In this document: positions 1-64,000 of the stretch, piece after piece
Layout of the letters: each line of letters begins with the position of its first letter
Position numbering within the stretch: position 1 is the first letter of the stretch
From: Acidimicrobiales bacterium mtb01
Lineage (GTDB): Bacteria > Actinomycetota > Acidimicrobiia > Acidimicrobiales > Ilumatobacteraceae
Length of the DNA: 64,000 nt
Assembly: GCA_004379135.1 (NCBI GenBank)
Contig: NBNI01000007.1
Coordinates: 421,501-485,500, forward strand
Reading direction: 5' to 3'
Notes under the pieces: generated by a model
Seen by the model: the letters and a program-made list of their open reading frames with translations, nothing else
Told to the model about the DNA's origin: nothing
Databases searched by the model: none
Made by a program: the position numbers and the translations under genes

Positions 1-27
1 CCCTGGCGCCGAACAGCGCGGTCTTCG

Positions 28-774
28 GTGTCCGGACCCGACGACCAGATGACGCTCACCGAGCATCTGGCCGAACTGCGCTCACGGGTGATTCGCTCGG
101 CTCTCGCGGTGGCCCTCGGGGTCATCGTGATCCTGGCCTTCTACGATCCGGTTCTCCGGTTCCTGCGCCAGCCCTACGACAACTTGTGTCAGCGCCGTCC
201 CGACCTGGTGACCAACTGCGATCTGTTCTCGCTCGGACCGCTCGACGGTTTCAACGCGCGTCTGCGCATCGCCCTGTACGGAGGACTCATCCTCGCCCTG
301 CCGGTGATCCTCTGGCAGGTGTGGCGCTTCATCGTCCCGGCCCTCCACTCGCGCGAGAAGAAGTACGCGATTCCGTTCATCGCGTCCTCGGTCGTCCTGT
401 TCGCGGCCGGAGGATGGCTGGCCTACATCACGCTCGACAAGGGGCTCGAGTTCCTCGTGAGTTGGTCGGGGAGCGACGTGCAGCAAGCGTTCCAGATCAC
501 GAAGTACGTGAGCCTGGTGGCTCTGATGATCGCCGCGTTCGGCGTCGGCTTCGAGTTCCCGGTGCTGCTCGTATTCCTCCAGTTGGCCGGCGTGGTCCGA
601 CCGCGACAACTCGTGGAGGGGTGGCGCATCGCGATCGTCTCGATCGTGGTGCTGGCGGCGGTCATCACTCCGTCGGGCGACCCCATCACGTTGATCGCGC
701 TCACGGTTCCGCTCGTGCTGCTCTATTTCGTGGCGATCGGCGTCGGCCACCTGATCGTGCGCCGTCGCACCTGA
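28..774 (+). CDS. tatC: Sec-independent protein translocase TatC
   Basis: Membrane core of the twin-arginine translocase, which recognises RR signal peptides and exports folded proteins. The 248 aa match the family length. The N-terminal LTEHLAELRSR motif is typical of TatC and is followed by about six hydrophobic segments; the loop after the first carries two Cys. The start is uncertain: GTG at 28 is used, ATG at 49 begins directly at the conserved motif, and the frame is open to the window edge. helY begins two bases after the stop, so they are probably cotranscribed; tatC next to helY is also the mycobacterial order. tatA would lie to the left, outside the window. Confidence 0.95.
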   Translation: MSGPDDQMTLTEHLAELRSRVIRSALAVALGVIVILAFYDPVLRFLRQPYDNLCQRRPDLVTNCDLFSLGPLDGFNARLRIALYGGLILALPVILWQVWRFIVPALHSREKKYAIPFIASSVVLFAAGGWLAYITLDKGLEFLVSWSGSDVQQAFQITKYVSLVALMIAAFGVGFEFPVLLVFLQLAGVVRPRQLVEGWRIAIVSIVVLAAVITPSGDPITLIALTVPLVLLYFVAIGVGHLIVRRRT

Positions 775-776
775 CG

Positions 777-3362
777 ATGAGTCGCCCCGACCGCGCCGAG
801 CTCATCGCGCGCTACGCGTTTCCTCTCGACCAGTTCCAGCTGTCGTCGATGGACGTCGTCGACCGCGGCGAGTCGGTGATCGTGGCGGCCCCGACGGGTA
901 GCGGCAAGACCGTGGTGGCGGAGTACGGGATCGCAGCCGCCCTCGCCGATGGTGCACGGGCGTTCTACACCGCCCCCATCAAGGCGCTGTCCAACCAGAA
1001 GTACGCCGATCTCGTGCAGATGTACGGGCGCGAACGTGTCGGTCTGCTGACCGGAGACAACGCCATCAACGGCGACGCCTCCGTCGTGGTCATGACCACC
1101 GAGGTGCTGCGCAACATGATCTACGCGCAGTCGACCGCGCTCGACGACCTCAAGGTGGTCGTCCTCGACGAGGTCCACTTCATCCAGGACGCGTACCGCG
1201 GCCCGGTCTGGGAGGAAGTGATCATCCACCTGCCCAAGCACGTGCAACTCGTGTGTCTGTCGGCGACGGTCTCGAACGCCGCCGAGGTGGCCGACTGGAT
1301 GAGCACCGTGCGTGGTCCCACCCAGGCCATCGTGGAAGAGAAGCGCCCCGTCGAACTCGAATGCCTGTTCATGATGGGAGACAAGTCGACCGAGAGGGAG
1401 CACCTACTGCCGGTTCTCGTGAACGGCCGACCGAATCAGGAAGCCGGACGCATCGCCGATCAGGGTCACCGTCTGGCCCGGCGGACGCGCAACCAACGTC
1501 GTCGGATCCTCTACACCCCCTCGCGCATCGACGTGGTCGAACGATTGCGTCACGAGGATCTGCTCCCGGCGATCTGCTTCATCTTCAGCCGCAACCAGTG
1601 CGACGAGGCCGCGGCGGCCTGCCTGCGCCACGGCATCCGTCTCACCTCGGCCGACGAGCGACGTCGCATCGCCACGATCGTGTCGGAACGGTTGGACGCT
1701 CTCGACGAGGACGATCTCGACGTGCTGGGGTACGCACAGTTCGTCGCGCAACTCGAGGCGGGCATCGCGAGTCACCACGCCGGGATGGTCCCTCCGTTCA
1801 AGGAGACGGTCGAGGCGTGCTTCGTGGAAGGTCTCGTGAAGGTCGTCTTCGCCACCGAAACCCTCGCCGTCGGCATCAACATGCCGGCCCGTTCGGTCGT
1901 GATCGAGAAGCTCACGAAGTTCACCGGTGAGCATCACCAGTTCCTCACTCCGGGCGAGTTCACCCAACTCACCGGACGAGCCGGCCGCCGCGGCCTCGAT
2001 GCGCGGGGACACGCCGTGGTCCTCTGGAGTCCCTTCGTCTCGTTCGATCAGGTATCGGGTCTGGCCGCGAGTCGATCGTTCCGTCTCACGTCGTCGTTTC
2101 GTCCCACGTACAACATGGCCGTGAATCTGGTTCGGTCGTACTCCAGCGAAGAGGCCCGACACCTACTCAACCTGTCGCTCGCGCAATATCAGGCCGATCG
2201 GGACGTGGTGAAGCTCGAGGCCCGCCTGGAGAATCGCCTCGAGCGCCTCTTCGATCTTCGCGACCAGGTCGAGAGTCCGTTCGGTGACATTCACGACTAC
2301 CGCGCACGGATCGAGGGCGTGGCGCGCGTCCGCAGCGAGAGCGCGATCGAGTTCGCACTCGACCGGCTCCGTCCGGGAGCGGTGATCACGGTGACCAAGA
2401 AGCGTTCGACCGGGCGAGCCGTGGTGTTGTCGACGGCTCATCGTTCCGGTGGCGTGAAGCTGTCGGTTCTCACGTCCGATCGTGCACTGGTGAACCTGAC
2501 AGCGCGCGACTTCGACGAACCTCCGCGTGTGATCGGGAACGTGGAGATTCCGACACCGTTCGTTCCGGCGCGCCCGGAATTCCAGAAAGAAGTGGCCGAG
2601 CGTCTCGATCGGGCCCAGATCACCGACACGCAATGGGTGGCGCCCTCACCCGAGCGCCAAGCGGTGCATCCGGTCGAGGACGATCCGGACTTGAAGGATC
2701 GCTTGAAGGCGGCCGCTCAGGCCGAACGATTGGAGCGCGAGATCGACCAGTTGCGCGAACAGGTTCGCGGTCGTGGGAATTCCGTCGCCCGTCGATTCGA
2801 CCGAGTTCTGCGCGTGCTGTCCGACTGGGGTTACGTGTCGGGTTGGTCGCTCACCGACAAGGGTGGAGTCCTGGCCGGAACCTTCCACGAGTGCGATCTG
2901 CTGGTGGCCGAGAGCCTGCACGCCGGTCTGCTCGACGGACTGTCGCCCAACGACCTGGCCGGACTCGTGTCGGTCTTCGTGTACGAGCACCGATCGAGCG
3001 AGCCGCCGCCGGCCGCGTGGTTCCCATCGGCCGAGGTGCGCAAGCGATTCCGCCGCATCGATCAGCTGAGCGCCGAACTTCGGCGCATCGAGGAGGACGC
3101 CGACTTGTCGGTGCACAGATCTCCCGACCCGACGTACATCGCGGTGTCCTATGCCTGGGCGGTTGGCGAGGGATTCGCCGAGGTCGTCGAATCCGAGGAA
3201 CTGTCGGGTGGCGATTTCGTTCGCACGATGAAGCAGTTGATCGACCTGTTGCACCAGATCGCGATCATCGCTCCGTTGGGTGACACGCGACGGGCGGCCG
3301 AACGGGCGGCCGAGGCGCTGGATCGCGGCGTGGTCGCGGCGTCGATGGCGGTATCGGCGTGA
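777..3362 (+). CDS. helY: SKI2/Mtr4-like ATP-dependent RNA helicase HelY
   Basis: Superfamily 2 helicase of the Ski2/Mtr4 group, probably acting in RNA unwinding or turnover; 861 aa, close to the roughly 900 aa of mycobacterial HelY. Walker A PTGSGKT lies at residues 39-45, the DEVH box at 131-134, the SAT motif at 162-164 and the QLTGRAGRRG motif VI near 398-407. A long C-terminal helical part fits the DSHCT region of this group. The ATG at 777 starts two bases after tatC, and the family N-terminus (YAFPLDQFQ) follows at once, so an upstream extension of the same frame is not used. The gene overlaps the next one by four bases. Confidence 0.93.
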   Translation: MSRPDRAELIARYAFPLDQFQLSSMDVVDRGESVIVAAPTGSGKTVVAEYGIAAALADGARAFYTAPIKALSNQKYADLVQMYGRERVGLLTGDNAINGDASVVVMTTEVLRNMIYAQSTALDDLKVVVLDEVHFIQDAYRGPVWEEVIIHLPKHVQLVCLSATVSNAAEVADWMSTVRGPTQAIVEEKRPVELECLFMMGDKSTEREHLLPVLVNGRPNQEAGRIADQGHRLARRTRNQRRRILYTPSRIDVVERLRHEDLLPAICFIFSRNQCDEAAAACLRHGIRLTSADERRRIATIVSERLDALDEDDLDVLGYAQFVAQLEAGIASHHAGMVPPFKETVEACFVEGLVKVVFATETLAVGINMPARSVVIEKLTKFTGEHHQFLTPGEFTQLTGRAGRRGLDARGHAVVLWSPFVSFDQVSGLAASRSFRLTSSFRPTYNMAVNLVRSYSSEEARHLLNLSLAQYQADRDVVKLEARLENRLERLFDLRDQVESPFGDIHDYRARIEGVARVRSESAIEFALDRLRPGAVITVTKKRSTGRAVVLSTAHRSGGVKLSVLTSDRALVNLTARDFDEPPRVIGNVEIPTPFVPARPEFQKEVAERLDRAQITDTQWVAPSPERQAVHPVEDDPDLKDRLKAAAQAERLEREIDQLREQVRGRGNSVARRFDRVLRVLSDWGYVSGWSLTDKGGVLAGTFHECDLLVAESLHAGLLDGLSPNDLAGLVSVFVYEHRSSEPPPAAWFPSAEVRKRFRRIDQLSAELRRIEEDADLSVHRSPDPTYIAVSYAWAVGEGFAEVVESEELSGGDFVRTMKQLIDLLHQIAIIAPLGDTRRAAERAAEALDRGVVAASMAVSA

Positions 3363-3976
3363 GCATCAAGCGTCGTGAGTCGTGGGGGAGCCCCGGCGAT
3401 GTACCCGACGACGTCGTCTGGTGCGAGAGCGACCGCGAGGTGGCCGACGCTCTGCTCGTCGACGATCGTCCGGTCGGGGTGGCGGCCGGCGATCTCGCGC
3501 GGACTCTCGGAGCATCCGGGCGAGGGGTCACCGGAGTCGAAGTCGGCCTCGACATGATCGAAGTCGAGTACGAGGCCAGTGGGCGTTCGCACACGGTGTG
3601 GGCGGTTGCTCACTGCATCGTTCGAACATCGCGTTGGCGGGGCGGCTGGTGGCGCGGCCCGATCGACGTCGTGATGAACGCGCAGTTCGTGTCCGACCTC
3701 GACGTTGCGCCACGAGGTCACCCGAACGATGGTCGGTGCGAGTGGATCTCGGTCGACGCGGCGATGACGATGCGCCAACGATGGGCCGCTTGGCGCCGCT
3801 TGCCGCGCGGCGAGCACGTTCCGCATCCCTTGATTCGAACGCGCTCGGTCACCGAGGCCAGCGGATCGCGGCGATGCGTCCTCGCGGTGGACGGGTCCGA
3901 CATCGGGGTGGTGGATGCGTGGCGCGCTTGCCTGCACCCCGACCATGCGTCGGTATGGGTGGCCACGACCGCGTGA
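3359..3976 (+). CDS. Stand-alone diacylglycerol/lipid kinase C-terminal-like domain
   Basis: 205 aa with a GTG start overlapping the helY stop (GTGA), so translationally coupled. I see no nucleotide-binding domain. Residues about 45-190 read like the beta-rich C-terminal half of YegS/DgkB lipid kinases: a ligand-loop-like GVTGVEVGLDMIEVEY stretch, then NAQFVSDLDVAPRGHPNDG, which resembles the family pattern N-x-(Gly)-x-aPxA-x-x-DDG, and LPRGEHVPHPLIRT, which resembles the L-G-x-H-x-x-hP segment. Full lipid kinases are about 300 aa, so the catalytic N-terminal half (GGDGT motif) is missing. From memory, diacylglycerol kinase genes sit beside tatC and helY in some other actinobacteria, which supports descent from such a kinase. 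Function is unknown; it may bind lipid or have lost catalysis. Confidence 0.55.
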   Translation: MSIKRRESWGSPGDVPDDVVWCESDREVADALLVDDRPVGVAAGDLARTLGASGRGVTGVEVGLDMIEVEYEASGRSHTVWAVAHCIVRTSRWRGGWWRGPIDVVMNAQFVSDLDVAPRGHPNDGRCEWISVDAAMTMRQRWAAWRRLPRGEHVPHPLIRTRSVTEASGSRRCVLAVDGSDIGVVDAWRACLHPDHASVWVATTA

Positions 3977-3989
3977 CCATCTCACGGGC

Positions 3990-3995
3990 TACGGT
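3990..3995 (+). promoter_or_regulatory. -10 box TACGGT, leaderless start of the M20 hydrolase
   Basis: Ends six bases before ATG 4002; no ribosome binding site. Confidence 0.6.
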
Positions 3996-4001
3996 TGTTC
4001 C

Positions 4002-5207
4002 ATGTCCTCCGTCGCGTCCGAAGCCAAGTCGCGCATCGAATCCGAGATCACCCGGTGGTCCGATCGGATCGTGTCGGCGAGTCGTTCGATCCACGCCAAG
4101 CCCGAACTGAACTTCGAAGAGGTCTTTGCCCACAATCTGCTCACGTCGATTCTCGAGGAGGCCGGACTGCCGGTCGAGCGCCACGCGTACGGGGTGAACA
4201 CCGCGTTCGAAGCCAAGGTCGGCACCACTGGTCCCGAAGTGCTCGTCCTGCTGGAGTACGACGCTCTGCCGGGCATCGGACACGGGTGCGGCCACAACGT
4301 GATCGCCGGGGCCGGTCTCGGAGCGGGCCTGGCCGCGGCGGCCATCGCCCGCGACATGGGAGGCACCGTGCGCATCCTCGGCACTCCGGCCGAAGAGGGC
4401 GGCGGCGGGAAGATCTACATGGCCCGCCAAGGTGCGTTCTCGTCGGGCGCGGCCGCGATGATGGTGCATCCGGCCGACGCCGATCTCCTCCGTATGGATT
4501 CGCTCGCGATCCACACGGTCGACGTGGTGTACCACGGACGCGAGGCGCACGCATCGGCGGCACCGTGGGAAGGTCGCAACGCGCTCGACGCCGCCGTTCT
4601 CGGCTACATGAACATTGCCGCGCTGCGCCAGCACATACGGCCCAACGAACGCATCCACGGAATCTTCACCGAGGCCGGCGAGAAGCCCAACATCGTTCCC
4701 CGACGAGCCGCCGCCACGTGGTACGTCCGGGCGGCCGATTCGGCGAGCCTCCAGCCGCTCAAGGGTCGCGTGCTGGCTTGCCTCGAAGGTGCATCGCAGG
4801 CGTGCGGGTGCACGATGGACGCCACCTGGGACGGTCACTTCTACGCCGAGGTACGCGACAACGAGACGTTGGCGGCGGCCTACGCCGCCAACATGATGGC
4901 GGTCGGGCGAGAGGTGGTCGATCCGCGCGTCACCGGACGTCGCGTGATGGGTTCGACCGACATGGGCAATGTGTCGTACCTCGTGCCGTCGATCCATCCG
5001 ATGATCCAGGTCGCACCGTCGGGCGTTCCGATCCACACGCGCGATTTCGCCGAGTACGCCGGCTCCGAGTCCGGCGATCGCGCTGTCATCGACGGTGCGC
5101 GGGCCATGGCCATGACCGTGGTCGACCTGTGGCTCGACGAGCGACTGCGTGCACGTGTGAACGACGAGTTCGCCCGCCTCCCGCGCGACGTCGACGTTCT
5201 CGCCTGA
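4002..5207 (+). CDS. M20-family amidohydrolase/peptidase (AbgB/PM20D2-like)
   Basis: Zinc-dependent hydrolase, probably cleaving an N-acyl amino acid or dipeptide-like amide; the substrate is not evident. 401 aa with the HGCGHN metal-binding motif, the GTPAEEGGGGK segment holding the catalytic Glu pair, a dimerisation domain beginning near YHGREAHASAAPWEG, and a late HTRDF metal-ligand region. The ATG at 4002 is chosen because TACGGT ends six bases upstream, the leaderless pattern seen across this window, and because the longer frame begins inside the previous gene. The 73 bases after it hold a short GC-rich inverted repeat (5230-5250) and the -10 box of the next gene. Confidence 0.85.
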   Translation: MSSVASEAKSRIESEITRWSDRIVSASRSIHAKPELNFEEVFAHNLLTSILEEAGLPVERHAYGVNTAFEAKVGTTGPEVLVLLEYDALPGIGHGCGHNVIAGAGLGAGLAAAAIARDMGGTVRILGTPAEEGGGGKIYMARQGAFSSGAAAMMVHPADADLLRMDSLAIHTVDVVYHGREAHASAAPWEGRNALDAAVLGYMNIAALRQHIRPNERIHGIFTEAGEKPNIVPRRAAATWYVRAADSASLQPLKGRVLACLEGASQACGCTMDATWDGHFYAEVRDNETLAAAYAANMMAVGREVVDPRVTGRRVMGSTDMGNVSYLVPSIHPMIQVAPSGVPIHTRDFAEYAGSESGDRAVIDGARAMAMTVVDLWLDERLRARVNDEFARLPRDVDVLA

Positions 5208-5266
5208 CTTCGACTTTCCGCTGGTCAGCCCGTCCGGGGTTCCCCGGGCGTCGCGGACCCGCCAAC

Positions 5267-5272
5267 TAGCGT
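5267..5272 (+). promoter_or_regulatory. -10 box TAGCGT, leaderless start of the tandem ThyX-like gene
   Basis: Eight bases before GTG 5281; supports that start over TTG 5272, which would overlap the box. Confidence 0.55.
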
Positions 5273-5280
5273 TGTCTCTC

Positions 5281-6882
5281 GTGACGGTCTACGCGCCTGA
5301 GGAATTCACCCCGGACGAGGCCGACGTTCTCCGCAGGTATTTCACCAATCTCGACGGTCCGGTCTTCGCGCTGGTGAACCTTCCCGAGGTGGTGAAGGGT
5401 GCACTGTTCGCCCGTTACAGCCGCAGCAGCAAGAGCCTGCGCCGGTTGTTCCTCGACGAGTTCGTGGGCGATCTCGACATCGCCGGCGATCAGGGTGTCG
5501 ACGCGACGATCGGCCTCGAACGTGCCGAGGAGCTCTACGAGAAGGTCTTCTTCGAATACGGAGACGATTCGGTTGCGCAGTTGGGCGGCGTCCACCTGGC
5601 CTGTGAACAGGCTTCCAACGTCCTCACCAAGATTCTCGAATGGGGTCGTCTGGCCAGTTATCTCGAACAGAGCACGCGGTACATCGCCTACGACGCCCGG
5701 TTGGCCGGGCGCTACCGGTTCTACCGCGATCTCGACATCCTGAACTCGCGCTTCGGCACGCGGTACGTCGGCGACATGGACCGCATGTTCGACTCGTACT
5801 CGACGCTCATGGAGAAGGTCACCGACCACGTGCGGGTCACGGTGAAACGTGATCCGGCCGACAGCGACTTCGTGTTCCGGCAGGCCACCCGGGCCAAGGC
5901 GCTCGACGCGGTGCGCGGCGTTCTCCCGTCGTCTTCCCTCTCGAACGTGGGCATTTACGCGAGCGGTCAGGCGTACGAGGCGATGCTCATCCGCATGCGG
6001 GCCCATCCGCTTCCCGAAGCGCAGCAGTACGCGGCGCTGATGCTCGAGGAGTTGCGCAAGGTCATCCCGAGTTTCCTGCGTCGTGTCGATCTGGCCGACC
6101 GCGGCGGCCGTTGGAGCGACTACCTGTCGACGACTCGTCTGGAGACCTCGGAATTGGTGGGGGAGTTGTTCGCCGAGACCCCGGTCGAGCACAGTGCACC
6201 GGTCGTGCTGACCGATTGGGACCCCGACGGTGAGAACAAATTGATCGCCGCCATCTGCTACTCGCACACGAGCCTTCCCGAGTCGCAGATCCTCGCCAAG
6301 GTCGAGACCATGAGCCAGGCCGAGAAGGTGGCCATTCTTCGTTCGTACATCGGAGATCGCGAGAATCGTCGTCATCGACCCGGACGCGCGTTCGAGCGCA
6401 TCGACTACCGCTTCGACGTGCTGTCCGACTACGGAGCCTTCCGCGACCTGCAGCGACATCGTCTGCTCACGATCGAGTGGCAGGCGCTCACGCCGAACCA
6501 CGGCTACACGCGCCCCGACCTGGTCGACGAGGCCGGGATGGCGTCGGTCTTCGACGAAGTGATGACCCGTTCGGCCGACTTGTACGACGCGTTGAAGGTC
6601 GACTTCCCGCACCAGGCGAGCTACGCGGTGTCGATGGCCTATCGAGTCCGGTACGTGATGCAGTTCAACGCCCGCGAGGCGATGCACATGCTCGAGTTGC
6701 GCTCGTCGCCGCAGGGGCATCCGGCGTACCGGCGGGTGGCTCTCGAGATGCACCGTTTGATCGCCGAACAGGCCGGCCATCGCGCCGTGGCCGAGGCGAT
6801 GACGCACATGACCGTCGAGGCCCCCGAACTCGAGCGTCTGGCGGCCGAACGGCGCGCCGAAGCCCGTCGTACCGGCCGGTGA
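5281..6882 (+). CDS. Tandem (fused) ThyX-like flavin-dependent thymidylate synthase homologue
   Basis: 533 aa, about twice the length of a ThyX subunit, read as two ThyX-like domains (about 1-235 and 270-515). ThyX makes dTMP from dUMP with FAD and methylenetetrahydrofolate in a homotetramer whose active sites lie between subunits; its signature is RHRxxSxNExSxR. In the N-terminal half the aligned stretch W121-Y134 is WGRLASYLEQSTRY: the Ser, Glu, Ser and Arg-Tyr survive but the first RH does not. In the C-terminal half R392-H393-R394 survives and the rest is diverged (LLTIEWQALT). The two halves thus keep complementary parts of one motif. GTG at 5281 is preferred to TTG at 5272 because TAGCGT lies eight bases upstream. 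Whether the protein makes dTMP cannot be told from sequence. Confidence 0.75.
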   Translation: MTVYAPEEFTPDEADVLRRYFTNLDGPVFALVNLPEVVKGALFARYSRSSKSLRRLFLDEFVGDLDIAGDQGVDATIGLERAEELYEKVFFEYGDDSVAQLGGVHLACEQASNVLTKILEWGRLASYLEQSTRYIAYDARLAGRYRFYRDLDILNSRFGTRYVGDMDRMFDSYSTLMEKVTDHVRVTVKRDPADSDFVFRQATRAKALDAVRGVLPSSSLSNVGIYASGQAYEAMLIRMRAHPLPEAQQYAALMLEELRKVIPSFLRRVDLADRGGRWSDYLSTTRLETSELVGELFAETPVEHSAPVVLTDWDPDGENKLIAAICYSHTSLPESQILAKVETMSQAEKVAILRSYIGDRENRRHRPGRAFERIDYRFDVLSDYGAFRDLQRHRLLTIEWQALTPNHGYTRPDLVDEAGMASVFDEVMTRSADLYDALKVDFPHQASYAVSMAYRVRYVMQFNAREAMHMLELRSSPQGHPAYRRVALEMHRLIAEQAGHRAVAEAMTHMTVEAPELERLAAERRAEARRTGR

Positions 6883-6926
6883 CCACCGTCACCCGGGGAT
6901 CCGGGCCCCTCGTCACCAGGTGTGCC

Positions 6927-6932
6927 TATTAT
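6927..6932 (+). promoter_or_regulatory. -10 box TATTAT of the DUF4193-type gene
   Basis: Strong -10 match about 25 bases before ATG 6958, giving a short leader that carries AGGAGG. No clear -35 box. Confidence 0.6.
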
Positions 6933-6957
6933 CCGCCCCCAAGAAGGAGGCGGGCCC

Positions 6958-7431
6958 ATGGCATCTGACGACGAGATCGACGCTGAGGACCTCGACGAGG
7001 AAGGTTTTCTCGAGGAAGGTGAGGACGTCGAAGACGTCGACATCGACCTTCTCGACGAGGACGAACTCGACGAGGAGGAACTCGACGAAGTCGACATCGA
7101 AGGCGAAGCCGGGGGAGACGACGCCGAAGAGGACGAGTCAGCCGCGGTGGCGCGTCCGAAGCGGGCCGCCGAGGACGAGGACGAGGATCTCACGACCGCC
7201 GACGACGTGGAAGCGGATCTCGCCCACATCCTCGACGAGCGATTGCGCGAGCGCAGCGAGGACGAGGGGCAGGAAGAGGAAGAAGAGCTTCCTTCCAACG
7301 CCGACCCCGAAACGAGCATCCAACCCAAGCGCGCCGACGAGCGCATGTGCCCGCAGTGCTTCTTGTTGGTGCGCAAGGGTGCACCCACCTGTCCGGTGGG
7401 CGACGACACCTGTCCGCTCATTCCGTCATGA
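6958..7431 (+). CDS. Acidic DUF4193-type protein with C-terminal zinc ribbon
   Basis: 157 aa. Residues 1-60 are almost all Asp, Glu and small hydrophobics, a charged linker follows, and the C-terminus carries a four-Cys knuckle (C131, C134, C145, C152; CPQC then CPVGDDTCP). Layout and taxonomic setting fit the actinobacterial DUF4193 family, whose role is unknown. ATG 6958 is fixed by AGGAGG at 6945-6950, seven bases upstream, one of the few strong ribosome binding sites in the window; a GTG at 6922 in frame lies in the promoter. TATTAT at 6927-6932 is a good -10 box, so a short leader of about 20 bases is expected. This looks like a well-expressed gene. Confidence 0.75.
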   Translation: MASDDEIDAEDLDEEGFLEEGEDVEDVDIDLLDEDELDEEELDEVDIEGEAGGDDAEEDESAAVARPKRAAEDEDEDLTTADDVEADLAHILDERLRERSEDEGQEEEEELPSNADPETSIQPKRADERMCPQCFLLVRKGAPTCPVGDDTCPLIPS

Positions 7432-7438
7432 CGAAATG
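7419..7438. other. Near-perfect 20-base palindrome around TCATGA
   Basis: One mismatch. Core CGTCATGACG is shared with the sites at 15180 and 19655. It ends on the GNAT start codon and contains the stop of the preceding gene. Confidence 0.5.
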
Positions 7439-7882
7439 AGCGTCGAACCGGTGGTGCGGTCGGCGACGGCGGCTGACGCCGAGATCTGCCGGACCATCGA
7501 TGCATCGGCCCGGGTGGGCTTGTCGGAGCAGCGTGGCGGTGCCGCCTGGCTGGCCGAGCACGATCCGCTCGTGGGCGACCAGTGGATCGTCGATGCGACG
7601 GTGGTGACCATCGACGACGCCGTGGTGGGGTTCCTGATCGGGCGACGCGAGGAGCGATCGGGGCGCGGCCTCGTGTACTCGGTCGATCGCGTGTACGTGG
7701 TGGCCGAGGCCCGCGAACTCGGCTGCGGGGACGCTCTCATCGCCTCGGCGATGGAAGCGGCCCACGGATGCGCCTTCTTCGAGGCAGTTGCGTTGCCCGG
7801 TGACCGAGAAACGAAGAACCTGTACGAGCGGGCCGGGGTCACCGCACGTTCGATCGTGGTCTCGAAGTCGCTCGCTACCTGA
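7436..7882 (+). CDS. GNAT-family N-acetyltransferase
   Basis: 148 aa with the GNAT fold order: an N-terminal strand (VVRSATAADAEICRTID), central strands with VVGFLIGRREE, then VDRVYVVAEARELGCGDALIASAM, which corresponds to the acetyl-CoA-binding motif A (usual form RxxGxG/A, here degenerate as RELGCG), and a C-terminal NLYERAG segment typical of the family. The acceptor substrate is unknown. The ATG lies four bases after the stop of the acidic zinc protein, so it is probably cotranscribed. A 20-base near-perfect palindrome (7419-7438) ends on this start codon. The 3' end faces an opposing gene across a repeat array. Confidence 0.8.
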   Translation: MSVEPVVRSATAADAEICRTIDASARVGLSEQRGGAAWLAEHDPLVGDQWIVDATVVTIDDAVVGFLIGRREERSGRGLVYSVDRVYVVAEARELGCGDALIASAMEAAHGCAFFEAVALPGDRETKNLYERAGVTARSIVVSKSLAT

Positions 7883-7892
7883 GAGAAGTCCC

Positions 7893-7961
7893 GGGTCGCC
7901 TCAGCGACGTCACGATGCAGGTCGCCTCAGCGACGTCACGATGCGGGTCGCCTCAGCGACC
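7893..7961. repeat. 26-base tandem repeat (2.7 copies) with hairpins at a convergent junction
   Basis: Units at 7893-7918, 7919-7944 and a partial third at 7945-7961. Copies one and two differ at one base. Each holds GTCGCCTCAGCGAC, a five-base stem with a CTCA loop, extended to GGGTCGC/GCGACCC in the third. The stop codon of the enoyl-CoA hydratase lies in the third copy. It may act as a bidirectional terminator, although no T-run is present. Confidence 0.9.
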
Positions 7962-8738
7962 CGTCCACTTCGGGGTGCGCTTCTCGATGAAGGCGGTGAG
8001 GCCTTCCTTGGTGTCCTCCGATGCCATCACGCCGGCGAACAACGAATTGGTGAGGTTCTTCAGCGTGTCGTCGTCCTCGTACGCCGCGGCCAGAACGACC
8101 TGACGGCTCGCGTACACCGCGAGAGGAGCGCAGGCGGTGATCTGGTCGGCAAGTTTGCGCGCCTCGTTCATCGCTTCGCCGGGCGCAACGAGTCGCGAGA
8201 TCAAACCGAGGTGGTATGCACGTTCGGCCGGGATGGGTTCGCCGGTGAGGATGGCTTCCATGGCGGCGGCCTGACCGATCGCCCGCGGCAGGCGGAAGAG
8301 TCCGCCGGCGCCGGCGATGAGGTTGCGCTTCACCTCGGCCAAGCCGAACGACGAGCGCGTGGTCGCCACCACCAGATCGGCGGCCAGCACGATTTCGCAA
8401 CCACCCGCGGTGGCCAGACCGTCGACCGCCACGATGATGGGCTTGCGACGCTCGCGGTACACGAAACCGGCGAAGCCGCCGCGCTTGGTGTTGAGTCCAC
8501 CGGCCTGCCCCGAGTTGATGGCCTTCAGATCGGCGCCGGCACAAAAGACGGGCTTCTCTTGACCTTCGGTGTTGGCGGTGAGAATTCCGACCCACACGTT
8601 GTCGTCGGCTTCGAGCGCGTCGATCGCGGCTTCCATGCCTTGGGCCACGTCGCCGTTGACGGCATTGCGCGCTTCGGGACGGTTGAGGGTGATGATGCCG
8701 ATGCGTCCGTCGGCGTGGTACTTCACGATGTCGCTCAT
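7953..8738 (-). CDS. Enoyl-CoA hydratase/isomerase family protein
   Basis: Crotonase-fold acyl-CoA enzyme, probably hydrating trans-2-enoyl-CoA in fatty-acid or amino-acid breakdown. 261 aa; N-terminal ITLNRPEARNAVN, first oxyanion-hole loop FCAGADLKA, second loop GLATAGGCEI, and FGLAEVKRNLIAGAGG, where the usual catalytic Glu region lies. The chain ends WTGR. The ATG is preceded by TACCGT on the minus strand, seven bases away. The stop codon falls inside the third copy of a 26-base tandem repeat (7893-7961). Crotonase specificity cannot be set from sequence, so no symbol is given. Confidence 0.88.
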   Translation of the reverse strand: MSDIVKYHADGRIGIITLNRPEARNAVNGDVAQGMEAAIDALEADDNVWVGILTANTEGQEKPVFCAGADLKAINSGQAGGLNTKRGGFAGFVYRERRKPIIVAVDGLATAGGCEIVLAADLVVATTRSSFGLAEVKRNLIAGAGGLFRLPRAIGQAAAMEAILTGEPIPAERAYHLGLISRLVAPGEAMNEARKLADQITACAPLAVYASRQVVLAAAYEDDDTLKNLTNSLFAGVMASEDTKEGLTAFIEKRTPKWTGR

Positions 8739-8745
8739 GGCGCCG

Positions 8746-8751
8746 ACGGTA
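8746..8751 (-). promoter_or_regulatory. -10 box TACCGT, leaderless start of enoyl-CoA hydratase
   Basis: Seven bases before the ATG ending at 8738. Confidence 0.55.
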
Positions 8752-8776
8752 GTGGTGGGCGCCGAAAGGCGACGAT

Positions 8777-10234
8777 TCAGGCCGGGGTGTCGCCCTCAGC
8801 CGGAGTTTCGACGGCCGGAGCTTCGACGCCCGCGGTCTCGGCTGCCGGAGTCTCGACGGCCGGAGTCTCGGCTGCCGGAGTCTCGACGGCCGGTGCCGGT
8901 GCCGTGTCGGCGGAGGGTTGCGCAGTCGGTGTCGGTGGCTTGGGCGGAATTCGCTTGGGCTTGGTGGGTCGCAACGGCTTGGGTGCTTGACCCTTGCCGG
9001 CGGCGACCACGCCGAAGAGCGCCGCGATACTCGGCAGGAGCGAGGCCAGACGCTCGACGGTCTTGGTGAGTTCGGGTGTGACGTTGGTGGGAGGTGCGCT
9101 GACCGTGAGAAGCGAGCGCACCGGTGAGAACGCCACCGCCTCGAGCACGGCGATCCAACGATCGGGGAATGCATCGGGGGTGAGGTTGGCGGCCGTGACC
9201 TCGGCCAACTTGCGTCCGAGTTCCTCGGGGAAGATCGCGCCGGCCTTGGGCGGCTGTCCGGCCAACTTCAGCGCGCGAACCACCCGGCCGATCTCGACCG
9301 CGGCCGTGATGTCGGCCAGCCAATTCTGGTGCTCGGTTTCGGTGCGCGTGACGAGGCCGGCGCGCAGATCGGCCACCAGCGGACGACATGCCTCATCGCG
9401 TTCGATCACCGGATCGTTGGCGGCGGCGACCACGCTGCGCAGATCACGCAGATCGAGTTGATCGAGATCGCGCTTGGCGGCTTCGGCGCGATCGAGCCAG
9501 TCGGCGACGCGCAACTTGGGCAGGAGATCCTGCGCCATCTGCAACACGGTCTGCTCGGGCATCGTCGGCTTGCCCTCGGCGGCCAATGCTTCATTTGCGG
9601 TCTTGAGCTTCTGGCGCACCGCCTGCATGCCCTGGAGGGCGAGTTCGGCGATGGGCCGCTGGTTCTCGGGGATCGTCGCCAGGACTTCCTTGCGGTGTGC
9701 GCTGCCGCTCTTCAGACGCTTGGCCCGCGGACGCTGCGGCAGTTCGGGCGGTGCTTCGAAACGCGGACGACGCGGACGATCGGGACGGCGCTCACGCCGT
9801 TCACCGTCGTTCGGTCGCGCCGGACGCTCGCCGTTGCCACGCGGGCGACGATCGGTCGATTCGCCCTCGCCACGCGGACGTCGATCGCGGCGGTCGCCGC
9901 GGCGATCACCCGAGCGCCCATCTCGACCGTCACGACCGTCGCGCTTGTCGCGCCTGGCCAACTGCTGGGTGACCGGCTGGAAGTTGCGATCGTCGGAGAT
10001 GAGGGTGATCGTCTCCACCTTGTTGGCCTTGGCGCGGTTCTGAACGACGGAGAGGATCTCGATGCCGTCGATGTCGAATTCGGCGTCGACCTTCATGACG
10101 TCGCCGGTCTTGGAACCAGAGGGAAGGATCGTTCCGTCGAGAACGCCCTTGGGTTCGCGCGCACCAGCCGCTCGCCAGGTCCAGGTGCCGTCGGGTCGTG
10201 AACTCGTGAGTTCGATTTCGATCCGGCGGGACAT
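8777..10234 (-). CDS. Uncharacterised protein with Arg/Asp-rich linker and Ala/Pro/Glu tail
   Basis: 485 aa, family not recognised. Four parts can be seen. Residues 1-90 look like a small beta domain (RIEIELTSS, WTWRAAGARE, VMKVDAEFDIDGIEIL). About 92-160 is a charged low-complexity stretch of RDGRDGRD, RRGDRRDRR and PRGEGE units, like nucleic-acid-binding Arg-rich linkers. About 165-420 is mostly helical with no motif I know. The last 60 residues repeat ETPA/VETPAAE. RNA binding is a guess from the linker and the strand-rich N-terminus. The ATG at 10234 has TAGGGT eight bases upstream and the first conserved-looking strand follows it. It is divergent from the gamma-carbonic anhydrase-like gene. 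Confidence 0.6.
   Translation of the reverse strand: MSRRIEIELTSSRPDGTWTWRAAGAREPKGVLDGTILPSGSKTGDVMKVDAEFDIDGIEILSVVQNRAKANKVETITLISDDRNFQPVTQQLARRDKRDGRDGRDGRSGDRRGDRRDRRPRGEGESTDRRPRGNGERPARPNDGERRERRPDRPRRPRFEAPPELPQRPRAKRLKSGSAHRKEVLATIPENQRPIAELALQGMQAVRQKLKTANEALAAEGKPTMPEQTVLQMAQDLLPKLRVADWLDRAEAAKRDLDQLDLRDLRSVVAAANDPVIERDEACRPLVADLRAGLVTRTETEHQNWLADITAAVEIGRVVRALKLAGQPPKAGAIFPEELGRKLAEVTAANLTPDAFPDRWIAVLEAVAFSPVRSLLTVSAPPTNVTPELTKTVERLASLLPSIAALFGVVAAGKGQAPKPLRPTKPKRIPPKPPTPTAQPSADTAPAPAVETPAAETPAVETPAAETAGVEAPAVETPAEGDTPA
8780..8900 (-). repeat. Coding repeats of the Ala/Pro/Glu tail
   Basis: The 3' end of the uncharacterised 485-residue gene carries imperfect repeats around GCCGGAGTCTCGACG on the plus strand, encoding alternating ETPA and VETPAAE units. 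They are in frame, so copy-number change would alter only tail length. Confidence 0.7.
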
Positions 10235-10242
10235 GGTTTCCG

Positions 10243-10248
10243 ACCCTA
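10243..10248 (-). promoter_or_regulatory. -10 box TAGGGT, start of the 485-residue unknown gene
   Basis: Eight bases before its ATG; no ribosome binding site. Confidence 0.5.
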
Positions 10249-10284
10249 TCGGAGTTCGGACTCGGCTCCCAAGAGGTGCCCGAT

Positions 10285-10290
10285 TAGCGT
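10285..10290 (+). promoter_or_regulatory. -10 box TAGCGT, leaderless start of the gamma-carbonic anhydrase-like gene
   Basis: Six bases before GTG 10297. Divergent from the -10 box at 10243. Confidence 0.6.
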
Positions 10291-10296
10291 GGGGAC

Positions 10297-10815
10297 GTGC
10301 CCGTCTACGCCCTCGGTGATCAGGTTCCGTCCATACATCCGACCGCCTATGTGCACCCCGATGCGGTGGTCATCGGATCGGTCACGATCGGAGCCGAAAG
10401 CACGGTGTGGCCAGGGGCCGTTCTCCGTGGCGACGACGGCGAGATTCGTATCGGCGAGCGCACCTCGATCCAGGACGGCAGCGTCCTGCACACCACGCCG
10501 ATGTGGCCCACGGTCGTGGGCAACGATTGCACGATCGGACACATCGTGCACCTCGAAGCGTGCACCATCGAGGACGGTTCACTGGTGGGCAACGGGTCCA
10601 TCGTCATGCACCAGGTGATCGTGCGCAGCGGTGCGGTCGTGGGCGCCAACAGCGTCCTGTTGAACGGCACCGAGGTTCCGAGCGGAGCGCTGGCCGTGGG
10701 TGCGCCGGCCGTCATCAAGGAAGGTCGGGCGCGTTCGGCCGACATCGCGATGGCCGCCGCGTCGTACGTGGCGCGCGGCAAGCGATTCGCCAAAGATCTT
10801 CGTCGGATCGACTGA
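10297..10815 (+). CDS. Gamma-carbonic anhydrase family (left-handed beta-helix) protein
   Basis: 172 aa of hexapeptide repeats (HPTAYVHPDAVVIGSVTIG) ending in a C-terminal helix, like the YrdA/PaaY group. R44-G45-D46 of the family is kept. The three zinc His of classical members would map to H65 (VLHT), H82 (GHIVHLEAC) and the His of the usual GHxxxLHGC; here that last position is E87 (LEAC), although H85 lies two residues before it. The metal site is therefore altered and carbonic anhydrase activity is uncertain. GTG 10297 has TAGCGT six bases upstream. prmA follows after 14 bases. Confidence 0.85.
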   Translation: MPVYALGDQVPSIHPTAYVHPDAVVIGSVTIGAESTVWPGAVLRGDDGEIRIGERTSIQDGSVLHTTPMWPTVVGNDCTIGHIVHLEACTIEDGSLVGNGSIVMHQVIVRSGAVVGANSVLLNGTEVPSGALAVGAPAVIKEGRARSADIAMAAASYVARGKRFAKDLRRID

Positions 10816-10829
10816 AACCAGCGTTCGCC

Positions 10830-11642
10830 ATGGCGTGGGGCATCGCCGTCGACACGACTCTCGCCGAGGTGGAGTTCGTCAGTGACCTGCTGTGGGGTCT
10901 CGGTGTGGTCGCGGTGACCGAGCACTGGCAGAACGACGGCACCGTCACGTTGCGAACGTCGCTTGGAGACGACGTCGAGGATGTCCGTCGCACGCTCGCC
11001 ACACTCCCGCCCGGCGTCGCCTGGCGCATGGAGGAGATCGACGACGCCGATGGCACCCAATGGCGTCGGCACGCCGAGGCAACCGTGGTGAGTGAGCGAA
11101 TGATCGTGGTTCCGTCGTGGCTCGACGCGCCTGCGACCGACCACGAGATCGTGGTGCGCATCGAGACCGGAGCGACCTTCGGCCTCGGCAATCACCCGAC
11201 GACGCTGGCGTCGTTGCGCATGGTCGAACGACTCGTGCGTCCGGGCCAGGCCGTGCTCGACGTGGGTTGTGGGAGCGGGGTCCTCGGGATCGCGGCACTG
11301 AAGCTGGGCGCGTCATCGGCACTTGGTGTCGACGTGTCGGTGGCGGTGCTCACCACGTCGGTGGAGAACGCCGAGACCAACGGAGTGGCCGATCGCTGGA
11401 GCGTCACGACCGATGCACTGGCGACGATTCAGCACGCCTATCCGCTGGTGCTGGCCAACATCCTCGCCCCGACGCTCATCGAACTCAGTGCCGATCTCAA
11501 GCGCGTGCTGAAGAAGGACGGCGCCCTCGTGATCAGTGGCGTTCTCGACGGCCACTACGGCCACGTGGCCGACGCGCTGCGCCCCCTCGTCGAAGTCGAG
11601 CGCATCGTGATCGACGGATGGGTGGCGGCCGCCTTCAGGTGA
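10830..11642 (+). CDS. prmA: Ribosomal protein L11 methyltransferase-like PrmA
   Basis: SAM-dependent methyltransferase of the PrmA family, which trimethylates ribosomal protein L11 in other bacteria. 270 aa, slightly short for PrmA (about 290). The N-terminal substrate domain is followed by FGLGNHPTTLASL (family GTGxHxTT), motif I VLDVGCGSGVLGIAALKLG and LANILAPTLIELS, the PrmA equivalent of the NPPY-like region. The ATG at 10830 lies 14 bases after the preceding stop and has neither a clear ribosome binding site nor a -10 box, so coupling is likely. Its last eight bases overlap the convergent ribokinase gene. Confidence 0.82.
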   Translation: MAWGIAVDTTLAEVEFVSDLLWGLGVVAVTEHWQNDGTVTLRTSLGDDVEDVRRTLATLPPGVAWRMEEIDDADGTQWRRHAEATVVSERMIVVPSWLDAPATDHEIVVRIETGATFGLGNHPTTLASLRMVERLVRPGQAVLDVGCGSGVLGIAALKLGASSALGVDVSVAVLTTSVENAETNGVADRWSVTTDALATIQHAYPLVLANILAPTLIELSADLKRVLKKDGALVISGVLDGHYGHVADALRPLVEVERIVIDGWVAAAFR

Positions 11643-12531
11643 CCAGCGCGTCGATTTCGGCGCGGCGGGGGAGGGATGGAACGGCCCCGGCCCGAGTAGC
11701 GGCCAGGGCACCGGCGGCCGATGCGCGGCGAGCGGCGGTCACCATGTCGTTGCCCTCGGCCAGTGCGGCGGCCAGGGCCCCGCAGGCCGCGTCGCCGGCT
11801 CCCGTCGTGTCGACGGCACGCACCACGAAGGGTGGAATCTCGATCTCGTCCTGGCGCGTGACGATGCGCAGACCCCGGGCGCCGAGGGTGATCACGATGG
11901 TGGAGACGCCGGCGTCGAACAGTGCCGACGTTCCGCCGAGTTGGACGATCTCGTGCTGATTGGGAACGACGACGTCGCACAGCGATACGAGTTGGCGCGA
12001 CAACGGGGCGGCCGGGGCCGGATTGAGAACGGTCGTGGCTCCGCCGACCTTGGCGATGGCCAGGGCCGCCTCGACCGCATCGAGTGGAACTTCGAGTTGG
12101 CAGAGGAGCACGCGCGCGTTCGAGATCACTTCCCGATGGTCGTCGACCACGCTGATCGTGACGCATGCGTTGGCGCCGGGAACCACCACGATCGAGTTCT
12201 CCGCCTTGTCGTCGACAGCGATGAGCGCGCGACCGGTCGGACGCGCGACCTCGACGACGTGGGTGTCGAGGCCCTCGCTGTGCATCAGCGCGTGCAGCGA
12301 GTCTCCAGCCGAGTCGTTGCCGAGGCAGCCGACGAACGCGGTGCGCGCGCCGGCACGCGCCGCCGCCACGGCTTGATTGAGGCCCTTGCCGCCCGGATGT
12401 TCGGCGTAGTCGCGGCCGAGAACGGTTTCGCCTGGTGCCGGCAGATGTTCGACGGTCGCGACCAGATCGAGATTGGCACTGCCCACCACCACGACATCGT
12501 GTCGAGAGGATCGGGACGACATCGAGGACAC
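11635..12531 (-). CDS. rbsK: PfkB-family carbohydrate kinase, ribokinase-like
   Basis: 298 aa, the usual ribokinase size. N-terminal VVVGSANLDLVA, the glycine pair HPGGKGLNQAVAAARAGA that binds sugar, NPAPAAPL, PNQHEI near the lid, and the C-terminal ATP/anion-hole motif AVDTTGAGDAACGALAAAL with the catalytic Asp. Probably phosphorylates ribose or a related sugar. GTG 12531 is chosen because TAACCT ends six bases upstream; the TAA of that hexamer is the stop codon of the preceding kinase-like gene, so this gene may have its own promoter as well as read-through. An ATG nine bases further in is the alternative. Confidence 0.82.
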   Translation of the reverse strand: MSSMSSRSSRHDVVVVGSANLDLVATVEHLPAPGETVLGRDYAEHPGGKGLNQAVAAARAGARTAFVGCLGNDSAGDSLHALMHSEGLDTHVVEVARPTGRALIAVDDKAENSIVVVPGANACVTISVVDDHREVISNARVLLCQLEVPLDAVEAALAIAKVGGATTVLNPAPAAPLSRQLVSLCDVVVPNQHEIVQLGGTSALFDAGVSTIVITLGARGLRIVTRQDEIEIPPFVVRAVDTTGAGDAACGALAAALAEGNDMVTAARRASAAGALAATRAGAVPSLPRRAEIDALVT

Positions 12532-12537
12532 GAGCGA

Positions 12538-12543
12538 AGGTTA
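12538..12543 (-). promoter_or_regulatory. -10 box TAACCT of rbsK, overlapping the upstream stop codon
   Basis: Six bases before GTG 12531; TAA is the stop codon of the APH-like gene. Confidence 0.55.
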
Positions 12544-13614
12544 TGCGTCGATCGCCCGCAACAGGGGCGAGATGTCGAGGCGGTCGACGGCCGGGAGGTA
12601 GACGCGCGCGGCGTCGGACCGGAACTTCGTGCACAGGTCGGGCCGGAAGAAGCGGGCGCCTTCGCGAACGACGTAGTTGAGGACGAAGAAGCGGTACGCC
12701 TCGGGAAGGAAGCGGATCTCGTCCGGGGAGAGGGGGTCGACGCGGTGGTACGCGCGGATGAATTCGACGAAGTGGGGTTCGACGAGAGTGTGCGGCGAGT
12801 AGGTCCAGTGGGTCCGATCGCCGGTGGCCGACGACACGCGCGACAGGAAGTAGAAGTCGAGCAACCGTGACTCGACGCGGAACCAGTCGTAGTCCCAGCG
12901 GCTGAAGAGGTCGAAACCGCCGTCGCGGTGCTTCACCGAGAAGTTGCCGAGATTCCAGTCGACGAGGATCGGGATCCGGCTCCACGAGTCGTAGCGAACC
13001 TCTTCGAGTTCCATCAGGAAGTCGTGCGTGTGCCGCCACAGGACGCCGATGTGCTCGGGCGGCAGATCGAAGTTCCGGGGTGCGAACGGACTCGAGAGCA
13101 GATCGAGAAGGTGGATCGCGTCGGACTTGATGCTGTTGGACGTGGCGGGGATGTGGGGTGCGATCCGTCGGCACTCGGCGTGGAACCGCGCCATGTTCTC
13201 GGCCAGGCACCGGATCTCGTCGAGATCCAGTTGACGGGGGAGGGCGTCGGCCTTCTGCGCTTCCTCGTAGAACGCGACCCAGACGTTCTCGTCGTACCAC
13301 GTGAACGGGCGATCGCCTCGAGGAGTCGGTCCGCCCAGGACTCGAGCGAGGAAATCGCGATACGGGCCGTCGGCGAGCAGATCGGTGCAGCGATACAAAC
13401 GGTCGTGGTCCTCGGCGAACAAGAAGTACGAGCCGTAACTCGACACCTTGCCGTACACGTTGGTTCCATCGGCGAGCGACACCCGATACACGGTGTTGGT
13501 CGAGACGCGCGGACTGGTGTCATGGACCGCGACGATGGTGCGGCGGTCGCCGTGCGTCTCACCGAACGCCGACCAGGCCGACGAAAGAGCCGTGCGGTGG
13601 TCGCCTTGGGCCAT
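12541..13614 (-). CDS. Aminoglycoside phosphotransferase-like (APH/ChoK-fold) protein
   Basis: 357 aa. The order of motifs suggests the APH/choline-kinase fold: N-lobe VYRVSLADGTNVYGKV with a candidate ATP-binding Lys, a helical middle, ILVDWNLGNFSV (near residues 213-224), a version of the catalytic loop HGDxxxxN in which Asp and Asn can still align, and SRWDYDWFRVESRLLDFYF, where the metal-binding Asp would lie. The His of the catalytic loop is missing. Substrate unknown. The stop codon TAA also forms the start of the -10 box of the downstream ribokinase gene. The ATG lies 27 bases downstream of whiB. Confidence 0.55.
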   Translation of the reverse strand: MAQGDHRTALSSAWSAFGETHGDRRTIVAVHDTSPRVSTNTVYRVSLADGTNVYGKVSSYGSYFLFAEDHDRLYRCTDLLADGPYRDFLARVLGGPTPRGDRPFTWYDENVWVAFYEEAQKADALPRQLDLDEIRCLAENMARFHAECRRIAPHIPATSNSIKSDAIHLLDLLSSPFAPRNFDLPPEHIGVLWRHTHDFLMELEEVRYDSWSRIPILVDWNLGNFSVKHRDGGFDLFSRWDYDWFRVESRLLDFYFLSRVSSATGDRTHWTYSPHTLVEPHFVEFIRAYHRVDPLSPDEIRFLPEAYRFFVLNYVVREGARFFRPDLCTKFRSDAARVYLPAVDRLDISPLLRAIDA

Positions 13615-13641
13615 GCCTCAGTATTGCCCAGGCCGGAGTTC

Positions 13642-13941
13642 TCAGGATGCGGCGCGAATACCGATCGGAGCGATGAGGCGATACCCGGCTTCGTGGCGCT
13701 CGTCTTCGCTCTCGCCACCCCAGAGTCCGTACTCGTGGTTGGTGCGGGCGAATTCGCGACAAGTGGTCTGCACGGTGCACGAAGCGCACACCTGGCGGGC
13801 CTGCGCCTCGCGACGCTCGCGTGCCTGCGGGCGCTCGGCCGTGGTCGGGAAGAACAGATGAGTGAGACCTCGACAAGCGCCTTTGTTCATCCAGGCATCG
13901 TCGGTCTGCCGACGCGTGATGATGATCTCCGCTGCGTTCAC
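13642..13941 (-). CDS. WhiB-family iron-sulfur transcriptional regulator
   Basis: 99 aa Wbl protein, specific to actinobacteria. Four Cys ligands for a 4Fe-4S cluster at 23, 52, 55 and 61 (C-x28-C-x2-C-x5-C), with the usual LFFP after the first and the GLWGG turn at 72-76; a basic C-terminus would contact DNA. GTG 13941 is preferred over an ATG at residue 18 because the family Trp (W17) precedes that ATG. A run of six G four bases upstream can serve as ribosome binding site. A promoter with TTGACC and TACCTT (13980-14009, 18-base spacer) lies upstream. Which Wbl class it belongs to cannot be settled here. Confidence 0.92.
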   Translation of the reverse strand: MNAAEIIITRRQTDDAWMNKGACRGLTHLFFPTTAERPQARERREAQARQVCASCTVQTTCREFARTNHEYGLWGGESEDERHEAGYRLIAPIGIRAAS

Positions 13942-13979
13942 ACGACCCCCCAGCCGCTCGAGAATTGACTCGAAACCGC

Positions 13980-14009
13980 AAGGTAGGAGCGAAGTGATCG
14001 GCCGGTCAA
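13980..14009 (-). promoter_or_regulatory. whiB promoter with -35 and -10 boxes
   Basis: TTGACC (14004-14009) and TACCTT (13980-13985) on the minus strand with an 18-base spacer, leaving a leader of about 32 bases with a G-run as ribosome binding site. The best-formed -35/-10 pair seen in the window. Confidence 0.6.
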
Positions 14010-14048
14010 TAAAGACCCGTGTGACGTTGGTCGGCCCGAGAACCAGAT

Positions 14049-15101
14049 TCAGAGCGCGTCGGAGAAGTGCCTCACACCCTGGGCGAACGCGTCGACGTCG
14101 GCTGGGGTGGTGTCCCAGGCGGTCATCCAGCGCACCTGGTGATGGTGCACGTCCCAGTCGTAGAAGAACGACCAGTCGCGCAAGGGCTCGATCAGGGCCG
14201 GGGGCAGGGCGGGGTAGAGGCTGTTGACGGCCGGGGGGCCGGCCAATCTCACGCCCGGAATGTCGCACACGGCCCGGTGGAGAACTTGGGCCATGTCGTT
14301 GGCGTGCCGGGCGTTGGCGAGCCAGAGGTCGTCCTCGAGCAACGCGATGAACTGCGCAGAGATGTAACGGACCTTCGAGGGAAGCTGTGTCACCTGCTTG
14401 CGCACGTACTGCGCGGACGACGAGAGCGAGCGGTCGAGGTACACGACTGCTTCGCCGTGCATCATGCCGTTCTTGGCGCCGCCGAACGACACGACGTCGA
14501 CGCCGGCGTCCACGGTGAACGAGCGCAGTGCGGCCGCGGTGCCGCCCAAGGCCACGGTGGCGTTGGCGATGCGGGCTCCGTCGAGGTGGACCTTCATGCC
14601 GAGCCGATGCGCGGTGTCGCAGATCGCGGCGATTTCGTCGGCCGAGTACAGGGTTCCCCACTCGGTGCTCTGGGTGATGGAGACGACGCTCGGTTGGACG
14701 TGGTGCATGACACCGCGGAAGTGGGCGAACTCTTCGATCTGCTCGGGGACCAGTTTTCCGTTGCGATGCGGGACGTCGATCAACTTGGCGCCGAGGACGC
14801 GTTCGGGTGCACCGGTCTCGTCGACGTTGATGTGCGACGAGTCGGTGCAGACGACCGCTCCGGCGGGGGAGAGCATCGTCGCCAGGGCGAGAACGTTGGC
14901 TCCGGTGCCGCCCCACACCATGAAGGTGTCGACGGGTCGGCCGAACAGCTCGTCGAAGAGTCCGTTGGCGCGAAGGGTCCACTCGTCGTCGCCGTAGGCG
15001 GTGGCGTGACCGGTGTTGGCGCGCGCGATGGCGTCGAGCACGACCGGGTGGACGCCGGCATTGTTGTCGCTCGCGAAGCGGTGAACGGGTGCGGTGGGCA
15101 C
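14049..15101 (-). CDS. ltaE: Low-specificity L-threonine aldolase
   Basis: PLP fold-type I enzyme that splits L-threonine or allo-threonine to glycine and acetaldehyde. 350 aa; N-terminal FASDNNAGVHPVVLDAI, GGTGANVLAL near the cofactor phosphate, HLDGARIANA with the Asp that binds the pyridine nitrogen, and VSFGGAKNGMMHGE with the Schiff-base Lys at 210. A GTG start is used because the family N-terminus follows directly. The gene produces glycine and so fits the nearby glycine cleavage genes metabolically, although they are 5 kb away. Confidence 0.88.
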   Translation of the reverse strand: MPTAPVHRFASDNNAGVHPVVLDAIARANTGHATAYGDDEWTLRANGLFDELFGRPVDTFMVWGGTGANVLALATMLSPAGAVVCTDSSHINVDETGAPERVLGAKLIDVPHRNGKLVPEQIEEFAHFRGVMHHVQPSVVSITQSTEWGTLYSADEIAAICDTAHRLGMKVHLDGARIANATVALGGTAAALRSFTVDAGVDVVSFGGAKNGMMHGEAVVYLDRSLSSSAQYVRKQVTQLPSKVRYISAQFIALLEDDLWLANARHANDMAQVLHRAVCDIPGVRLAGPPAVNSLYPALPPALIEPLRDWSFFYDWDVHHHQVRWMTAWDTTPADVDAFAQGVRHFSDAL

Positions 15102-15179
15102 CGGGTCAGTCTGTCGGACGGTTGCGTCGTGGAATGGGTTCGACGACCATCCGCGGTCGGCACCCGTGCATCGACCATC

Positions 15180-15197
15180 ATTTCGTCATGACGAAAT
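15180..15197. other. Perfect 18-base palindrome over a start codon
   Basis: ATTTCGTCATGACGAAAT, centred on the ATG of the small zinc-finger gene and downstream of a weak -10 hexamer, so it would cover the transcription start of a leaderless message. A possible operator. Confidence 0.55.
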
Positions 15198-15547
15198 CCA
15201 CCAAGCGGGAGTCGGGTCCGCGGTGTCGTTACTGCCGGCGCGTCCTGCCCAAGCAATCCGGGCCGGGCCGCCGCAAGGAGTTCTGCGGCCAGTCCTGCCG
15301 GCAATGGGACTGGGTGGGCCGCCAGCGGGCCCAGGAGTTGCAATTGAGCGAGAACGAGTTGGTGGTGGCCCGAGCCGAACTCGACGCGCTGTACGACGAC
15401 CTGTACGTGCTCACGTGTGCGATCGCCGACACGGAGAAGGAGTTGGGTGCGAAGCCGACCGCGGCGTCGTTGCGCGAATCACTGGAGTGGTTGCTGGAGG
15501 CGGCCCGGCCGTTGCGCGAGCGGACCTTGAAGCCGTACGGCCAGTGA
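15188..15547 (+). CDS. Small protein with CxxC...FCGxSCRQ zinc finger
   Basis: 119 aa. The N-terminus carries a basic stretch and a two-pair Cys finger: CRYC, then 16 residues, then FCGQSCRQWDW. This form is common in small actinobacterial proteins of unknown function. The rest is a helical segment (residues about 55-118, LSENELVVARAELDALYDDLY) likely to form a coiled coil. DNA binding is possible but unproven. The start codon sits at the centre of a perfect 18-base palindrome (15180-15197), and CATCAT, a weak -10 match, ends six bases upstream, so the palindrome would cover the transcription start and could be an operator. Confidence 0.65.
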   Translation: MTKSTKRESGPRCRYCRRVLPKQSGPGRRKEFCGQSCRQWDWVGRQRAQELQLSENELVVARAELDALYDDLYVLTCAIADTEKELGAKPTAASLRESLEWLLEAARPLRERTLKPYGQ

Positions 15548-15580
15548 CCTCACCGGGCTCTGGGCCTCGTACCTTTAGCC

Positions 15581-15586
15581 CATAAT
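15581..15586 (+). promoter_or_regulatory. Candidate -10 box CATAAT in the junction between convergent genes
   Basis: Lies in the 123-base gap after the zinc-finger gene, within the inverted repeat CATAATCTCCGTTATG. Seven bases downstream is ATG 15594, opening a 52-codon frame antisense to the end of the FKBP gene. The rest of the gap shows nothing further. Confidence 0.3.
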
Positions 15587-15670
15587 CTCCGTTATGTCAC
15601 TTCGATCCGGTCCACGACCAGGTCGAACAGGGCGCCTGGGGGTTGGGCTGCGCCGTCGCTCTCCCTCACG

Positions 15671-16048
15671 TCAGCGGACGTCGAGCAGATCGACCACGAA
15701 GATCAGCGTCTCGTTGGGCTTGATCACGCCGCCGGCTCCACGAGCGCCGTAGCCGAGGTGCGGCGGAATGGTGAGACGGCGACGGCCGCCCACGCGCATG
15801 CCCGCGACACCGCGGTCCCATCCCCCGATCACTTCACCGGCCCCCAGGCGGAAGTCGAAGGTGTCGCCGCGATCCCAGGACGCGTCGAACTCGCGGCCGG
15901 TGCTCCAGGAGACTCCGACGTAGTGCATGACGGGCCGGGTTCCGGCGGTCGCTTCCTTGCCCTCGCCGACCACCAGGTCCTCGACGACGAGTTCGAACGG
16001 CGGATCGCCAGCCGGAACGGTGATGACGGGTTTGTTGTTGGAAGCCAT
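15671..16048 (-). CDS. FKBP-type peptidyl-prolyl cis-trans isomerase
   Basis: Cytoplasmic FKBP domain of 125 aa without signal peptide; isomerises Xaa-Pro bonds during folding. Family residues are visible: MHYVGVSWSTGREFDASWDRG, FRLGAGEVIGGWDRGVAGMRVGGRRRLTIPPHLGYG and IKPNETLIFVVDLLDV. The ATG has TAACGT six bases upstream on the minus strand. It is divergent from the PLP enzyme at 16110, with 61 bases between the start codons. Its 3' end faces the small zinc-finger gene across 123 bases. Confidence 0.93.
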   Translation of the reverse strand: MASNNKPVITVPAGDPPFELVVEDLVVGEGKEATAGTRPVMHYVGVSWSTGREFDASWDRGDTFDFRLGAGEVIGGWDRGVAGMRVGGRRRLTIPPHLGYGARGAGGVIKPNETLIFVVDLLDVR

Positions 16049-16054
16049 GGCGCG

Positions 16055-16060
16055 ACGTTA
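16055..16060 (-). promoter_or_regulatory. -10 box TAACGT, leaderless start of FKBP
   Basis: Six bases before the ATG ending at 16048. Confidence 0.6.
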
Positions 16061-16097
16061 GTGGTCGTCCTTCGTGCCCGGGGTGGTCGGGCACCTC

Positions 16098-16103
16098 TAC
16101 GGT
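16098..16103 (+). promoter_or_regulatory. -10 box TACGGT, leaderless start of the PLP lyase
   Basis: Six bases before GTG 16110; divergent from the FKBP promoter. Confidence 0.6.
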
Positions 16104-16109
16104 GTTGCC

Positions 16110-17330
16110 GTGAGCCGCATCGACGACGTTCTGAGTGAGGTGGCTTCGTTCGGAGCCGACGACATCGCGTGGAAGAACGGACGAGCGTTCTCGCTCGCCT
16201 ACTACGCGGGTCCCGATGTGCAGCGCGTGGCCGATGAAGCGTTCGCGATGTACGGCTCGGCGAACGGTTTGAACGTCGATGCCTTCCCGAGTCTGCGTCG
16301 CTTCCAGTCCGACGTGGTGTCGACGGTCAGCGGCTGGCTCTCGGCACCCGACGGTGCAGCCGGATTCATGACGAGTGGTGGCACCGAGTCGATCCTTCTC
16401 GCCGTCAAGGCGGCCCGCGAGCACGGTCGTCGTGAGCGCGGAGTCTCCTCCCCCAACGTCGTGATGCCGACGTCGGCCCATGCGGCGTTCGAGAAGGGTT
16501 GCTACTACTTCGGTGTCGAGGCTCGACGTGCGGCGGTGCGCGACGACTGGCGCGCCGACGTGTCGGCGATGGAGTCGCTCATCGACGAGAACACGGTGAT
16601 GCTCGTCGGCTCGGCGCCGCAGTATCCGCAGGGCGTGATCGATCCGATTCCGGCCATCGCGTCACTGGCCGCTTCGCGCGATCTCCTGTGCCACGTGGAC
16701 GCGTGCATGGGCGGCGTCACGCTGCACTTCCTCGAAACTGCCGGCGAGACGATCGCGCCGTGGAACTTCTCGGTTCCGGGTGTCACGAGCATGTCGGTCG
16801 ACCTCCACAAGTACGGGTACACATCGAAGGGAGCGTCGGTCGTCGTGTACCGAACGAAGTCGTTGCGCGCACTGCAGACGTTCGTGACCGACAACTGGCT
16901 GGGCGGGCTGTACGGCTCGTCGGGCATCCTCGGCACCAAGAGCGGCGGTCCGATGGCGGCCGCCTGGGCGGTGCTGCGCTACCTCGGCGACGACGGGTAC
17001 CGCGACCTCACCATGCGCGCGCGCCGAGCCGCGTTGCGCCTCGCCGACGCCGTGGACGCGCATCCCGATCTGATCCTTCGGGCCCGGCCCGATTCGACGC
17101 TTCTGTCGTTCGGATCCGATCGGGTCGATCCCTTCGCGATCGCCGATCGTCTGGCCACCGAAGGCTGGTACGTCGACCGCCAGTCCCCTCCCCCATCGCT
17201 CCATTGCACGGTGAATGCGGTGCACGACCAGGTGGTCGACGAGTTCGTGGCCGCTCTCGGCTCGGCCACCGCCGAGGCGACATCGGCGAGCGAGGCGGGC
17301 TCGGCCGGGGCCTACGGAACCGTCGACTGA
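16110..17330 (+). CDS. PLP-dependent lyase/decarboxylase, sphingosine-1-phosphate lyase-like
   Basis: 406 aa fold-type I PLP enzyme of the group II decarboxylase/Dpl1 branch. GFMTSGGTESILLAVKAARE binds the cofactor phosphate, CHVDACMGG holds the Asp facing the pyridine nitrogen, and SVDLHKYGYTSKG holds the Schiff-base Lys (K234) after His. The Ser-Lys-Gly following it is typical of S1P-lyase relatives. The substrate could be a phosphorylated amino alcohol or an amino acid; sequence alone does not say. The last 20 residues are Ala/Ser/Glu low complexity. GTG 16110 is fixed by TACGGT six bases upstream. Confidence 0.8.
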   Translation: MSRIDDVLSEVASFGADDIAWKNGRAFSLAYYAGPDVQRVADEAFAMYGSANGLNVDAFPSLRRFQSDVVSTVSGWLSAPDGAAGFMTSGGTESILLAVKAAREHGRRERGVSSPNVVMPTSAHAAFEKGCYYFGVEARRAAVRDDWRADVSAMESLIDENTVMLVGSAPQYPQGVIDPIPAIASLAASRDLLCHVDACMGGVTLHFLETAGETIAPWNFSVPGVTSMSVDLHKYGYTSKGASVVVYRTKSLRALQTFVTDNWLGGLYGSSGILGTKSGGPMAAAWAVLRYLGDDGYRDLTMRARRAALRLADAVDAHPDLILRARPDSTLLSFGSDRVDPFAIADRLATEGWYVDRQSPPPSLHCTVNAVHDQVVDEFVAALGSATAEATSASEAGSAGAYGTVD

Positions 17331-17389
17331 CCCGGGCGGCGGCCCGTCGGCTCGCTCGTCGGTCGGGGTGATCGTGCCAACATGACGTC

Positions 17390-18547
17390 ATGAGCCTGCG
17401 CTTCGGAATCTTCATGCCGCCCATGCACAAGACCGGGATCAACCCGACCCTGGCCCTGCACCGCAACCTGCAATTGGTCGAGCACCTCGACCGCCTCGGT
17501 TACCACGAGGCCTGGATCGGCGAGCACCACTCGGCCGGCTCGGAACTGATCGCGTCACCCGAGGTGTTCATCGCCGCGGCGGCCGAGCGGACCAAGCACA
17601 TCAAGTTGGGAACGGGTGTCTCGTCGCTGCCCTACCACCATCCGTTCATGCTGGCCGATCGGATCGTGATGCTCGACCACCTGACGCGCGGTCGCATGAT
17701 GTTCGGCGCCGGCCCCGGACAGCTCACCTCCGACGCGTACATGCTCGGCATCGACCCGATGACGCAGCGGCCGCGCATGGAGCAGTCGCTCGACGTGATG
17801 ATGCGCCTCTTCCGCGGTGAAACCGTGACCGAGTCGACCGACTGGTACACCTGCAACGAAGCGGTGTTGCAGATGAAGCCCTACAGCGACTTCGACATCG
17901 TCGTCGCGTCGTCGATGTCACCGTCGGGTTCGAAGCTGGCCGGCAAGTACGGAGTCGGCCTGTTGTCGATCGCCGCGACCGAACCGGCCGCGTTCCAAGT
18001 TCTCGATTACAACATCAAGGTCTGGGAGGACGAGGCGCAACGCCACGGCCACACGGTCGATCGTTCGAAGGCGCGCCTCATGGGGCCCATGCACATCGCC
18101 GAGACCGAGAAGCAGGCGCGCGAGAACTGCCGCTACGGATTGCGTTGGGTCTGGAACTACTTGAGCCACATCATCCCGGTCGGCGATCCGACGGCACCGC
18201 CGCCTCCGGAGGACTTCGACGAGTGGGTCGACGAAGCCAACGAGTCGGGTCGCATGGTGATCGGCACGCCCGAGATGGCGATCGCCCAGATCGAACGACT
18301 GCTCGACAAGACCGGCGGCTTCGGCTGTTACATGTTTCTCGGCGCCGACCTGGCCGACTGGCACCAGACGCTGCGCTCGTACGAGTTGGTGGCCGAGCGG
18401 GTCATGCCGTACTTCAACGATCAGTTGTCGGCCCCGCAGGCGAGTTACGACCGCGTGGTCGGTGCCGGAACTCGTTGGGTCGACGCGACTCTTGGTGCGC
18501 AGCTCACCGCGATCGCCGACTACGAAGCCGTCAAAGCCGCGCGCTGA
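17390..18547 (+). CDS. LLM-class flavin-dependent oxidoreductase
   Basis: 385 aa bacterial-luciferase-like TIM barrel using FMN or F420. GIFMPPMHKTG begins the first strand; GYHEAWIGEHHSAGSELIASPEVFIAAAAERT and TRGRMMFGAGPGQLTSDAYMLG are characteristic of alkane/limonene-type monooxygenases of this class. Substrate unknown. The ATG at 17390 follows the PLP enzyme by 59 bases; CAACAT at 17378-17383 is a weak -10 match at leaderless distance. The 3' end meets the SCO6745-like gene with nine bases between the stops. Confidence 0.87.
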   Translation: MSLRFGIFMPPMHKTGINPTLALHRNLQLVEHLDRLGYHEAWIGEHHSAGSELIASPEVFIAAAAERTKHIKLGTGVSSLPYHHPFMLADRIVMLDHLTRGRMMFGAGPGQLTSDAYMLGIDPMTQRPRMEQSLDVMMRLFRGETVTESTDWYTCNEAVLQMKPYSDFDIVVASSMSPSGSKLAGKYGVGLLSIAATEPAAFQVLDYNIKVWEDEAQRHGHTVDRSKARLMGPMHIAETEKQARENCRYGLRWVWNYLSHIIPVGDPTAPPPPEDFDEWVDEANESGRMVIGTPEMAIAQIERLLDKTGGFGCYMFLGADLADWHQTLRSYELVAERVMPYFNDQLSAPQASYDRVVGAGTRWVDATLGAQLTAIADYEAVKAAR

Positions 18548-18556
18548 CGCGACTTT

Positions 18557-19300
18557 TCAGTTGCCGAACGCGTGCTTCGCGGCGGCCTCGACGAGGTCGC
18601 CCAGTTCGGCGAGTTCGCCCGCCCCGAGCACCGACAGGTGGCCGGCCATCATCGTGTTGGTGAGGTCCTCGGCGGCATCGAAGGACGCCCGATCGACCGG
18701 CGGCAGTTCGCCGGTCCAGCCGAAGCGCTGCGCGGTCTCGGGGCCGCCGGTCGGGTTGGACAGCACCGCCTGGAGAGGCGTGAGGCCGTTGGCGAGCACG
18801 GCGACGATGTGGGCGCAACCGCGGAGTTCGCGCAGCACGTGGAGCAACTGGTAGCAGCGTCCTTCGGCATCGGCCGGGCGGGCCTGGGCCCGCCAGCCGG
18901 CGAAGAGCGCGAGCCCGGTCGGGTCGGCCCGGTCGACGACGGTCGCGAGGAGGTCGGCGAGGCGAGCCGCTCCGCTCCAACCGGCCAGACGAGTCCTCCC
19001 CCACTCCTGGCAACCGGCTGTGTAGCGATCGGCGGCCGCTCGCGGACTCTCGACCTGCGCGTTCCACATCTTGCTGACGAGGTCGGGTGCGAAGAATCCG
19101 AAGGCGCTCACGACGACGTCGGCATGCACGTCGCCGAGCACGCCACCCCGGCCCACCACGTAGTACACGAAGCCGTTCGGGTAACCGGCTTCCTTGCCGG
19201 CGCCGAGTACCGAGGGGTCGAGCATGAAGCCGCCACCGAGCATTCCGACGGGGGCGGCGATGCGGCGGGCGGTGTCGATGGCGGTCGTCGTGTTCGTCAT
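18557..19300 (-). CDS. SCO6745-like family protein of unknown function
   Basis: 247 aa, soluble and mostly helical. The pattern TARRIAAPVGMLGGGFMLDP, then YYVVGRGGVLGDVHADVVVSAFGFFAP, then ATVVDRADPTGLALFAGWRA, resembles the actinobacterial SCO6745 family, for which I know no established function. The motif arrangement (R-G near residue 50 and W-R-A near 140) is in the family order. ATG 19300 is chosen because the conserved part starts there; longer frames run into the glycine riboswitch leader of gcvP on the other strand. A CACAGT hexamer seven bases upstream is a weak -10 candidate. Confidence 0.6.
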   Translation of the reverse strand: MTNTTTAIDTARRIAAPVGMLGGGFMLDPSVLGAGKEAGYPNGFVYYVVGRGGVLGDVHADVVVSAFGFFAPDLVSKMWNAQVESPRAAADRYTAGCQEWGRTRLAGWSGAARLADLLATVVDRADPTGLALFAGWRAQARPADAEGRCYQLLHVLRELRGCAHIVAVLANGLTPLQAVLSNPTGGPETAQRFGWTGELPPVDRASFDAAEDLTNTMMAGHLSVLGAGELAELGDLVEAAAKHAFGN

Positions 19301-19358
19301 GTCCGTTACTGTGCCCCAAACGTGTCGTCTGGTCCCCATTCGGGCACCGGGTGAGATG

Positions 19359-19364
19359 TACGGT
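19359..19364 (+). promoter_or_regulatory. Probable -10 box of the gcvP riboswitch transcript
   Basis: TACGGT, 20 bases before the first aptamer; transcription would start near 19371. Confidence 0.5.
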
Positions 19365-19383
19365 GACGTCGTCGTTGAACCCA

Positions 19384-19583
19384 CCGGGAGAGCAACGGTG
19401 CCGCCAGCACCGGGGCGCCGAAGGAGCAACCACCCCGGAATCTCTCAGGCAACCGGACCGGATGGGTGAGACAACGCTGGAAAGCGGTTCGCCGCACCGA
19501 CGGGGAAAGGCGCTCCGGCGCCGAAGCTCTCAGGTCCGCCTCGGCGGAGAGACAGCGGGGGAAGCAATCGACGAAAGGCTTCC
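19384..19583 (+). promoter_or_regulatory. Tandem glycine riboswitch of gcvP
   Basis: Two glycine aptamers in series. The first (about 19384-19462) has GGGAGAG, GCCGAAGGAGCAA (19417-19429) and CTCTCAGGCAA (19442-19452); the second (about 19463-19560) has GGGTGAGAC, CCGAAGCTCTCAGG (19521-19534) and GAGACAG. These are the conserved cores of the gcvT-type RNA. Directly after it, GGAAGC (19560-19565) can pair with GCTTCC (19578-19583), placing the likely ribosome binding site GAAAGG in a 12-base loop just before the ATG. This suggests control of translation start, with glycine binding probably freeing the site. TACGGT at 19359-19364 is the likely -10 box. Confidence 0.9.
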
Positions 19584-22424
19584 ATGAACCCGACCACGTT
19601 GGCGTCTTCGCTCTCATCGCTCTTCGCTCCGGCGTTCCACGAGCGGCACATCGGAATTCGTCATGACGAATTGGCCGACATGCTCGCCGTGATTGGTGCG
19701 ACCTCGGTCGACGATCTCATCGAACGCACGATCCCCGACTCGATCCTTCGTCGGACCCCGCTGTCGTTGCCCGACGCGATCAGTGAGCCCGAGGTGACCG
19801 CCGAATTGAGGACGCTGGCCGCATCGAATCGCGCCCGCCGCTCGTTCATCGGTCTCGGTTACGCGCAGACCATCACTCCCCCGGTGATCAAGCGCAACGT
19901 TCTCGAGAATCCGGCTTGGTACACCTCGTACACGCCGTATCAACCCGAGATCAGTCAGGGTCGCCTGGAGACGCTGCTCAACTTCCAGACGATGGTGGTC
20001 GACCTCACCGGTTTGCCGGTGGCCAACGCCTCGTTGCTCGACGAGGCGACCGCGGCGGCCGAAGCGATGACCATGGCCAAGCGGATCGGACGATCGAAGT
20101 CCGATCGCTTCTACGTCGACGCCGACACGCATCCGCAGACCATCAACGTGATGCGCACGCGCGCGGTTCCGTTGGGAATCGAGTTGATCGTGGGCGGCGC
20201 GCTCGACGCGTCGTCGGTGTACGGCGCTCTCCTCTCGTACCCGACCTCCACGGGTCGCGTGGTCGACTGGCGTCGAACGATCGACGATCTCCACGCCAAC
20301 GACGCGGTGGCGGTGGTCGCGACCGATCCGCTCGCCTGCGTCCTTCTGGCCTCGCCCGGAAGTCTCGGTGCCGACATCGCCATCGGATCGGCCCAGCGGT
20401 TCGGCGTGCCGATGGGCTTCGGAGGACCGCACGCTGCGTTCATGGCCACACGTGAGAGTCATGCGCGCACGCTGCCGGGCCGCCTGGTTGGTGTGAGCAC
20501 CGATGCCGCCGGCCGGCCGGCGCTGCGCCTGGCGCTCCAGACGCGCGAACAGCACATTCGCCGTGAGAAGGCCACCAGCAACATCTGCACCGCCCAGGCT
20601 CTCCTGGCCAACATCGCCGGTCTGTACGCCAGTTGGCACGGACCGGAAGGCCTGCGCCGCATCGCCGAACGCGTCAACCGCGTGGCCGGCGCGGTGGCGA
20701 CCGCTCTCGTCGACGGCGGCTATTCGCTCGTGCACGACACGTGGTTCGACACGGTCACGTTCGTCGACGCGAAGGGTTCCGCCGGTGAGTCGGCCCGCCG
20801 GGCCGGTTTCGATCTTCGACAGATCGACGCCACGACATTCGGTGTCACGATCGACGAAGCCACGACGCTCGACGAGGTGTGTGCGCTGTTGCATGCTCTC
20901 GGCATCGATGTCGACATCGATGGCCTGGGTCGCTTCGACTCGCGACTGATCGGTTTGCCGTCCGAACTCGTTCGCCAGGACGAAATCCTCACCGCTCCAG
21001 CCTTCAACTCGTTCCACACCGAGCACGAGATGCTGCGGTACCTGCGTCGGATGGCCGATCGTGACCTCGCGCTCGATCGCACGATGATCCCGCTCGGATC
21101 GTGCACCATGAAGTTGAACGCGACCACCGAGATGGAGCCGATCACCTGGTCGGAGTTCGCCGACATCCATCCGTTCGCGCCGGCCGACGAATCCGAGGGT
21201 TACCGCCGACTGGTGTCGCAACTCGAGGAATGGCTGTGCGAGATCACCGGATACGACGCGGTGAGTCTGCAGCCCAACGCCGGAAGCCAGGGCGAGTTGG
21301 CCGGGTTGCTCGCCATCCGGGCGTATCACCACGCTCGTGGAGAGGCCGATCGTGACGTCTGCCTGATTCCGTCGAGCGCGCATGGCACCAACGCCGCCAG
21401 CGCTGTGATGGCGGGCATGCGTGTGGTGGTCGTGTCGTGCGACGATCACGGCAACGTCGACCTCGACGATCTGCGTCGTCATCTGTCGACCCACGGTGCA
21501 CGGGTCGCGGCCATCATGGTCACCTATCCGTCCACTCACGGCGTGTTCGAGGACGGCATCGTCGAACTCTGCCGTCTCGTTCACGACGTCGGTGGTCAGG
21601 TGTACGTGGACGGAGCGAATCTGAACGCTCTCGTCGGCACCGCGCGACCGGGTGAGTTCGGTGCGGACGTGAGCCATCTCAACCTCCACAAGACGTTCTG
21701 CATCCCGCACGGTGGTGGCGGTCCGGGTGTCGGGCCAGTTGGCGTGCGCGCGCATCTCGCGCCGTTCCTTCCCGGTCACCCGCACGACGAGTCGGCCGTG
21801 GTCGGCCCGGTGTCGGCCGCGCCGATTGGTTCGGCGGGGATCCTTCCCATTCCGTGGACCTACATCAGGCTGATGGGTCCCGATGGTCTGCGTCGGGCGA
21901 CCGAGATGGCCATCGTCAACGCGAACTACGTGGCGCGCCGTCTGGCACCGCACTTCCCGGTTCTGTACACCGGACGGGCCGGCTTCGTGGCCCACGAATG
22001 CATCATCGACATCCGGCCGATCACCAAGGCGACCGGTGTGAGCGTCGACGACATCGCCAAGCGGCTGATGGATCACGGGTTCCACGCCCCGACCATGAGC
22101 TTTCCGGTCGCCGGCACCTTGATGATCGAACCCACCGAGAGCGAGACGCGAGCCGAACTCGACCGGTTCTGCGATGCGATGATCGCCATCCGCGCCGAGA
22201 TCGACGACGTGGAGGCGGGACGTATCGCGGTCGAGGAGAGTCCTCTGCGGCACGCACCCCACACCCTGGCCGATCTCGTGGGCGATTGGACGCGCCAGTA
22301 CTCGCGCGAGGTCGGAGCCGGTCGCTCGGCGTACCGCACGCCCGTGAGCCGCATCGACGCCGCCTACGGCGACCGCAACCTTGTGTGCACCTGCGAGCCG
22401 CTGAGTTCGTACGCCGATCGGTAG
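19584..22424 (+). CDS. gcvP: Glycine dehydrogenase (decarboxylating), P-protein
   Basis: Full-length, fused-type P-protein (946 aa) of the glycine cleavage system; decarboxylates glycine and passes the aminomethyl group to the lipoyl arm of GcvH. N-terminal [34 protein letters not shown], then the active-site part: [31 protein letters not shown] and [21 protein letters not shown] with the PLP Lys at K703. The ATG follows the riboswitch hairpin directly. An 18-base palindrome (19655-19672) lies in codons 24-30 and may be accidental. Its TAG stop doubles as part of the -10 box of the next gene. gcvT and gcvH are on the other strand; no lipoamide dehydrogenase is in the window. Confidence 0.97.
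19655..19672. other. Perfect 18-base palindrome inside gcvP
   Basis: AATTCGTCATGACGAATT, in codons 24-30 of gcvP (Arg-His-Asp-Glu-Leu). It shares 14 central bases with the site at 15180. Coding constraint may explain it. Confidence 0.5.
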
Positions 22425-22427
22425 GTT
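22422..22427 (+). promoter_or_regulatory. -10 box TAGGTT, overlapping the gcvP stop codon
   Basis: Six bases before ATG 22434; TAG is the stop of gcvP. Confidence 0.55.
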
Positions 22428-22433
22428 GGCGCC

Positions 22434-22859
22434 ATGAGCAGCCAACAGAACAACCATGGTCTTGGTGACGTGATGTCACTCCTCGGTGGGGTCAATCCAG
22501 TGGCCATGGCCGGCAAGGCGGTCGAGACCATGGTGACTCTCACCAGTGAACTCGTGCAGACGCTCGCCAACTTCAACGACACCATGCGCGAACTCAACAC
22601 CGCGGCCCGACGCGTGAATTCGCTGCTCGACGACATCGAGGCGCCCATCCGCGCGATCGTTCCCCAGGTGCAGGCCGGTGTGAAGCAGGCGCGTTCGACG
22701 ATCAAGCGTGTCGATGGAGTCCTCGGACAGGTCGGTTCGCTGCCGGGGGACGTGGCCAAGGCCGTGTCGACCCTGGGAGATCTGGCGGTGCGCCTGTCGC
22801 CGCTCGCTGCATTCGCCGAATCGGCCGGCGGGATCTTCGGCATGAAGCCGAATAAGTAG
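22434..22859 (+). CDS. Small amphipathic phasin-like or coiled-coil protein, unknown function
   Basis: 141 aa with no family I can name. Residues 10-40 are hydrophobic (LGDVMSLLGGVNPVAMAGKAVETMVTL), 40-100 form long amphipathic helices (LVQTLANFNDTMRELNTAARRVNSLL), then another hydrophobic stretch, ending GGIFGMKPNK. The layout recalls phasins or small membrane-associated helical proteins, without proof. TAGGTT (22422-22427) ends six bases before the ATG and uses the gcvP stop codon as its first three bases. The last codons (MKPNK-stop) are the first copy of a 23-base unit repeated three times beyond the stop. Confidence 0.6.
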   Translation: MSSQQNNHGLGDVMSLLGGVNPVAMAGKAVETMVTLTSELVQTLANFNDTMRELNTAARRVNSLLDDIEAPIRAIVPQVQAGVKQARSTIKRVDGVLGQVGSLPGDVAKAVSTLGDLAVRLSPLAAFAESAGGIFGMKPNK

Positions 22860-22910
22860 TACGTATGAAGCCGAACAAGTAATACGTATGAAGCCGAACA
22901 AGTAGCGCGT
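22842..22910. repeat. 23-base tandem repeat, three copies, repeating the end of a gene
   Basis: Units at 22842-22864, 22865-22887 and 22888-22910. Each starts ATGAAGCCGAA and includes the terminal codons Met-Lys-Pro-Asn-Lys-stop of the upstream gene; stop codons are TAG, TAA and TAG. The last copy touches the gcvT stop on the other strand. The copies beyond the first are not translated in frame with the gene. Confidence 0.92.
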
Positions 22911-23956
22911 TACTTCACGAACGGAGTCGCGACCACGCGACCCGCGAGAATCGAACCCCGTACGTCGATGTCGATCGGGTCGCCGACGGCAACCGAGGGC
23001 TCGACGAAGGCCAGGGCGATGCCGTGACCGAGGATCGGCGAGAAGTTTCCGCTCGTGACCACCCCGACGGTGCGCCCGTTGCTGATCACCGCGCAGTCGG
23101 CCCGTGGGGGTCGCCGCCCGTCGGTGGCGATGCCGCGCAGGATGCGGTGCACTCCCCGATCCTTCTCCGCGACCAACGCCGCACGCCCGCGGAAGTCGCC
23201 TTTGTTCCAGGCCACGACCCACTCGAGTCCGGCCTGCAGCGACGTGATTCCGGCGCCCAGTTCGTGCCCGTGCAGAGGGAGGCCGGCTTCGAGTCGCAAG
23301 GTGTCGCGGGCTCCCAACCCGGCCGGGGTGACACCTGATCCGACGATGGCCTTCCACAACGCACTGGCGGCGTCCCGGGGCACGGCGATCTCCACGCCGG
23401 GTTCGCCGGTGTATCCGGTGCCGGCCACGACGCATTCGACGTCGTTCCAACGCAGAGTCGCGACGTGGAACCGCTTCACGGCCGCCGCCTCGGCGAAGAC
23501 AGTGGAAAGTCGTGCGCGAGCCTCGGGACCCTGCACGGCGAGAACCGCGCGCGTGGACGTGATGTCGTCGCCGCCGATCGCGTCCACGACTCGCGCGGTG
23601 TTGGACGCGTTGGGCATCACGTCGAAAGTGCGGCCGTCGGGATGCCACCACACGATGATGTCGTCGAGCACCGACGCGTCGTCGGGATCGAGCAGGTGCG
23701 TGTACTGGGCGCGACCCGGTGCGACCTTGTTCAAGTCGTTCGTGAGGGCTCGCTGCAGCCGGTCGAATCCGTCGACCACGCGAACCGTACCGAGATGCGA
23801 CACGTCGAACACCACCGCATCGCGCCGACAGGCTTCGTGTTCGGCGATCGTTCCGGACGGGTACTGCAAGGGCATGTCCCAGCCGCCGAACGGCGTCATC
23901 TTCGCGCCGAGCGCGCGATGTTCGGTGTCGAGCGGTGAATGCCGGAGTTCGTCCAC
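22910..23956 (-). CDS. gcvT: Glycine cleavage system aminomethyltransferase, T-protein
   Basis: 348 aa folate-dependent T-protein; transfers the methylene group from lipoyl-GcvH to tetrahydrofolate and releases ammonia. Family signatures: HRALGAKMTPFGGWDMPLQY, FDVSHLGTVRV, VAGTGYTGEPGVEIAVP, LGARDTLRLEAGLPLHGHEL (Arg binding folate) and the C-terminal barrel GVVTSGNFSPILGHGIALAFV. The GTG start is one base after the upstream MerR stop, so it is the distal gene of the gcvH-garA-ftsR-bfn-merR run. The stop codon overlaps the third copy of the tandem repeat that follows the convergent gene. Confidence 0.95.
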   Translation of the reverse strand: MDELRHSPLDTEHRALGAKMTPFGGWDMPLQYPSGTIAEHEACRRDAVVFDVSHLGTVRVVDGFDRLQRALTNDLNKVAPGRAQYTHLLDPDDASVLDDIIVWWHPDGRTFDVMPNASNTARVVDAIGGDDITSTRAVLAVQGPEARARLSTVFAEAAAVKRFHVATLRWNDVECVVAGTGYTGEPGVEIAVPRDAASALWKAIVGSGVTPAGLGARDTLRLEAGLPLHGHELGAGITSLQAGLEWVVAWNKGDFRGRAALVAEKDRGVHRILRGIATDGRRPPRADCAVISNGRTVGVVTSGNFSPILGHGIALAFVEPSVAVGDPIDIDVRGSILAGRVVATPFVK

Positions 23957-23957
23957 G

Positions 23958-24398
23958 TCAGCTGACGCGGCGAAGGGCGAGGTCGGGGTACAGCGCGACG
24001 ATCTTGTCGTCGACCTGATCCTTCACCTGCGCGAGCGGCAGCAGGTTGAGCACGCCCTGTCCGCGTCGGACGACGTCGATGAGGTCGTCGCCACGGCACA
24101 GGATGACGCTCGCGCCTTCGATCACGAGGTGGGCCGACGTGATGTCGTCGTCGACGTGACTGCGCAAGTAGGCGAAGACATCACGTACTGACTCGAGTCG
24201 GATGCCGGCGTCGAGGAGGCTCTTGACCATGCGCAACTCGAGGAGGTTGCGGTAGCTGTAATGGCGGCGAGTGCCGCTCCCCTTGGCGTCGTTGACCGCC
24301 GGGCGAACGAGGTCGGTGCGGGCCCAGTAGTCGAGCTGTCGATACGAGATTCCGACGATGTCGGCGGCCTGCGTTCCCGAAAACGTCTTGTCGCTCAC
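23958..24398 (-). CDS. MerR-family regulator (Rv1830-like)
   Basis: 146 aa. An N-terminal winged helix of the MerR type: FSGTQAADIVGISYRQLDYWARTDLVRP, then the wing GSGTRRHYSYRNLLELRMVKSLLDAGIRLESVRDVF. The rest (about 80-146) is a small domain with VIEGASVILCRGDDLIDVV. The position after the BFN nuclease matches mycobacterial Rv1830, which is longer (about 225 aa). A GTG start with AGGGGG four bases upstream and TGTAAT (24416-24421) as -10 box suggests its own promoter. gcvT follows after one base, so this regulator may control, or share control with, glycine cleavage. Confidence 0.82.
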   Translation of the reverse strand: MSDKTFSGTQAADIVGISYRQLDYWARTDLVRPAVNDAKGSGTRRHYSYRNLLELRMVKSLLDAGIRLESVRDVFAYLRSHVDDDITSAHLVIEGASVILCRGDDLIDVVRRGQGVLNLLPLAQVKDQVDDKIVALYPDLALRRVS

Positions 24399-24415
24399 GA
24401 AACCCCCTCGGCGGA

Positions 24416-24421
24416 ATTACA
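24416..24421 (-). promoter_or_regulatory. -10 box TGTAAT of the Rv1830-like merR gene
   Basis: Seventeen bases before GTG 24398, with AGGGGG between; a short-leader promoter rather than leaderless. Confidence 0.45.
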
Positions 24422-24482
24422 ACGGTGTAGCAGGGTACGGCCACCCGCCCCGACCGTCAACCTCCACCCCCGATGGTGGGCT

Positions 24483-24992
24483 CTACGGTGCGAAGTCTTC
24501 GGGTTTGATGCTGTCGATGAAGTCGCGGAACTCGTCGACGAGCTCGTCGACCTCGCCGGGTGCCTGGTCGGAATCGTCATCGTCGTCGAATTGCGCGATG
24601 CGACCGGCGGTGTCCATGACCGATTCGTCGACGTAGATGCCGCAACCCGCGCGTACCGCCACCGCGATCGCATCGGAGGGACGAGCCGACACGGTGAGCG
24701 GGCCCTGGCGAGACTTGAGGTGCAACTCGGCGAAGAAGGTTCCCTCGCTCACATCGGTGATGACGACCTTGTCGAGATCGGCGCCGAGCGACCCGAGAAC
24801 GTCGACCATGAGATCGTGAGTGAGCGGTCGCGGAGGAACCTTGCCCGACAAGCCGATTTGAATGCTCGCGGCCTCGGGTTCGCCGATGTAGATCGGAAGC
24901 ACGCGTCGATCGCCCTCGCGTTCGCGCAGGAACACCACGTGCACACGCCCGGGCATTTCCAGGCGAACACCGACGAGTTCGAGTGCGATCAC
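24483..24992 (-). CDS. Bifunctional nuclease-domain protein (BFN/DUF151, Rv1829-like)
   Basis: 169 aa. Residues 1-130 are the BFN (DUF151) domain: VVFLREREGDRRVLPIYIGEPEAASIQIGL, PRPLTHDLMVDVLGSLGADLDKVVI, FFAELHLKS and ARPSDAIAVAVRAGCGIYV. The C-terminal 35 residues are acidic (FDDDDDSDQAPGEVDELVDEF). Plant relatives have been reported to have RNase and DNase activity; the bacterial role is unclear. The start is GTG 24992, with TACTGT seven bases upstream; a longer open frame runs into the preceding gene and is not used. Its place between two MerR genes is the mycobacterial order. Confidence 0.85.
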   Translation of the reverse strand: MIALELVGVRLEMPGRVHVVFLREREGDRRVLPIYIGEPEAASIQIGLSGKVPPRPLTHDLMVDVLGSLGADLDKVVITDVSEGTFFAELHLKSRQGPLTVSARPSDAIAVAVRAGCGIYVDESVMDTAGRIAQFDDDDDSDQAPGEVDELVDEFRDFIDSIKPEDFAP

Positions 24993-24999
24993 GTCGCCG

Positions 25000-25005
25000 A
25001 CAGTA
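25000..25005 (-). promoter_or_regulatory. -10 box TACTGT, leaderless start of the BFN gene
   Basis: Seven bases before GTG 24992, in the gap between ftsR and this gene. Confidence 0.55.
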
Positions 25006-25017
25006 CCCCGATTTTGG

Positions 25018-25830
25018 TCAGCGCGGATCGCGCAGGGAGCCGAGCGAACGGGCCAGCAGGATGGCCCGGAGGCGACCGCCCAACTCGGTGAGATCGTCGA
25101 GCAGGGCGTTGGCCTCGAAACGAGAATCGGGTGCACGGCGGCGCAGGATCGGCAGGACGCGCTGTTCGAAGAGCCCGGCCTCGCGTTCGGCCGCGATCTT
25201 CCAGGCCTTGAGGTGGCGCACGTCGAGGCCGGCATCGACGAATCCGCGGGCGACCTCAGCCAGAGCCAGGTCGTGCTCGTCGAACAGCGGCTGGCCGCCC
25301 ACCGATCGACCGTCGGCACGGGGGGTGACGAGGCCGAAGGACTCGAGTTCGGCCAAGGTGGCCTCGTCGAGCCCGCTGGTCTGCAGGATTTCGGCGCGGG
25401 TGTACGTGGCCGGTCGCCCGATGGAGTCGGACGGATCGGGTGGCGCCGGTCGCTTGGGGGTCTTGTCGACGATGACCGGTGCGGTCTTGTTCGCACGCGA
25501 ACTCGGGTGCGCCGGCGCCGACGGTTCGATCGTCGACTCGATCGGCTCGTCGTCGCGCTCCAGTCCGTGCGGCGGAGTGTCGAGTCGATCCTTGATCACG
25601 CGCAACGGCAGGAAGTTCTCGCGCTGTTCGCGCAGGATGAAGCGAAGTCGCTCGACGTCGTCGTCGTAGAACTTGCGGTATCCCGACGCGGTTCGCTCGG
25701 GCACGATGAGACCCTGACTCTCGAGGAAGCGAATCTTGGAGATCGTGACGTCGGGAAACTCCTCGAGGAGCAGACCCAACACTTCGCCGATCGAGAGATA
25801 TGGACGCTCGGCGGTCGAACGAGAGTTCAC
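25018..25830 (-). CDS. ftsR: MerR-family regulator, FtsR-like (Rv1828 family)
   Basis: 270 aa. MerR helix-turn-helix at residues about 10-80: YLSIGEVLGLLLEEFPDVTISKIRFLESQGLIVPERTASGYRKF, with the wing and RVIKDRL. A low-complexity linker (about 90-140) leads to a second domain, YTRAEILQTSGLDEATLAELESFGLV, which looks like another winged-helix or effector domain, and a helical end. Mycobacterial Rv1828 and corynebacterial FtsR have the same two-part layout and neighbours; FtsR activates the cell-division gene ftsZ. The GTG overlaps the garA-like stop (GTGA). The symbol is given by synteny and architecture. Confidence 0.75.
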   Translation of the reverse strand: MNSRSTAERPYLSIGEVLGLLLEEFPDVTISKIRFLESQGLIVPERTASGYRKFYDDDVERLRFILREQRENFLPLRVIKDRLDTPPHGLERDDEPIESTIEPSAPAHPSSRANKTAPVIVDKTPKRPAPPDPSDSIGRPATYTRAEILQTSGLDEATLAELESFGLVTPRADGRSVGGQPLFDEHDLALAEVARGFVDAGLDVRHLKAWKIAAEREAGLFEQRVLPILRRRAPDSRFEANALLDDLTELGGRLRAILLARSLGSLRDPR

Positions 25831-26294
25831 ACCGACTCCGACGGAGCGATGAACAGGAGCCGGAATCGACCGACCAGGATCTCGTCGCCTTGCTGCAGGA
25901 CGACCGAATCGACGCGACGCTGGTTGACGTACGTGCCGTTCAGCGAGCCGACGTCGCGCAGCACGTACTCGACGCCGTGCCGTTCGATCTCGGCGTGGCG
26001 CCGCGACACCGAGATGTCGTCGAGGCTGACGTCGCTGTCGGGGTGGCGTCCGAGTCGGGTGGGAGTGGCGCTGAGGGTGAATCGATCACCGGCCTGCGGG
26101 CCCGAACGGACCATCAACGTCGCGGCCGAGTGCGTGCCCAGAGTCGCACCGTTGTCGGACTCGGGTCCGAAGATGTCGGCTCGGGACAAGGCTTGGGTGC
26201 GATCGGCGTCGCTCACCAATGTCGTACCGCACGACGCGCAACGACCGGAATCGTCGCCGTTACGGACACCGCACTGCGGGCAGAAGACTGCCAT
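25827..26294 (-). CDS. GarA/OdhI-like FHA protein with N-terminal zinc ribbon
   Basis: 155 aa. Residues 1-25 form a four-Cys ribbon (C5, C8, C19, C22). Residues about 60-148 are an FHA domain with RLGRHPDSD, SVSRRHAEI and VGSLNGTYVN, whose Arg, Ser and Asn bind phospho-Thr. The FHA domain closely follows GarA/OdhI, which inhibit oxoglutarate dehydrogenase until phosphorylated on an N-terminal ETTSVFRADF peptide. Here the aligned peptide is RTQALSRADIF, with only one Thr (T33). Position between gcvH and the FtsR-like gene is as for mycobacterial garA. So a GarA role in nitrogen and TCA control is likely, but the zinc ribbon is an added feature. Confidence 0.82.
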   Translation of the reverse strand: MAVFCPQCGVRNGDDSGRCASCGTTLVSDADRTQALSRADIFGPESDNGATLGTHSAATLMVRSGPQAGDRFTLSATPTRLGRHPDSDVSLDDISVSRRHAEIERHGVEYVLRDVGSLNGTYVNQRRVDSVVLQQGDEILVGRFRLLFIAPSESV

Positions 26295-26295
26295 C

Positions 26296-26673
26296 TCAGC
26301 CGCCGATCAACTGCGAATACGCCGCGGCGTCGAGCAGATGCGACACGTCGTCGGAATCCATACGGATGTCGCAGATCCATCCGCGGCCGTACGGTTCGGA
26401 GTTGATGAGGCTCGGATCGGCGATCAATTCGTCGTTGACCGCCACCACGGTTCCGGCCACGGGTGCGTAGATGTCGGAGACCGACTTGGTGGACTCCACT
26501 TCGCTGAACGACTCGCCCGCGACGACGACTCGGTCGATTTCGGGAGCTTCGATGTAGACGACGTCGCCCAGAGCGTCCTGCGCGAAATCCGTGATGCCGA
26601 TGCGGGCGACGCGACCGGTCACCTTCACCCATTCGTGATCGCTCGCGTAGAGCAGCCCCTCCTGAACACCCAT
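26296..26673 (-). CDS. gcvH: Glycine cleavage system H protein
   Basis: Lipoyl-carrier protein of the glycine cleavage system, 125 aa. YASDHEWVKVTGRVARIGITDFAQDALGDVVYIEAP, then VESTKSVSDIYAPVAG with the lipoylated Lys K63, and the C-terminal GRGWICDIRMD. ATG 26673 is preferred to a TTG three codons earlier because TACATT (26681-26686) lies seven bases before it, the leaderless spacing used in this genome. It is first of the run gcvH-garA-ftsR, with the FHA gene starting one base after the gcvH stop. It is separated from the promoterless gcvT by four regulatory genes. Confidence 0.95.
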   Translation of the reverse strand: MGVQEGLLYASDHEWVKVTGRVARIGITDFAQDALGDVVYIEAPEIDRVVVAGESFSEVESTKSVSDIYAPVAGTVVAVNDELIADPSLINSEPYGRGWICDIRMDSDDVSHLLDAAAYSQLIGG

Positions 26674-26680
26674 GCCGGAC

Positions 26681-26686
26681 AATGTA
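26681..26686 (-). promoter_or_regulatory. -10 box TACATT, leaderless start of gcvH
   Basis: Seven bases before ATG 26673; decides that start. Confidence 0.55.
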
Positions 26687-26725
26687 GTCGGCGATCGTCC
26701 GCCGAGCGATGTGCCATCGCCCCGA

Positions 26726-27340
26726 TCAGCGGTTCGTCAGGCTTCGTCGGATGGTCGGAACGTAGGCCAGGGCGGTGTAGTAGCTGAGCGCCAGGCCGAT
26801 GGGTCCGATGATCCAAGCGGCGACGGTGAAGAACTCGTCGATCGCGATGTCGCTCTCGCCCATCACGAATCCGGGAAAAGTGAACATGAGTATGAAGGTG
26901 GCCCACTTCCCCAAGTACGTGACGTCGAAGCGCTCCATGCCGAAGAAGAGCGTGAGCACGGCGACTACTCCCCCGAAAAGCACTTCGCGCACGAGCACGG
27001 CCAGGCAGAACCACCAGGGCGCCGAACCGTCGATCATGATGGCGACGAGCGCCACCACGAAAAGGAGGCGGTCGGCGGTCGGGTCGAACATCTTTCCGAA
27101 TTCGCTGACCTGATCGAAGCGGCGTGCAACCCATCCGTCGACCCAGTCGGTCGCACCCAGGGCGCCGAGAAGCCAGGCGGCTGCTTGGCGGTCGTCCCGA
27201 CCGAAGAGGAGCCACAGGAACAACGGCAGGCAGCACAGGCGCAGGAGCGTGATGAGGTTGGGCCAGGTGGCCACGTCCGACCAGACGGAGGCGGACGCCG
27301 GCGGCGCGTCGCCGGGGGTGTCGGGTCGGCTCTCGGTCAT
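26726..27340 (-). CDS. CDP-alcohol phosphatidyltransferase (PgsA-like)
   Basis: 204 aa integral membrane enzyme; joins a CDP-diacylglycerol phosphatidyl group to an alcohol. The full signature is present in DWVDGWVARRF and FGKMFDPTADRL (DxxDGxxAR, eight residues, GxxxDxxxD). A Pro/Ala-rich cytoplasmic N-terminus of about 30 residues precedes five or six hydrophobic segments. The acceptor is probably glycerol-3-phosphate (PgsA) but inositol-phosphate cannot be excluded. ATG 27340 has TACTGT six bases upstream. In mycobacteria a pgsA gene also lies just upstream of gcvH. Confidence 0.85.
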   Translation of the reverse strand: MTESRPDTPGDAPPASASVWSDVATWPNLITLLRLCCLPLFLWLLFGRDDRQAAAWLLGALGATDWVDGWVARRFDQVSEFGKMFDPTADRLLFVVALVAIMIDGSAPWWFCLAVLVREVLFGGVVAVLTLFFGMERFDVTYLGKWATFILMFTFPGFVMGESDIAIDEFFTVAAWIIGPIGLALSYYTALAYVPTIRRSLTNR

Positions 27341-27346
27341 GCTTCG

Positions 27347-27352
27347 ACAGTA
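27347..27352 (-). promoter_or_regulatory. -10 box TACTGT, leaderless start of the phosphatidyltransferase
   Basis: Six bases before the ATG ending at 27340. Confidence 0.6.
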
Positions 27353-27374
27353 CCCAGCCGGGTCCGGGTCGTCG

Positions 27375-27380
27375 TAGGGT
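27375..27380 (+). promoter_or_regulatory. -10 box TAGGGT of the SDR-HIT pair
   Basis: 21 bases before ATG 27402, with a G-rich ribosome binding site between. Confidence 0.4.
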
Positions 27381-27401
27381 TCAGTCGAGGGGGTTCGCGA
27401 C

Positions 27402-28214
27402 ATGGGAGCGAGTGATCTGAGCGGAATGGTCGTGGTCGTCACCGGTGGCGGCTCGGGCCTGGGTGCGCAGTTCTCCCGGCGCCTGGCCGCCGACGGTGCG
27501 CACGTCGTGGTCGGCGATCGCGACGAGGCGTCGGCGGGCCGCGTGGCGTCCGAGGTGGGTGGTGAGGTCGCGGTGTTCGACGTGACCGACTCGGGGGCGT
27601 TCGACGCCGCGGTCGATCGAGTGGCGGCCCACCACGGTCGACTCGACGTCCTCATCAACAACGCCGGCGTCGCGCCTCCGCGGCATCCCGAACGCGATCA
27701 GAAGGCATTCGCCAATGCCATGGCACGGGCCGAGGGACGAATCGACGATCTCGAGCCTCTCGACGTGACTCTCGGAATGACGGATTCCGAATGGGACGTG
27801 ATGATCCGCATCCATCTGCACGGAACGTTCTTCGGAACCCGCGCTGCCCTCCGGCACATGATGCCGAGACGTTCGGGTTCGATCATCAACGTGTCGTCGA
27901 TCATGGGATTGCGTCCGGCCGCCGGGGCTCCCCATTACTGCGCGGCCAAGGCCGGCATCGTGGCGCTCACCAAGTCGACCGCACAGGAGGTCGCACCCTT
28001 CGGGATCCGTGTCAATGCGGTCGCTCCCGGTTGGGTCGACACTCCCCTCTTGGCGCCGATGGACCCGATCTCGATCGCCGGAATCACGGCGCAGATCCCG
28101 ATCGGCCGCATGGGACGACCCGAAGAGCTGGCCGAAGTCGTGCGCTTCCTGGCCGGACCGGAATCGTCGTACTGCATCGGTGACGTTTTCGCCGCGTCGG
28201 GAGGCTGGGTCTGA
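27402..28214 (+). CDS. Short-chain dehydrogenase/reductase
   Basis: Classical SDR of 270 aa. VVVTGGGSGLGAQFSRRLA binds the dinucleotide, followed by an acidic GDRDE turn that suggests NAD(H). INNAGVAPP, NVSSIMGLRPAAGAPHYCAAKAGI with the Tyr-x3-Lys pair, and the C-terminal VAPGWVDTPL. Residues 90-125 hold an insertion (RHPERDQKAFANAMARAEGR) before the dimer helix. Substrate unknown. TAGGGT (27375-27380) and a G-rich site eight bases before the ATG serve it; the gene is divergent from the phosphatidyltransferase. The stop overlaps the HIT start by one base. Confidence 0.87.
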   Translation: MGASDLSGMVVVVTGGGSGLGAQFSRRLAADGAHVVVGDRDEASAGRVASEVGGEVAVFDVTDSGAFDAAVDRVAAHHGRLDVLINNAGVAPPRHPERDQKAFANAMARAEGRIDDLEPLDVTLGMTDSEWDVMIRIHLHGTFFGTRAALRHMMPRRSGSIINVSSIMGLRPAAGAPHYCAAKAGIVALTKSTAQEVAPFGIRVNAVAPGWVDTPLLAPMDPISIAGITAQIPIGRMGRPEELAEVVRFLAGPESSYCIGDVFAASGGWV

Positions 28215-28636
28215 TGCCCACCGTGTTCACCCACATCATCGAAGGTCGGATTCCGGGGACATTCGTGTGGAAGGACGAACGCTGTGTCGCGTTCATGACG
28301 ATCAACCCGATTGCCGAAGGGCACGTGCTGGTCGTTCCGCGTGACGAGGTCGACCACTGGGTCGATCTGTCGCCGGAGTCGTCGGCGCATCTCTTCGACG
28401 TCGCCCACGTGATCGGGCGGGCGCAGATGACCGCCTTCGCCTGCGAGCGCATCGGCCTCATCGTGGCCGGGTACGAGGTTCCACACACCCACCTGCACGT
28501 GATCCCGACCGCGAGCATGGCCGACCTCTCGTTCGCGAACGCCGCCGCAACCGTCGAACGCGCCGCACTCGAAGCGGCCGCGACGAGGATTCGCGCCGCG
28601 CTGCGCTCGGCCGGACGCGACGAAGCGAGCGACTGA
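28214..28636 (+). CDS. HIT-family hydrolase
   Basis: 140 aa histidine-triad nucleotide hydrolase or transferase. TVFTHIIEGRIPGTFVWKDERCVAFM opens the fold; HVLVVPRDEVDHWVDL and the triad HTHLHVIP (His-x-His-x-His) are intact. Such proteins usually cleave AMP from small adducts. The start codon overlaps the SDR stop (TGATG), so the two are probably translated together. The C-terminal 20 residues are Ala/Arg helical. It converges with the SRAP gene, eight bases away. Confidence 0.9.
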   Translation: MPTVFTHIIEGRIPGTFVWKDERCVAFMTINPIAEGHVLVVPRDEVDHWVDLSPESSAHLFDVAHVIGRAQMTAFACERIGLIVAGYEVPHTHLHVIPTASMADLSFANAAATVERAALEAAATRIRAALRSAGRDEASD

Positions 28637-28644
28637 CTCCGGGT

Positions 28645-29364
28645 TCAGCGAGCGATCGGCTCGATCAATTCGGGGCCGTTGTTGCGGATCGAGTTGACGA
28701 TCGGCGCCACGTCGACCACCCGGAGCACCGACTCCTTCGCGGGAACCATCAACGCCGCCAGTTCGGTTCGCTCGGTGTGCGCGACGTCCAACCAGGTCGA
28801 CCAGTCATCGGGCTCCAGGATCACCGGCATGCGATCGTGGATCGGGGCCATGGTCGCGTTGGCCTCCGTGGTGACGACGCAGCAGGTGTGGAGCCACGGA
28901 GCGTCCTCGCCCAACGAAGCGTCGCGCCACGAGGCCCAGAGACCCGCCACCGCCAGCGGTCGGCCGTCGGCACGAGTCACGTAGACCGGCTCCTTGGGCG
29001 CCTTCGACGGACGCGGTTCCGCGTAGACGGTCCGCCATTCGTAGAACCCATCCATCGGCACGATGCATCGGCGCGAGGCGGCCGACGACCGGAACGAAGG
29101 CTTCTCGAACACGGTCTCGCTGCGCGCGTTGATGAGGCGCGCCGCCCCCGTCGAGTCCTTGGCCCAATGTGGGACCAGACCCCATTGGAACCGCCCGAGT
29201 CGTCGCGTCCGCTCGGTGTCGTTGGCCACGGCGGAGACCCGTGTCGTGGGTGCGACGTTGTAATTGGGCCGGAAGTCGTCGAACAGACCCGGTGTCGGAT
29301 CGGCGGTGGCGAAGATCGCCGCCAGTTCGTCGGGCGGCGTGAGCGATGTGAATCGTCCGCACAC
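28645..29364 (-). CDS. SRAP-family (YedK/HMCES-like) abasic-site protein
   Basis: 239 aa. YedK and HMCES shield abasic sites in single-stranded DNA by a thiazolidine bond to Cys2. Here a GTG start is followed at once by Cys (MCGRFTS), so Met removal exposes C2. PNYNVAPTT, LINARSETV, RRCIVPMDGFYEW with the catalytic Glu, and HDRMPVIL with the active His are all present. The usual RNA/DNA cleft architecture is complete, so it should be active. It lies nine bases after the thioesterase gene on the same strand. Confidence 0.92.
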   Translation of the reverse strand: MCGRFTSLTPPDELAAIFATADPTPGLFDDFRPNYNVAPTTRVSAVANDTERTRRLGRFQWGLVPHWAKDSTGAARLINARSETVFEKPSFRSSAASRRCIVPMDGFYEWRTVYAEPRPSKAPKEPVYVTRADGRPLAVAGLWASWRDASLGEDAPWLHTCCVVTTEANATMAPIHDRMPVILEPDDWSTWLDVAHTERTELAALMVPAKESVLRVVDVAPIVNSIRNNGPELIEPIAR

Positions 29365-29373
29365 GGCCGGGGT

Positions 29374-29838
29374 TCAGACGCCCATCGGGCGGGCCGGAGA
29401 CACGTTGTAAGTGAGCACCGAGCGGGCGATCAGTTTGCCCGACGTCGCACCGACGATCTCGGCTTCGCAGAAAACGACCGAGCGGCCTCTCTTCACGATC
29501 CAGCCTTCGGCCACGGCGTCCTCCTTCACGAGTGCCGATAGGTACTGGACGTGCATGTCGACCGTCGAGTATCCGACGTCGGCTCCGTAGCGCGAGCCGA
29601 TCGCCGGGACGACGACCACGTCGAGAAGCGTCGCGATCGCTCCCCCGTGCACCACGCCCATGGGCTGTTCGAGTTCGGGTCGGAAAGGCAGACGCATCCG
29701 GCAGTAGTCGAAGCGAACCTCTTCGACTTCGATCCCGACGTGCTGGATGAAATAGATCCGCTCACCGCGTCCGAACTTGGCCCAACGGGCCTTCGACTCG
29801 TCGTCGAGTTCCTCGAAGCGTTCGGCGCGTCCGTTCAT
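29374..29838 (-). CDS. PaaI-like hotdog thioesterase
   Basis: 154 aa single hotdog domain. MGVVHGGAIATLLDVVV carries the helix in which the PaaI family has its catalytic acid (here Asp in LLD), with GYSTVDMHVQYLSAL and GRSVVFCEAEIVG strands. Probably hydrolyses an acyl- or aryl-CoA. ATG 29838 is preceded by a short unit ATG-ACC-GAA-TGA whose stop overlaps this start, with GAGAGGA four to five bases before it; initiation might pass through that three-codon unit. The gene is divergent from the desaturase. Confidence 0.85.
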   Translation of the reverse strand: MNGRAERFEELDDESKARWAKFGRGERIYFIQHVGIEVEEVRFDYCRMRLPFRPELEQPMGVVHGGAIATLLDVVVVPAIGSRYGADVGYSTVDMHVQYLSALVKEDAVAEGWIVKRGRSVVFCEAEIVGATSGKLIARSVLTYNVSPARPMGV

Positions 29839-29907
29839 TCGGTCATCGTTTCCTCTCTCGTCACTCTGGCACAACCAACCGTGAACCGAGACGTTCGCCG
29901 CGGGTGG

Positions 29908-29913
29908 TACCGT
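29908..29913 (+). promoter_or_regulatory. -10 box TACCGT, leaderless start of the desaturase
   Basis: Six bases before ATG 29920; promoter for desaturase and nagA. Confidence 0.6.
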
Positions 29914-29919
29914 CCGCTC

Positions 29920-30642
29920 ATGAGGTTGCTCCTGTCCACGATCGTCGGCTCGCTCGCCGCCATGACGATCGCCAACATCGTCACCACGGTGTATCTGCAC
30001 CGAGCGTTGGCCCACCGCGCCCTCACCCTGCGCGGACCCGCTCGCTTCGTGTGTCGTGTCCTCGTCTGGGTCAGCACCGGTATCAAGCCCCGCGAATGGG
30101 TGGCCGTCCACCGTAAGCACCACGCGTACACCGATGTCGAGGGCGATCCCCATTCGCCGGTCCTGCTCGGTTGGGGTCGGGTGCAATTGACCAACCTCGT
30201 GCTCTACCGCCGGGCGGCGCGCGACTCCGAGACGCTCCGCTACGCGCGGGACCTGCCGGCCGATCGATGGGATCGCTGGCTCTTCGATCGCTCGCTTTTC
30301 GGTCTCGCCATCGGGGTTGCCGTCCTGGTGGTCGTCCTCGGTCCGTTGACAGGGGCCATCGTCGCGATCGGACACACCGTGCTGTACATCTCCGGATCGG
30401 CGGCGGTGAACTGCATCGGCCATCACTTCGGCCGTCGCCCGTACGCCAATCGGGCCGGGAATCTGCAATGGCTGGCCTTCTTCACCGCGGGTGAGGGTCT
30501 GCACAACAACCACCACGCCGCACCCACCTCGGCGAAGTTGTCGCATCGCTGGTACGAGATCGATCCCGGCTGGTGGTGCATCCGATTCCTCTCCCTCGTC
30601 CGATTGGCCAAGGTCCGGTTCCACACACCGCGCGTCGTCTGA
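29920..30642 (+). CDS. Fatty acid desaturase (membrane di-iron)
   Basis: 240 aa membrane desaturase, short for the acyl-CoA delta-9 type. The three His boxes that bind two irons are present: HRALAHR (HxxxxH), HRKHHAY and HNNHHA. Hydrophobic segments lie at about 1-25 and 130-170. An oxygen-dependent double bond in a phospholipid or acyl-CoA chain is the likely product. ATG 29920 is chosen since TACCGT ends six bases before it and the first His box follows at residue 27; longer starts run through the opposite gene. The nagA start overlaps the stop (TGATG), an unusual metabolic pairing. Confidence 0.88.
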   Translation: MRLLLSTIVGSLAAMTIANIVTTVYLHRALAHRALTLRGPARFVCRVLVWVSTGIKPREWVAVHRKHHAYTDVEGDPHSPVLLGWGRVQLTNLVLYRRAARDSETLRYARDLPADRWDRWLFDRSLFGLAIGVAVLVVVLGPLTGAIVAIGHTVLYISGSAAVNCIGHHFGRRPYANRAGNLQWLAFFTAGEGLHNNHHAAPTSAKLSHRWYEIDPGWWCIRFLSLVRLAKVRFHTPRVV

Positions 30643-31721
30643 TGCACGTCGCCGGACGAACGCTCGTGGGGCACTCGGGCCCCGGGGTCGTCTCGTTCGG
30701 GGATTCCATCGAGTCGGTCGAACTCGGGTCTCCTGCATCCGGCGTCGACACCTTCGAGTATCTCGTCGCGGGATTCGTCGACCTGCAGGTGAACGGTCAC
30801 GACGACGTCGACCTCTGGGAGGTCGTCCGGAAACGCGATCACGATGCGCTGAGCGGTCTCTCCGAACGTCTGCTCGACCACGGTGTCACGTCGTGGCTGC
30901 CGACGCTCGTGACCGCTCCGCTCGAGCGGTACCGCGGTGCGATCGAGTTCCTGGCTTCGTCGCCGCGAAAGGGCGCCGAGCGGGTTGGCGTGCATCTCGA
31001 AGGGCCCTTCCTCGGGCGGGCCCCCGGGGCGCATCGCCGCGAGGACATCATCGCCGTCGATCACGATTTCGTCGAGTCCTTGCCGCCGGGCGTGACGATG
31101 ATGACGATCGCGCCGGAGAGTCCGGGGGCGAGCTGGGCCATCGCGACGTTGACCGCTCGCGGAGTCCGCTGTTCGCTCGGACATTCGCGGCCGACTGCCG
31201 TCGAGTTCGCGCTGGGCCGTTCGGCCGGGGCGAGAGCCGTCACTCATCTCTTCAATGCGATGTCGGGAGTCGATCATCGCGATCCCGGACTGGCGACCTG
31301 GGCCCTGCTCGACGACGCCTTGACCCTTGGCCTCATCGCCGATGGCGTGCACGTGCACCCCGACGTGATCGCTTTGGCGTTCCGTTCGGCCGGGGATCGA
31401 ATCGCCCTGGTGTCCGATTCGGTCGGCTGGACCGCGGGCGCAGCCTTCGCCGGTGGCGTGGAGATTCGCGAGGGTGCGCCGCGTCTGGGCGACGGGACGC
31501 TCGCGGGCACGAACCTGACCCTCGATCGCGCCGTCCGCGTGTGCGTCCAAGCGGGTGTTCCGGCCGAGACCGCTCTGCTCGCGGCGTCATGCCATCCGGC
31601 CGCGCTCATGGGACTCGACGATCGCGGGTCGATCGAACCCGGACGGCGGGCCGATCTGGTCGCACTCGATGCCGACCTGTGCGTGGCGGCCGTGTGGCTC
31701 GAAGGCCGCCGCGTCCGGTGA
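30642..31721 (+). CDS. nagA: N-acetylglucosamine-6-phosphate deacetylase
   Basis: 359 aa amidohydrolase-fold enzyme that deacetylates GlcNAc-6-P, for cell-wall or chitin sugar recycling. GFVDLQVNGHDDVDLW (where many members have a metal His pair), HLEGPFLGRAPGAHR with the catalytic Glu, GHSRPTA and ARAVTHLFNAMS with the metal His, LIADGVHVHPDV, and VSDS with the active Asp. The length is slightly below the usual 380. The start overlaps the desaturase stop. GlcN-6-P deaminase is not in the window. Confidence 0.87.
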   Translation: MHVAGRTLVGHSGPGVVSFGDSIESVELGSPASGVDTFEYLVAGFVDLQVNGHDDVDLWEVVRKRDHDALSGLSERLLDHGVTSWLPTLVTAPLERYRGAIEFLASSPRKGAERVGVHLEGPFLGRAPGAHRREDIIAVDHDFVESLPPGVTMMTIAPESPGASWAIATLTARGVRCSLGHSRPTAVEFALGRSAGARAVTHLFNAMSGVDHRDPGLATWALLDDALTLGLIADGVHVHPDVIALAFRSAGDRIALVSDSVGWTAGAAFAGGVEIREGAPRLGDGTLAGTNLTLDRAVRVCVQAGVPAETALLAASCHPAALMGLDDRGSIEPGRRADLVALDADLCVAAVWLEGRRVR

Positions 31722-31727
31722 CGGAAT

Positions 31728-31733
31728 TAGCGT
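31728..31733 (+). promoter_or_regulatory. -10 box TAGCGT, leaderless start of the DUF6941-like gene
   Basis: Six bases before ATG 31740. Confidence 0.6.
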
Positions 31734-31739
31734 GGCGAC

Positions 31740-32135
31740 ATGCAGATCGTGTCGGCCCTCTTCGTCGAGAACTTCCAGATTCGTCAGGCGCCCGGGCCGA
31801 GCACCCGCATCGACATCACGGGTGCGATGTTCTCCATGGCGTCCCCCTCGCCCGCACCCGTCACGATCGATCCGCATCTGGTGGCACTCATCTACTGCGC
31901 ACCGGATCAGGACGGTTCGGGAGTCTTCGAGGTGGTGTTCCGACGCGGTCTCCACGAGACCGACGAACAAGTTGCCCGCAACGTCAGTCCTTTCACGGTC
32001 GAGCCCGGAAAATTCACGTACCGCCTCGTGAAGGGCGAGCTCGAATTCGCGGACTACGGGCAGATCTTTGCCCACTGCCGGGTCGATCGCGGTCCGTGGC
32101 ACATCGTTCCGTTCACCCTGCTCCCGCCGGCCTGA
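31740..32135 (+). CDS. Small beta-sandwich protein, DUF6941-like, unknown function
   Basis: 131 aa, predicted all-beta: VSALFVENFQIRQA, TRIDITGAMFSM, LVALIYCAPD, GVFEVVFRRGL and YRLVKGELEFADYGQIFAHC. The arrangement recalls DUF6941, small actinobacterial and phage-associated proteins of unknown role; this is by eye only. No catalytic motif is seen. The ATG has TAGCGT six bases upstream, so the gene probably has its own promoter within the nagA-tkt region. Confidence 0.55.
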   Translation: MQIVSALFVENFQIRQAPGPSTRIDITGAMFSMASPSPAPVTIDPHLVALIYCAPDQDGSGVFEVVFRRGLHETDEQVARNVSPFTVEPGKFTYRLVKGELEFADYGQIFAHCRVDRGPWHIVPFTLLPPA

Positions 32136-32147
32136 CCCGGCTCCGAT

Positions 32148-32153
32148 TACAGT
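32148..32153 (+). promoter_or_regulatory. -10 box TACAGT, start of tkt
   Basis: Eight bases before GTG 32162. Confidence 0.5.
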
Positions 32154-32161
32154 CGGCATCC

Positions 32162-34117
32162 GTGCCCACCGAACTCGATCGCCAGGCCGTCAACATCATC
32201 CGCGGCTTGGCGATGGACGCGCCGTTGGCCGCCAAGAGCGGCCACCAGGGCACCGCCATGGCACTGGCGCCACTCGGACACGTTCTGTACAGCCGGGTCA
32301 TGAAGCATGATCCGAGCGATCCGTCCTGGCCCGATCGCGATCGCTTCGTCCTGTCGGCGGGTCACGCGTCGATCCTGCAGTACGCGTTGCTGCATCTCAA
32401 CGGCTACGGCGTCGAGATGAGCGATCTGAAGGCGTTCCGGCAGTGGGGTTCGGCCACACCTGGCCACCCCGAGCGCGGACACACCGCCGGTGTGGAGGTC
32501 ACGACCGGCCCCCTTGGTCAAGGTCTGGCGAATGCGGTGGGCCTGGCTCTCGCCGAGCGGAATCTGCGCGCTCGATTCGGTGCCGAACTCTGCGATCACC
32601 ACACCTGGGTGATCGCGGGCGATGGTTGCTTGATGGAAGGTGTCAGTCACGAGGCGTCGTCGTTCGCCGGCCACCAGCGCCTCGGTCGCTTGATCGTGGT
32701 GTTCGACGACAACAAGATCACGATCGACGGCGGCACGTCGCTCACGTGCTCCGACGACGTCGTCGCACGCTTCACGGCCTACGGATGGTCGGTGCGCCAG
32801 CTCGGCGAGATCGGCGAGGACGTCGACGCACTCGAACGAGCGCTCGTCGACGCTCGCGATTCCGACGACGACCGTCCCAAGTTGCTCGTGTTGCGCACTC
32901 GTGTCGGCACTCCCTCCCCCGACTGGACCGACAAGCACGAGGCGCACGGCAATCCCTTCACGGCCGAGCACGTGTCGCGCACCAAAGCCGTCATGGGCGT
33001 TCCCGACGAACCGTTCTGGGCGCCGGCCGAGATCGTCGACGAATGCCGCCGACTCGCTTCTCGCAGTCGGGTGGTTCGCGAGGCCTGGCAGACGAGATTG
33101 TCCGCATCGTCGCGTCGCGCCGATTGGGATGCGACGTGGAGCTCGGGTCGTTCCGGCTGGTCCGATTCGTTGCCGCGTTTCGACGAAGGGCAGCAGGTCG
33201 CCACTCGGGTCGCCGTGCAAAAGGCTTTCGACGCGGTGGCCGATGGAGTCCCCGCTCTCGTGGCCGGGGCGGCCGACCTCACTGGCAACACCGGCGCCAA
33301 GTTGTCGGGTGCGGCACCCATGTCGGCGGCCACGCCCGAAGGTCGCCAGATCTACTACGGCGTTCGCGAGCACGCGATGGGTTCGATCATGGTCGGCCTC
33401 GCGTTGCACGGCGGCGCCGTTCCCGTGGGTGGAACCTTCTTCGTGTTCTTCGACTACATGAAGCCGCCGGTCCGCCTGGCTGCCCTGTCGCGTGCGAAGT
33501 GCGTGTTCGTGTTCAGCCACGACTCGGTCGGCGTCGGCGAGGACGGTCCGACCCACCAACCGATCGAACACTTGGCGGCCCTGCGCGCCATCCCCGACCT
33601 GCAGATCATCCGACCGGCCGATGCGAACGAGACGTCGGTGGCGGTGCGCGTCGCGCTCGAGCACGACGGTCCCACGGTGCTGGTGCTCAGTCGTCAGAAT
33701 CTCCCGGTCCTCACCGATGGCTCGGCGGTCGATCGTGGTGCGGGCGTGGTTCACGCCGCTTCGGGATCGCCGGTCGCCCAGATCGTTGCCACCGGAAGCG
33801 AAGTGTCGATCGCGGTGGAGGCGGCCCGCGCGTTGGCGACCGACAGCATCGAGGTGTCGGTCGTGTCGATGCCATCGTGGGATCGGTTCGAGTCGTGGCG
33901 TCGCGCCGATCGCTCGGCGGCCGATGCGGTCCTGCGCCCCGATCTACCCACCGTGTCGGTCGAAGCCGGTTCGACCTTGGGTTGGGAGCGGTACGCCGAT
34001 CGGTGCCTCGGCATCGATCGTTTCGGAGCCAGCGCTCCCGGAAACGTGGCCCTCTCTCAGCTGGGCATGAACGTCGACGCGGTGGCCGCGGCGGTTCGTT
34101 CGCTTGTGTCACGCTAG
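32162..34117 (+). CDS. tkt: Transketolase
   Basis: 651 aa thiamine-diphosphate enzyme exchanging two-carbon ketol units in the pentose-phosphate pathway. SGHQGTAMALAPLGHVLY, DRFVLSAGHASILQYALLHLNGY, TTGPLGQGLANAVGLA and the TPP motif GDGCLMEGVSHEASSFAGH...DDNKIT are typical, as are the C-terminal pyrimidine-domain FVFSHDSVGVGEDGPTHQPIEHL and GSEVSIAVEAA. A GTG start, with TACAGT eight bases upstream, is used; longer frames overlap the preceding gene. Transaldolase follows after four bases, so the non-oxidative branch is coupled. Confidence 0.96.
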   Translation: MPTELDRQAVNIIRGLAMDAPLAAKSGHQGTAMALAPLGHVLYSRVMKHDPSDPSWPDRDRFVLSAGHASILQYALLHLNGYGVEMSDLKAFRQWGSATPGHPERGHTAGVEVTTGPLGQGLANAVGLALAERNLRARFGAELCDHHTWVIAGDGCLMEGVSHEASSFAGHQRLGRLIVVFDDNKITIDGGTSLTCSDDVVARFTAYGWSVRQLGEIGEDVDALERALVDARDSDDDRPKLLVLRTRVGTPSPDWTDKHEAHGNPFTAEHVSRTKAVMGVPDEPFWAPAEIVDECRRLASRSRVVREAWQTRLSASSRRADWDATWSSGRSGWSDSLPRFDEGQQVATRVAVQKAFDAVADGVPALVAGAADLTGNTGAKLSGAAPMSAATPEGRQIYYGVREHAMGSIMVGLALHGGAVPVGGTFFVFFDYMKPPVRLAALSRAKCVFVFSHDSVGVGEDGPTHQPIEHLAALRAIPDLQIIRPADANETSVAVRVALEHDGPTVLVLSRQNLPVLTDGSAVDRGAGVVHAASGSPVAQIVATGSEVSIAVEAARALATDSIEVSVVSMPSWDRFESWRRADRSAADAVLRPDLPTVSVEAGSTLGWERYADRCLGIDRFGASAPGNVALSQLGMNVDAVAAAVRSLVSR

Positions 34118-34121
34118 GAGC

Positions 34122-35216
34122 ATGACCAACCTCTTCCGTCTGTCGTCCGAGCAGGGCCAGAGTCCGTGGCTCGACAACCTGAAGAGGAGCTACCTCACCA
34201 GCGGCGAACTCCAGCGCTGGATCGACAAGGGAATTCGGGGCCTCACGTCGAATCCGACGATCTTCCAGAAGGCGATCCAGGGATCGAGCGACTACGACGC
34301 CCAGTTCCGCGATCTCGTCCGGGCCCGGCGCTCGATCTCCGAGTCGTACTGGGAGATGGTCGTATCCGACATTCGCGGCGCCCTCGACGTGTTTGCGCCG
34401 CTCTATGCATCGTCTCGTGGTGGAGATGGTTTCGTGTCGGTCGAAGTCGACCCGAATCTCGCCCACGAGTCGGGTGGAACGCTGCAAGCCGGCCGCGAAC
34501 TGTGGCAGCGCATCGATCGCCCGAATCTGATGATCAAGATTCCGGCCACCGTCGACGGGTTGCCGGCCATTCGTTCGATGATCGCCGAGGGACGGAACGT
34601 CAACGTGACCTTGATCTTCGGCCTTGACCGCTACCAGAAGGTGATGGAGGCCTACATCGACGGTCTCGAGGATCGGGTCCGGGCCGGTGGCGAACCGACG
34701 GGAATCGCGAGCGTCGCGTCGTTCTTCATCAGCCGCGTCGACACCGAGATCGATCGTCGTCTGGACGAGGTGGGCACTCCCGAGGCCCTGGCCCTACGGG
34801 GTCGCGCCGCGGTCGCCCAGGCTCGTCTCGCCTATGACGCCTTCACGCGGACGTTCGGCGGTCCGCGTTGGGACTCCTTGAAGAAAGCGGGAGCCGTGGC
34901 GCAGCGGCCGCTGTGGGCGTCGACGAGTACCAAGAACCCGGCCTACCCCGACACGTTGTACGTCGACGAATTGATCGGGCCCGACACGGTGAACACCCTC
35001 CCCGACACGACGGTGGACTCGTTCATCGATCACGGTCGAGTGGCGCGAACGATCGACGCGGGCGTCGACGAGGCGCGGGCGACCTGGAGCGCGATCGGCC
35101 GTCTGGTCGATCTCGACGACGTTGCCGAGCGACTCGAGCGCGAGGGTGTGACCGCCTTCCAGAAGAGTTTCGATGAATTGCTCGGAGCGCTCGCGGCCAA
35201 GTCGGCCGAGTTCTGA
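34122..35216 (+). CDS. tal: Transaldolase
   Basis: 364 aa class I aldolase, of the longer actinobacterial type. Transfers a dihydroxyacetone unit from sedoheptulose-7-P to glyceraldehyde-3-P. LKRSYLTSGELQRWIDKGIRGLTSNPTIFQKAI, FVSVEVDPNLAHES, and NLMIKIPATVDGLPAI with the Schiff-base Lys K139, then NVTLIFG, ASVASFFISRVDTEID and PLWASTSTKNPAYPDTLYVDELIGPDTVNTLP. The ATG is four bases after the tkt TAG. An ATG-like start 18 bases earlier overlaps tkt and lacks the family N-terminus. Confidence 0.96.
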   Translation: MTNLFRLSSEQGQSPWLDNLKRSYLTSGELQRWIDKGIRGLTSNPTIFQKAIQGSSDYDAQFRDLVRARRSISESYWEMVVSDIRGALDVFAPLYASSRGGDGFVSVEVDPNLAHESGGTLQAGRELWQRIDRPNLMIKIPATVDGLPAIRSMIAEGRNVNVTLIFGLDRYQKVMEAYIDGLEDRVRAGGEPTGIASVASFFISRVDTEIDRRLDEVGTPEALALRGRAAVAQARLAYDAFTRTFGGPRWDSLKKAGAVAQRPLWASTSTKNPAYPDTLYVDELIGPDTVNTLPDTTVDSFIDHGRVARTIDAGVDEARATWSAIGRLVDLDDVAERLEREGVTAFQKSFDELLGALAAKSAEF

Positions 35217-35221
35217 TCCGG

Positions 35222-35446
35222 TCAGTCGGCTTCGAGTAGCCGGGCCGCTTTCTCGATCGCTCGGCGCGCCTGCGTGATGACGCGGTCGACGTCGGGTCGA
35301 CCGCTGCGCCGTTCGCTGGCCTCGCGGAGAATGTCGAACGAGATCTCGTCGAGCGATGCGCCGATCGACTCGAGTTGCGCGACGATCTCGGCCAGGCGGC
35401 GCCGGGTGGATGCGTCGATGGGATCGTTGGAGTCGTCGTGTTTCAT
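35222..35446 (-). CDS. Small helical protein downstream of glcF, unknown
   Basis: 74 aa, charged and helical (RRRLAEIVAQLESIGASLDEISFDILREASERR, then VITQARRAIEKAARLLEAD), probably a two-helix coiled coil. The ATG overlaps the glcF stop (ATGA), so it is translated from the same message. The first helix faintly recalls exonuclease VII small subunit, but the second does not and no xseA is near. Being real is supported by the overlap and the absence of a competing frame. Five bases separate it from the convergent transaldolase. Confidence 0.6.
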   Translation of the reverse strand: MKHDDSNDPIDASTRRRLAEIVAQLESIGASLDEISFDILREASERRSGRPDVDRVITQARRAIEKAARLLEAD

Positions 35447-36594
35447 GATGCGTCGCCGAGTGTGGCCGCAATGATGTCCACGGGGTGTCGCACATCCAGT
35501 CCGGCCGCGGCCAGGTGCTGAAGACAGCCGGGGTTGGCCGACGCGACGACCGCCTGCCGACCGGCGACGGCCTCGATGGCGGCGACCTTGCGAGAACGGA
35601 CTTCGCGAGCGAGCGCGGGCTGCACGAGTGCGTACGCTCCCCCGGCGCCGCAGCACAGTCCGTCGTCGGGAATCTCGACCATCTCGACGAAGCCCGCGAG
35701 ACAGTCGCGAACGGAACCGTGGCTGCGCTGGACGTGCCGCAGATGACACGGGTCCTGGATCACCACGGTCTCGCGAACCGCCGGTCGGGGAAGTCGATCG
35801 ACCCGCGGGGCGAGCCACTCGTGCACGTCGAGGACGCGGGCCGAGAATGCGCGGCTCGCGTCGGTGTCGAGGAGATGTCCGTAGTCCTTGAGCGCGGCTC
35901 CGCAGCCGGCCGAGTTCACCAGGATCGGAGCGTCGCCCGGCATGGAGAGCATGGTCTGGCGGGCCAGGTCGCGACTGTCGAGCCCCGCGTGCGCGTGGAG
36001 AGCGCCGCAGCACGCTCCACCCGACACTCCGAACGTCGTCCCGAGTTCCGAGACGATGTGCGCGGTCGATCGATGGGTTCGACGTTGCCACGCATCCATC
36101 ACGCATCCGGTGAAGATCCAGACGTCGGGGGTGGCCGACGTGGCGCGCAGCGGACGCCCGTTGCGGATGGGGATCGGGCCCGGATCGAAACGGCGAGGGA
36201 CGAGGCGCGCACGACGTGCGACGGCGAGTACCCGTGATCCGGCGACGACGATGCGGTGGCGAGGCAGTAACCGCAACCCGAATCGCAACCAGAGCGGAAC
36301 CGTCGAACGCCCGACACCCGAGTCGTCGGCGAGGCGAGCCTTGGTGTGCTCGATGAGCCGGCCGTACGGAACTCCACTCGGGCAGGCCGGTTCGCAGCCA
36401 CGGCACTGGATGCAGGTGTTGAGGTAGTGGGCCACGTCGTGGTCGACCGCAACCGTTCCCGCTTCGATCGATCGCATGATGGCGATACGGCCGCGCGGCG
36501 ACAATGCCTCCTCGCCCGAGACCCGGAACGTCGGACAATGCGGCAGGCACAGGCCGCATCCGACGCACGTGTTGAGGTCCTCGTCGAACGACAC
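35443..36594 (-). CDS. glcF: Glycolate oxidase iron-sulfur subunit GlcF-like
   Basis: 383 aa. Two 4Fe-4S motifs near the N-terminus (CVGCGLCLPHCPTF and CIQCRGCEPACPSG) and two CCG domains (FTGCVMDAW with GACCGALHAHAG; CHLRHVQRS with CCGAGGAY). It passes electrons from the GlcDE flavin part to the quinone pool. GTG 36594 has TACCCT six bases upstream. glcE and glcD lie upstream on the same strand, but separated by a gene on the other strand, so this subunit must have its own promoter. The partner small gene overlaps its 3' end. Confidence 0.88.
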   Translation of the reverse strand: MSFDEDLNTCVGCGLCLPHCPTFRVSGEEALSPRGRIAIMRSIEAGTVAVDHDVAHYLNTCIQCRGCEPACPSGVPYGRLIEHTKARLADDSGVGRSTVPLWLRFGLRLLPRHRIVVAGSRVLAVARRARLVPRRFDPGPIPIRNGRPLRATSATPDVWIFTGCVMDAWQRRTHRSTAHIVSELGTTFGVSGGACCGALHAHAGLDSRDLARQTMLSMPGDAPILVNSAGCGAALKDYGHLLDTDASRAFSARVLDVHEWLAPRVDRLPRPAVRETVVIQDPCHLRHVQRSHGSVRDCLAGFVEMVEIPDDGLCCGAGGAYALVQPALAREVRSRKVAAIEAVAGRQAVVASANPGCLQHLAAAGLDVRHPVDIIAATLGDAS

Positions 36595-36600
36595 GACTTC

Positions 36601-36606
36601 AGGGTA
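36601..36606 (-). promoter_or_regulatory. -10 box TACCCT, leaderless start of glcF
   Basis: Six bases before GTG 36594; only seven bases from the opposing -10 box. Confidence 0.6.
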
Positions 36607-36613
36607 TTCGGTC

Positions 36614-36619
36614 TACTGT
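36614..36619 (+). promoter_or_regulatory. -10 box TACTGT, leaderless start of the MDMPI-family gene
   Basis: Six bases before ATG 36626. Confidence 0.6.
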
Positions 36620-36625
36620 TCTGCC

Positions 36626-37333
36626 ATGGCTCTCGATCACCTGGCCGCCGTCGAACACATGACCGAGGCCATTCGCTCGCGTGTCGAGGTTGATCCGAAC
36701 CTCGATGTTCCCGACTGCCCCGGATGGAACGCCCGTCGCCTTCTCGCGCACATGGGTTCGGTCCACGCCATGATGAGCAATTTGGTCGGTACGCGCGCGA
36801 CCTCGTTCGGACCTCCGCGTCCCGATCAGAAAGCGCCGGCCGAGGGTTCGCTGTCCGACTGGTTCGGGGTACGTCTGACGGAAGTTCTCGGGGTGCTCCG
36901 CGAGCGACCCGTGTCCGACCCTCAGTGGTCGTGGACGGCCGATCACACCGTTGGCTTCTACCATCGCAGACTGTTGTTCGAGTCGGCCGTCCATCTGGCC
37001 GACATCCAGCGGGCTCGGGGCGAAGCCCCGGCGATCGATCGTGAAATTGCCGTGGCCGGAATCGACGAGTTCTTCCAATTGATGCTGCCGGCCTCGACCA
37101 AACCCAAGCCCGTCGGCTCGCTCCATCTGCATTGCACCGACGGCGACGGTGAATGGCTGGTACGCAACGTCGACGACGTGATCGTCACGACGCACGAGCA
37201 CGCCAAGGGCGACGCGGCCTGGCGTGGTCCGGCTTCGGCGCTCTTCTTGTACGCATGGGGACGGCGAAGCGATTCCGTCGAGGTACTCGGCGATCAGGCC
37301 GTGTCGGCCGCCTGGGCCTCGGCCGCCCCCTGA
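36626..37333 (+). CDS. Maleylpyruvate isomerase-family (mycothiol-dependent, DinB-like) protein
   Basis: 235 aa. N-terminal four-helix MDMPI domain: LAAVEHMTEAIRS, DVPDCPGWNARRLLAHMGSVHAMM, and FYHRRLLFESAVHLADIQRARG, with candidate metal ligands in LLAHMGSVH and the Glu/His of ESAVHLAD. The C-terminal part (SLHLHCTDGDGEWLVRN, GPASALFLYAWGR) is the SCP2-like C-terminal domain common in this family. The family includes mycothiol-dependent maleylpyruvate isomerase, but most members have unknown substrate. ATG 36626 with TACTGT six bases upstream. It sits inside the glc gene set on the opposite strand; its stop abuts the glcE stop by one base. Confidence 0.8.
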   Translation: MALDHLAAVEHMTEAIRSRVEVDPNLDVPDCPGWNARRLLAHMGSVHAMMSNLVGTRATSFGPPRPDQKAPAEGSLSDWFGVRLTEVLGVLRERPVSDPQWSWTADHTVGFYHRRLLFESAVHLADIQRARGEAPAIDREIAVAGIDEFFQLMLPASTKPKPVGSLHLHCTDGDGEWLVRNVDDVIVTTHEHAKGDAAWRGPASALFLYAWGRRSDSVEVLGDQAVSAAWASAAP

Positions 37334-37334
37334 C

Positions 37335-38228
37335 TCACTGCGGGAAGACCACGTCGGGATTCAGTCGGCGATCGGGATCGAATTCGTCGAGGAGACGAAG
37401 CTCGATGCGGTTCGGCGTTCCGCGGCGGGACGGCTGAGGTTCCACGTGGTGGACGATGCCGACTCCGACCTCGGCCCACACCGGTGCGCGCGCCGATCGC
37501 ACGATCGCGGGCACCTCGATCGGAGCCACGGACCATCGGTGGGTGAATTCGTTCTCGGCGAAGGGTGCTCCGGTGCGCGGCGACAAACCGAATCGACGAG
37601 AACTTTCGGCGATGTCGTCGGGGTCTCCGTCGAGTCGGATCGCGAGACGATCGCCGTTCCAGAGAAGAGCGGCTGGTCGGTACAGGACCGTTTGCAACTC
37701 GACGACCCGCGACCAGTCGGCGTCGGTCTCGAACCACGACGATGCTCTCGGCACGGGTCGGGTGCGCAGGATGACCCGAGCGATGAATCCGAGTCGTCCG
37801 AATGATCCGACCAGCAATCGAGCCAGGTCGAATCCGCTCACGTTCTTCACCGTCGGGCCTCCGACGGTGATCAATTCGCCGCGATGATCCACGAAGGTGG
37901 CCTGCAGAAGAGTGTCGCGTACCGGGCCCACGCCCAGGCGGTCGATTCCGGATCGACCGACCGACAGTGCGCCACCCACCGTCCCCGAGCCGGGCAACGC
38001 GACGCTCTGCCCGTTTTCGGCCGTCACGTTCCGGATCGACTCCAGAGGAGTCCCGGCTCCGCAGGTGATCGTCATTTCGTCGGGGTGGTACTCGACCACT
38101 CCGTTCGGAGCCGTGACGACGCGATCGATGTCGACGTTCACGGTGCGCTCGACCGTTCGTGACGAACGTCCGCGAATCGAGACCGTTCCGCTCGTTCCGA
38201 CTCGCTCGGCGAAGCCGGTCAGATCCAT
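37335..38228 (-). CDS. glcE: Glycolate oxidase FAD-binding subunit GlcE-like
   Basis: 297 aa. Short FAD-binding type 4 domain related to GlcD: VDIDRVVTAPNGVVEYHPDEMTITCGAGTPLESI, SVALPGSGTVGGALSVGRSGIDRLGVGPVRDTLLQA and GGPTVKNVSGFDLARLLVGSFGRLGFI. It forms a heterotrimer with GlcD and GlcF in E. coli. ATG 38228 is used; the gene overlaps glcD by ten bases. The end of the run is the MDMPI gene that lies in the opposite direction with one base between the stops. Confidence 0.85.
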   Translation of the reverse strand: MDLTGFAERVGTSGTVSIRGRSSRTVERTVNVDIDRVVTAPNGVVEYHPDEMTITCGAGTPLESIRNVTAENGQSVALPGSGTVGGALSVGRSGIDRLGVGPVRDTLLQATFVDHRGELITVGGPTVKNVSGFDLARLLVGSFGRLGFIARVILRTRPVPRASSWFETDADWSRVVELQTVLYRPAALLWNGDRLAIRLDGDPDDIAESSRRFGLSPRTGAPFAENEFTHRWSVAPIEVPAIVRSARAPVWAEVGVGIVHHVEPQPSRRGTPNRIELRLLDEFDPDRRLNPDVVFPQ

Positions 38229-39649
38229 GCGCCCTCGGGGACGTGCTGGACGTCGCCACACGACGCCGGACTGGGGAGGACCTTGAAGGGATTGGCCAAA
38301 CCGCTCGGATCGAAGGAGCGCCGAACGGCCGCTTGGGCTTCGAGATCGAGTTCGGAGAACATCAAGGACATGTAGTCGCGCTTCTCCAGACCGATGCCGT
38401 GCTCCCCGGACAGGACCCCTCCGGCCGCCACGCTCGCCCGGACGATCTCCTCACCGGCGGCATGAACGCGTTCCATGACACCCGGTTCGCGTTTGTCGAA
38501 CACGAGCAGCGGGTGGAGGTTGCCGTCGCCGGCGTGGAACACGTTCAACACGAGAAGATCGTGTCGGTCGACGATGCGGTAGATCTCGTCGAGGACCTCG
38601 GGAAGGCGACGACGTGGCACCACGGTGTCGTGGAGGTAGTAGTTGGGTTTGATCCGGGCCACCGCCCCGAATGCCGTCTTGCGGCCCTTCCACAGGAGCG
38701 CCCGCTCGGCCTCGTCGCGGGCCACGCGAATCGTGCGCGCCCGATGCTCGCGGCCGATCTCGGCGACTCGTTCGGCCTGCGCGTCGACATCGTGGGCGAG
38801 CCCCGTGACTTCGACCAGCAGAACCGCAGCCGCATCCAAGGGAAGACCGGCGTGGACGTATTGCTCGACGGCTTCGATGCACAGGGCATCCATCATCTCG
38901 AGGGCGGCCGGAACCATGCCGGCCGCGATGATCGAACTGACCGTGTCGGCTCCGTCGCGAACGGACGTGAAGTCGAGCAGCATCGTGCGCACCGTCGGTG
39001 GGTTCTGAGTGAGTCGAACGCAGACCTTGGTGGCGATGCCGAACATTCCCTCGCTGCCGACGAATGCTCCGCGCAAGTCGAGTCCGTCCGGTTCGGGTTC
39101 CTCCCCACCCAGAACGACGACCTGGCCGTCGCTGAGGACGACTTCCAGCGCGAGCACGTGGGCCGAGGTGACTCCATCGGCTAAGCAATGCGGGCCGCCC
39201 GAATTATTGGCCACGTTTCCGCCGACGGTGCAGCTCTGTTGGCTGCTCGGGTCGGGTGCGAAGTGGAGATCGTGGCCCATGGCCGCCATGTGCCGCGACA
39301 GATCGAGATTGAGCACGCCCGGTTCGACCCAGGCCAGGCGGTTGACCGGATCGACCGACAGAACCCGATTCATCTTCGTCAGACAGATCACCAGCGCACC
39401 ATCGAGAGGTGTGGCTCCCCCGGCGAGTCCGGTTCCGGCGCCGCGAGCGACGAAGGGACGTCCATGGCGATTGCACGTGGTCACCACGTGTACGACTTCG
39501 TCGAGCGACGTGGGGTACACCACCACTCCGGCTCGACCCTCGATGGTCGACGCGTCGTGGTCGAACAACGACACCTCGATCGGATTGCGGTGGACGTGGG
39601 AAACCCCGCGGGTCAGATCGACGATGAAGTCGTCGGCCGGCCGCGTCAT
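38219..39649 (-). CDS. glcD: Glycolate oxidase subunit GlcD / FAD-linked oxidase
   Basis: 476 aa FAD-linked oxidase of the GlcD/D-lactate dehydrogenase type; oxidises glycolate or a similar 2-hydroxy acid. VVYPTSLDEVVHVVTTCNRHGRPFVARGAGTGLAGGATPLDGA, the FAD-contact PDPSSQQSCTVGGNVANNSGGP, and the C-terminal metal and substrate part HDTVVPRRRLP, NVFHAGDGNLHPLLVFD and SGEHGIGLEKRDYM. ATG 39649 overlaps the stop of the DUF6167-like gene by four bases, so it ends the long recombination/translation run. Whether the true substrate is glycolate cannot be set from sequence. Confidence 0.88.
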   Translation of the reverse strand: MTRPADDFIVDLTRGVSHVHRNPIEVSLFDHDASTIEGRAGVVVYPTSLDEVVHVVTTCNRHGRPFVARGAGTGLAGGATPLDGALVICLTKMNRVLSVDPVNRLAWVEPGVLNLDLSRHMAAMGHDLHFAPDPSSQQSCTVGGNVANNSGGPHCLADGVTSAHVLALEVVLSDGQVVVLGGEEPEPDGLDLRGAFVGSEGMFGIATKVCVRLTQNPPTVRTMLLDFTSVRDGADTVSSIIAAGMVPAALEMMDALCIEAVEQYVHAGLPLDAAAVLLVEVTGLAHDVDAQAERVAEIGREHRARTIRVARDEAERALLWKGRKTAFGAVARIKPNYYLHDTVVPRRRLPEVLDEIYRIVDRHDLLVLNVFHAGDGNLHPLLVFDKREPGVMERVHAAGEEIVRASVAAGGVLSGEHGIGLEKRDYMSLMFSELDLEAQAAVRRSFDPSGLANPFKVLPSPASCGDVQHVPEGAWI

Positions 39650-40020
39650 CGGCGACGACGGGGTGCGACGAAACCAGGATCGAACTGGCGCAGCACCACG
39701 ACACGACCCGGTTCGACCGGTTCGCCGTCGACGAGCAGCGCGTCCTCGACACGGATCGGGTCGTCGGTGCCGGTCAAGGGCTCGAGGCGGCCGTCGAGAC
39801 GAGCCCGTAATTCGGCTTCCTTCGTCTGCATCGCTTCGCGACCTTCGCGCATCGCGTCGCCCACGTCGTTGATGCGGTCGCGGACCTTGATGCGGGCGTC
39901 CTTCACGACCTTCACCGGGGCCAGGGTCTCCACTTTCTTCTTCACGCGACGACCGGCCACGACGACTCCGGCCGCTCCCGTGACGATTCCGCCGACGAAC
40001 CACACGAATCTCTTGATCAT
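39646..40020 (-). CDS. DUF6167-like small membrane-anchored protein
   Basis: 124 aa. IKRFVWFVGGIVTGAAGVVVAG forms one N-terminal membrane segment; the rest is a charged helix (VKKKVETLAPVKVVKDARIKVRDRINDVGDAMREGREAMQTKEAELRARL) and a tail ending APRRRR. Layout matches the small protein that follows the DUF948 protein in other actinobacteria, where alaS usually comes next; here glcD does. ATG 40020 is preferred over GTG 40035 because GGAGG lies about seven bases before it. Function unknown. Confidence 0.65.
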   Translation of the reverse strand: MIKRFVWFVGGIVTGAAGVVVAGRRVKKKVETLAPVKVVKDARIKVRDRINDVGDAMREGREAMQTKEAELRARLDGRLEPLTGTDDPIRVEDALLVDGEPVEPGRVVVLRQFDPGFVAPRRRR

Positions 40021-40499
40021 GCGCCCTTCCTCCACGGAATCACGTTCGACGCAGTGCGGCGTCGTCCATCACGACGCCCGTCACGGCGTTCGTCACGACC
40101 ATCGTCACGACCATCGTCACGGCGTCGACGACGTGTCAGGCGTTGGGCGGCTCGCGACGTCCCCGATGCGAGGGCCGCCGCTTTGATGACCGGTGTCGCC
40201 AGGGCGGTGCGGGCGACGCGACCGCTCCCGGAGACCGCTCCGCTGATGGCCTCGGCCGAACCGAGGACGCGGTCGAAGCGAGCGAGATCGCGCTGAGCCT
40301 CGTGCATCGCATCGCGAGCCTCGTCGGTCGACACGCGGAGATCGGCGATGAGCGGTCGGGTCTCCTGGCGAAGGGCGTCCACCTCGTCGCGTATGGCTCG
40401 CAGCGTGTCGTGCACCCGGAGCAGGACGACGACGAGGGCAGCGAACCCGACGGCGCACAGAACGGCGGCCAGAACGATGGTGAGTTCACCGGCGGTCAT
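40017..40499 (-). CDS. DUF948-like membrane-anchored protein
   Basis: 160 aa. One N-terminal membrane segment (ELTIVLAAVLCAVGFAALVVVLL), then a helix (VHDTLRAIRDEVDALRQETRPLIADLRVSTDEARDAM) typical of DUF948, and a basic tail with the repeated RDDGRDDGRDERRDGRRDG, encoded by imperfect 12-base repeats (about 40080-40130). The tail length is probably variable between relatives. The ATG overlaps the rarA stop by four bases and the stop overlaps the next start by four bases, so all three are coupled. Confidence 0.75.
   Translation of the reverse strand: MTAGELTIVLAAVLCAVGFAALVVVLLRVHDTLRAIRDEVDALRQETRPLIADLRVSTDEARDAMHEAQRDLARFDRVLGSAEAISGAVSGSGRVARTALATPVIKAAALASGTSRAAQRLTRRRRRDDGRDDGRDERRDGRRDGRRRTASNVIPWRKGA
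40080..40130 (-). repeat. 12-base coding repeats of the DUF948-like tail
   Basis: Imperfect repeats of CGTCACGACCAT (plus strand) encode the Arg/Asp-rich tail. In frame and therefore likely to vary in number without frameshift. Confidence 0.7.
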
Positions 40500-41761
40500 G
40501 GGTCCATTGTGTCGTGTTGGGGCCGATCGGCGCCATGCCCGCTCGGCCGGTACCAGACCCGGTCGGCCAATGATTCGGGCAGGAAGTCCTGATGGCGGTT
40601 CGGATCGTCGTGGGTGTAGTGGTAGTCGACGCCATGGCCCAAGGTCGCCGCTCCCTGGTAGTGGGCGTCCCGGAGGTGGGCCGGCACCTCGGCCACCGCG
40701 CCGTTGCGCACATCGGCCCGAGCGGTCCAGATGGCGGTGGCGACCGAGTTGCTCTTGGGCGCGCGGGCGAGGTGCAACGCCGCCTGGGCGAGGTTCAACT
40801 GCGCCTCGGGAAGACCCACGTGTTCGACCGCGTGAGCGGCCGCCACGGCGGCCTGGAGCGATTGCGGGTCGGCCAGACCGATGTCCTCGCTGGCGAGGAT
40901 GATCATTCGCCGCGCGATGAAGCGGGCGTCCTCGCCGGCCTCGAGCATCCGGGCGAGGTAATAGATCGCGGCCTGAGGATCGCTCCCCCGCATGCTCTTG
41001 ATGAAGGCACTCGTGACGTCGTAATGATCGTCTCGGCCGTAGCGCAGTGCACTGGTGCTCAACGCCTGCTCGACCCTGGTCAAGTCGATGGCATCGGGAT
41101 GGGCCAGGGCCGCTGCGACCTCCAGCGAGGTGAGGACTTGTCGGCCGTCCCCGGCCGAACGGTCGACCAGCAGGTCGATGGCATCGTCACTCGCGTTCGT
41201 GGCCAGCGCCGCGAGACCACGCTCGACGAGAACGCGCGTGGCCGCGGTCGACAACGGTTCGAGCCTGAACAAAGTGCTCCGGGAGCGCAGCGGAGCGTTC
41301 ACCTCGAAGAAGGGATTCTCGGTCGTGGCTCCGATGAGCGTGACGGTGCCGTCCTCGACGGCCGGCAGCAGAGCGTCCTGCTGCGACTTGGAGAAGCGGT
41401 GGATCTCGTCGAGGAAGAGGATCGTGCCCTGGTCGTGCAGTCCGAGACGCTCACGGGCCCTTTCGATCACCTCGCGGACGTCGCGCACTCCGGCGGTGAC
41501 GGCCGAAAGCTGCTCGAAGGCGCGCGCGGTGGACCCGGCGATGGCCAAAGCGAGCGTGGTCTTTCCGGTTCCGGGCGGACCCCACAGCAGGATGCTCGTG
41601 AGGCGGTCGGCCTCGACGAGTCGGCGCAACGGTTGTCCGGGTCCGACCAGATGCTCCTGACCCACCACGTCGTCGATCGACTTCGGTCGGAGTCGGGCGG
41701 CCAGCGGCGCTCGCTCGCGAAGACGTTCGCGCGCGGCCGCCGAGAACAAGTCGTCGCTCAT
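40496..41761 (-). CDS. rarA: Replication-associated recombination protein A (RarA/MgsA)
   Basis: 421 aa AAA+ ATPase of the clamp-loader group that acts at stalled replication forks. LAARLRPKSIDDVVGQEHLVGPGQPL, Walker A WGPPGTGKTTLA, Walker B FLDEIHRFSKSQQDALLPAVEDG, sensor 1 IGATTENPFFEVNAPLRSRS, and the C-terminal tetramerisation part KSMRGSDPQAAIYYLARMLEAGEDARFIARRM. ATG 41761 overlaps the nudix stop. Actinobacteria commonly place DUF948 and DUF6167 genes next to rarA, as here. Confidence 0.94.
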   Translation of the reverse strand: MSDDLFSAAARERLRERAPLAARLRPKSIDDVVGQEHLVGPGQPLRRLVEADRLTSILLWGPPGTGKTTLALAIAGSTARAFEQLSAVTAGVRDVREVIERARERLGLHDQGTILFLDEIHRFSKSQQDALLPAVEDGTVTLIGATTENPFFEVNAPLRSRSTLFRLEPLSTAATRVLVERGLAALATNASDDAIDLLVDRSAGDGRQVLTSLEVAAALAHPDAIDLTRVEQALSTSALRYGRDDHYDVTSAFIKSMRGSDPQAAIYYLARMLEAGEDARFIARRMIILASEDIGLADPQSLQAAVAAAHAVEHVGLPEAQLNLAQAALHLARAPKSNSVATAIWTARADVRNGAVAEVPAHLRDAHYQGAATLGHGVDYHYTHDDPNRHQDFLPESLADRVWYRPSGHGADRPQHDTMDP

Positions 41762-42231
41762 GGCAGCAGACGCGCGAATGCGCGCTGGTAGGCCGGTCGA
41801 CGCCAGTCGATCACGCAGTCGACGAGTTCGTGCGGTGTCATCCACGTCCATGCCACGAACTCGCGATCGTCCGGCCGGGGCGACACGTCGTGCGCGTGCG
41901 CATGGTGTTCGTGCGTCGGGTCGGGAACGACCCCGAAGAGGAACCACCGTTGCACCTGACCGCGCACCGGGTCGTCGCCGCGGACGTCGTCGGGCCATTC
42001 GTAGGCGATCCATTCCGGGAGTTGATCGACCAGACGGACGTGCGACCGATCGAGACCGGTCTCCTCTTCCATCTCGCGCCAAGCCGCGTCGACGGGTTCC
42101 TCACCCTCGTCGATGCCACCTTGCGGCAACTGCCAGGCGCCGCGCGGATGCTTGCGTTCGAACGCGAGAAGTCGACCGTCATCGCGGCGGATGACGATCA
42201 CGACCCCGGCCCGGAAGGATTGCGAACTCAT
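41758..42231 (-). CDS. Nudix hydrolase, RppH/Ap4A-hydrolase-like
   Basis: 157 aa. Complete Nudix box at residues 38-60 (pattern Gx5Ex7REUxEExGU: G38, E44, R52-E53, E56-E57, G59). The surroundings HPRGAWQLPQGGIDEGEEP and WIAYEWPDD, QRWFLFG resemble RppH and Ap4A hydrolases, which remove pyrophosphate from 5'-triphosphate RNA or cleave dinucleoside polyphosphates. RppH activity would be of interest if leaderless triphosphate messages are common here, but this is not shown. The ATG comes 20 bases after the aspS stop. Confidence 0.85.
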   Translation of the reverse strand: MSSQSFRAGVVIVIRRDDGRLLAFERKHPRGAWQLPQGGIDEGEEPVDAAWREMEEETGLDRSHVRLVDQLPEWIAYEWPDDVRGDDPVRGQVQRWFLFGVVPDPTHEHHAHAHDVSPRPDDREFVAWTWMTPHELVDCVIDWRRPAYQRAFARLLP

Positions 42232-42251
42232 CGGACCGCGATCGACACCGG

Positions 42252-44009
42252 TCAGACCTTCGGTGGAAGGGTTCGGATTCCGAGTTCGTCGAGTTGCTTG
42301 GCTTCGGCGCGTGTCGGCGCGTTGGTCATCGGGTCCTGGCCGCTCTGCGTCTTGGGGAATGCGATCACTTCGCGTATGTTCTCCTCGCCGGCGAGGATGG
42401 CCACGAGTCGGTCGAGGCCGAACGCGAAACCACCGTGTGGAGGAGCGCCGAACGTGAACGGCTTGAGGAAGAAGCCGAACTTGCGGTTGGCTTCCTCGTC
42501 GGAGATACCAAGAGCCGTGAAGACCTTCCGCTGCATTTCCGGCTCGTGGATCCGGATCGAGCCGGAACCGAGTTCCCAGCCGTTGAGGACGAGGTCGTAC
42601 GCCATGGCGCGAACCGACAGCGGATCGGTTTCGAACTTGTCGAGGTCGTCGGGGTGGGGACGGCAGAACGGGTGGTGTCCGGGCTTGGGCCGCCCGGTCT
42701 CCTTGTCGACGCCGACGAACAACGGGAACTCCACGACCCACACGTAGCGGTACGGGCCCTGGTGAACGGGCGGTCGACCGAGATCATTGCGCAACTGGCC
42801 GAGAACCTCGCAGGTCGTCATCCACTCGTCGGCCACGACGAGCACGAGGTCGCCCGGCTCGGCCCCCACCGCAGCCACGAGCGCCGACTGCTCGTTGGTC
42901 GAGAGGAACTTGGCGACGGGTGAATCGAGCGATCCGTCGGCGGCGACCTTGAGCCACACCAAACCCTTGGCCCCCATCTTCTTGGCCCTGTCGGTGAGCG
43001 CGTCGAGCTTGTTGCGGCCGAATTCCTCGGCGCGTCCCGGTGCACGGATGCCCTTGATCGACGCCGCTCCGGCGAAGGCCTTGAACTCGGTACTCGCGAA
43101 GATCGACGTGAGCTCGACGAGTTCCATGCCGAAACGCAGATCGGGCTTGTCGATTCCGTAGCGGTCCATCGCCTCGCGCCATGTGATGCGCTCGATCGAA
43201 GGCGGACGCTCGCCGGTGACGGCCTCGGCGGCCGACAGGACGGCTTCGCTGATGGCGGCCAGCACGTCGTCCTGTGTGACGAAACTCATCTCGGCGTCGA
43301 GCTGCATGAACTCGTACTGACGATCGGCGCGCAGGTCCTCGTCGCGCAGACAGCGAGCGATCTGGTAGTAGCGATCGATGCCGGCCACCATGAGCAACTG
43401 CTTGAACAGCTGCGGACTCTGCGGCAGGGCGTAGAACGAACCCGGTTCCTTGCGCGAAGGCACCAGGAACTCGCGGGCTCCTTCGGGAGTGGACGGCACC
43501 AGCATGGGTGTCTCCACCTCCACGAAACCCTGTCGCTCCATGGCGGCGCGCACCGCCGAATTGACCTTGGCGCGCACCCGGATGTTGCGCTGCATTCGCT
43601 CGCGGCGGATGTCGAGGTAGCGGTACTGGAGGCGAACGTTCTCGTCGACGTCGTCGGCACGAGCATCGATCGGGAACGGCGGAGGGTCGGCCGAACGCAG
43701 AATTTCGACCGTGCATTCGCCGATCTCGATCTCGCCGGTGGACAGATTCGCGTTCACGGTTCCGGAGGGACGGGCTCGAACCGTTCCGGTGATGCGCGCC
43801 ACGTATTCGCTGCGCAGGTCGACACCGTCGTCGATGACGCACTGCACGATGCCCGAGTGGTCACGCAGGTCGACGAACGCCAACTTGTCTCCGTGCTCGC
43901 GCCGCTTTGCGATCCAGCCGCACAGGCTCACGCTCTGTCCGATGTGCTCCGAGCGGAGTTCACCGCAGAGATGGGTGCGCAAGGTGGTCCGGGACGGGTG
44001 AACGCTCAT
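42252..44009 (-). CDS. aspS: Aspartyl-tRNA synthetase
   Basis: 585 aa bacterial-type class II synthetase. N-terminal OB-fold anticodon domain (TLRTHLCGELRSEHIGQSVSLCGWIAKRREHGDKLAFVDLRDHSGIVQCV), motif 2 YALPQSPQLFKQLLMVAGIDRYYQIARCLRDEDLRADRQYEFMQLDAEMSF, the GAD insertion in the middle, and motif 3 HGGFAFGLDRLVAIL. Charging could be discriminating or not (Asn too); no GatCAB gene is in the window. The ATG overlaps the hisS stop by four bases; the two synthetases are coupled. Confidence 0.97.
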   Translation of the reverse strand: MSVHPSRTTLRTHLCGELRSEHIGQSVSLCGWIAKRREHGDKLAFVDLRDHSGIVQCVIDDGVDLRSEYVARITGTVRARPSGTVNANLSTGEIEIGECTVEILRSADPPPFPIDARADDVDENVRLQYRYLDIRRERMQRNIRVRAKVNSAVRAAMERQGFVEVETPMLVPSTPEGAREFLVPSRKEPGSFYALPQSPQLFKQLLMVAGIDRYYQIARCLRDEDLRADRQYEFMQLDAEMSFVTQDDVLAAISEAVLSAAEAVTGERPPSIERITWREAMDRYGIDKPDLRFGMELVELTSIFASTEFKAFAGAASIKGIRAPGRAEEFGRNKLDALTDRAKKMGAKGLVWLKVAADGSLDSPVAKFLSTNEQSALVAAVGAEPGDLVLVVADEWMTTCEVLGQLRNDLGRPPVHQGPYRYVWVVEFPLFVGVDKETGRPKPGHHPFCRPHPDDLDKFETDPLSVRAMAYDLVLNGWELGSGSIRIHEPEMQRKVFTALGISDEEANRKFGFFLKPFTFGAPPHGGFAFGLDRLVAILAGEENIREVIAFPKTQSGQDPMTNAPTRAEAKQLDELGIRTLPPKV

Positions 44010-45292
44010 TTGATTTCCTTGGGGGTGGGAGTTGGTTCGGAGCCGCGCGCGACTCTCAACACGTCGCCGAGCAGCGTCGCCCGTGAAACGGTGAACTGCT
44101 CACCGCCGTTCATCGGTCGGATGACGGCTCGTCCGCTGGCGAGTTCGTCGGATCCGATGATGACGGCGACGCGCGCGTTGCTGCGGTCGGCCGCCTTCAT
44201 CTGGCTCTTCATGGAACGATTGTCGTAGGCGCGATCGGCGCTGAGTCCCGCCGATCGGAACTCGTCGGTGAGCACGGTCGCTTCGAAGCCGCCCGTCGTG
44301 TCGATCACGAACACGTCGACCGATGTTGGCGGGGCCGCGAAAACGCCCTCGTCGTCGCAGGCGAGCAGCGTGCGATCGAGGCCGAGCGCGAATCCGATCC
44401 CTGGTGTGGATGGTCCGCCGAGATCCTCGACCAGACCGTCGTAGCGGCCTCCTCCCCCGAGCGCGTTCTGCGCCGAGTCGAGGGTTCCGCCCGCGTATTC
44501 GAACGTCGTGAACCGGTAGTAGTCGAGACCGCGCACGAGTCGCTCGTCGCGAGTGTACGGAACCCCGAGCGCGTCGAGTCCGGCTCTGACCCGCGCGAAG
44601 TGGTCGGCGGCCGCTTCGCTGAAGAAGTCGTCGATGCGGGGAGCCGACTGCAGCACCAGCGCGTCCTCGGGGCGCTTTGAATCGAGGACGCGGAGCGGAT
44701 TACGCGCCAGCGTCGCTCGTGTCTCATCGGCCAGTTCGGAGGCGTGGTCACCGAAGTGCTTCCGCAGGGCCTCGGTGTAACGCGAACGGTCGGACGGTTC
44801 GCCCAGACTGTTGAGTCGCAACGTGACCTGGCGCAGTCCGAGCGCCTGGAAGAAACGCCAACCGAGGGCGATGACCTCCACGTCCACCGCCGGGTCGGTG
44901 GGACCGAGCACCTCGATGCCGACCTGGTCGAACTGGCGGAACCGTCCGCGTTGCGGCTTCTCGTAGCGGAAGTTGGGTCCGCTGTACCACGCCTTCCACG
45001 GCAGGGTCGGCCGGTGCTGCACGAAGGCCCGGCACACACTGGCGGTCTGTTCGGGACGCAGGGCGACGTGGCGCTCGCCCTTGTCGACGAAGTCGTACAT
45101 CTCCTTGGTGACCACGTCGGTGGCCTCGCCCACCCGGCTGAAGACGCCGATGTCCTCCAGGAGCGGCGGAATGATCTGCTCGTAACCAGCGGCTTCGACC
45201 GTGTCGGCGAAGACCTGCACGAATCGGCGCCAGCGGGCCGATTCGGGAGCCAGGATGTCGCGCATCCCGGGGCTGGTCTGGAATTCGGGCAC
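44006..45292 (-). CDS. hisS: Histidyl-tRNA synthetase
   Basis: 428 aa class II synthetase. TSPGMRDILAPESARWRRF, motif 2 LRPEQTASVCRAFVQH and FRYEKPQRGRFRQFDQVGIEVLG, His-A motifs RDERLVRGLDYYRFTTFEYAG and motif 3 PGIGFALGLDRTLLA; C-terminal anticodon domain from VDVFVIDTTG. GTG 45292 has TAGCCT six bases upstream, so the synthetases can be transcribed apart from the upstream relA; 56 bases separate them. Confidence 0.97.
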   Translation of the reverse strand: MPEFQTSPGMRDILAPESARWRRFVQVFADTVEAAGYEQIIPPLLEDIGVFSRVGEATDVVTKEMYDFVDKGERHVALRPEQTASVCRAFVQHRPTLPWKAWYSGPNFRYEKPQRGRFRQFDQVGIEVLGPTDPAVDVEVIALGWRFFQALGLRQVTLRLNSLGEPSDRSRYTEALRKHFGDHASELADETRATLARNPLRVLDSKRPEDALVLQSAPRIDDFFSEAAADHFARVRAGLDALGVPYTRDERLVRGLDYYRFTTFEYAGGTLDSAQNALGGGGRYDGLVEDLGGPSTPGIGFALGLDRTLLACDDEGVFAAPPTSVDVFVIDTTGGFEATVLTDEFRSAGLSADRAYDNRSMKSQMKAADRSNARVAVIIGSDELASGRAVIRPMNGGEQFTVSRATLLGDVLRVARGSEPTPTPKEIK

Positions 45293-45298
45293 CCCCCG

Positions 45299-45304
45299 AG
45301 GCTA
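45299..45304 (-). promoter_or_regulatory. -10 box TAGCCT, leaderless start of hisS
   Basis: Six bases before GTG 45292, in the 56-base relA-hisS gap. Confidence 0.55.
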
Positions 45305-45348
45305 CCGGTCGGCCCCGATGGGCCCGGAGACGTTTGCCGCTTCCCCGG

Positions 45349-47568
45349 TCAGTTCGCGGCGGTCTTTTGCACCACGCGGTACGCGTCGTAGACCGCGTCG
45401 ATCTTCTTGATGGTGCGGATGACGCTGTCGAGATGGCTCGGGTCGGCCAACTCGAATTCGAAACGCATCTTGGCGATGCGGTCGTTGCCGGTGTGCGTGC
45501 TGCAGGCCACGATGTTCACGTGCTGCTCGGAGAGCGCGTTGGCGACGTCGCGCAGGAGACGGCTGCGGTCGAGCGCCACCACCTCGACCCCGGCGCGGAA
45601 CACGCGACCGGTGGCCGACCCATCCCATTCGACATCGACGAGTCGGGCCGACTGATCGTGGGCCAGCGACGCGGCGTTGGCGCAGTCGGTTCGGTGCACG
45701 CTCACGCCGCGTCCGCGCGTGAGGAAGCCGATGATGTCATCGCCGGGGACAGGAGTGCAGCACTTCGACAGGCGGACGAGGACGTCGTCGAAACCCTCGA
45801 CGTGAACGCCGGTCTGGGTGCCGCCCCGTCGAAGTTCCTCGGGGTGCAGAACCGACATGGTGAGGCGCTCCTCGGCCCCTTCGCTCTTGAATCGGTGGGC
45901 CACGCGCTGCGAGATGGCCTTGGCGCCCAGTTGGCCGTCGCCCACGGCGGCGAGCAGCGACTCGACGTCGGCGTAACCGTGGGCGACCGCTTCCTCCAGG
46001 AAGAACTCGCTCTCCATCACGTGGGTGATCGGAAGGCGTTCGAGACGGAACTCGTTCTCGAAGGCTTCGCGCCCCACTTCGATGAGATCGTCACGGCGCT
46101 CGCGCGAGTACCACTGACGAATCTTGTTGCGCGCCTTGGGTGACGACACGAAGTCGAGCCAGTCCTTCGACGGAGCGGCGGTATCGACCTTCGAGGTGAA
46201 GATCTCGCAGGTGTCGCCCGACTTCAATTCGTGGGTGAGAGGAACCAGGCGGCCGTTGACACGCGCGCCGATGCAGGTGTTGCCGATCTCGGTGTGCACC
46301 GAATACGCGAAGTCGACCGGGCACGCTCCGAGCGGCAGGGCGATGACCCGACCCTTGGGAGTGAACACGAAGATCTCGTCCTGATCGAGATCGGTCTTCA
46401 GGCTTTCCATGAACTGGGCCGGATCGGCGATTTCGCTCTGCCAGTCGATGATGCGGTTGAGCCAGTCGATGTCGGGTGTCTCGTCGCCCGCCTTGTAGGC
46501 CCAGTGGGCGGCCACTCCCCATTCGGCGCGCTGGTGCATCTCCCTGGTACGGATCTGGATCTCGAGCGGTTTGCCACCCGGGCCGATGACCGTGGTGTGG
46601 AGGCTCTGGTAGAGGTTGAACTTGGGCATCGCGACGTGGTCCTTGAAGCGGCCGACGACCGGCTTCCAGCGCCCGTGGATGCAGCCGAGGGCCGCGTAGC
46701 AGTCCTTCACCGAATCGACGACGACGCGAATGGCGACGATGTCGAAGATCTCGTCGAATTCCTTGCCCTTCTGGATCATCTTCTCGTAGATGCTCCAGAG
46801 GTGCTTGCCGCGACCGGTCACGTCGGCGGTGATGTTCAGATCGGCCAACTGGCTGCGGACATCGGCCATGGCCTTGGCCAGGTAGATGTCGCGCTCGGGG
46901 CTCCGTGTGGTCACGAGATGGTCGAGTTCGGCGTAGCGCTTGGGATAGAGCGACGCAAAGGCGAGATCTTCCAGCTGCTGCTTGAGTCCCTGCATGCCGA
47001 GACGGTGGGCCAGCGGCGCGTAGATCTCGAGTGTTTCGTTGGCGATCCGCTGCTGCTTCTCGACCGGCATCGACGCGATGGTGCGCATGTTGTGGAGGCG
47101 ATCGGCCAACTTGATGATGAGGACGCGAAGATCCTTGGCCATCGCCACGAGCATCTTGCGCATGGTCGCGGCCTGCTGCGCCTCTTTCGAATCGAACTGG
47201 ATTCGTTCGAGTTTGGTGACGCCATCGACGATCGCGGCGACCTCGGATCCGAACTCGCGGTCGACGTCGGCCACGGTGATCTCGGTGTCCTCGACGGCAT
47301 CGTGCAGGAGCGCAGCGGCGATCGTGGTGTCGTCGAGACCGATGTCGGCAACGATCTTGGCCACGGCGAGTGGATGGTTGATGTAACCCTCTCCGCTCTT
47401 GCGCGTCTGGTTCAGGTGCGCGACGCGGGCGACTTCGTACGCCTTGGCCATCAGAGCCGTGTTGGCCTTGGGGTGGCGGCGACGGTACGACGACAGCACC
47501 TGGAACAACTCGTCGGTGGGAGTGCTCTGGTGGCGACGCCAGGGAAGAAGCCGGGTCACCGTCGACAT
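45349..47568 (-). CDS. relA: Bifunctional (p)ppGpp synthetase/hydrolase
   Basis: 739 aa Rel protein with all domains: HD hydrolase (YINHPLAVAKIVADIGLDDTTIAAALLHDAVEDT, HNMRTIASMP), synthetase (TGRGKHLWSIYEKM, EIQIRTREMHQRAEWGVAAHWAYK), TGS (FVFTPKGRVIALPLGACPVDFAYSVHTEIG), zinc-finger-like helical domain and a C-terminal ACT domain (RLLRDVANALSEQHVNIVACSTHT). It sets ppGpp in the stringent response. ATG 47568 with GGAGG five bases upstream; apt is 19 bases before. In actinobacteria one such protein normally does both reactions. Confidence 0.96.
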   Translation of the reverse strand: MSTVTRLLPWRRHQSTPTDELFQVLSSYRRRHPKANTALMAKAYEVARVAHLNQTRKSGEGYINHPLAVAKIVADIGLDDTTIAAALLHDAVEDTEITVADVDREFGSEVAAIVDGVTKLERIQFDSKEAQQAATMRKMLVAMAKDLRVLIIKLADRLHNMRTIASMPVEKQQRIANETLEIYAPLAHRLGMQGLKQQLEDLAFASLYPKRYAELDHLVTTRSPERDIYLAKAMADVRSQLADLNITADVTGRGKHLWSIYEKMIQKGKEFDEIFDIVAIRVVVDSVKDCYAALGCIHGRWKPVVGRFKDHVAMPKFNLYQSLHTTVIGPGGKPLEIQIRTREMHQRAEWGVAAHWAYKAGDETPDIDWLNRIIDWQSEIADPAQFMESLKTDLDQDEIFVFTPKGRVIALPLGACPVDFAYSVHTEIGNTCIGARVNGRLVPLTHELKSGDTCEIFTSKVDTAAPSKDWLDFVSSPKARNKIRQWYSRERRDDLIEVGREAFENEFRLERLPITHVMESEFFLEEAVAHGYADVESLLAAVGDGQLGAKAISQRVAHRFKSEGAEERLTMSVLHPEELRRGGTQTGVHVEGFDDVLVRLSKCCTPVPGDDIIGFLTRGRGVSVHRTDCANAASLAHDQSARLVDVEWDGSATGRVFRAGVEVVALDRSRLLRDVANALSEQHVNIVACSTHTGNDRIAKMRFEFELADPSHLDSVIRTIKKIDAVYDAYRVVQKTAAN

Positions 47569-47587
47569 GTGGCCTCCGGCGAGAGCA

Positions 47588-48109
47588 TCAGAACTCGAGA
47601 AGTGATTCGATCCGCCGCTGGCCGAGCACGGAGCGGCCGTTCAGGGCCTTCAATTCGATGAGCATTCCGAGTCCGACGATCGTGGCGCCGAGCGTCTCGA
47701 CCAGACGGCAGGTCGCGGCCGCGGTTCCACCGGTGGCCAACACATCGTCGATCACGACGACGTGCTCGTCGGGGTGGATCGCGTCGCGGTGGATCTCGAG
47801 TTTGTCGGTGCCGTACTCGAGTTGGTATTCCTCGCGCACCACCGCCCAGGGCAACTTGCCCGCCTTGCGGACGGGTACGAATCCGGCGCCCAGCGACACC
47901 GCGACCGGAGCTCCCAGGATGAAGCCGCGGGCTTCGATGCCGATGACTCGGTCGACGCGCTCATTGGCGAAACGGCGGGCCAACTGGTCGACCGCCTCGG
48001 CGAGGGCCGGTCCGTCGCCGAGAAGAGGAGTGATGTCGCGGAAGGTGACACCGGGCTTGGGGTAATCGGGAATCGCCCGAATGTGGTCAGCCAGCGGCCT
48101 CGCGCTCAT
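47588..48109 (-). CDS. apt: Adenine phosphoribosyltransferase
   Basis: 173 aa purine salvage enzyme, adenine plus PRPP to AMP. IRAIPDYPKPGVTFRDITPLL (family-specific start), GIEARGFILGAPVAVSLGAGFVPVRKAGKLP and the PRPP-binding VVVIDDVLATGGTAAATCRLVE. ATG 48109 has TAGATT six bases upstream; its first three bases are the stop codon of secF. So besides read-through from secDF it can start its own leaderless message. relA follows; the pair apt-relA next to secDF is widely conserved in actinobacteria. Confidence 0.95.
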   Translation of the reverse strand: MSARPLADHIRAIPDYPKPGVTFRDITPLLGDGPALAEAVDQLARRFANERVDRVIGIEARGFILGAPVAVSLGAGFVPVRKAGKLPWAVVREEYQLEYGTDKLEIHRDAIHPDEHVVVIDDVLATGGTAAATCRLVETLGATIVGLGMLIELKALNGRSVLGQRRIESLLEF

Positions 48110-48115
48110 GGAAGC

Positions 48116-48121
48116 AATCTA
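48116..48121 (-). promoter_or_regulatory. -10 box TAGATT of apt, overlapping the secF stop codon
   Basis: Six bases before ATG 48109; TAG is the secF stop. Confidence 0.55.
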
Positions 48122-49252
48122 CCGACGACGCTTCTTACGGGGTCGCGGTGGATGGGTGAGGACGGCCGAAGTCGACACATCGGCGGTCAGGACCTCGCCG
48201 GCCGATGCTTCCACTCGCTTCACGGCCCGGCTACCGGAGGGCAGACCGGTCACGACCATCTGCTGGAGTGCGGTACCGGTGACGTGGGATCCCCGGAGCG
48301 GGGCGAACTTGGGTTCGCGTTCCTTGAGCAACGCGTACAAGGGGGTGGCAATGAAGACCGACGAGTAGGCGCCCGTGGTGACGCCCACGAGGAGGGCCAG
48401 CGAGAACTCGCGTAGCGCGATCGCCCCGAACACACCGCTGCCGAGGACGAGGAGCGACAGCACCGGGAGGATCGCCGCGATGCTGGTGTTGAGCGAACGC
48501 ATGAGCACCTGGTTGGCCGACACGTTGACGATGTCGGCAACCGGCACACGGGTGCCGCTGAATCGCTTCACGTTGTCCTGAACCTTGTCGAACACCACGA
48601 TGGTGTCGTAGAGCGAGAAGCCCAGGATCGTGAGGAAGGCCACGATGGTGGCCGGGGTGACCTCGAATCCGGTGAGCGAGTAGATACCCACGCTCATGAG
48701 CACGTCATGCGCCATGGCGAGGATCGCCGCCAGGGCCATGCGCCATTCGAAGCGCCAGGCGATGTACAGCGACACGAGCACGAGGAAGATGACCAGTGCT
48801 CGAACGGCCTTCTCGGTGATGGTGCGGCCCCACGACGAACTCACGGAACTGACCGAGACGTCGTCGACCGATACGCCGGCCTTTTCGGCCAGTTGGTTCT
48901 GAACGGCGGTTCGTACCTCGGTCGGCTCGTCGCCCACCTGGACACGGATGAATTCCTCGGTTCCCGACGTGAGGGTCTGGATCTTGGCGCTCGACGTCTC
49001 GATTCCGTTGTCGTCGAGCACAGAACGCGCCGCTTCGACGTCCATGGTCGAACTGGCCGGAACCTGCCAGGCGACTCCGCCTTCGAAATCGATGCCGAGG
49101 TTGACACCGCGCGTGAAGAGCGAGACGAGCGAGATGACGATGAGGGCGAGCGAGAAGGCGAAACCACGGCGCCGCTTGCCGTAGAAGTCGAAGGATGTCT
49201 GCCCGTTGTACAGGCGACCCCACAGCGATTTGGAGACCGCGACGTCGCTCAT
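48119..49252 (-). CDS. secF: Protein translocase subunit SecF
   Basis: 377 aa inner-membrane protein of SecDF, which uses the proton gradient to pull secreted proteins out. Six hydrophobic segments, first at RRRGFAFSLALIVISLVSLF; the first periplasmic region has the D-F-E-G-G motif (LGIDFEGGVAWQVP); TM4 holds ALAAILAMAHDVLMSVGIYSL with the conserved Asp, and TILGFSLYDTIVVFDKV follows. The C-terminus is basic (HPPRPRKKRRR). ATG 49252 overlaps the secD stop by four bases and has AGGGAG six bases upstream. Confidence 0.95.
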   Translation of the reverse strand: MSDVAVSKSLWGRLYNGQTSFDFYGKRRRGFAFSLALIVISLVSLFTRGVNLGIDFEGGVAWQVPASSTMDVEAARSVLDDNGIETSSAKIQTLTSGTEEFIRVQVGDEPTEVRTAVQNQLAEKAGVSVDDVSVSSVSSSWGRTITEKAVRALVIFLVLVSLYIAWRFEWRMALAAILAMAHDVLMSVGIYSLTGFEVTPATIVAFLTILGFSLYDTIVVFDKVQDNVKRFSGTRVPVADIVNVSANQVLMRSLNTSIAAILPVLSLLVLGSGVFGAIALREFSLALLVGVTTGAYSSVFIATPLYALLKEREPKFAPLRGSHVTGTALQQMVVTGLPSGSRAVKRVEASAGEVLTADVSTSAVLTHPPRPRKKRRR

Positions 49253-50940
49253 GCTGCACTCCCTGCTGGATTGGCCGAGTTGGTGGCGTCGGCCGACGAG
49301 TCGATGCCCAACGCGCGCCCGCCTCCGAAACGCCGGCCCCGCGCGATCAGCAGCATGGTGGGTCGGGTGAAGAACCAGGCCACGACGATGTCGCACAGAG
49401 TGGAAAGGCCGAGGAAGAACGCGAATCCGCGGACCGACCCGACCGTGAGATACCACAGCGTGAACGCGCCGATGAGCGACACGATGTCGGCGGCGATGAT
49501 GGTCCGCCAGGCCGACTTGAAACTGCGCTCCGCCGAGTTGCGCATCGTGCGACCGGCTCTGACTTCATCCTTCAACTTCTCGAAGAACACGACGTACGAG
49601 TCGACCGTGACACCGATCGACACGATGATTCCGGCCGCACCGGAAAGGCTGAGGGCCAAACCGTTCGTCTTGGACAGGAGCGAGATGATGCTCCATTGGA
49701 TGGCACCGGAGACGAGGAGACCTCCGACGACCACCAGAGCCAGGGTGCGGTAGTAGAAGAGCATGAAGAGAAGGACGAGGGCAACGCCGATGAGTCCGGC
49801 GATGATGGCCGCCTGAAGGGAGTCATCGCCGAGCGTGGGCGACACCGTCTGCACGGCCTGGACTTCGAGGCGCACCGGAAGCGCTCCGCTCTTCAGGACT
49901 CGCGCCAGATCCTTGGCTTCGGACTCGGAGAAGCTGCCCGTGATGTCGACGCCGCCGCTGAACGAGGGCTGATTGACCGTCGGAGCCGACTGCACCACAC
50001 CGTCGAGAACGATGGCCATGCGTCGGGTCGGGCAGGTGGCTCCACCGCCGAAGCATTGCGACGCACCGATGTTCCAGAGGTCGGCGCCCGCGGCGCCCCC
50101 CTTCAAGGTGACCCTGACGCCCCAACCACCCTGGATGATGTCGGCCTGCGCGTCGCTGTTGAACACTTCGCCGCTCGCGAACGCCGGACCGAGTTGGTAG
50201 ATCTCGCTTCCGTCGGCGTTGCGCGCGATGATCGTCGCGGTCGGATCGCTCGGGTCGCCTCCGGCGAGGTTGGGATCGACCGTCGACTCGATGGGAGCCA
50301 CGGTCGTGGTGGACGCGTTGGGATCGACCGCGATGCTGGTGGAGGTGGACGTGTCGGCGGGCAGCGTGGTCGACGAGTCGGCGCTGACCGGGACGGTGGT
50401 GCTGGTGGGTGTTCCCATGGGTCGACGCGACGGTCCTGGCGAGGCGGTGGCCGGTGGCGCCGAGGTGAGCGAGATCGGCGGAGCCGACGCCGTGGTGGTG
50501 GAGGTCGCCCCGGGATCGGTGGGTGCGGTCGAGGACGAACCACTGGGTTCGCCGGACGGAACGCCCGCCGGCGGATTCTCGTTGGACGTGATGGGCGTGG
50601 CGGCGAGAACGGGGCGCAACAGCACTTCACCGGTCACTTGGACGAGGCGGATCGCTTCGTCCTGGTTCTCGACACCGGGCAGGTTGACGACGATGGCGTC
50701 GCCCTGGCGGATGATCTCTGGTTCGGCCACACCCAGCGCGTCGACGCGCTCTCGGATTCGTTCGACGGCGATGTCGAGCGACTCGGAGTTGAAGTCGCCT
50801 ACGGGTTCCTGAGTGACCGAGACGCCACCTTGGAGGTCGAGACCGAGCGACGGCTCGTTCCCGGCGGCGAAAGTCGCGCCGATCGCCAGAGCCACCACCG
50901 ACATGAAGATCGCCAACGATGTGGCGAGACGACGGCTCAC
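49249..50940 (-). CDS. secD: Protein translocase subunit SecD with Ser/Thr/Pro-rich insert
   Basis: 563 aa. N-terminal TM (LATSLAIFMSVVALAIGATF), LGLDLQGGVSVTQEP and VERIRERVDALGVAEPEI of P1, then the C-terminal five TM segments with ALVLLFMLFYYRTLALVV, AAGIIVSIGVTVDSYVVFFEKLKDE and SAWRTIIAADIVSLIGAFTLWYL. Residues about 118-226, between the two periplasmic halves, are an approximately 110-residue low-complexity insert of Ser, Thr, Pro and Ala (PSGEPSGSSST, TSTTTASAPP, STTLPADTSTSTS). GTG 50940 is preferred to an upstream GTG (50976) because it follows the yajC stop by four bases and the conserved TM follows it directly. Confidence 0.93.
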   Translation of the reverse strand: MSRRLATSLAIFMSVVALAIGATFAAGNEPSLGLDLQGGVSVTQEPVGDFNSESLDIAVERIRERVDALGVAEPEIIRQGDAIVVNLPGVENQDEAIRLVQVTGEVLLRPVLAATPITSNENPPAGVPSGEPSGSSSTAPTDPGATSTTTASAPPISLTSAPPATASPGPSRRPMGTPTSTTVPVSADSSTTLPADTSTSTSIAVDPNASTTTVAPIESTVDPNLAGGDPSDPTATIIARNADGSEIYQLGPAFASGEVFNSDAQADIIQGGWGVRVTLKGGAAGADLWNIGASQCFGGGATCPTRRMAIVLDGVVQSAPTVNQPSFSGGVDITGSFSESEAKDLARVLKSGALPVRLEVQAVQTVSPTLGDDSLQAAIIAGLIGVALVLLFMLFYYRTLALVVVGGLLVSGAIQWSIISLLSKTNGLALSLSGAAGIIVSIGVTVDSYVVFFEKLKDEVRAGRTMRNSAERSFKSAWRTIIAADIVSLIGAFTLWYLTVGSVRGFAFFLGLSTLCDIVVAWFFTRPTMLLIARGRRFGGGRALGIDSSADATNSANPAGSAA

Positions 50941-50944
50941 CGGG

Positions 50945-51298
50945 TCACTCTTCCGTGGCGGCCGACTCGGGACCACCGGCCGGCTCGGCAGCAGGATTCA
51001 CCTTGCGCGCGATCGCGGCGCGAGAGACCCGGATCTCGACGTTCTCGGCGATCTCGAGCCATACGACGTCGCCATCCATGGCGTTGACGAACCCGTACAT
51101 CCCCGAATTGGTCAGAACTTCGTCGCCGTCGCCGATCGACTTCTGCATCTCGGCGGTCTCGCGCATCCGACGACGCTGCGGCCTGATCATCAGGAAGTAC
51201 ATGGCGAAGCCGATGAGGCCCATGAAGACCAGGGTGAAGACGAAACTGCCGCCCGAGTTCTGGGTGGAGTCGTTGGAAGCGAGAAGTGCGTTGAACAT
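50945..51298 (-). CDS. yajC: Preprotein translocase accessory protein YajC
   Basis: 117 aa. One N-terminal TM (FVFTLVFMGLIGFAMYFLMIRPQRRRMRE) followed by the small YajC domain with GDEVLTNSGMYGFVNAMDGDVVWLEIAENVEIRVSRAAI; the C-terminus is Ala/Glu/Pro-rich. It accompanies SecDF. ATG 51298 is used; a -10 box TAACAT (51329-51334) gives a leader of about 24 bases. The longer open frame upstream overlaps tgt and lacks the family start. Confidence 0.93.
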   Translation of the reverse strand: MFNALLASNDSTQNSGGSFVFTLVFMGLIGFAMYFLMIRPQRRRMRETAEMQKSIGDGDEVLTNSGMYGFVNAMDGDVVWLEIAENVEIRVSRAAIARKVNPAAEPAGGPESAATEE

Positions 51299-51328
51299 GT
51301 CCGTCCGTTCGAAAGGCAACCCGTGGAA

Positions 51329-51334
51329 TGTTAG
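51329..51334 (-). promoter_or_regulatory. -10 box TAACAT of yajC-secD-secF
   Basis: 31 bases before ATG 51298, in the 71-base tgt-yajC gap; a short leader with weak ribosome binding site. Confidence 0.4.
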
Positions 51335-51369
51335 TGCCCGGGCCCCGAATCGGGCCGGATTCGTCCCGT

Positions 51370-52467
51370 TCAACCCCAGGTGGTGAGCACCGATCGTCGC
51401 AAATCCTCGAAAGTGCCGGCCTCGATGGCCGCCCTCGCGCGGTTCATCAGGTCGAAGGTCCAGGCGATGTTGTGCAGGGACACGAGTCGCGAGGCCGTGG
51501 GCTCGTTGACCTGGAACAGATGCCTCAGATAGCCGCGCGTGTGACGGGCGCAGACGTCGCACGGACACGAGTCGTCGATGGGTGCGTCATCGAGGGCGAA
51601 GCGCGCGTTCTTGACGTTGAGTCGACCGCTTCCGGTGAGAGCGGTTCCGTGACGACCGAGTCGCGTCTGCATCACGCAGTCGAATTGGTCGACCCCGAGC
51701 GCGATGGCTTCGACGAGCGACGCCGGATCGCCCACGCCCATCAAGTAGCGCGGACGATCGAATGGAATGGATTCGAGCGCGGCGGCCAGCGCCGGCACCA
51801 TTTCGTCCCGGGTCTCCCCGACCGACAGTCCCCCGATGCCGTAACCGTCGAAGTCGAGTGCGACGGTTCGCTCGACGCTTTCTCGACGCATGCTCGGGCT
51901 GATGCCGCCTTGAATGATCCCGAAGAGCGCTTGGTCGACACGCGTGTGATGGCGACGGGCGCGCTGGGCCCAGGCTGATGTCCGTTCGAGCGCGAGACGT
52001 ACCACGTCGGGTGGCGACGGCAGAGGTGGACAGACGTCGAGGACCATCTGGATGTCGGCACCCAACTTCTGTTGGACGTCGACGGCGAGTTCTGGTGTGA
52101 ACCGATGGGAGCTTCCGTCATAGGTGGAGCGGAACGTGACGCCCTCGTCGTCGACCTTGGGTTCGAGGGAGAAGATCTGGAATCCCCCGGAATCGGTGAG
52201 CGTGAGTCCGCGCCAGCCGGCGAACCGACCGAGACCGCCGAAGCGTTCGACCGTGTCGGCCCCGGGACGGAGCATCAGGTGATACGTGTTGCCGAGGACG
52301 ATCTCGGCTCCGAGGGATTCGTAATCGGCCGCACTCAAGTACTTGATCGCTCCGCGCGTGCCGACCGGCATGAAGCACGGAGTGCGATACGTGCCCCGGG
52401 CGGTCGAAGCCGTACCGGTTCGGGCGGTGCCATCGGTGGCGGTCGGAGTGAATGTCACCGGATGCAT
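51370..52467 (-). CDS. tgt: tRNA-guanine transglycosylase
   Basis: 365 aa. Replaces guanine 34 of GUN-anticodon tRNAs with preQ1 in the queuosine pathway. TPCFMPVGTRGAIKYLSAADYESLGAEIVLGNTYHLMLRPG, LTDSGGFQIFSLEPK with an active-site Asp, DVCPPLPSP, FGIIQGG and the zinc site CPCDVC plus a later His (SLHNI). ATG 52467 overlaps the queA stop by one base (TGATG), so the two pathway enzymes are made together. Confidence 0.95.
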   Translation of the reverse strand: MHPVTFTPTATDGTARTGTASTARGTYRTPCFMPVGTRGAIKYLSAADYESLGAEIVLGNTYHLMLRPGADTVERFGGLGRFAGWRGLTLTDSGGFQIFSLEPKVDDEGVTFRSTYDGSSHRFTPELAVDVQQKLGADIQMVLDVCPPLPSPPDVVRLALERTSAWAQRARRHHTRVDQALFGIIQGGISPSMRRESVERTVALDFDGYGIGGLSVGETRDEMVPALAAALESIPFDRPRYLMGVGDPASLVEAIALGVDQFDCVMQTRLGRHGTALTGSGRLNVKNARFALDDAPIDDSCPCDVCARHTRGYLRHLFQVNEPTASRLVSLHNIAWTFDLMNRARAAIEAGTFEDLRRSVLTTWG

Positions 52468-53474
52468 CAGCGGGACAACAGCATGGCATCTCCGAACGAC
52501 AAGAAGCGGTACTCGCGTTCGATCGCCTCCTGGTATAGATGTCGCCAGCGCGAACCGATGAACGCATCGATCATCAGCAGGAGGGTGGTGCGGGGCAGGT
52601 GGAAGTTGGTCATCAGACGGTCGACGACCTTCCACTCGTATCCCTGGTGGATGAAGAGGTTCGTGCGGCCTTCGAGACGTTCGGTCGTGGCCGCCGATTC
52701 GAGACTGCGCACCGAGGTGGTGCCCACCGCCAGCACTCGTGGCGCGGCCAGGCAGCGCTCGAGAACGTTGGAGGGAACCGAGTACCACTCGCTGTGCATC
52801 CGGTGCTGGACCGGAGCGTCGGTGCTGATGGGAGTGAACGTGTCGCGCCCCACGATCAATTCGACGCGCAGGATCTCCACGCCCATCGATTCGATCGCGG
52901 CGAGCAGTTCGGGTGTGAAGTGCAATCCGGCCGTCGGAGCGGCGGCGGACGCGGCACGGCGCGCGTACACGGTCTGGTAGCGGGCCGGCTCGTCGAGGCG
53001 GGCGGTGATGTATGGCGGCAGTGGGACTTCTCCGAGACGCTGGAGCAAGTCGTCGACACTTTCTCCTTCGGAGGGATGAAGTGTGATCTCGAAGGTGTCG
53101 TCGTTGCGGGATCGTCCGTCGAACACGACCGCGGAGTTGCCGTCATGATCGAGAAGTACCTCGGCCGGCTTCAAACGTCCACCCGGACGGATCATGGCTT
53201 CCCAGCGCGAACGGTCGTCGCACAGCGCCTCGAGCAGGAGCAGTTCGACGCGGCCGCCACTCGACCGCTGCACGTGCAAGCGCGCGGGCAGGACGCGCGT
53301 GTCGTTGACGACCATCACGTCGCCGGGTTCGAGGAACCGGGTCAGATCGCGAACGATGGTGTGCTCGATGCGGTCGCGGTGGTCGACGAGCAATCGGGCC
53401 GAATCGCGGGGTTCGACCGGAGTTTGTGCGATGCGCGACTCCGGGAGGAGGTAGTCGAAATCGTCGATGTGCAT
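52467..53474 (-). CDS. queA: S-adenosylmethionine:tRNA ribosyltransferase-isomerase
   Basis: 335 aa. Transfers the ribosyl part of SAM to preQ1-tRNA, making epoxyqueuosine. DDFDYLLPESRIAQTPVEPRDSARLLV, VMVVNDTRVLPARLHV, TARLDEPARYQTVYARRAASAAAPTAGLHFT and YEWKVVDRLMTNFHLPRTTLLLMIDAF are family signatures. ATG 53474 overlaps the ruvB stop by one base. Mycobacterium, as far as I recall, does not have queA at this place, so its insertion with tgt between ruvB and yajC marks this lineage. Confidence 0.95.
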   Translation of the reverse strand: MHIDDFDYLLPESRIAQTPVEPRDSARLLVDHRDRIEHTIVRDLTRFLEPGDVMVVNDTRVLPARLHVQRSSGGRVELLLLEALCDDRSRWEAMIRPGGRLKPAEVLLDHDGNSAVVFDGRSRNDDTFEITLHPSEGESVDDLLQRLGEVPLPPYITARLDEPARYQTVYARRAASAAAPTAGLHFTPELLAAIESMGVEILRVELIVGRDTFTPISTDAPVQHRMHSEWYSVPSNVLERCLAAPRVLAVGTTSVRSLESAATTERLEGRTNLFIHQGYEWKVVDRLMTNFHLPRTTLLLMIDAFIGSRWRHLYQEAIEREYRFLSFGDAMLLSR

Positions 53475-54511
53475 CAGAACGGAGCGGGCGGCCCTCCGTC
53501 GGGAAGCGGGATCCCGAGGTGATCCCATGCCGAAGCCAGGGCGACTCGGCCACGCGGAGTGCGGGCCAGGAATCCGCGTTGGATGAGGAAGGGTTCGTAG
53601 ACGTCTTCGACGGTTTCGGGCTGTTCGCCGACCGCGATCGCGAGGGTGGAAAGGCCGACGGGTCCACCCGAGAACTGCTGGCAGATCGCCGACAACAACT
53701 GACGGTCGGATTTGTCGAGGCCGGCGCCGTCGACGCCGAAGACCGCCAGACCTCGGTCGGCGGCCGGACCGTCGATGCGCGTGAGCCCACCGACTTCGGC
53801 GAAGTCGCGCACTCGCCGCAACAATCGGTTGGCGATCCGCGGCGTGCCGCGGCTGCGACGGGCGATCTCGTGGGCGCCGGTGGCGTCGATGTCGAAACCG
53901 AGAATGGACGCAGCTCGGCTCACGATGGACTCGAGTTCGTCGGTGTCGTAGTACTCGAGGCGGGCCACCAGGCCGAAGCGATCGCGTAGTGGTCCGGTGA
54001 TCATTCCGGTGCGCGTGGTGGCCCCCACCAACGTGAAGCGAGGCAACGTGAGTCGGATGCTGGAGGCGGCCGGACCCTTTCCGACGACGATGTCGATCTG
54101 GAAATCCTCCATGGCGGGATACAGGATTTCTTCGACCGTTCGACTCAGGCGGTGGATCTCGTCGATGAAGAGAACGTCACCCGGCTCGAGCTTGGTCAAG
54201 ATGGCGGCCAGATCGCCGGCGCGTTCGAGAGCCGGACCCGACGTGACGTGCAGACGAGTGCCCATCTCGGCGGCGATGATGACGGACAACGTGGTCTTGC
54301 CGAGACCGGGTGGACCGGCGAACAACAAGTGGTCGACGGCTTCGCCCCGTGCCCGCGCCGCCTGGAGAACGATCGCCAACTTCTCCTTCAATTCGCGTTG
54401 GCCGACGAAATCGTCGAGTCGGCGCGGACGCAAACCGACTTCGTCGGAGCCGTCGACTCCGTCGAGACCCGAGTCGCTGCGACTTGCCGGATCGAGGAAC
54501 TCATCCCGCAC
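53474..54511 (-). CDS. ruvB: Holliday junction branch migration helicase RuvB
   Basis: 345 aa AAA+ hexamer motor that drives branch migration with Ruv[46 protein letters not shown] (Walker A), [31 protein letters not shown] (Walker B) and [18 protein letters not shown], then the winged helix at the end ([15 protein letters not shown]). GTG 54511 fits the usual N-terminus and overlaps ruvA by 11 bases; a longer frame runs back through ruvA and is not used. Confidence 0.97.
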
Positions 54512-55097
54512 GGCGGGCTCCGAGATTGGCCAGAGCCGAGCGCAGGATGTCGGCGGCGTGGACGTGCTGCGACGTGTCGACTTCGCGAAGGGCGTCGCGA
54601 ACCTCGGAGTCGGTGTACCCGAGCCCCAGGAGAGCGGTTCGCACATCGCTGATCGACGACGATTCGCCTCCATGCGCGGGTTCGTCGAACACCGGGACGT
54701 CGAGTCGGTTCTTCAACTCGACGAGAAGACGCTCGGCGGTCTTCTTGCCCACGCCAGGTACGAGCGTGAGGGCCGAGATGTCGGATGAGGCCACGATGTC
54801 GACGAGTGCCCGTGGAGCGTGGGTTGACAGGATCGACATGGCCATGGCCGGTCCGATGCCGTGGGTCGCGATCAGGATGCCGAACGCCGCACGTTCGTCG
54901 CGTTGCAGGAACCCGTACAGGGTCTGGGCATCCTCGCGGATGTGGTGGTGCACATAGAGGAAGGCCGGAGACGTGGGTTCGAGCTCGGCCAGAGTGCGCG
55001 GCGTGACGTGCACGAGGTAGCCGACTCCCCCGACTTCGACGAGGGCGAGGCCGTCGGGCATGCGCTCGACGACGGTTCCGCGCAGGCTTCCGATCAC
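54501..55097 (-). CDS. ruvA: Holliday junction DNA helicase subunit RuvA
   Basis: 198 aa tetramer that binds four-way junctions. N-terminal OB domain ([32 protein letters not shown]), two helix-hairpin-helix motifs ([42 protein letters not shown]) and the C-terminal domain III ([22 protein letters not shown]) that activates RuvB. GTG 55097 overlaps the ruvC stop (GTGA). Longer upstream frames overlap ruvC and lack conserved sequence. Confidence 0.96.
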
Positions 55098-55612
55098 GAC
55101 TGCGCTCCGAGTGCAGCTTGCACGCGTTCGCGCGTGGGTGCGACGGCGAGATAGCAGAGAGCCAGGGCCGCGGCGTCGGCGGCGTCGGCCGGGCGAGGAG
55201 GCGAACTCAACCCGAGACGCTTCTGGACCATCGTCTGGACCTGCGCCTTGTCGGCCCCACCCCAACCGGCCACCGAGTCCTTCACCTGTGTCGGGGTGAA
55301 CTGGACGACGTCGCAGCCGAATCGTTGGGCCTCGGCCAGGGCCAGCCCGCTCACCTGGGCCACACCCATGGCGGTCCGGGTGTTGTTCTGGAAGAAGACC
55401 TGCTCGACCGCCACGGCATGGGGACGGAATTCGTTCAAGAGGGCCAGGAGATCGTCGTGGATGCGCCGCAGTCGAACGGGGAGGGCCTCGTGGGGCTCGG
55501 TACGCAGCACACCGAGGGAGATCGCCTGGGGCGACGGCCGGGCCTCGATGACCGCGTAGCCGCACCGCGTCAGGCCTGGATCGATGCCCAGAACTCGGCG
55601 CCCTACGAACAT
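55094..55612 (-). CDS. ruvC: Holliday junction endonuclease RuvC
   Basis: 172 aa resolvase. RVLGIDPGLTRCGYAVIE with the first catalytic Asp, VAVEQVFFQNNTRTAMGVAQVSGLAL with the Glu, PTQVKDSVAGWGGADKAQVQTMV and the final acidic pair PADAADAAALALCYL. All four acidic positions are present. ATG 55612 with TAGGAT seven bases upstream is the first promoter of the run that continues through secDF. The peroxiredoxin gene lies 78 bases further upstream on the same strand. Confidence 0.97.
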   Translation of the reverse strand: MFVGRRVLGIDPGLTRCGYAVIEARPSPQAISLGVLRTEPHEALPVRLRRIHDDLLALLNEFRPHAVAVEQVFFQNNTRTAMGVAQVSGLALAEAQRFGCDVVQFTPTQVKDSVAGWGGADKAQVQTMVQKRLGLSSPPRPADAADAAALALCYLAVAPTRERVQAALGAQS

Positions 55613-55619
55613 GCGTACG

Positions 55620-55625
55620 ATCCTA
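55620..55625 (-). promoter_or_regulatory. -10 box TAGGAT, leaderless start of ruvC
   Basis: Seven bases before ATG 55612; head of the long run. Confidence 0.55.
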
Positions 55626-55690
55626 CCCGCCCGGCCCCGGGCCCTCGGCGGATACGAATGGAGACGAGCAGAGACGGGTCCCGGTGCGGG

Positions 55691-56143
55691 TCAGCGCGCG
55701 CCGGCGAGCGCGGCGGTGAGCTCGTCCACCGACCGGAAGGTGAGGCCGGCCAGGGCTCGGTGGGCGTATCGCACGGTTCCTCCGCCATCCACCACGAACA
55801 CGCTGCGCCGCATGAAGCCGAGTGGTCCGAGAACTCCGTACGAGCCAGCGACCTTCTTGTCGACGTCGGCGAGCAGAGGAAAGCGGAACCCGTGCTTGTC
55901 GGCGAACTTCTCGTGGCTCGACACGTCCTGGGCCGAGATGGCCAGGACCACCGCATCGAGGTTCTCGAACTGGGCCAACTCGTCGTTGTACGAATTCAAC
56001 TGCTTGGTGCACACGGGTGTGTCGTCGCCTGGATAGAAGACGACGACGACCGGACGGCCGCGGAATTCGGACAGCGAATAGGAACGTCCTCCGGTTCCGG
56101 GAAGTGAGAAGTCAGGGGCTTGATCGCCGACACCGAGAGCCAT
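55691..56143 (-). CDS. Peroxiredoxin (1-Cys, AhpE/BCP-like)
   Basis: 150 aa thiol peroxidase. [47 protein letters not shown] puts the peroxidatic Cys at C45 in TPVCT. No other Cys is present, so it is a 1-Cys enzyme that needs an outside thiol, perhaps mycothiol or mycoredoxin. [16 protein letters not shown] is the last conserved strand. ATG 56143 starts at the conserved part and has AAAGG about seven bases upstream. Confidence 0.9.
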
Positions 56144-56180
56144 GATTCGCCTTTCGTCGAGAGATGACGTTCTTGTCGTA

Positions 56181-56927
56181 TCAGCCGACGCTCTCCAGCA
56201 TGTCATCGGAGATGTCGAAATTGGAGAACACGTCCTGGACGTCGTCGTTGTCCTCGAGAGCCTCCATGATCTTGAGGATCTTGCGAGCGATCTCGGCGTC
56301 GGTGACTTCGATCTGGGTGGACGAGACCATGGTGGAGTCGGCCGACAGAACCGTGAGACCGGACGCTTCGAGTGCGGCCTTCACGTCGTAGACCAGCGAC
56401 GGTTCGGTGAGGATGCGCCACGACGATCCGTCCCGAGCGATGTCGTCGGCTCCGGCGTCCAGTGCCGCCATCATCACGTCGTCCTCGGGCGCCGCGCCGT
56501 CGAGCAGGATGACTCCCCGACGGCTGAACTGCCAGCCGACCGCTCCGGGCTCGGCCATCGATCCGCCCAACTTGGAGAAGATGTTGCGAATCTCGCCGCC
56601 GGTTCGATTGCGATTGTCGGTGAGAGTCTCGACCATCAGCGCCACACCTCCGGGTGCGTAACCCTCGTAGACGATCGACTCGTAGGTCCCTCCGTCGTCG
56701 ACGCCGGTGCCGCGCTTGATCGCACGGTCGATCGCGTCGTTCGTCATCTGGGCGGCCTTCGCCTTCTGTACGACCGAACGCAACGATGCGTTGGACGACG
56801 AGTCGCCGCCGCCTTCACGGGCGGCGACTTCGAGTTGACGGGCGATCTTGGCGAAGAGCTTTCCGCGGGCCTTGTCGGCGGCGCCCTTCTTGTGCTTGAT
56901 GGTTGCCCATTTGGAGTGTCCGGACAC
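56181..56927 (-). CDS. yebC: YebC/PmpR-family protein (transcriptional regulator or translation factor)
   Basis: 248 aa, standard length. [38 protein letters not shown] at the start, then [20 protein letters not shown] and [33 protein letters not shown]. Acidic surfaces fit DNA or RNA binding; recent work on relatives points to a role in translating proline-rich proteins, without certainty for this one. GTG 56927 has GAGG six bases upstream. It follows pdxT in the pdxS-pdxT-yebC order found in mycobacteria. Confidence 0.95.
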
Positions 56928-56930
56928 GGT

Positions 56931-57521
56931 TCACCTCACGGCTAGTTGGGATTCGACGAGATCGAGGAAGAGACGATGCACACGCGAGTCGGACGTCAAT
57001 TCGGGATGGAACGATGCCGCCATGACGCGAGCCGAGCGGATGAGCACCGGACGGCCGTTCCACGAAGCGAGAACCTCGACGCCGCTCCCCAGCCGTTCGA
57101 TCGCCGGAGCGCGGATGAAGATCGCATGGAATGGACCGTCGAGCGAGGCCACGTCGAGATCGCATTCGAACGAGTCGACCTGCCGTCCGTAGGCGTTCCG
57201 GCGAACGGTCGCGTCGATCGCCGCGAACGAGATCTGGTCGTCGCGACCGTCGAGGATGTGTGCCGACAGCAGAATCATCCCGGCACAGGTTCCGAACACG
57301 GCAAGACCCGAATCGATCGCCGCCCGCAACGGATGCTCGAGACCGGACGACACGAGCAGATTGCTCATGGTCGTGCTCTCACCACCGGGCAGAACCAGGC
57401 CTTCGAGCCCGATCAGATGCTCGGCCCGGCGGACTTCGACGACGTCGGCGCCGAGAGCGACGAGCTTCTCAACGTGAGCGGCGAACGCGCCCTGGAGCGC
57501 CAGGACACCGATGCGCGCCAT
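56931..57521 (-). CDS. pdxT: Pyridoxal 5'-phosphate synthase glutaminase subunit PdxT
   Basis: 196 aa class I glutaminase feeding ammonia to PdxS. IGVLALQGAFAAHVEKLVALGADVVEVR, LVLPGGESTTMSNLL, VFGTCAGMILLS with the nucleophile Cys and ASFHPELTSD with the His-x-Glu pair form the triad. ATG 57521 follows the pdxS stop by 15 bases. Together they supply the PLP used by the four PLP enzymes in this window. Confidence 0.95.
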   Translation of the reverse strand: MARIGVLALQGAFAAHVEKLVALGADVVEVRRAEHLIGLEGLVLPGGESTTMSNLLVSSGLEHPLRAAIDSGLAVFGTCAGMILLSAHILDGRDDQISFAAIDATVRRNAYGRQVDSFECDLDVASLDGPFHAIFIRAPAIERLGSGVEVLASWNGRPVLIRSARVMAASFHPELTSDSRVHRLFLDLVESQLAVR

Positions 57522-57536
57522 GGCCTGGGGGCCTCG

Positions 57537-58424
57537 TCACCAGCCGCGCTCCGCGTATCGCTGGTTGATTTCGTCCATTCCGATTCCGGTCATGGGCGCA
57601 CCCAGACCGCGACTGACCTTGGCGAGGATGTCGGGATTGTCGAAATGGGTCGTCGCTTCCACGATTGCCTTGGCGCGAAGCGCGGGCGTCTCGCTCTTGA
57701 AGATGCCCGAACCGACGAATACGGCTTCGGCTCCGAGCTGCATGGCGAGAGCGGCGTCGGCCGGCGTGGCGAGACCGCCCGCACAGAACAACGGAACCGG
57801 CAACTTGCCTGTCTGAGCGATCTCTTGCACGAGGGGCAGAGGTGCTTGCAGTTTCTTGGCCCAGTCGAACAACTCGGCCGAGTCGGCGGTGCCGATTCGA
57901 CGGATGTCGCCGAGGATCGAGCGGAGGTGACGAACGGCTTCGACGACGTTGCCAGTACCGGCCTCACCCTTCGAGCGGATCATGGCCGCGCCCTCGGCGA
58001 TGCGACGCAGGGCCTCGCCGAGATTGGTGGCGCCGCACACGAAAGGCACCGCGAACTTGTACTTGTCGATGTGGTGAGCCTCGTCGGCCGGAGTGAGCAC
58101 TTCGCTCTCGTCGACGAAGTCGACGCCGAGCGACTGGAGGATCTGGGCCTCGACGAAGTGGCCGATTCGAGCCTTGGCCATCACCGGAATGGAGACGGCC
58201 TTCTTGATGCCCTCGATCATCTCTGGATCGCTCATCCGAGCGACCCCTCCGTCCTTGCGGATGTCGGCTGGCACGCGCTCGAGCGCCATGACCGCGCAGG
58301 CTCCCGCGTCCTCGGCGATCTTGGCCTGCTCGGGAGTGACGACGTCCATGATGACGCCGCCCTTCAGCATTTCGGCGAGGCCGCGCTTGACCGGGAACGA
58401 ACCGGTGACCGGAGACGATGACAT
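57537..58424 (-). CDS. pdxS: Pyridoxal 5'-phosphate synthase lyase subunit PdxS
   Basis: 295 aa (beta/alpha)8 dodecamer; builds PLP from ribose-5-P, glyceraldehyde-3-P and ammonia. [55 protein letters not shown] and [18 protein letters not shown] with the active Lys are characteristic; [30 protein letters not shown] follows. ATG 58424 has TAGCCT six bases upstream, so pdxS-pdxT-yebC is one unit with a leaderless start. Confidence 0.97.
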
Positions 58425-58430
58425 GCGGTC

Positions 58431-58436
58431 AGGCTA
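58431..58436 (-). promoter_or_regulatory. -10 box TAGCCT, leaderless start of pdxS
   Basis: Six bases before the ATG ending at 58424. Confidence 0.6.
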
Positions 58437-58480
58437 ACGGCGGGTCGAACGAGCCGAGCGATCGATTGACGGGCCGGTCG

Positions 58481-59617
58481 TCACGGCCAGTCGACGTCGT
58501 CGAGCGTCCGCCCGGCCGGGACCTCGACGGCCTGACCCTTTCGGATCAGTTGCACCCAGGTGCGCCCGGGGGTCAACGCGATCGCCGAACCATCCTCGGC
58601 GGTCAGTGTCCACCGGGAGTTCTTGTCGGCGCGCGACCATGTGCCGACCACCCACGATCCACCGGTGAAGACCCAGGCCACCCCGTCACCGGTCGTCTGC
58701 GCCTCCGGGCTGCGCGAATCGGCCACGCTGGTCTTGTATTCGCAGACGAGGACGACAACGTTGTTGGTGGTCACCCGCGTGCCGTCGGCCTCGACGTGCG
58801 GGTCGCTCTTGTGGCTTCGCAGGTACAAGCCCGAACGTTCGTCCCACTCCCAGGACGAGCGCATGTTGCCGTCCATGTTCACCTTCACGCCGACGACCGG
58901 AGTCCCAGGGACCGGATCGGCCGGACCGCGATAGGAGAATTGCGGCCCAGGTCGACCACCGCGGCCTTCCTCGACCGCCCAGATGGCCGACGTCTTGGTG
59001 AAGAGGTTGTGCGGGGCGCGCTTGTCGGATGATCGGTAATAGCCGCCGTTCGGTCCGGCCTCGCGCACGCTCATGTTGACGAGGTCGCTCTTGTTGATGA
59101 GGCTCGTGACGGTGTCATTGCCTCCGCTCCAAACGAGCAGTGGACGGTCGAGACTCGTCCCGAGGCTGATGTCCTGGGTGCGACCCGAGCGAATGGGGCC
59201 GACCGGGTCGGATCCCTGGGAATGGAAGACGGCGGCGAACCGAGTCCAGGACTCGACGTTCTCCTCGTACACGATGTCGGCGGCGACGAGACCGGACTGC
59301 GGCCAGGCACCGGGCGCGTTGTCGATCTTGGCGATGAGTGCTGGCCGATCGACCCACGCAGCATCGGTGATGGGAAGACCGGTGAGCGGAAAGGTCGGGA
59401 GTTCGACCGGTGCCGTCGTGGACGTTCCAGGCGCGGAATCCGGAGGAGCGCTCGTCGTGGCGAGGCTGGTCGACACTGCGGACGACGGCGGGACGGTTTC
59501 GGCCGCGACCGTGACGCTCGCTCCCTCTCCCCCGCCGCACGCGGCGAGAACGAGGACCGTAGCGATGAGCAGGACTGCGACTCGATTCGTGGCGATCGAT
59601 GACGAGCGGGTGTTCAT
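58481..59617 (-). CDS. DUF3048-type (YerB-like) lipoprotein
   Basis: 378 aa. Lipoprotein signal VAVLLIATVLVLAACGG, with lipidation at C27, then a Ser/Thr/Pro spacer (VPPSSAVSTSLATTSAP). The rest is DUF3048: FPLTGLPITDAAWVDRPALIAKIDNAPGAWPQSGLVAADIVYEENVESWTRFAAVFHSQGSDPVGPIRSGR, and DGVAWVFTGGSWVVGTWSR near the C-terminus. Surface-bound, function unknown. ATG 59617 overlaps the htpX stop by one base. The frame continues upstream but the signal peptide fixes the start. Confidence 0.85.
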   Translation of the reverse strand: MNTRSSSIATNRVAVLLIATVLVLAACGGGEGASVTVAAETVPPSSAVSTSLATTSAPPDSAPGTSTTAPVELPTFPLTGLPITDAAWVDRPALIAKIDNAPGAWPQSGLVAADIVYEENVESWTRFAAVFHSQGSDPVGPIRSGRTQDISLGTSLDRPLLVWSGGNDTVTSLINKSDLVNMSVREAGPNGGYYRSSDKRAPHNLFTKTSAIWAVEEGRGGRPGPQFSYRGPADPVPGTPVVGVKVNMDGNMRSSWEWDERSGLYLRSHKSDPHVEADGTRVTTNNVVVLVCEYKTSVADSRSPEAQTTGDGVAWVFTGGSWVVGTWSRADKNSRWTLTAEDGSAIALTPGRTWVQLIRKGQAVEVPAGRTLDDVDWP

Positions 59618-60522
59618 CAGAGTTCCTTCAACAGCGCGATGCGGTCGTCGAGCGGCGGATGGGTGTCGAACATGCGATGGAACCAGCCCAGCCGACCTTC
59701 GTCGCGAACACCGGACAGAGGCTGCTCGATCCACATGTGGGCCGTCGCCATGGACGCCGAGTGCGTGGCGGTGGTGTCGGCCTTCAACTTCTCCAGCGCC
59801 GAGATGAGACCGGGTGGGTAGCGGGTCATCTGACACGCGGAGATGTCGGCGAGCGTCTCGCGACGGCGGCTCACCGCGGCCTGCATCGCACGGGCGATCA
59901 GGGGCGACAGCAGAAGCAGGACGAACCCGATCAGCGCCAGCGGATTCCCGGAGTCGTTGCGGTCGCCGGACCGGCGGGCCCGTCCACCGTTCCACCACAT
60001 CATGCGGATGGCCAGGTCGGTCATGATGGCGATCGTTCCGACGAGAGTCACCGCGATCGTGCTGACCAGGATGTCGTAGTTGCGGATGTGCGAGAGCTCG
60101 TGGGCGATGACGCCTTCCAATTCGACACGGTTCATCTGATCGAGGAGTCCGGTGGTCACGGCGATCGCGGCGTGACGCGGATTGCGACCCGTGGCGAAGG
60201 CGTTGGGAGCGACGTCCTCGATCACGTAGACGCGCGGCTTGGGAAGACCGCTCGCGATGCACAGGCCCTCGACCAGGTTGTGCAGACGCTGGTAGGTCTC
60301 GGGATCGGCTGGTTTGGCGCGGCTCACCGCCAAGGCGATCGAGTCGGATTTCCAGTACGAGCCCCACGCGATGGCCAGGGCGATGATCGCCGAGATCAGG
60401 AGCGAGAAAGGTCCGCCTCCCGAGAGATAGCCGACGACGGCGCCGACGGCCACGACGAAGAGGACGAAGCCGGCCACGAGAAGGACCGACCGGCGCTTGT
60501 TGGAACGAATGGCGTCGAACAT
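59617..60522 (-). CDS. htpX: HtpX-like membrane zinc metalloprotease
   Basis: 301 aa M48B peptidase for quality control of membrane proteins. Two N-terminal TM segments (VLLVAGFVLFVVAVGAVVGYL, LLISAIIALAIAWGSYW), zinc motif HELSH at 141-145, two further TM segments and ETLADISACQMTRYP with the third ligand. C-terminal THPPLDDRIALLKEL is typical. ATG 60522 comes four bases after the lemA stop; lemA-htpX is a common pair. Confidence 0.94.
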   Translation of the reverse strand: MFDAIRSNKRRSVLLVAGFVLFVVAVGAVVGYLSGGGPFSLLISAIIALAIAWGSYWKSDSIALAVSRAKPADPETYQRLHNLVEGLCIASGLPKPRVYVIEDVAPNAFATGRNPRHAAIAVTTGLLDQMNRVELEGVIAHELSHIRNYDILVSTIAVTLVGTIAIMTDLAIRMMWWNGGRARRSGDRNDSGNPLALIGFVLLLLSPLIARAMQAAVSRRRETLADISACQMTRYPPGLISALEKLKADTTATHSASMATAHMWIEQPLSGVRDEGRLGWFHRMFDTHPPLDDRIALLKEL

Positions 60523-60526
60523 CGGA

Positions 60527-61078
60527 TCAGAACGAGACCGACGGCGGATTCTGCGCGGCGTCCTCGGCCTCGAAGAACTCGCGACGCGGGAAGGTGCCGA
60601 TCTTGGCGACGATCACGGTCGGGAAGGTGTCGAGTTTGTTGTGGTACGACAGCACCGAATCGTTGTAGAACTGCCGGGCGTAGGCGACCCGACTCTCGGT
60701 GGCCGTGAGTTCTTCCTGGAGATTCAAGAAGTTCTGGTTGGCCTTCAGATCGGGATACGACTCGGACAGCGCGAACAACTGTCGCAGCGATCCGGTGACG
60801 AGGTTGTCGGCCGCCGCCTGCGAATGCGGATCGGACGGAGCGGCCAGGGCCGAGTTGCGGGCGTTCACCACCGCTTCGAGGGTCTGGCGTTCGTGGGCCG
60901 CGTAGCCCTTCACGGTCTCGACGAGGTTCGGGATCAGGTCGAGGCGACGCTTGAGTTGGACGTCGATCTGCGACCAGGCGTTGTCGACGGTGTTGCGCGC
61001 CCGGATGAGACCGTTGTACGTGACGACCACGTACACGACCAGCAGTGCAGCGACGATGAGAACGATGATCCAGGTCAC
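60527..61078 (-). CDS. lemA: LemA family protein
   Basis: 183 aa with one N-terminal TM (WIIVLIVAALLVVYVVVTYNGLIRARNTVDNAWSQIDVQLKRR) and a helical cytoplasmic bundle, including DLIPNLVETVKGYAAHERQTLEAVVNARN and ATESRVAYARQFYNDSVLSYHNKLDTFP. Role unknown beyond its link to HtpX. GTG 61078 overlaps the pimA stop by four bases and TAAACT lies six bases upstream inside pimA, so coupling and an internal promoter both seem possible. Confidence 0.92.
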   Translation of the reverse strand: MTWIIVLIVAALLVVYVVVTYNGLIRARNTVDNAWSQIDVQLKRRLDLIPNLVETVKGYAAHERQTLEAVVNARNSALAAPSDPHSQAAADNLVTGSLRQLFALSESYPDLKANQNFLNLQEELTATESRVAYARQFYNDSVLSYHNKLDTFPTVIVAKIGTFPRREFFEAEDAAQNPPSVSF

Positions 61079-62277
61079 CGGGGCAGTTTACGGCGCAGCC
61101 ACGCGCTCAGGAGTGCGCCCAGATGCCGAACCATGCCGATTATTCGGCGCAACTGGAGGAAAGTACTCGGATCGTCGGCGGGCCCTTGAGATGCAATGAC
61201 CGAGCGGTACCGCTCGACGTAGGCCCGGGCCAGGCTTTCCATCGAGAATTGCCGGGCCCTCTCGAGACCCTTCTCCTTCAACCGGTCGGCCAGGTGGTCG
61301 TCGCGAAGGATCCGGATGATCGCTTCCGAAAATCCGACTTCGTCGGCCGGTTCGACGAGGAGCGCATCCTGATCGTGAGTCGCGACGTTCTTGTATCCGT
61401 CGATCGAACTGGCGACGACCGTCGCCCCCGCCGCCATTCCCTCCAGGAGGACCACGCCGAAACTCTCGCCTCCGAGCGATGGCGCGCAGAAGATGCGAGC
61501 GCGACTCAGACGCTCGAACTTTTCGGCATCGGTGATACGACCGAGCCACACGAGGCGGGGGTCGTCGCGATACTCGCGCTGCAGGCGGGCGGTTTCGGGT
61601 CCGTCCGACGCGATCCAGACCTGAAGATCCGCATCGTCGATGAGGCGAACCGCGCGCAGAAGGACTTCCAACCCCTTGCGCGGTTCGTGCCGGCCGAGGA
61701 ACAGGATCGCGCGCTCCCGGACACCGGTCGTGGTTCCGTCGAAGCGTTCGAGTTCGACTCCGTTGGGGAGGATCTCGTAGTCCTCGCCGAGGTAGCGCTG
61801 CGCGAGGTCGCGAGCATCGACCGAAACAGCGACACGATGGTCGATCGACTCGGCCAGCGAACGAACGACTTTGTTGAGGTACTTGTAGCTCGCGCTGTCG
61901 CCGGCGGCGTGGAACGTGGCCACGATCGGAGCCATGTGCATCATGAGGGCGGTCAGCGTGGGGCCCGGCGACAAGGGCTCGTGGAGATGGATGACGTCGA
62001 ACTCCTCGTCGCGCAGGACTCGAATGGTCCTCAGCGCCGCCGCCGGATCGGGTGCGATCGGAGCGATGGATCCGTTGGCCGCCGTCGGAAGCGAATCACC
62101 GAGCGGAGTCACGAAGGTGTCGGGAGGTGCACCGTCGCACGGACCGAGAACTCGTACCTCGTGACCGATCCGGCGCAGGGCTCGGGCCAATCCGAGAACC
62201 TGACCCTGCACGCCACCGGGCAGAGTGAGCGAGTACGGGCAGATGATGCCGATGCGAAGGTGATCGTTCGGCGGCAT
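61075..62277 (-). CDS. pimA: Phosphatidylinositol mannosyltransferase-like PimA (GT4)
   Basis: 400 aa GT-B glycosyltransferase family 4. IGIICPYSLTLPGGVQGQVLGLARALRRIGHEVRVLGP follows the mycobacterial PimA N-terminus closely; VIHLHEPLSPGPTL, PNGVELERFD, GRHEPRKGLEVLL and FCAPSLGGESFGVVLLEGMAAGATVVAS (with the EX7E pair) complete the active site. Adds the first mannose to phosphatidylinositol from GDP-mannose. ATG 62277 with TAGGTT seven bases upstream. The acyltransferase of the same pathway lies just beyond the LLM gene; a phosphatidylinositol synthase is not in the window, unless the gene at 26726 is one. Confidence 0.88.
   Translation of the reverse strand: MPPNDHLRIGIICPYSLTLPGGVQGQVLGLARALRRIGHEVRVLGPCDGAPPDTFVTPLGDSLPTAANGSIAPIAPDPAAALRTIRVLRDEEFDVIHLHEPLSPGPTLTALMMHMAPIVATFHAAGDSASYKYLNKVVRSLAESIDHRVAVSVDARDLAQRYLGEDYEILPNGVELERFDGTTTGVRERAILFLGRHEPRKGLEVLLRAVRLIDDADLQVWIASDGPETARLQREYRDDPRLVWLGRITDAEKFERLSRARIFCAPSLGGESFGVVLLEGMAAGATVVASSIDGYKNVATHDQDALLVEPADEVGFSEAIIRILRDDHLADRLKEKGLERARQFSMESLARAYVERYRSVIASQGPADDPSTFLQLRRIIGMVRHLGALLSAWLRRKLPR
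61085..61090 (-). promoter_or_regulatory. -10 box TAAACT, start of lemA-htpX
   Basis: Six bases before GTG 61078, inside the end of pimA. Confidence 0.5.
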
Positions 62278-62284
62278 CCCCGCC

Positions 62285-62290
62285 AACCTA
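62285..62290 (-). promoter_or_regulatory. -10 box TAGGTT, leaderless start of pimA
   Basis: Seven bases before ATG 62277. Confidence 0.55.
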
Positions 62291-62320
62291 CCGAGGCCGC
62301 GCCTGTCGAACGGGTGGCAG

Positions 62321-62326
62321 TACGGT
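62321..62326 (+). promoter_or_regulatory. -10 box TACGGT, leaderless start of the LLM gene
   Basis: Six bases before GTG 62333; divergent from pimA. Confidence 0.6.
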
Positions 62327-62332
62327 GACCAC

Positions 62333-63220
62333 GTGACTCTTCCCGCCCTTTCTCTCGTGGCCACGCCGACCAAACGGCGTTCGGTGATCGAACTGGCCCA
62401 GCGCGCCGAGGAACTCGGCTTCCCCGCCATCGCGTGTCCTTCCCTCGGAAGCGCGCTCGGTCTGTGCGCGAGCCTCGCGCACGAAACGTCGACGATCCGC
62501 TTCTATACGGCGATTCATGGCATCTACGGAACGACCGCGGGCGACATGGGCACGCTCGCCAGCCACATCCACGAGATCGGGGGTGGCCGGTTCGCCCTCG
62601 GTCTCGGAGTGAGCCACGAACCCATGGTGAAGCGGCTCGGAGTGCAGGCTGGTCGACCCTTGAGCGACATCCGCAACTACGTCGCCGCCCTCCGCGCGAA
62701 CGAGAAGTACTCGGGAGAACTGCCGCCGATTCTCCTCGCTGCCTTGCGCGACAAGATGCTCGATCTCGCGCAGGAGGTCGCCGAAGGCGCTTTGTGGGCC
62801 AACGCCAGCCACTCGGCAACGGTCGAACAGGTGAAGCGCGTCGCGCGTGATCGGTCGTCGTTCCGATTGTCGGTGATGATCCCGACCGTCATCAGCGATG
62901 ACGTGGCAGCGGCCAAAGCCGTCAATCGCAAGACGATGATCAATTACGTGCGACTTCCCAACTATCGGAATTATTGGCGCTCAGCCGGATACGTAGACGA
63001 GATGGACGCCGTCGAACGGACGATCGGCGACGGCGGCGACCTCACGTCGGCGATGTCGGATCGCTGGCTGACCGACTGCACCCTGGCCGGACCTTCGACT
63101 GTGATTCGCGAGGGGTTCGAGCGGTGGCGCGACCTCGGCATCGAGCCGATCGCGGTGATGTCGAGCACATCGGGCGGTCAGGTGAAGGCCGTGGCCGAAC
63201 TCTTCGACGTCTATTCCTGA
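62333..63220 (+). CDS. LLM-class flavin/F420-dependent oxidoreductase
   Basis: 295 aa TIM barrel of the luciferase-like class. ELAQRAEELGFPAIACPSLG, IRFYTAIHGIYGTTAGDMGTLASHIHEIGGGRFALGLGVSHEPM, and LAQEVAEGALWANAS are typical of F420-dependent members (Mer/LLM). Substrate not predictable. GTG 62333 has TACGGT six bases upstream. It lies on the plus strand between pimA and the patA-like gene and its end overlaps the latter by ten bases, a break in an otherwise conserved pair. Confidence 0.85.
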   Translation: MTLPALSLVATPTKRRSVIELAQRAEELGFPAIACPSLGSALGLCASLAHETSTIRFYTAIHGIYGTTAGDMGTLASHIHEIGGGRFALGLGVSHEPMVKRLGVQAGRPLSDIRNYVAALRANEKYSGELPPILLAALRDKMLDLAQEVAEGALWANASHSATVEQVKRVARDRSSFRLSVMIPTVISDDVAAAKAVNRKTMINYVRLPNYRNYWRSAGYVDEMDAVERTIGDGGDLTSAMSDRWLTDCTLAGPSTVIREGFERWRDLGIEPIAVMSSTSGGQVKAVAELFDVYS

Positions 63221-64000
63221 TCGAGACGGTGCGGGTAGCCCGGATCGGACGGCCAATTCGGCTGGAGAAGGTGCCATTGCTCCGGCGCACGGCGGATGAG
63301 GAACTCGAGTTCGTGCGCGAGCAACTGGGTGAGACGCTGCACGTCGTCACGCAACTTCCCTCGTCGATCGTTCGGTAGTGCCGGACGCACGACCGCTTCG
63401 TGGCCCCGACCACGGAAATAGACGGCCGCTGGAATCAGCGGCGCACCGGTTCGCAGCGAGAGCGTGGCCGGTCCGGCCGGAAGCAGGGTGCGTTCGCCGA
63501 AGAAGTCGACCTCGGTGGAGGCCCCCGAGATGAAACGATCGGACAAGAGGCAGACTAGTTCGTTGTTGGCCAGCGCGCGGAGCACTGCTCCCCCGGCATC
63601 AGGACCGAGCGGAACCACCGTCATTCCGAAACCTCGCCGCAAGGACGCGAACCACTCGAAGAGTTCGGGAGGCTGGAGCGGCTCGACGACGACCGTCATC
63701 GGCAGGCCGCGATCGGTGAACCAGCGGCCCGCCCATTCCCAGCCGCCGAGATGCGGGAGAGCCACGATGGCGCCCTTGCCGGCCTCCAGAACGGGTGCGA
63801 GGTGCTCGTCGTAGCCGGGCAGGATGATTCCGTCGCGCACCTCCTTCGCCGTGAGCGTGGGCAACTTGAAACTCTCCACGTAGTACCGCGCGTAGTTGTC
63901 GAACACCTCGCGCACGAGACGGCGGCGAACCGCCGACGATGCCGAGGGCAGGACTCGGCGCATGTGTCGATCGACCATCTGCCGCTTGTCGGCCAGACCG
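63211..64000 (-). CDS. Phosphatidylinositol mannoside acyltransferase-like (PatA/LpxL family), 5' end cut by window
   Basis: 262 residues visible; the open frame runs past the right edge (…GLADKRQ before an internal Met), so the true start is outside. HLGGWEWAGRW is the HxxxxE/D-type acyltransferase motif (LpxL/PatA form), LLSDRFISG and AALSLRTGAPLIPAAVYFRG-like stretches follow, and WHLLQPNWPSD closes the fold. With PimA nearby, palmitoylation of a mannosyl-phosphatidylinositol is the likely role. The stop lies in a ten-base overlap with the convergent LLM gene. Confidence 0.8.
   Translation of the reverse strand, partial: GLADKRQMVDRHMRRVLPSASSAVRRRLVREVFDNYARYYVESFKLPTLTAKEVRDGIILPGYDEHLAPVLEAGKGAIVALPHLGGWEWAGRWFTDRGLPMTVVVEPLQPPELFEWFASLRRGFGMTVVPLGPDAGGAVLRALANNELVCLLSDRFISGASTEVDFFGERTLLPAGPATLSLRTGAPLIPAAVYFRGRGHEAVVRPALPNDRRGKLRDDVQRLTQLLAHELEFLIRRAPEQWHLLQPNWPSDPGYPHRLDQE

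Follow-up and report, generated by a model that had tools for sequence, protein, structure and literature searches.

The gene at positions 5281–6882 on the forward strand of the window, i.e., the whole 64,000-nucleotide stretch of DNA that was analysed, encodes a double ThyX, and we consider it likely that this protein is a flavin-dependent thymidylate synthase with two specialised, fused domains, which would work as a dimer with two composite active sites and provide the sole de novo source of dTMP. Sequence comparison establishes the two Thy1 domains, an invariant and complementary split of catalytic residues between them, and a genome in which no other thymidylate synthase was detected, and it fits one origin.

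The gene is a single open frame of 533 amino acids plus stop with a GTG start (an in-frame TTG at 5272 is a possible alternative start, adding three amino acids). Against Pfam PF02511, for which the cut-off is 24.8 bits, the whole chain scores 117.1 bits in two stretches, and in the genome search each half exceeds the cut-off alone, the N-terminal Thy1 domain (about residues 1–300; 5281–6180, forward strand) with 53.1 bits and the C-terminal one (about residues 305–510; 6193–6810, forward strand) with 62.9 bits. Canonical ThyX is one chain with an unbroken RHRxxSxNExSxRY motif, whereas the double consists of two fused domains with these residues divided between them, and its score of 41.8 bits against the TIGR02170 thyX equivalog (NCBIfam) lies below the cut-off of 87.9. 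Since these two features of canonical ThyX, the equivalog score and the unbroken motif, are missing, we file the double as a member of the Thy1 superfamily, and describe it as working like ThyX rather than as a canonical ThyX.

A PDB search with the single sequence of the window protein found no ThyX, and a PDB profile search using 37 close homologues gave weak matches only (E 0.02); therefore, a structure search was needed to reach ThyX. The AlphaFold2 single-chain model, for which the input was 84 diverse rows (an earlier 37-row model was poor in the N half), has a pLDDT of 90.3 and a pTM of 0.88, and the order of secondary structure elements is similar in the two halves. The closest structures to it in the PDB are chains of T. 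maritima ThyX (TM up to 0.72, normalised to the PDB chain; 16–18% identity), and both halves are predicted to adopt the fold of the canonical homotetrameric ThyX/FDTS (PF02511; T. maritima TM0449, M. tuberculosis Rv2754c; PDB 1O26, 3GWC). Predicted structures of a phage LMM01 protein and of a 461-amino acid viral protein match the model over its full length.

Distribution of the active-site residues between the two halves

Site residues are numbered here as in T. maritima ThyX, with the local residues of the window protein alongside. The motif of the N half, WGRLASYLEQSTRY (residues 121–134; 5641–5682, forward strand), keeps the equivalents of E86, S88, R90, and Y91 (E129, S131, R133, and Y134) and has lost R78 and H79, with Trp and Gly in their places, while the C half carries RHR (residues 392–394; 6454–6462, forward strand), equivalent to R78-H79-R80, and has W, A, T, and P at the positions of E86, S88, R90, and Y91. 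The original prediction had placed both half-motifs at these residues, in agreement with the translation of the frame, and its statement that the Glu/Ser/Arg part is gone from the C half is borne out by the W, A, and T found there. Two more residues, which it did not mention, are split as well and make the complementarity wider: R212 (5914–5916, forward strand), the equivalent of R147, is found in the N half only, with Ser at this position in the C half, and R474 (6700–6702, forward strand), the equivalent of R174, is found in the C half only, with Met at this position in the N half.

We gathered doubles from 61 relatives, a 247-genome sample of the phylum, IMG/VR, phage records, and plasmids, and aligned 111 of them, spanning Actinomycetota, one Bacteroidota record, Bacillus/Paenibacillus plasmids, cyanophages, and jumbo phages. 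E129, S131, R133, and R212 in the N half and R392, H393, R394, and R474 in the C half are invariant in all 111, and Y134 is replaced, by Phe, in a single one (Microcoleus phage). At the mirror positions, the N half never has His79 and has M, L, or F in place of R174, and the C half is variable at E86, S88, R90, Y91, and R147. Thus, the question raised by the original prediction, whether homologues conserve the split, can be answered with yes across the 111 doubles, bar one Tyr-to-Phe exchange. Homologues in which each half has a complete or a wholly lost motif, which would speak against composite sites, were sought in the same set and none was seen; the unbroken motif does not occur within one domain in any of the 111, RHR being confined to the C half and ExSxRY to the N half. 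The loss of the first RH from the N half, as originally described, holds for the window protein, and as a family rule it holds for His79, which is always missing, but not for Arg78, since an Arg at this position is also present in the N half of 24 of the 99 Actinomycetota and IMG/VR sequences. The equivalent of R80 is likewise present in the N half (R123) in 99 of these 99.

By rough arithmetic rather than a formal test, a clean two-way split would have odds of 1 in 256 if each of nine catalytic residues had been retained in a randomly chosen half. A stronger argument is that the residues do not vary between lineages, with the three most distant phage rows tested having only 21–24% identity to the window protein. 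Because both residue sets are so constant in the 111 doubles, the split is not the product of chance decay.

Composite sites and the third subunit

In canonical ThyX, one active site is built from three subunits: subunit A contributes the RHR motif and Arg199 (R174), subunit B contributes Ser71 and Arg190 (R165), and subunit C contributes Gln103 (E86 position), Ser105 (S88), Arg107 (R90), and Tyr108 (Y91) (PMC6514825, section 3.1). When the 111 aligned doubles are compared with this map, the subunit-A set (R78, H79, R80, and R174) lies on the C half and the subunit-C set (E86, S88, R90, and Y91), along with R147, on the N half, so that all residues that the review names for these two subunits are found in the chain in their canonical context. 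R147 is presumably a member of the subunit-C set, following the HAMAP ThyX rule. In solved tetramers, each dUMP/FAD site receives the two sets from two different subunits, so that the split follows the ThyX subunit boundary. Thus, a complete dUMP-FAD site could be formed by one N domain together with one C domain, and these residues would be missing from the reciprocal site. The proposal of a pseudo-dimer with half as many sites as usual, each taking one half-motif from each domain, gains support from this match to the published subunit assignment together with the split in the 111 doubles.

We hypothesize that the N and C domains meet like two canonical ThyX subunits, with the RHR residues of the C-terminal domain holding FAD and dUMP and its R174 equivalent activating dUMP, while the E-x-S-x-R-Y loop and the R147 equivalent of the N-terminal domain would bind dUMP and close the site. 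Dimerization of two chains is probably still required because canonical sites use three subunits, a point absent from the original prediction. Such a dimer would mimic the ThyX tetramer as a four-domain pseudo-tetramer with two composite, working active sites and two dead positions, and would convert dUMP to dTMP with methylene-THF, FAD, and NAD(P)H. We infer this quaternary structure, the two sites per dimer, and the activity from the residue pattern.

The subunit-B residues differ among the doubles. In the four aligned doubles from Bacillus/Paenibacillus plasmids, the N half keeps GHxS (H53, T55), N163, and R165, and the C half has Trp at position 165; by this pattern, the N half of the other chain would be the B subunit. 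In doubles of the cellular branch, D95-D96-S97 (5563–5571, forward strand) occupies the H53-x-T55 position of the N half, where phage and Bacillota-plasmid doubles have His, so that D95 takes the place of H53 and S97 (T55/S71) is kept, and Q230 is found at R165. The C half of this branch keeps N463-A-R465 (6667–6675, forward strand), equivalent to N163 and R165, and a conserved NRRHxPGR segment, which reads NRRHRPGR in the window protein (residues 362–369; 6364–6387, forward strand). It appears that in the cellular branch either the role of the N half has changed or the B-subunit role has moved to the C half. Asp in the place of H53 is compatible with ligand binding since solved structures of the T. 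maritima H53D mutant hold FAD and dUMP (4kar, 4kas).

Alternatively, dTMP might be made at the composite sites of a different assembly, either by a single chain with one site per monomer or by a larger oligomer, in which case the number of sites per four domains would not be two. The confidence of the single-chain model (pTM 0.88) and the altered third-subunit residues of the cellular branch favor this, but a canonical site takes three subunits, which two domains cannot give, and this argues against the single chain; on balance, we regard a different assembly as unlikely.

Supply of dTMP in genomes, phages, and plasmids

The dimer with two composite sites is proposed to be the only de novo source of dTMP in the cell, and genome content and neighboring genes fit a role in dTMP synthesis. 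In the host genome, which is 97.7% complete, we searched for thyA and a normal thyX, as the original prediction had suggested, and found neither ThyA nor a second Thy1/ThyX; DHFR_1 was also not detected there. ThyX returns THF rather than DHF, and therefore DHFR is less needed. The genome encodes a dCTP deaminase (dcd) and a thymidine kinase, the latter making thymidine salvage possible. Among the 61 relatives, the double is present in all 38 high-quality genomes, with the Thy1 matches lying inside it, and ThyA is present in one of the 61. The double was found in 71 of the 247 genomes of the phylum sample, none of which has a separate single Thy1 alongside it, and 68 of which are without a ThyA-family match; in the other three, this match is partial (G268), a fragment (G182), or interrupted (G244). 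In phage Tunturi_5, a dCMP deaminase gene is followed by the double, with a dUTPase nearby, and the dcd gene of a Euzebya plasmid is located about 0.7 kb upstream of the double. The plasmid doubles are annotated as FAD-dependent thymidylate synthase.

Rather than making dTMP, the double might be a ThyX-derived protein with another job, such as methylating another pyrimidine or flavin/NADPH chemistry, while dTMP comes from salvage or from an unknown enzyme. A precedent is found in Streptomyces ThyX paralogues (PolB), which methylate UMP as well as dUMP (PMC5954106), and the thymidine kinase in the genome would permit it. However, every residue needed for dUMP is kept, the double is the sole thymidylate synthase candidate in 68 of the 71 genomes, and phage and plasmid copies lie near dUMP-making genes. 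Therefore, we consider another job improbable, and the non-dTMP role that the original prediction left open is weakened, given that the genome has no other thymidylate synthase that we could detect. PolB, of polyoxin biosynthesis, is also a diverged ThyX (PMC5954106); it is, however, encoded in addition to a normal thyX, while no thymidylate synthase other than the double was detected here. That the two halves are decay products of a duplicated gene and the chain a relic can practically be dismissed, even though each half by itself is without residues that canonical ThyX needs, because both half-motifs are invariant in 111 sequences with identities as low as about 21%, and nearly all of the searched genomes have an open frame.

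Counting against a dimeric, composite thymidylate synthase as the sole dTMP source are the altered B residues of the cellular branch, the TIGR02170 score below the cut-off, and the thymidine kinase. Despite its apparent role as sole de novo source in the order searched (the named homologues being Acidimicrobiia, e.g., Ilumatobacteraceae) and in many other Actinomycetota, the double scores under the NCBI thyX equivalog cut-off. For ThyX in general, the reason why three subunits contribute to each site and a possible influence of the four sites on each other are hard to test in a homotetramer because each mutation hits all four sites. The natural division of labor in the double would make each role separately mutable and the sites countable.

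Two observations concern ThyA-family matches in the phylum sample. The interrupted gene (G244:C39:1968-3886), in a genome that also has a double, is in two pieces (model positions 1–176 and 172–266) about 1 kb apart, possibly due to an intron or an inserted element. Weak ThyA matches (32–45 bits; model about 81–235) also occur in many phylum genomes in four families (f38, f49, f51, and f55), mostly in frames of about 220–330 amino acids and in genomes with a single ThyX or without ThyX.

Origin and ThyX-like outliers

In profile comparisons, N halves are interlinked across cellular, plasmid, and phage doubles (probability 99.7–99.9), and the C halves of cellular doubles are linked to those of plasmids and phages (99.1–99.8), although plasmid and phage C halves are linked to each other at only 53. 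To single ThyX, the N halves match at 97.6–98.6 and the C halves at 98.7–98.8, with the phage C half at only 77. N halves and C halves were not linked to each other by profile comparison, and a BLASTP comparison of the two halves returned no significant match; therefore, the kinship of the halves rests on their profile links to single ThyX. In a 47-domain tree, the N halves (100/99) and the C halves (99/97) each form one group, to either side of a single branch, while the details are uncertain owing to long phage branches. The simplest interpretation is a single ancient origin, in which one duplication, fusion, and division of labor would have been followed by spread. More tentatively, and with considerable doubt, the doubles may be an ancient thymidylate synthase subfamily that arose once, is common to Actinomycetota, the Bacteroidota record, Bacillota plasmids, and large phages, makes dTMP at two composite sites per pseudo-tetramer, and keeps its dead sites for, e.g., regulation or NADPH handling.

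The two-Thy1 architecture is already visible in databases, where these proteins are annotated as thymidylate synthase. PHROG 36506 "thymidylate synthase" (491 positions; cyanophage LMM01, jumbo phages) has the same double architecture and the same split; its members differ from the window protein in sequence (21–24% identity), in an N half that keeps H53, and in a C half without N163/R165. We found no description of a double, tandem, or fused ThyX or of its split site in the open-licence literature that was searched.

Five genomes gave weak matches to a single Thy1, which were considered as split doubles and rejected, as they belong to a different ThyX-like protein of about 300 amino acids (L205–L209, in G111, G099, G069, G132, and G211). 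It has an RHR-type motif, NTHRxFSRNSxSSR, near the N-terminus and an H.SPLEH-like motif C-terminally, and resembles a circularly permuted ThyX; in G132, Thy1 positions 59–190 precede 11–80, the second with an E of 0.04. A profile check of the C-terminal part of this type of protein was not significant. Four of these five genomes have no ThyA match.

Some doubles are also unusual in context or length. The sole Bacteroidota case seen, on a record labelled as a Parabacteroides distasonis plasmid (NZ_OY725790.1, L219), is 47% identical to the window protein. One genome apparently has two double-ThyX genes (G100:C71 and G100:C5), and may be a mixed bin because its contamination is given as 5%. In another (L196, G260:C98), the double matches in two pieces (residues 3–298 and 273–532) within a frame of 596 amino acids, which suggests an insertion between the domains.
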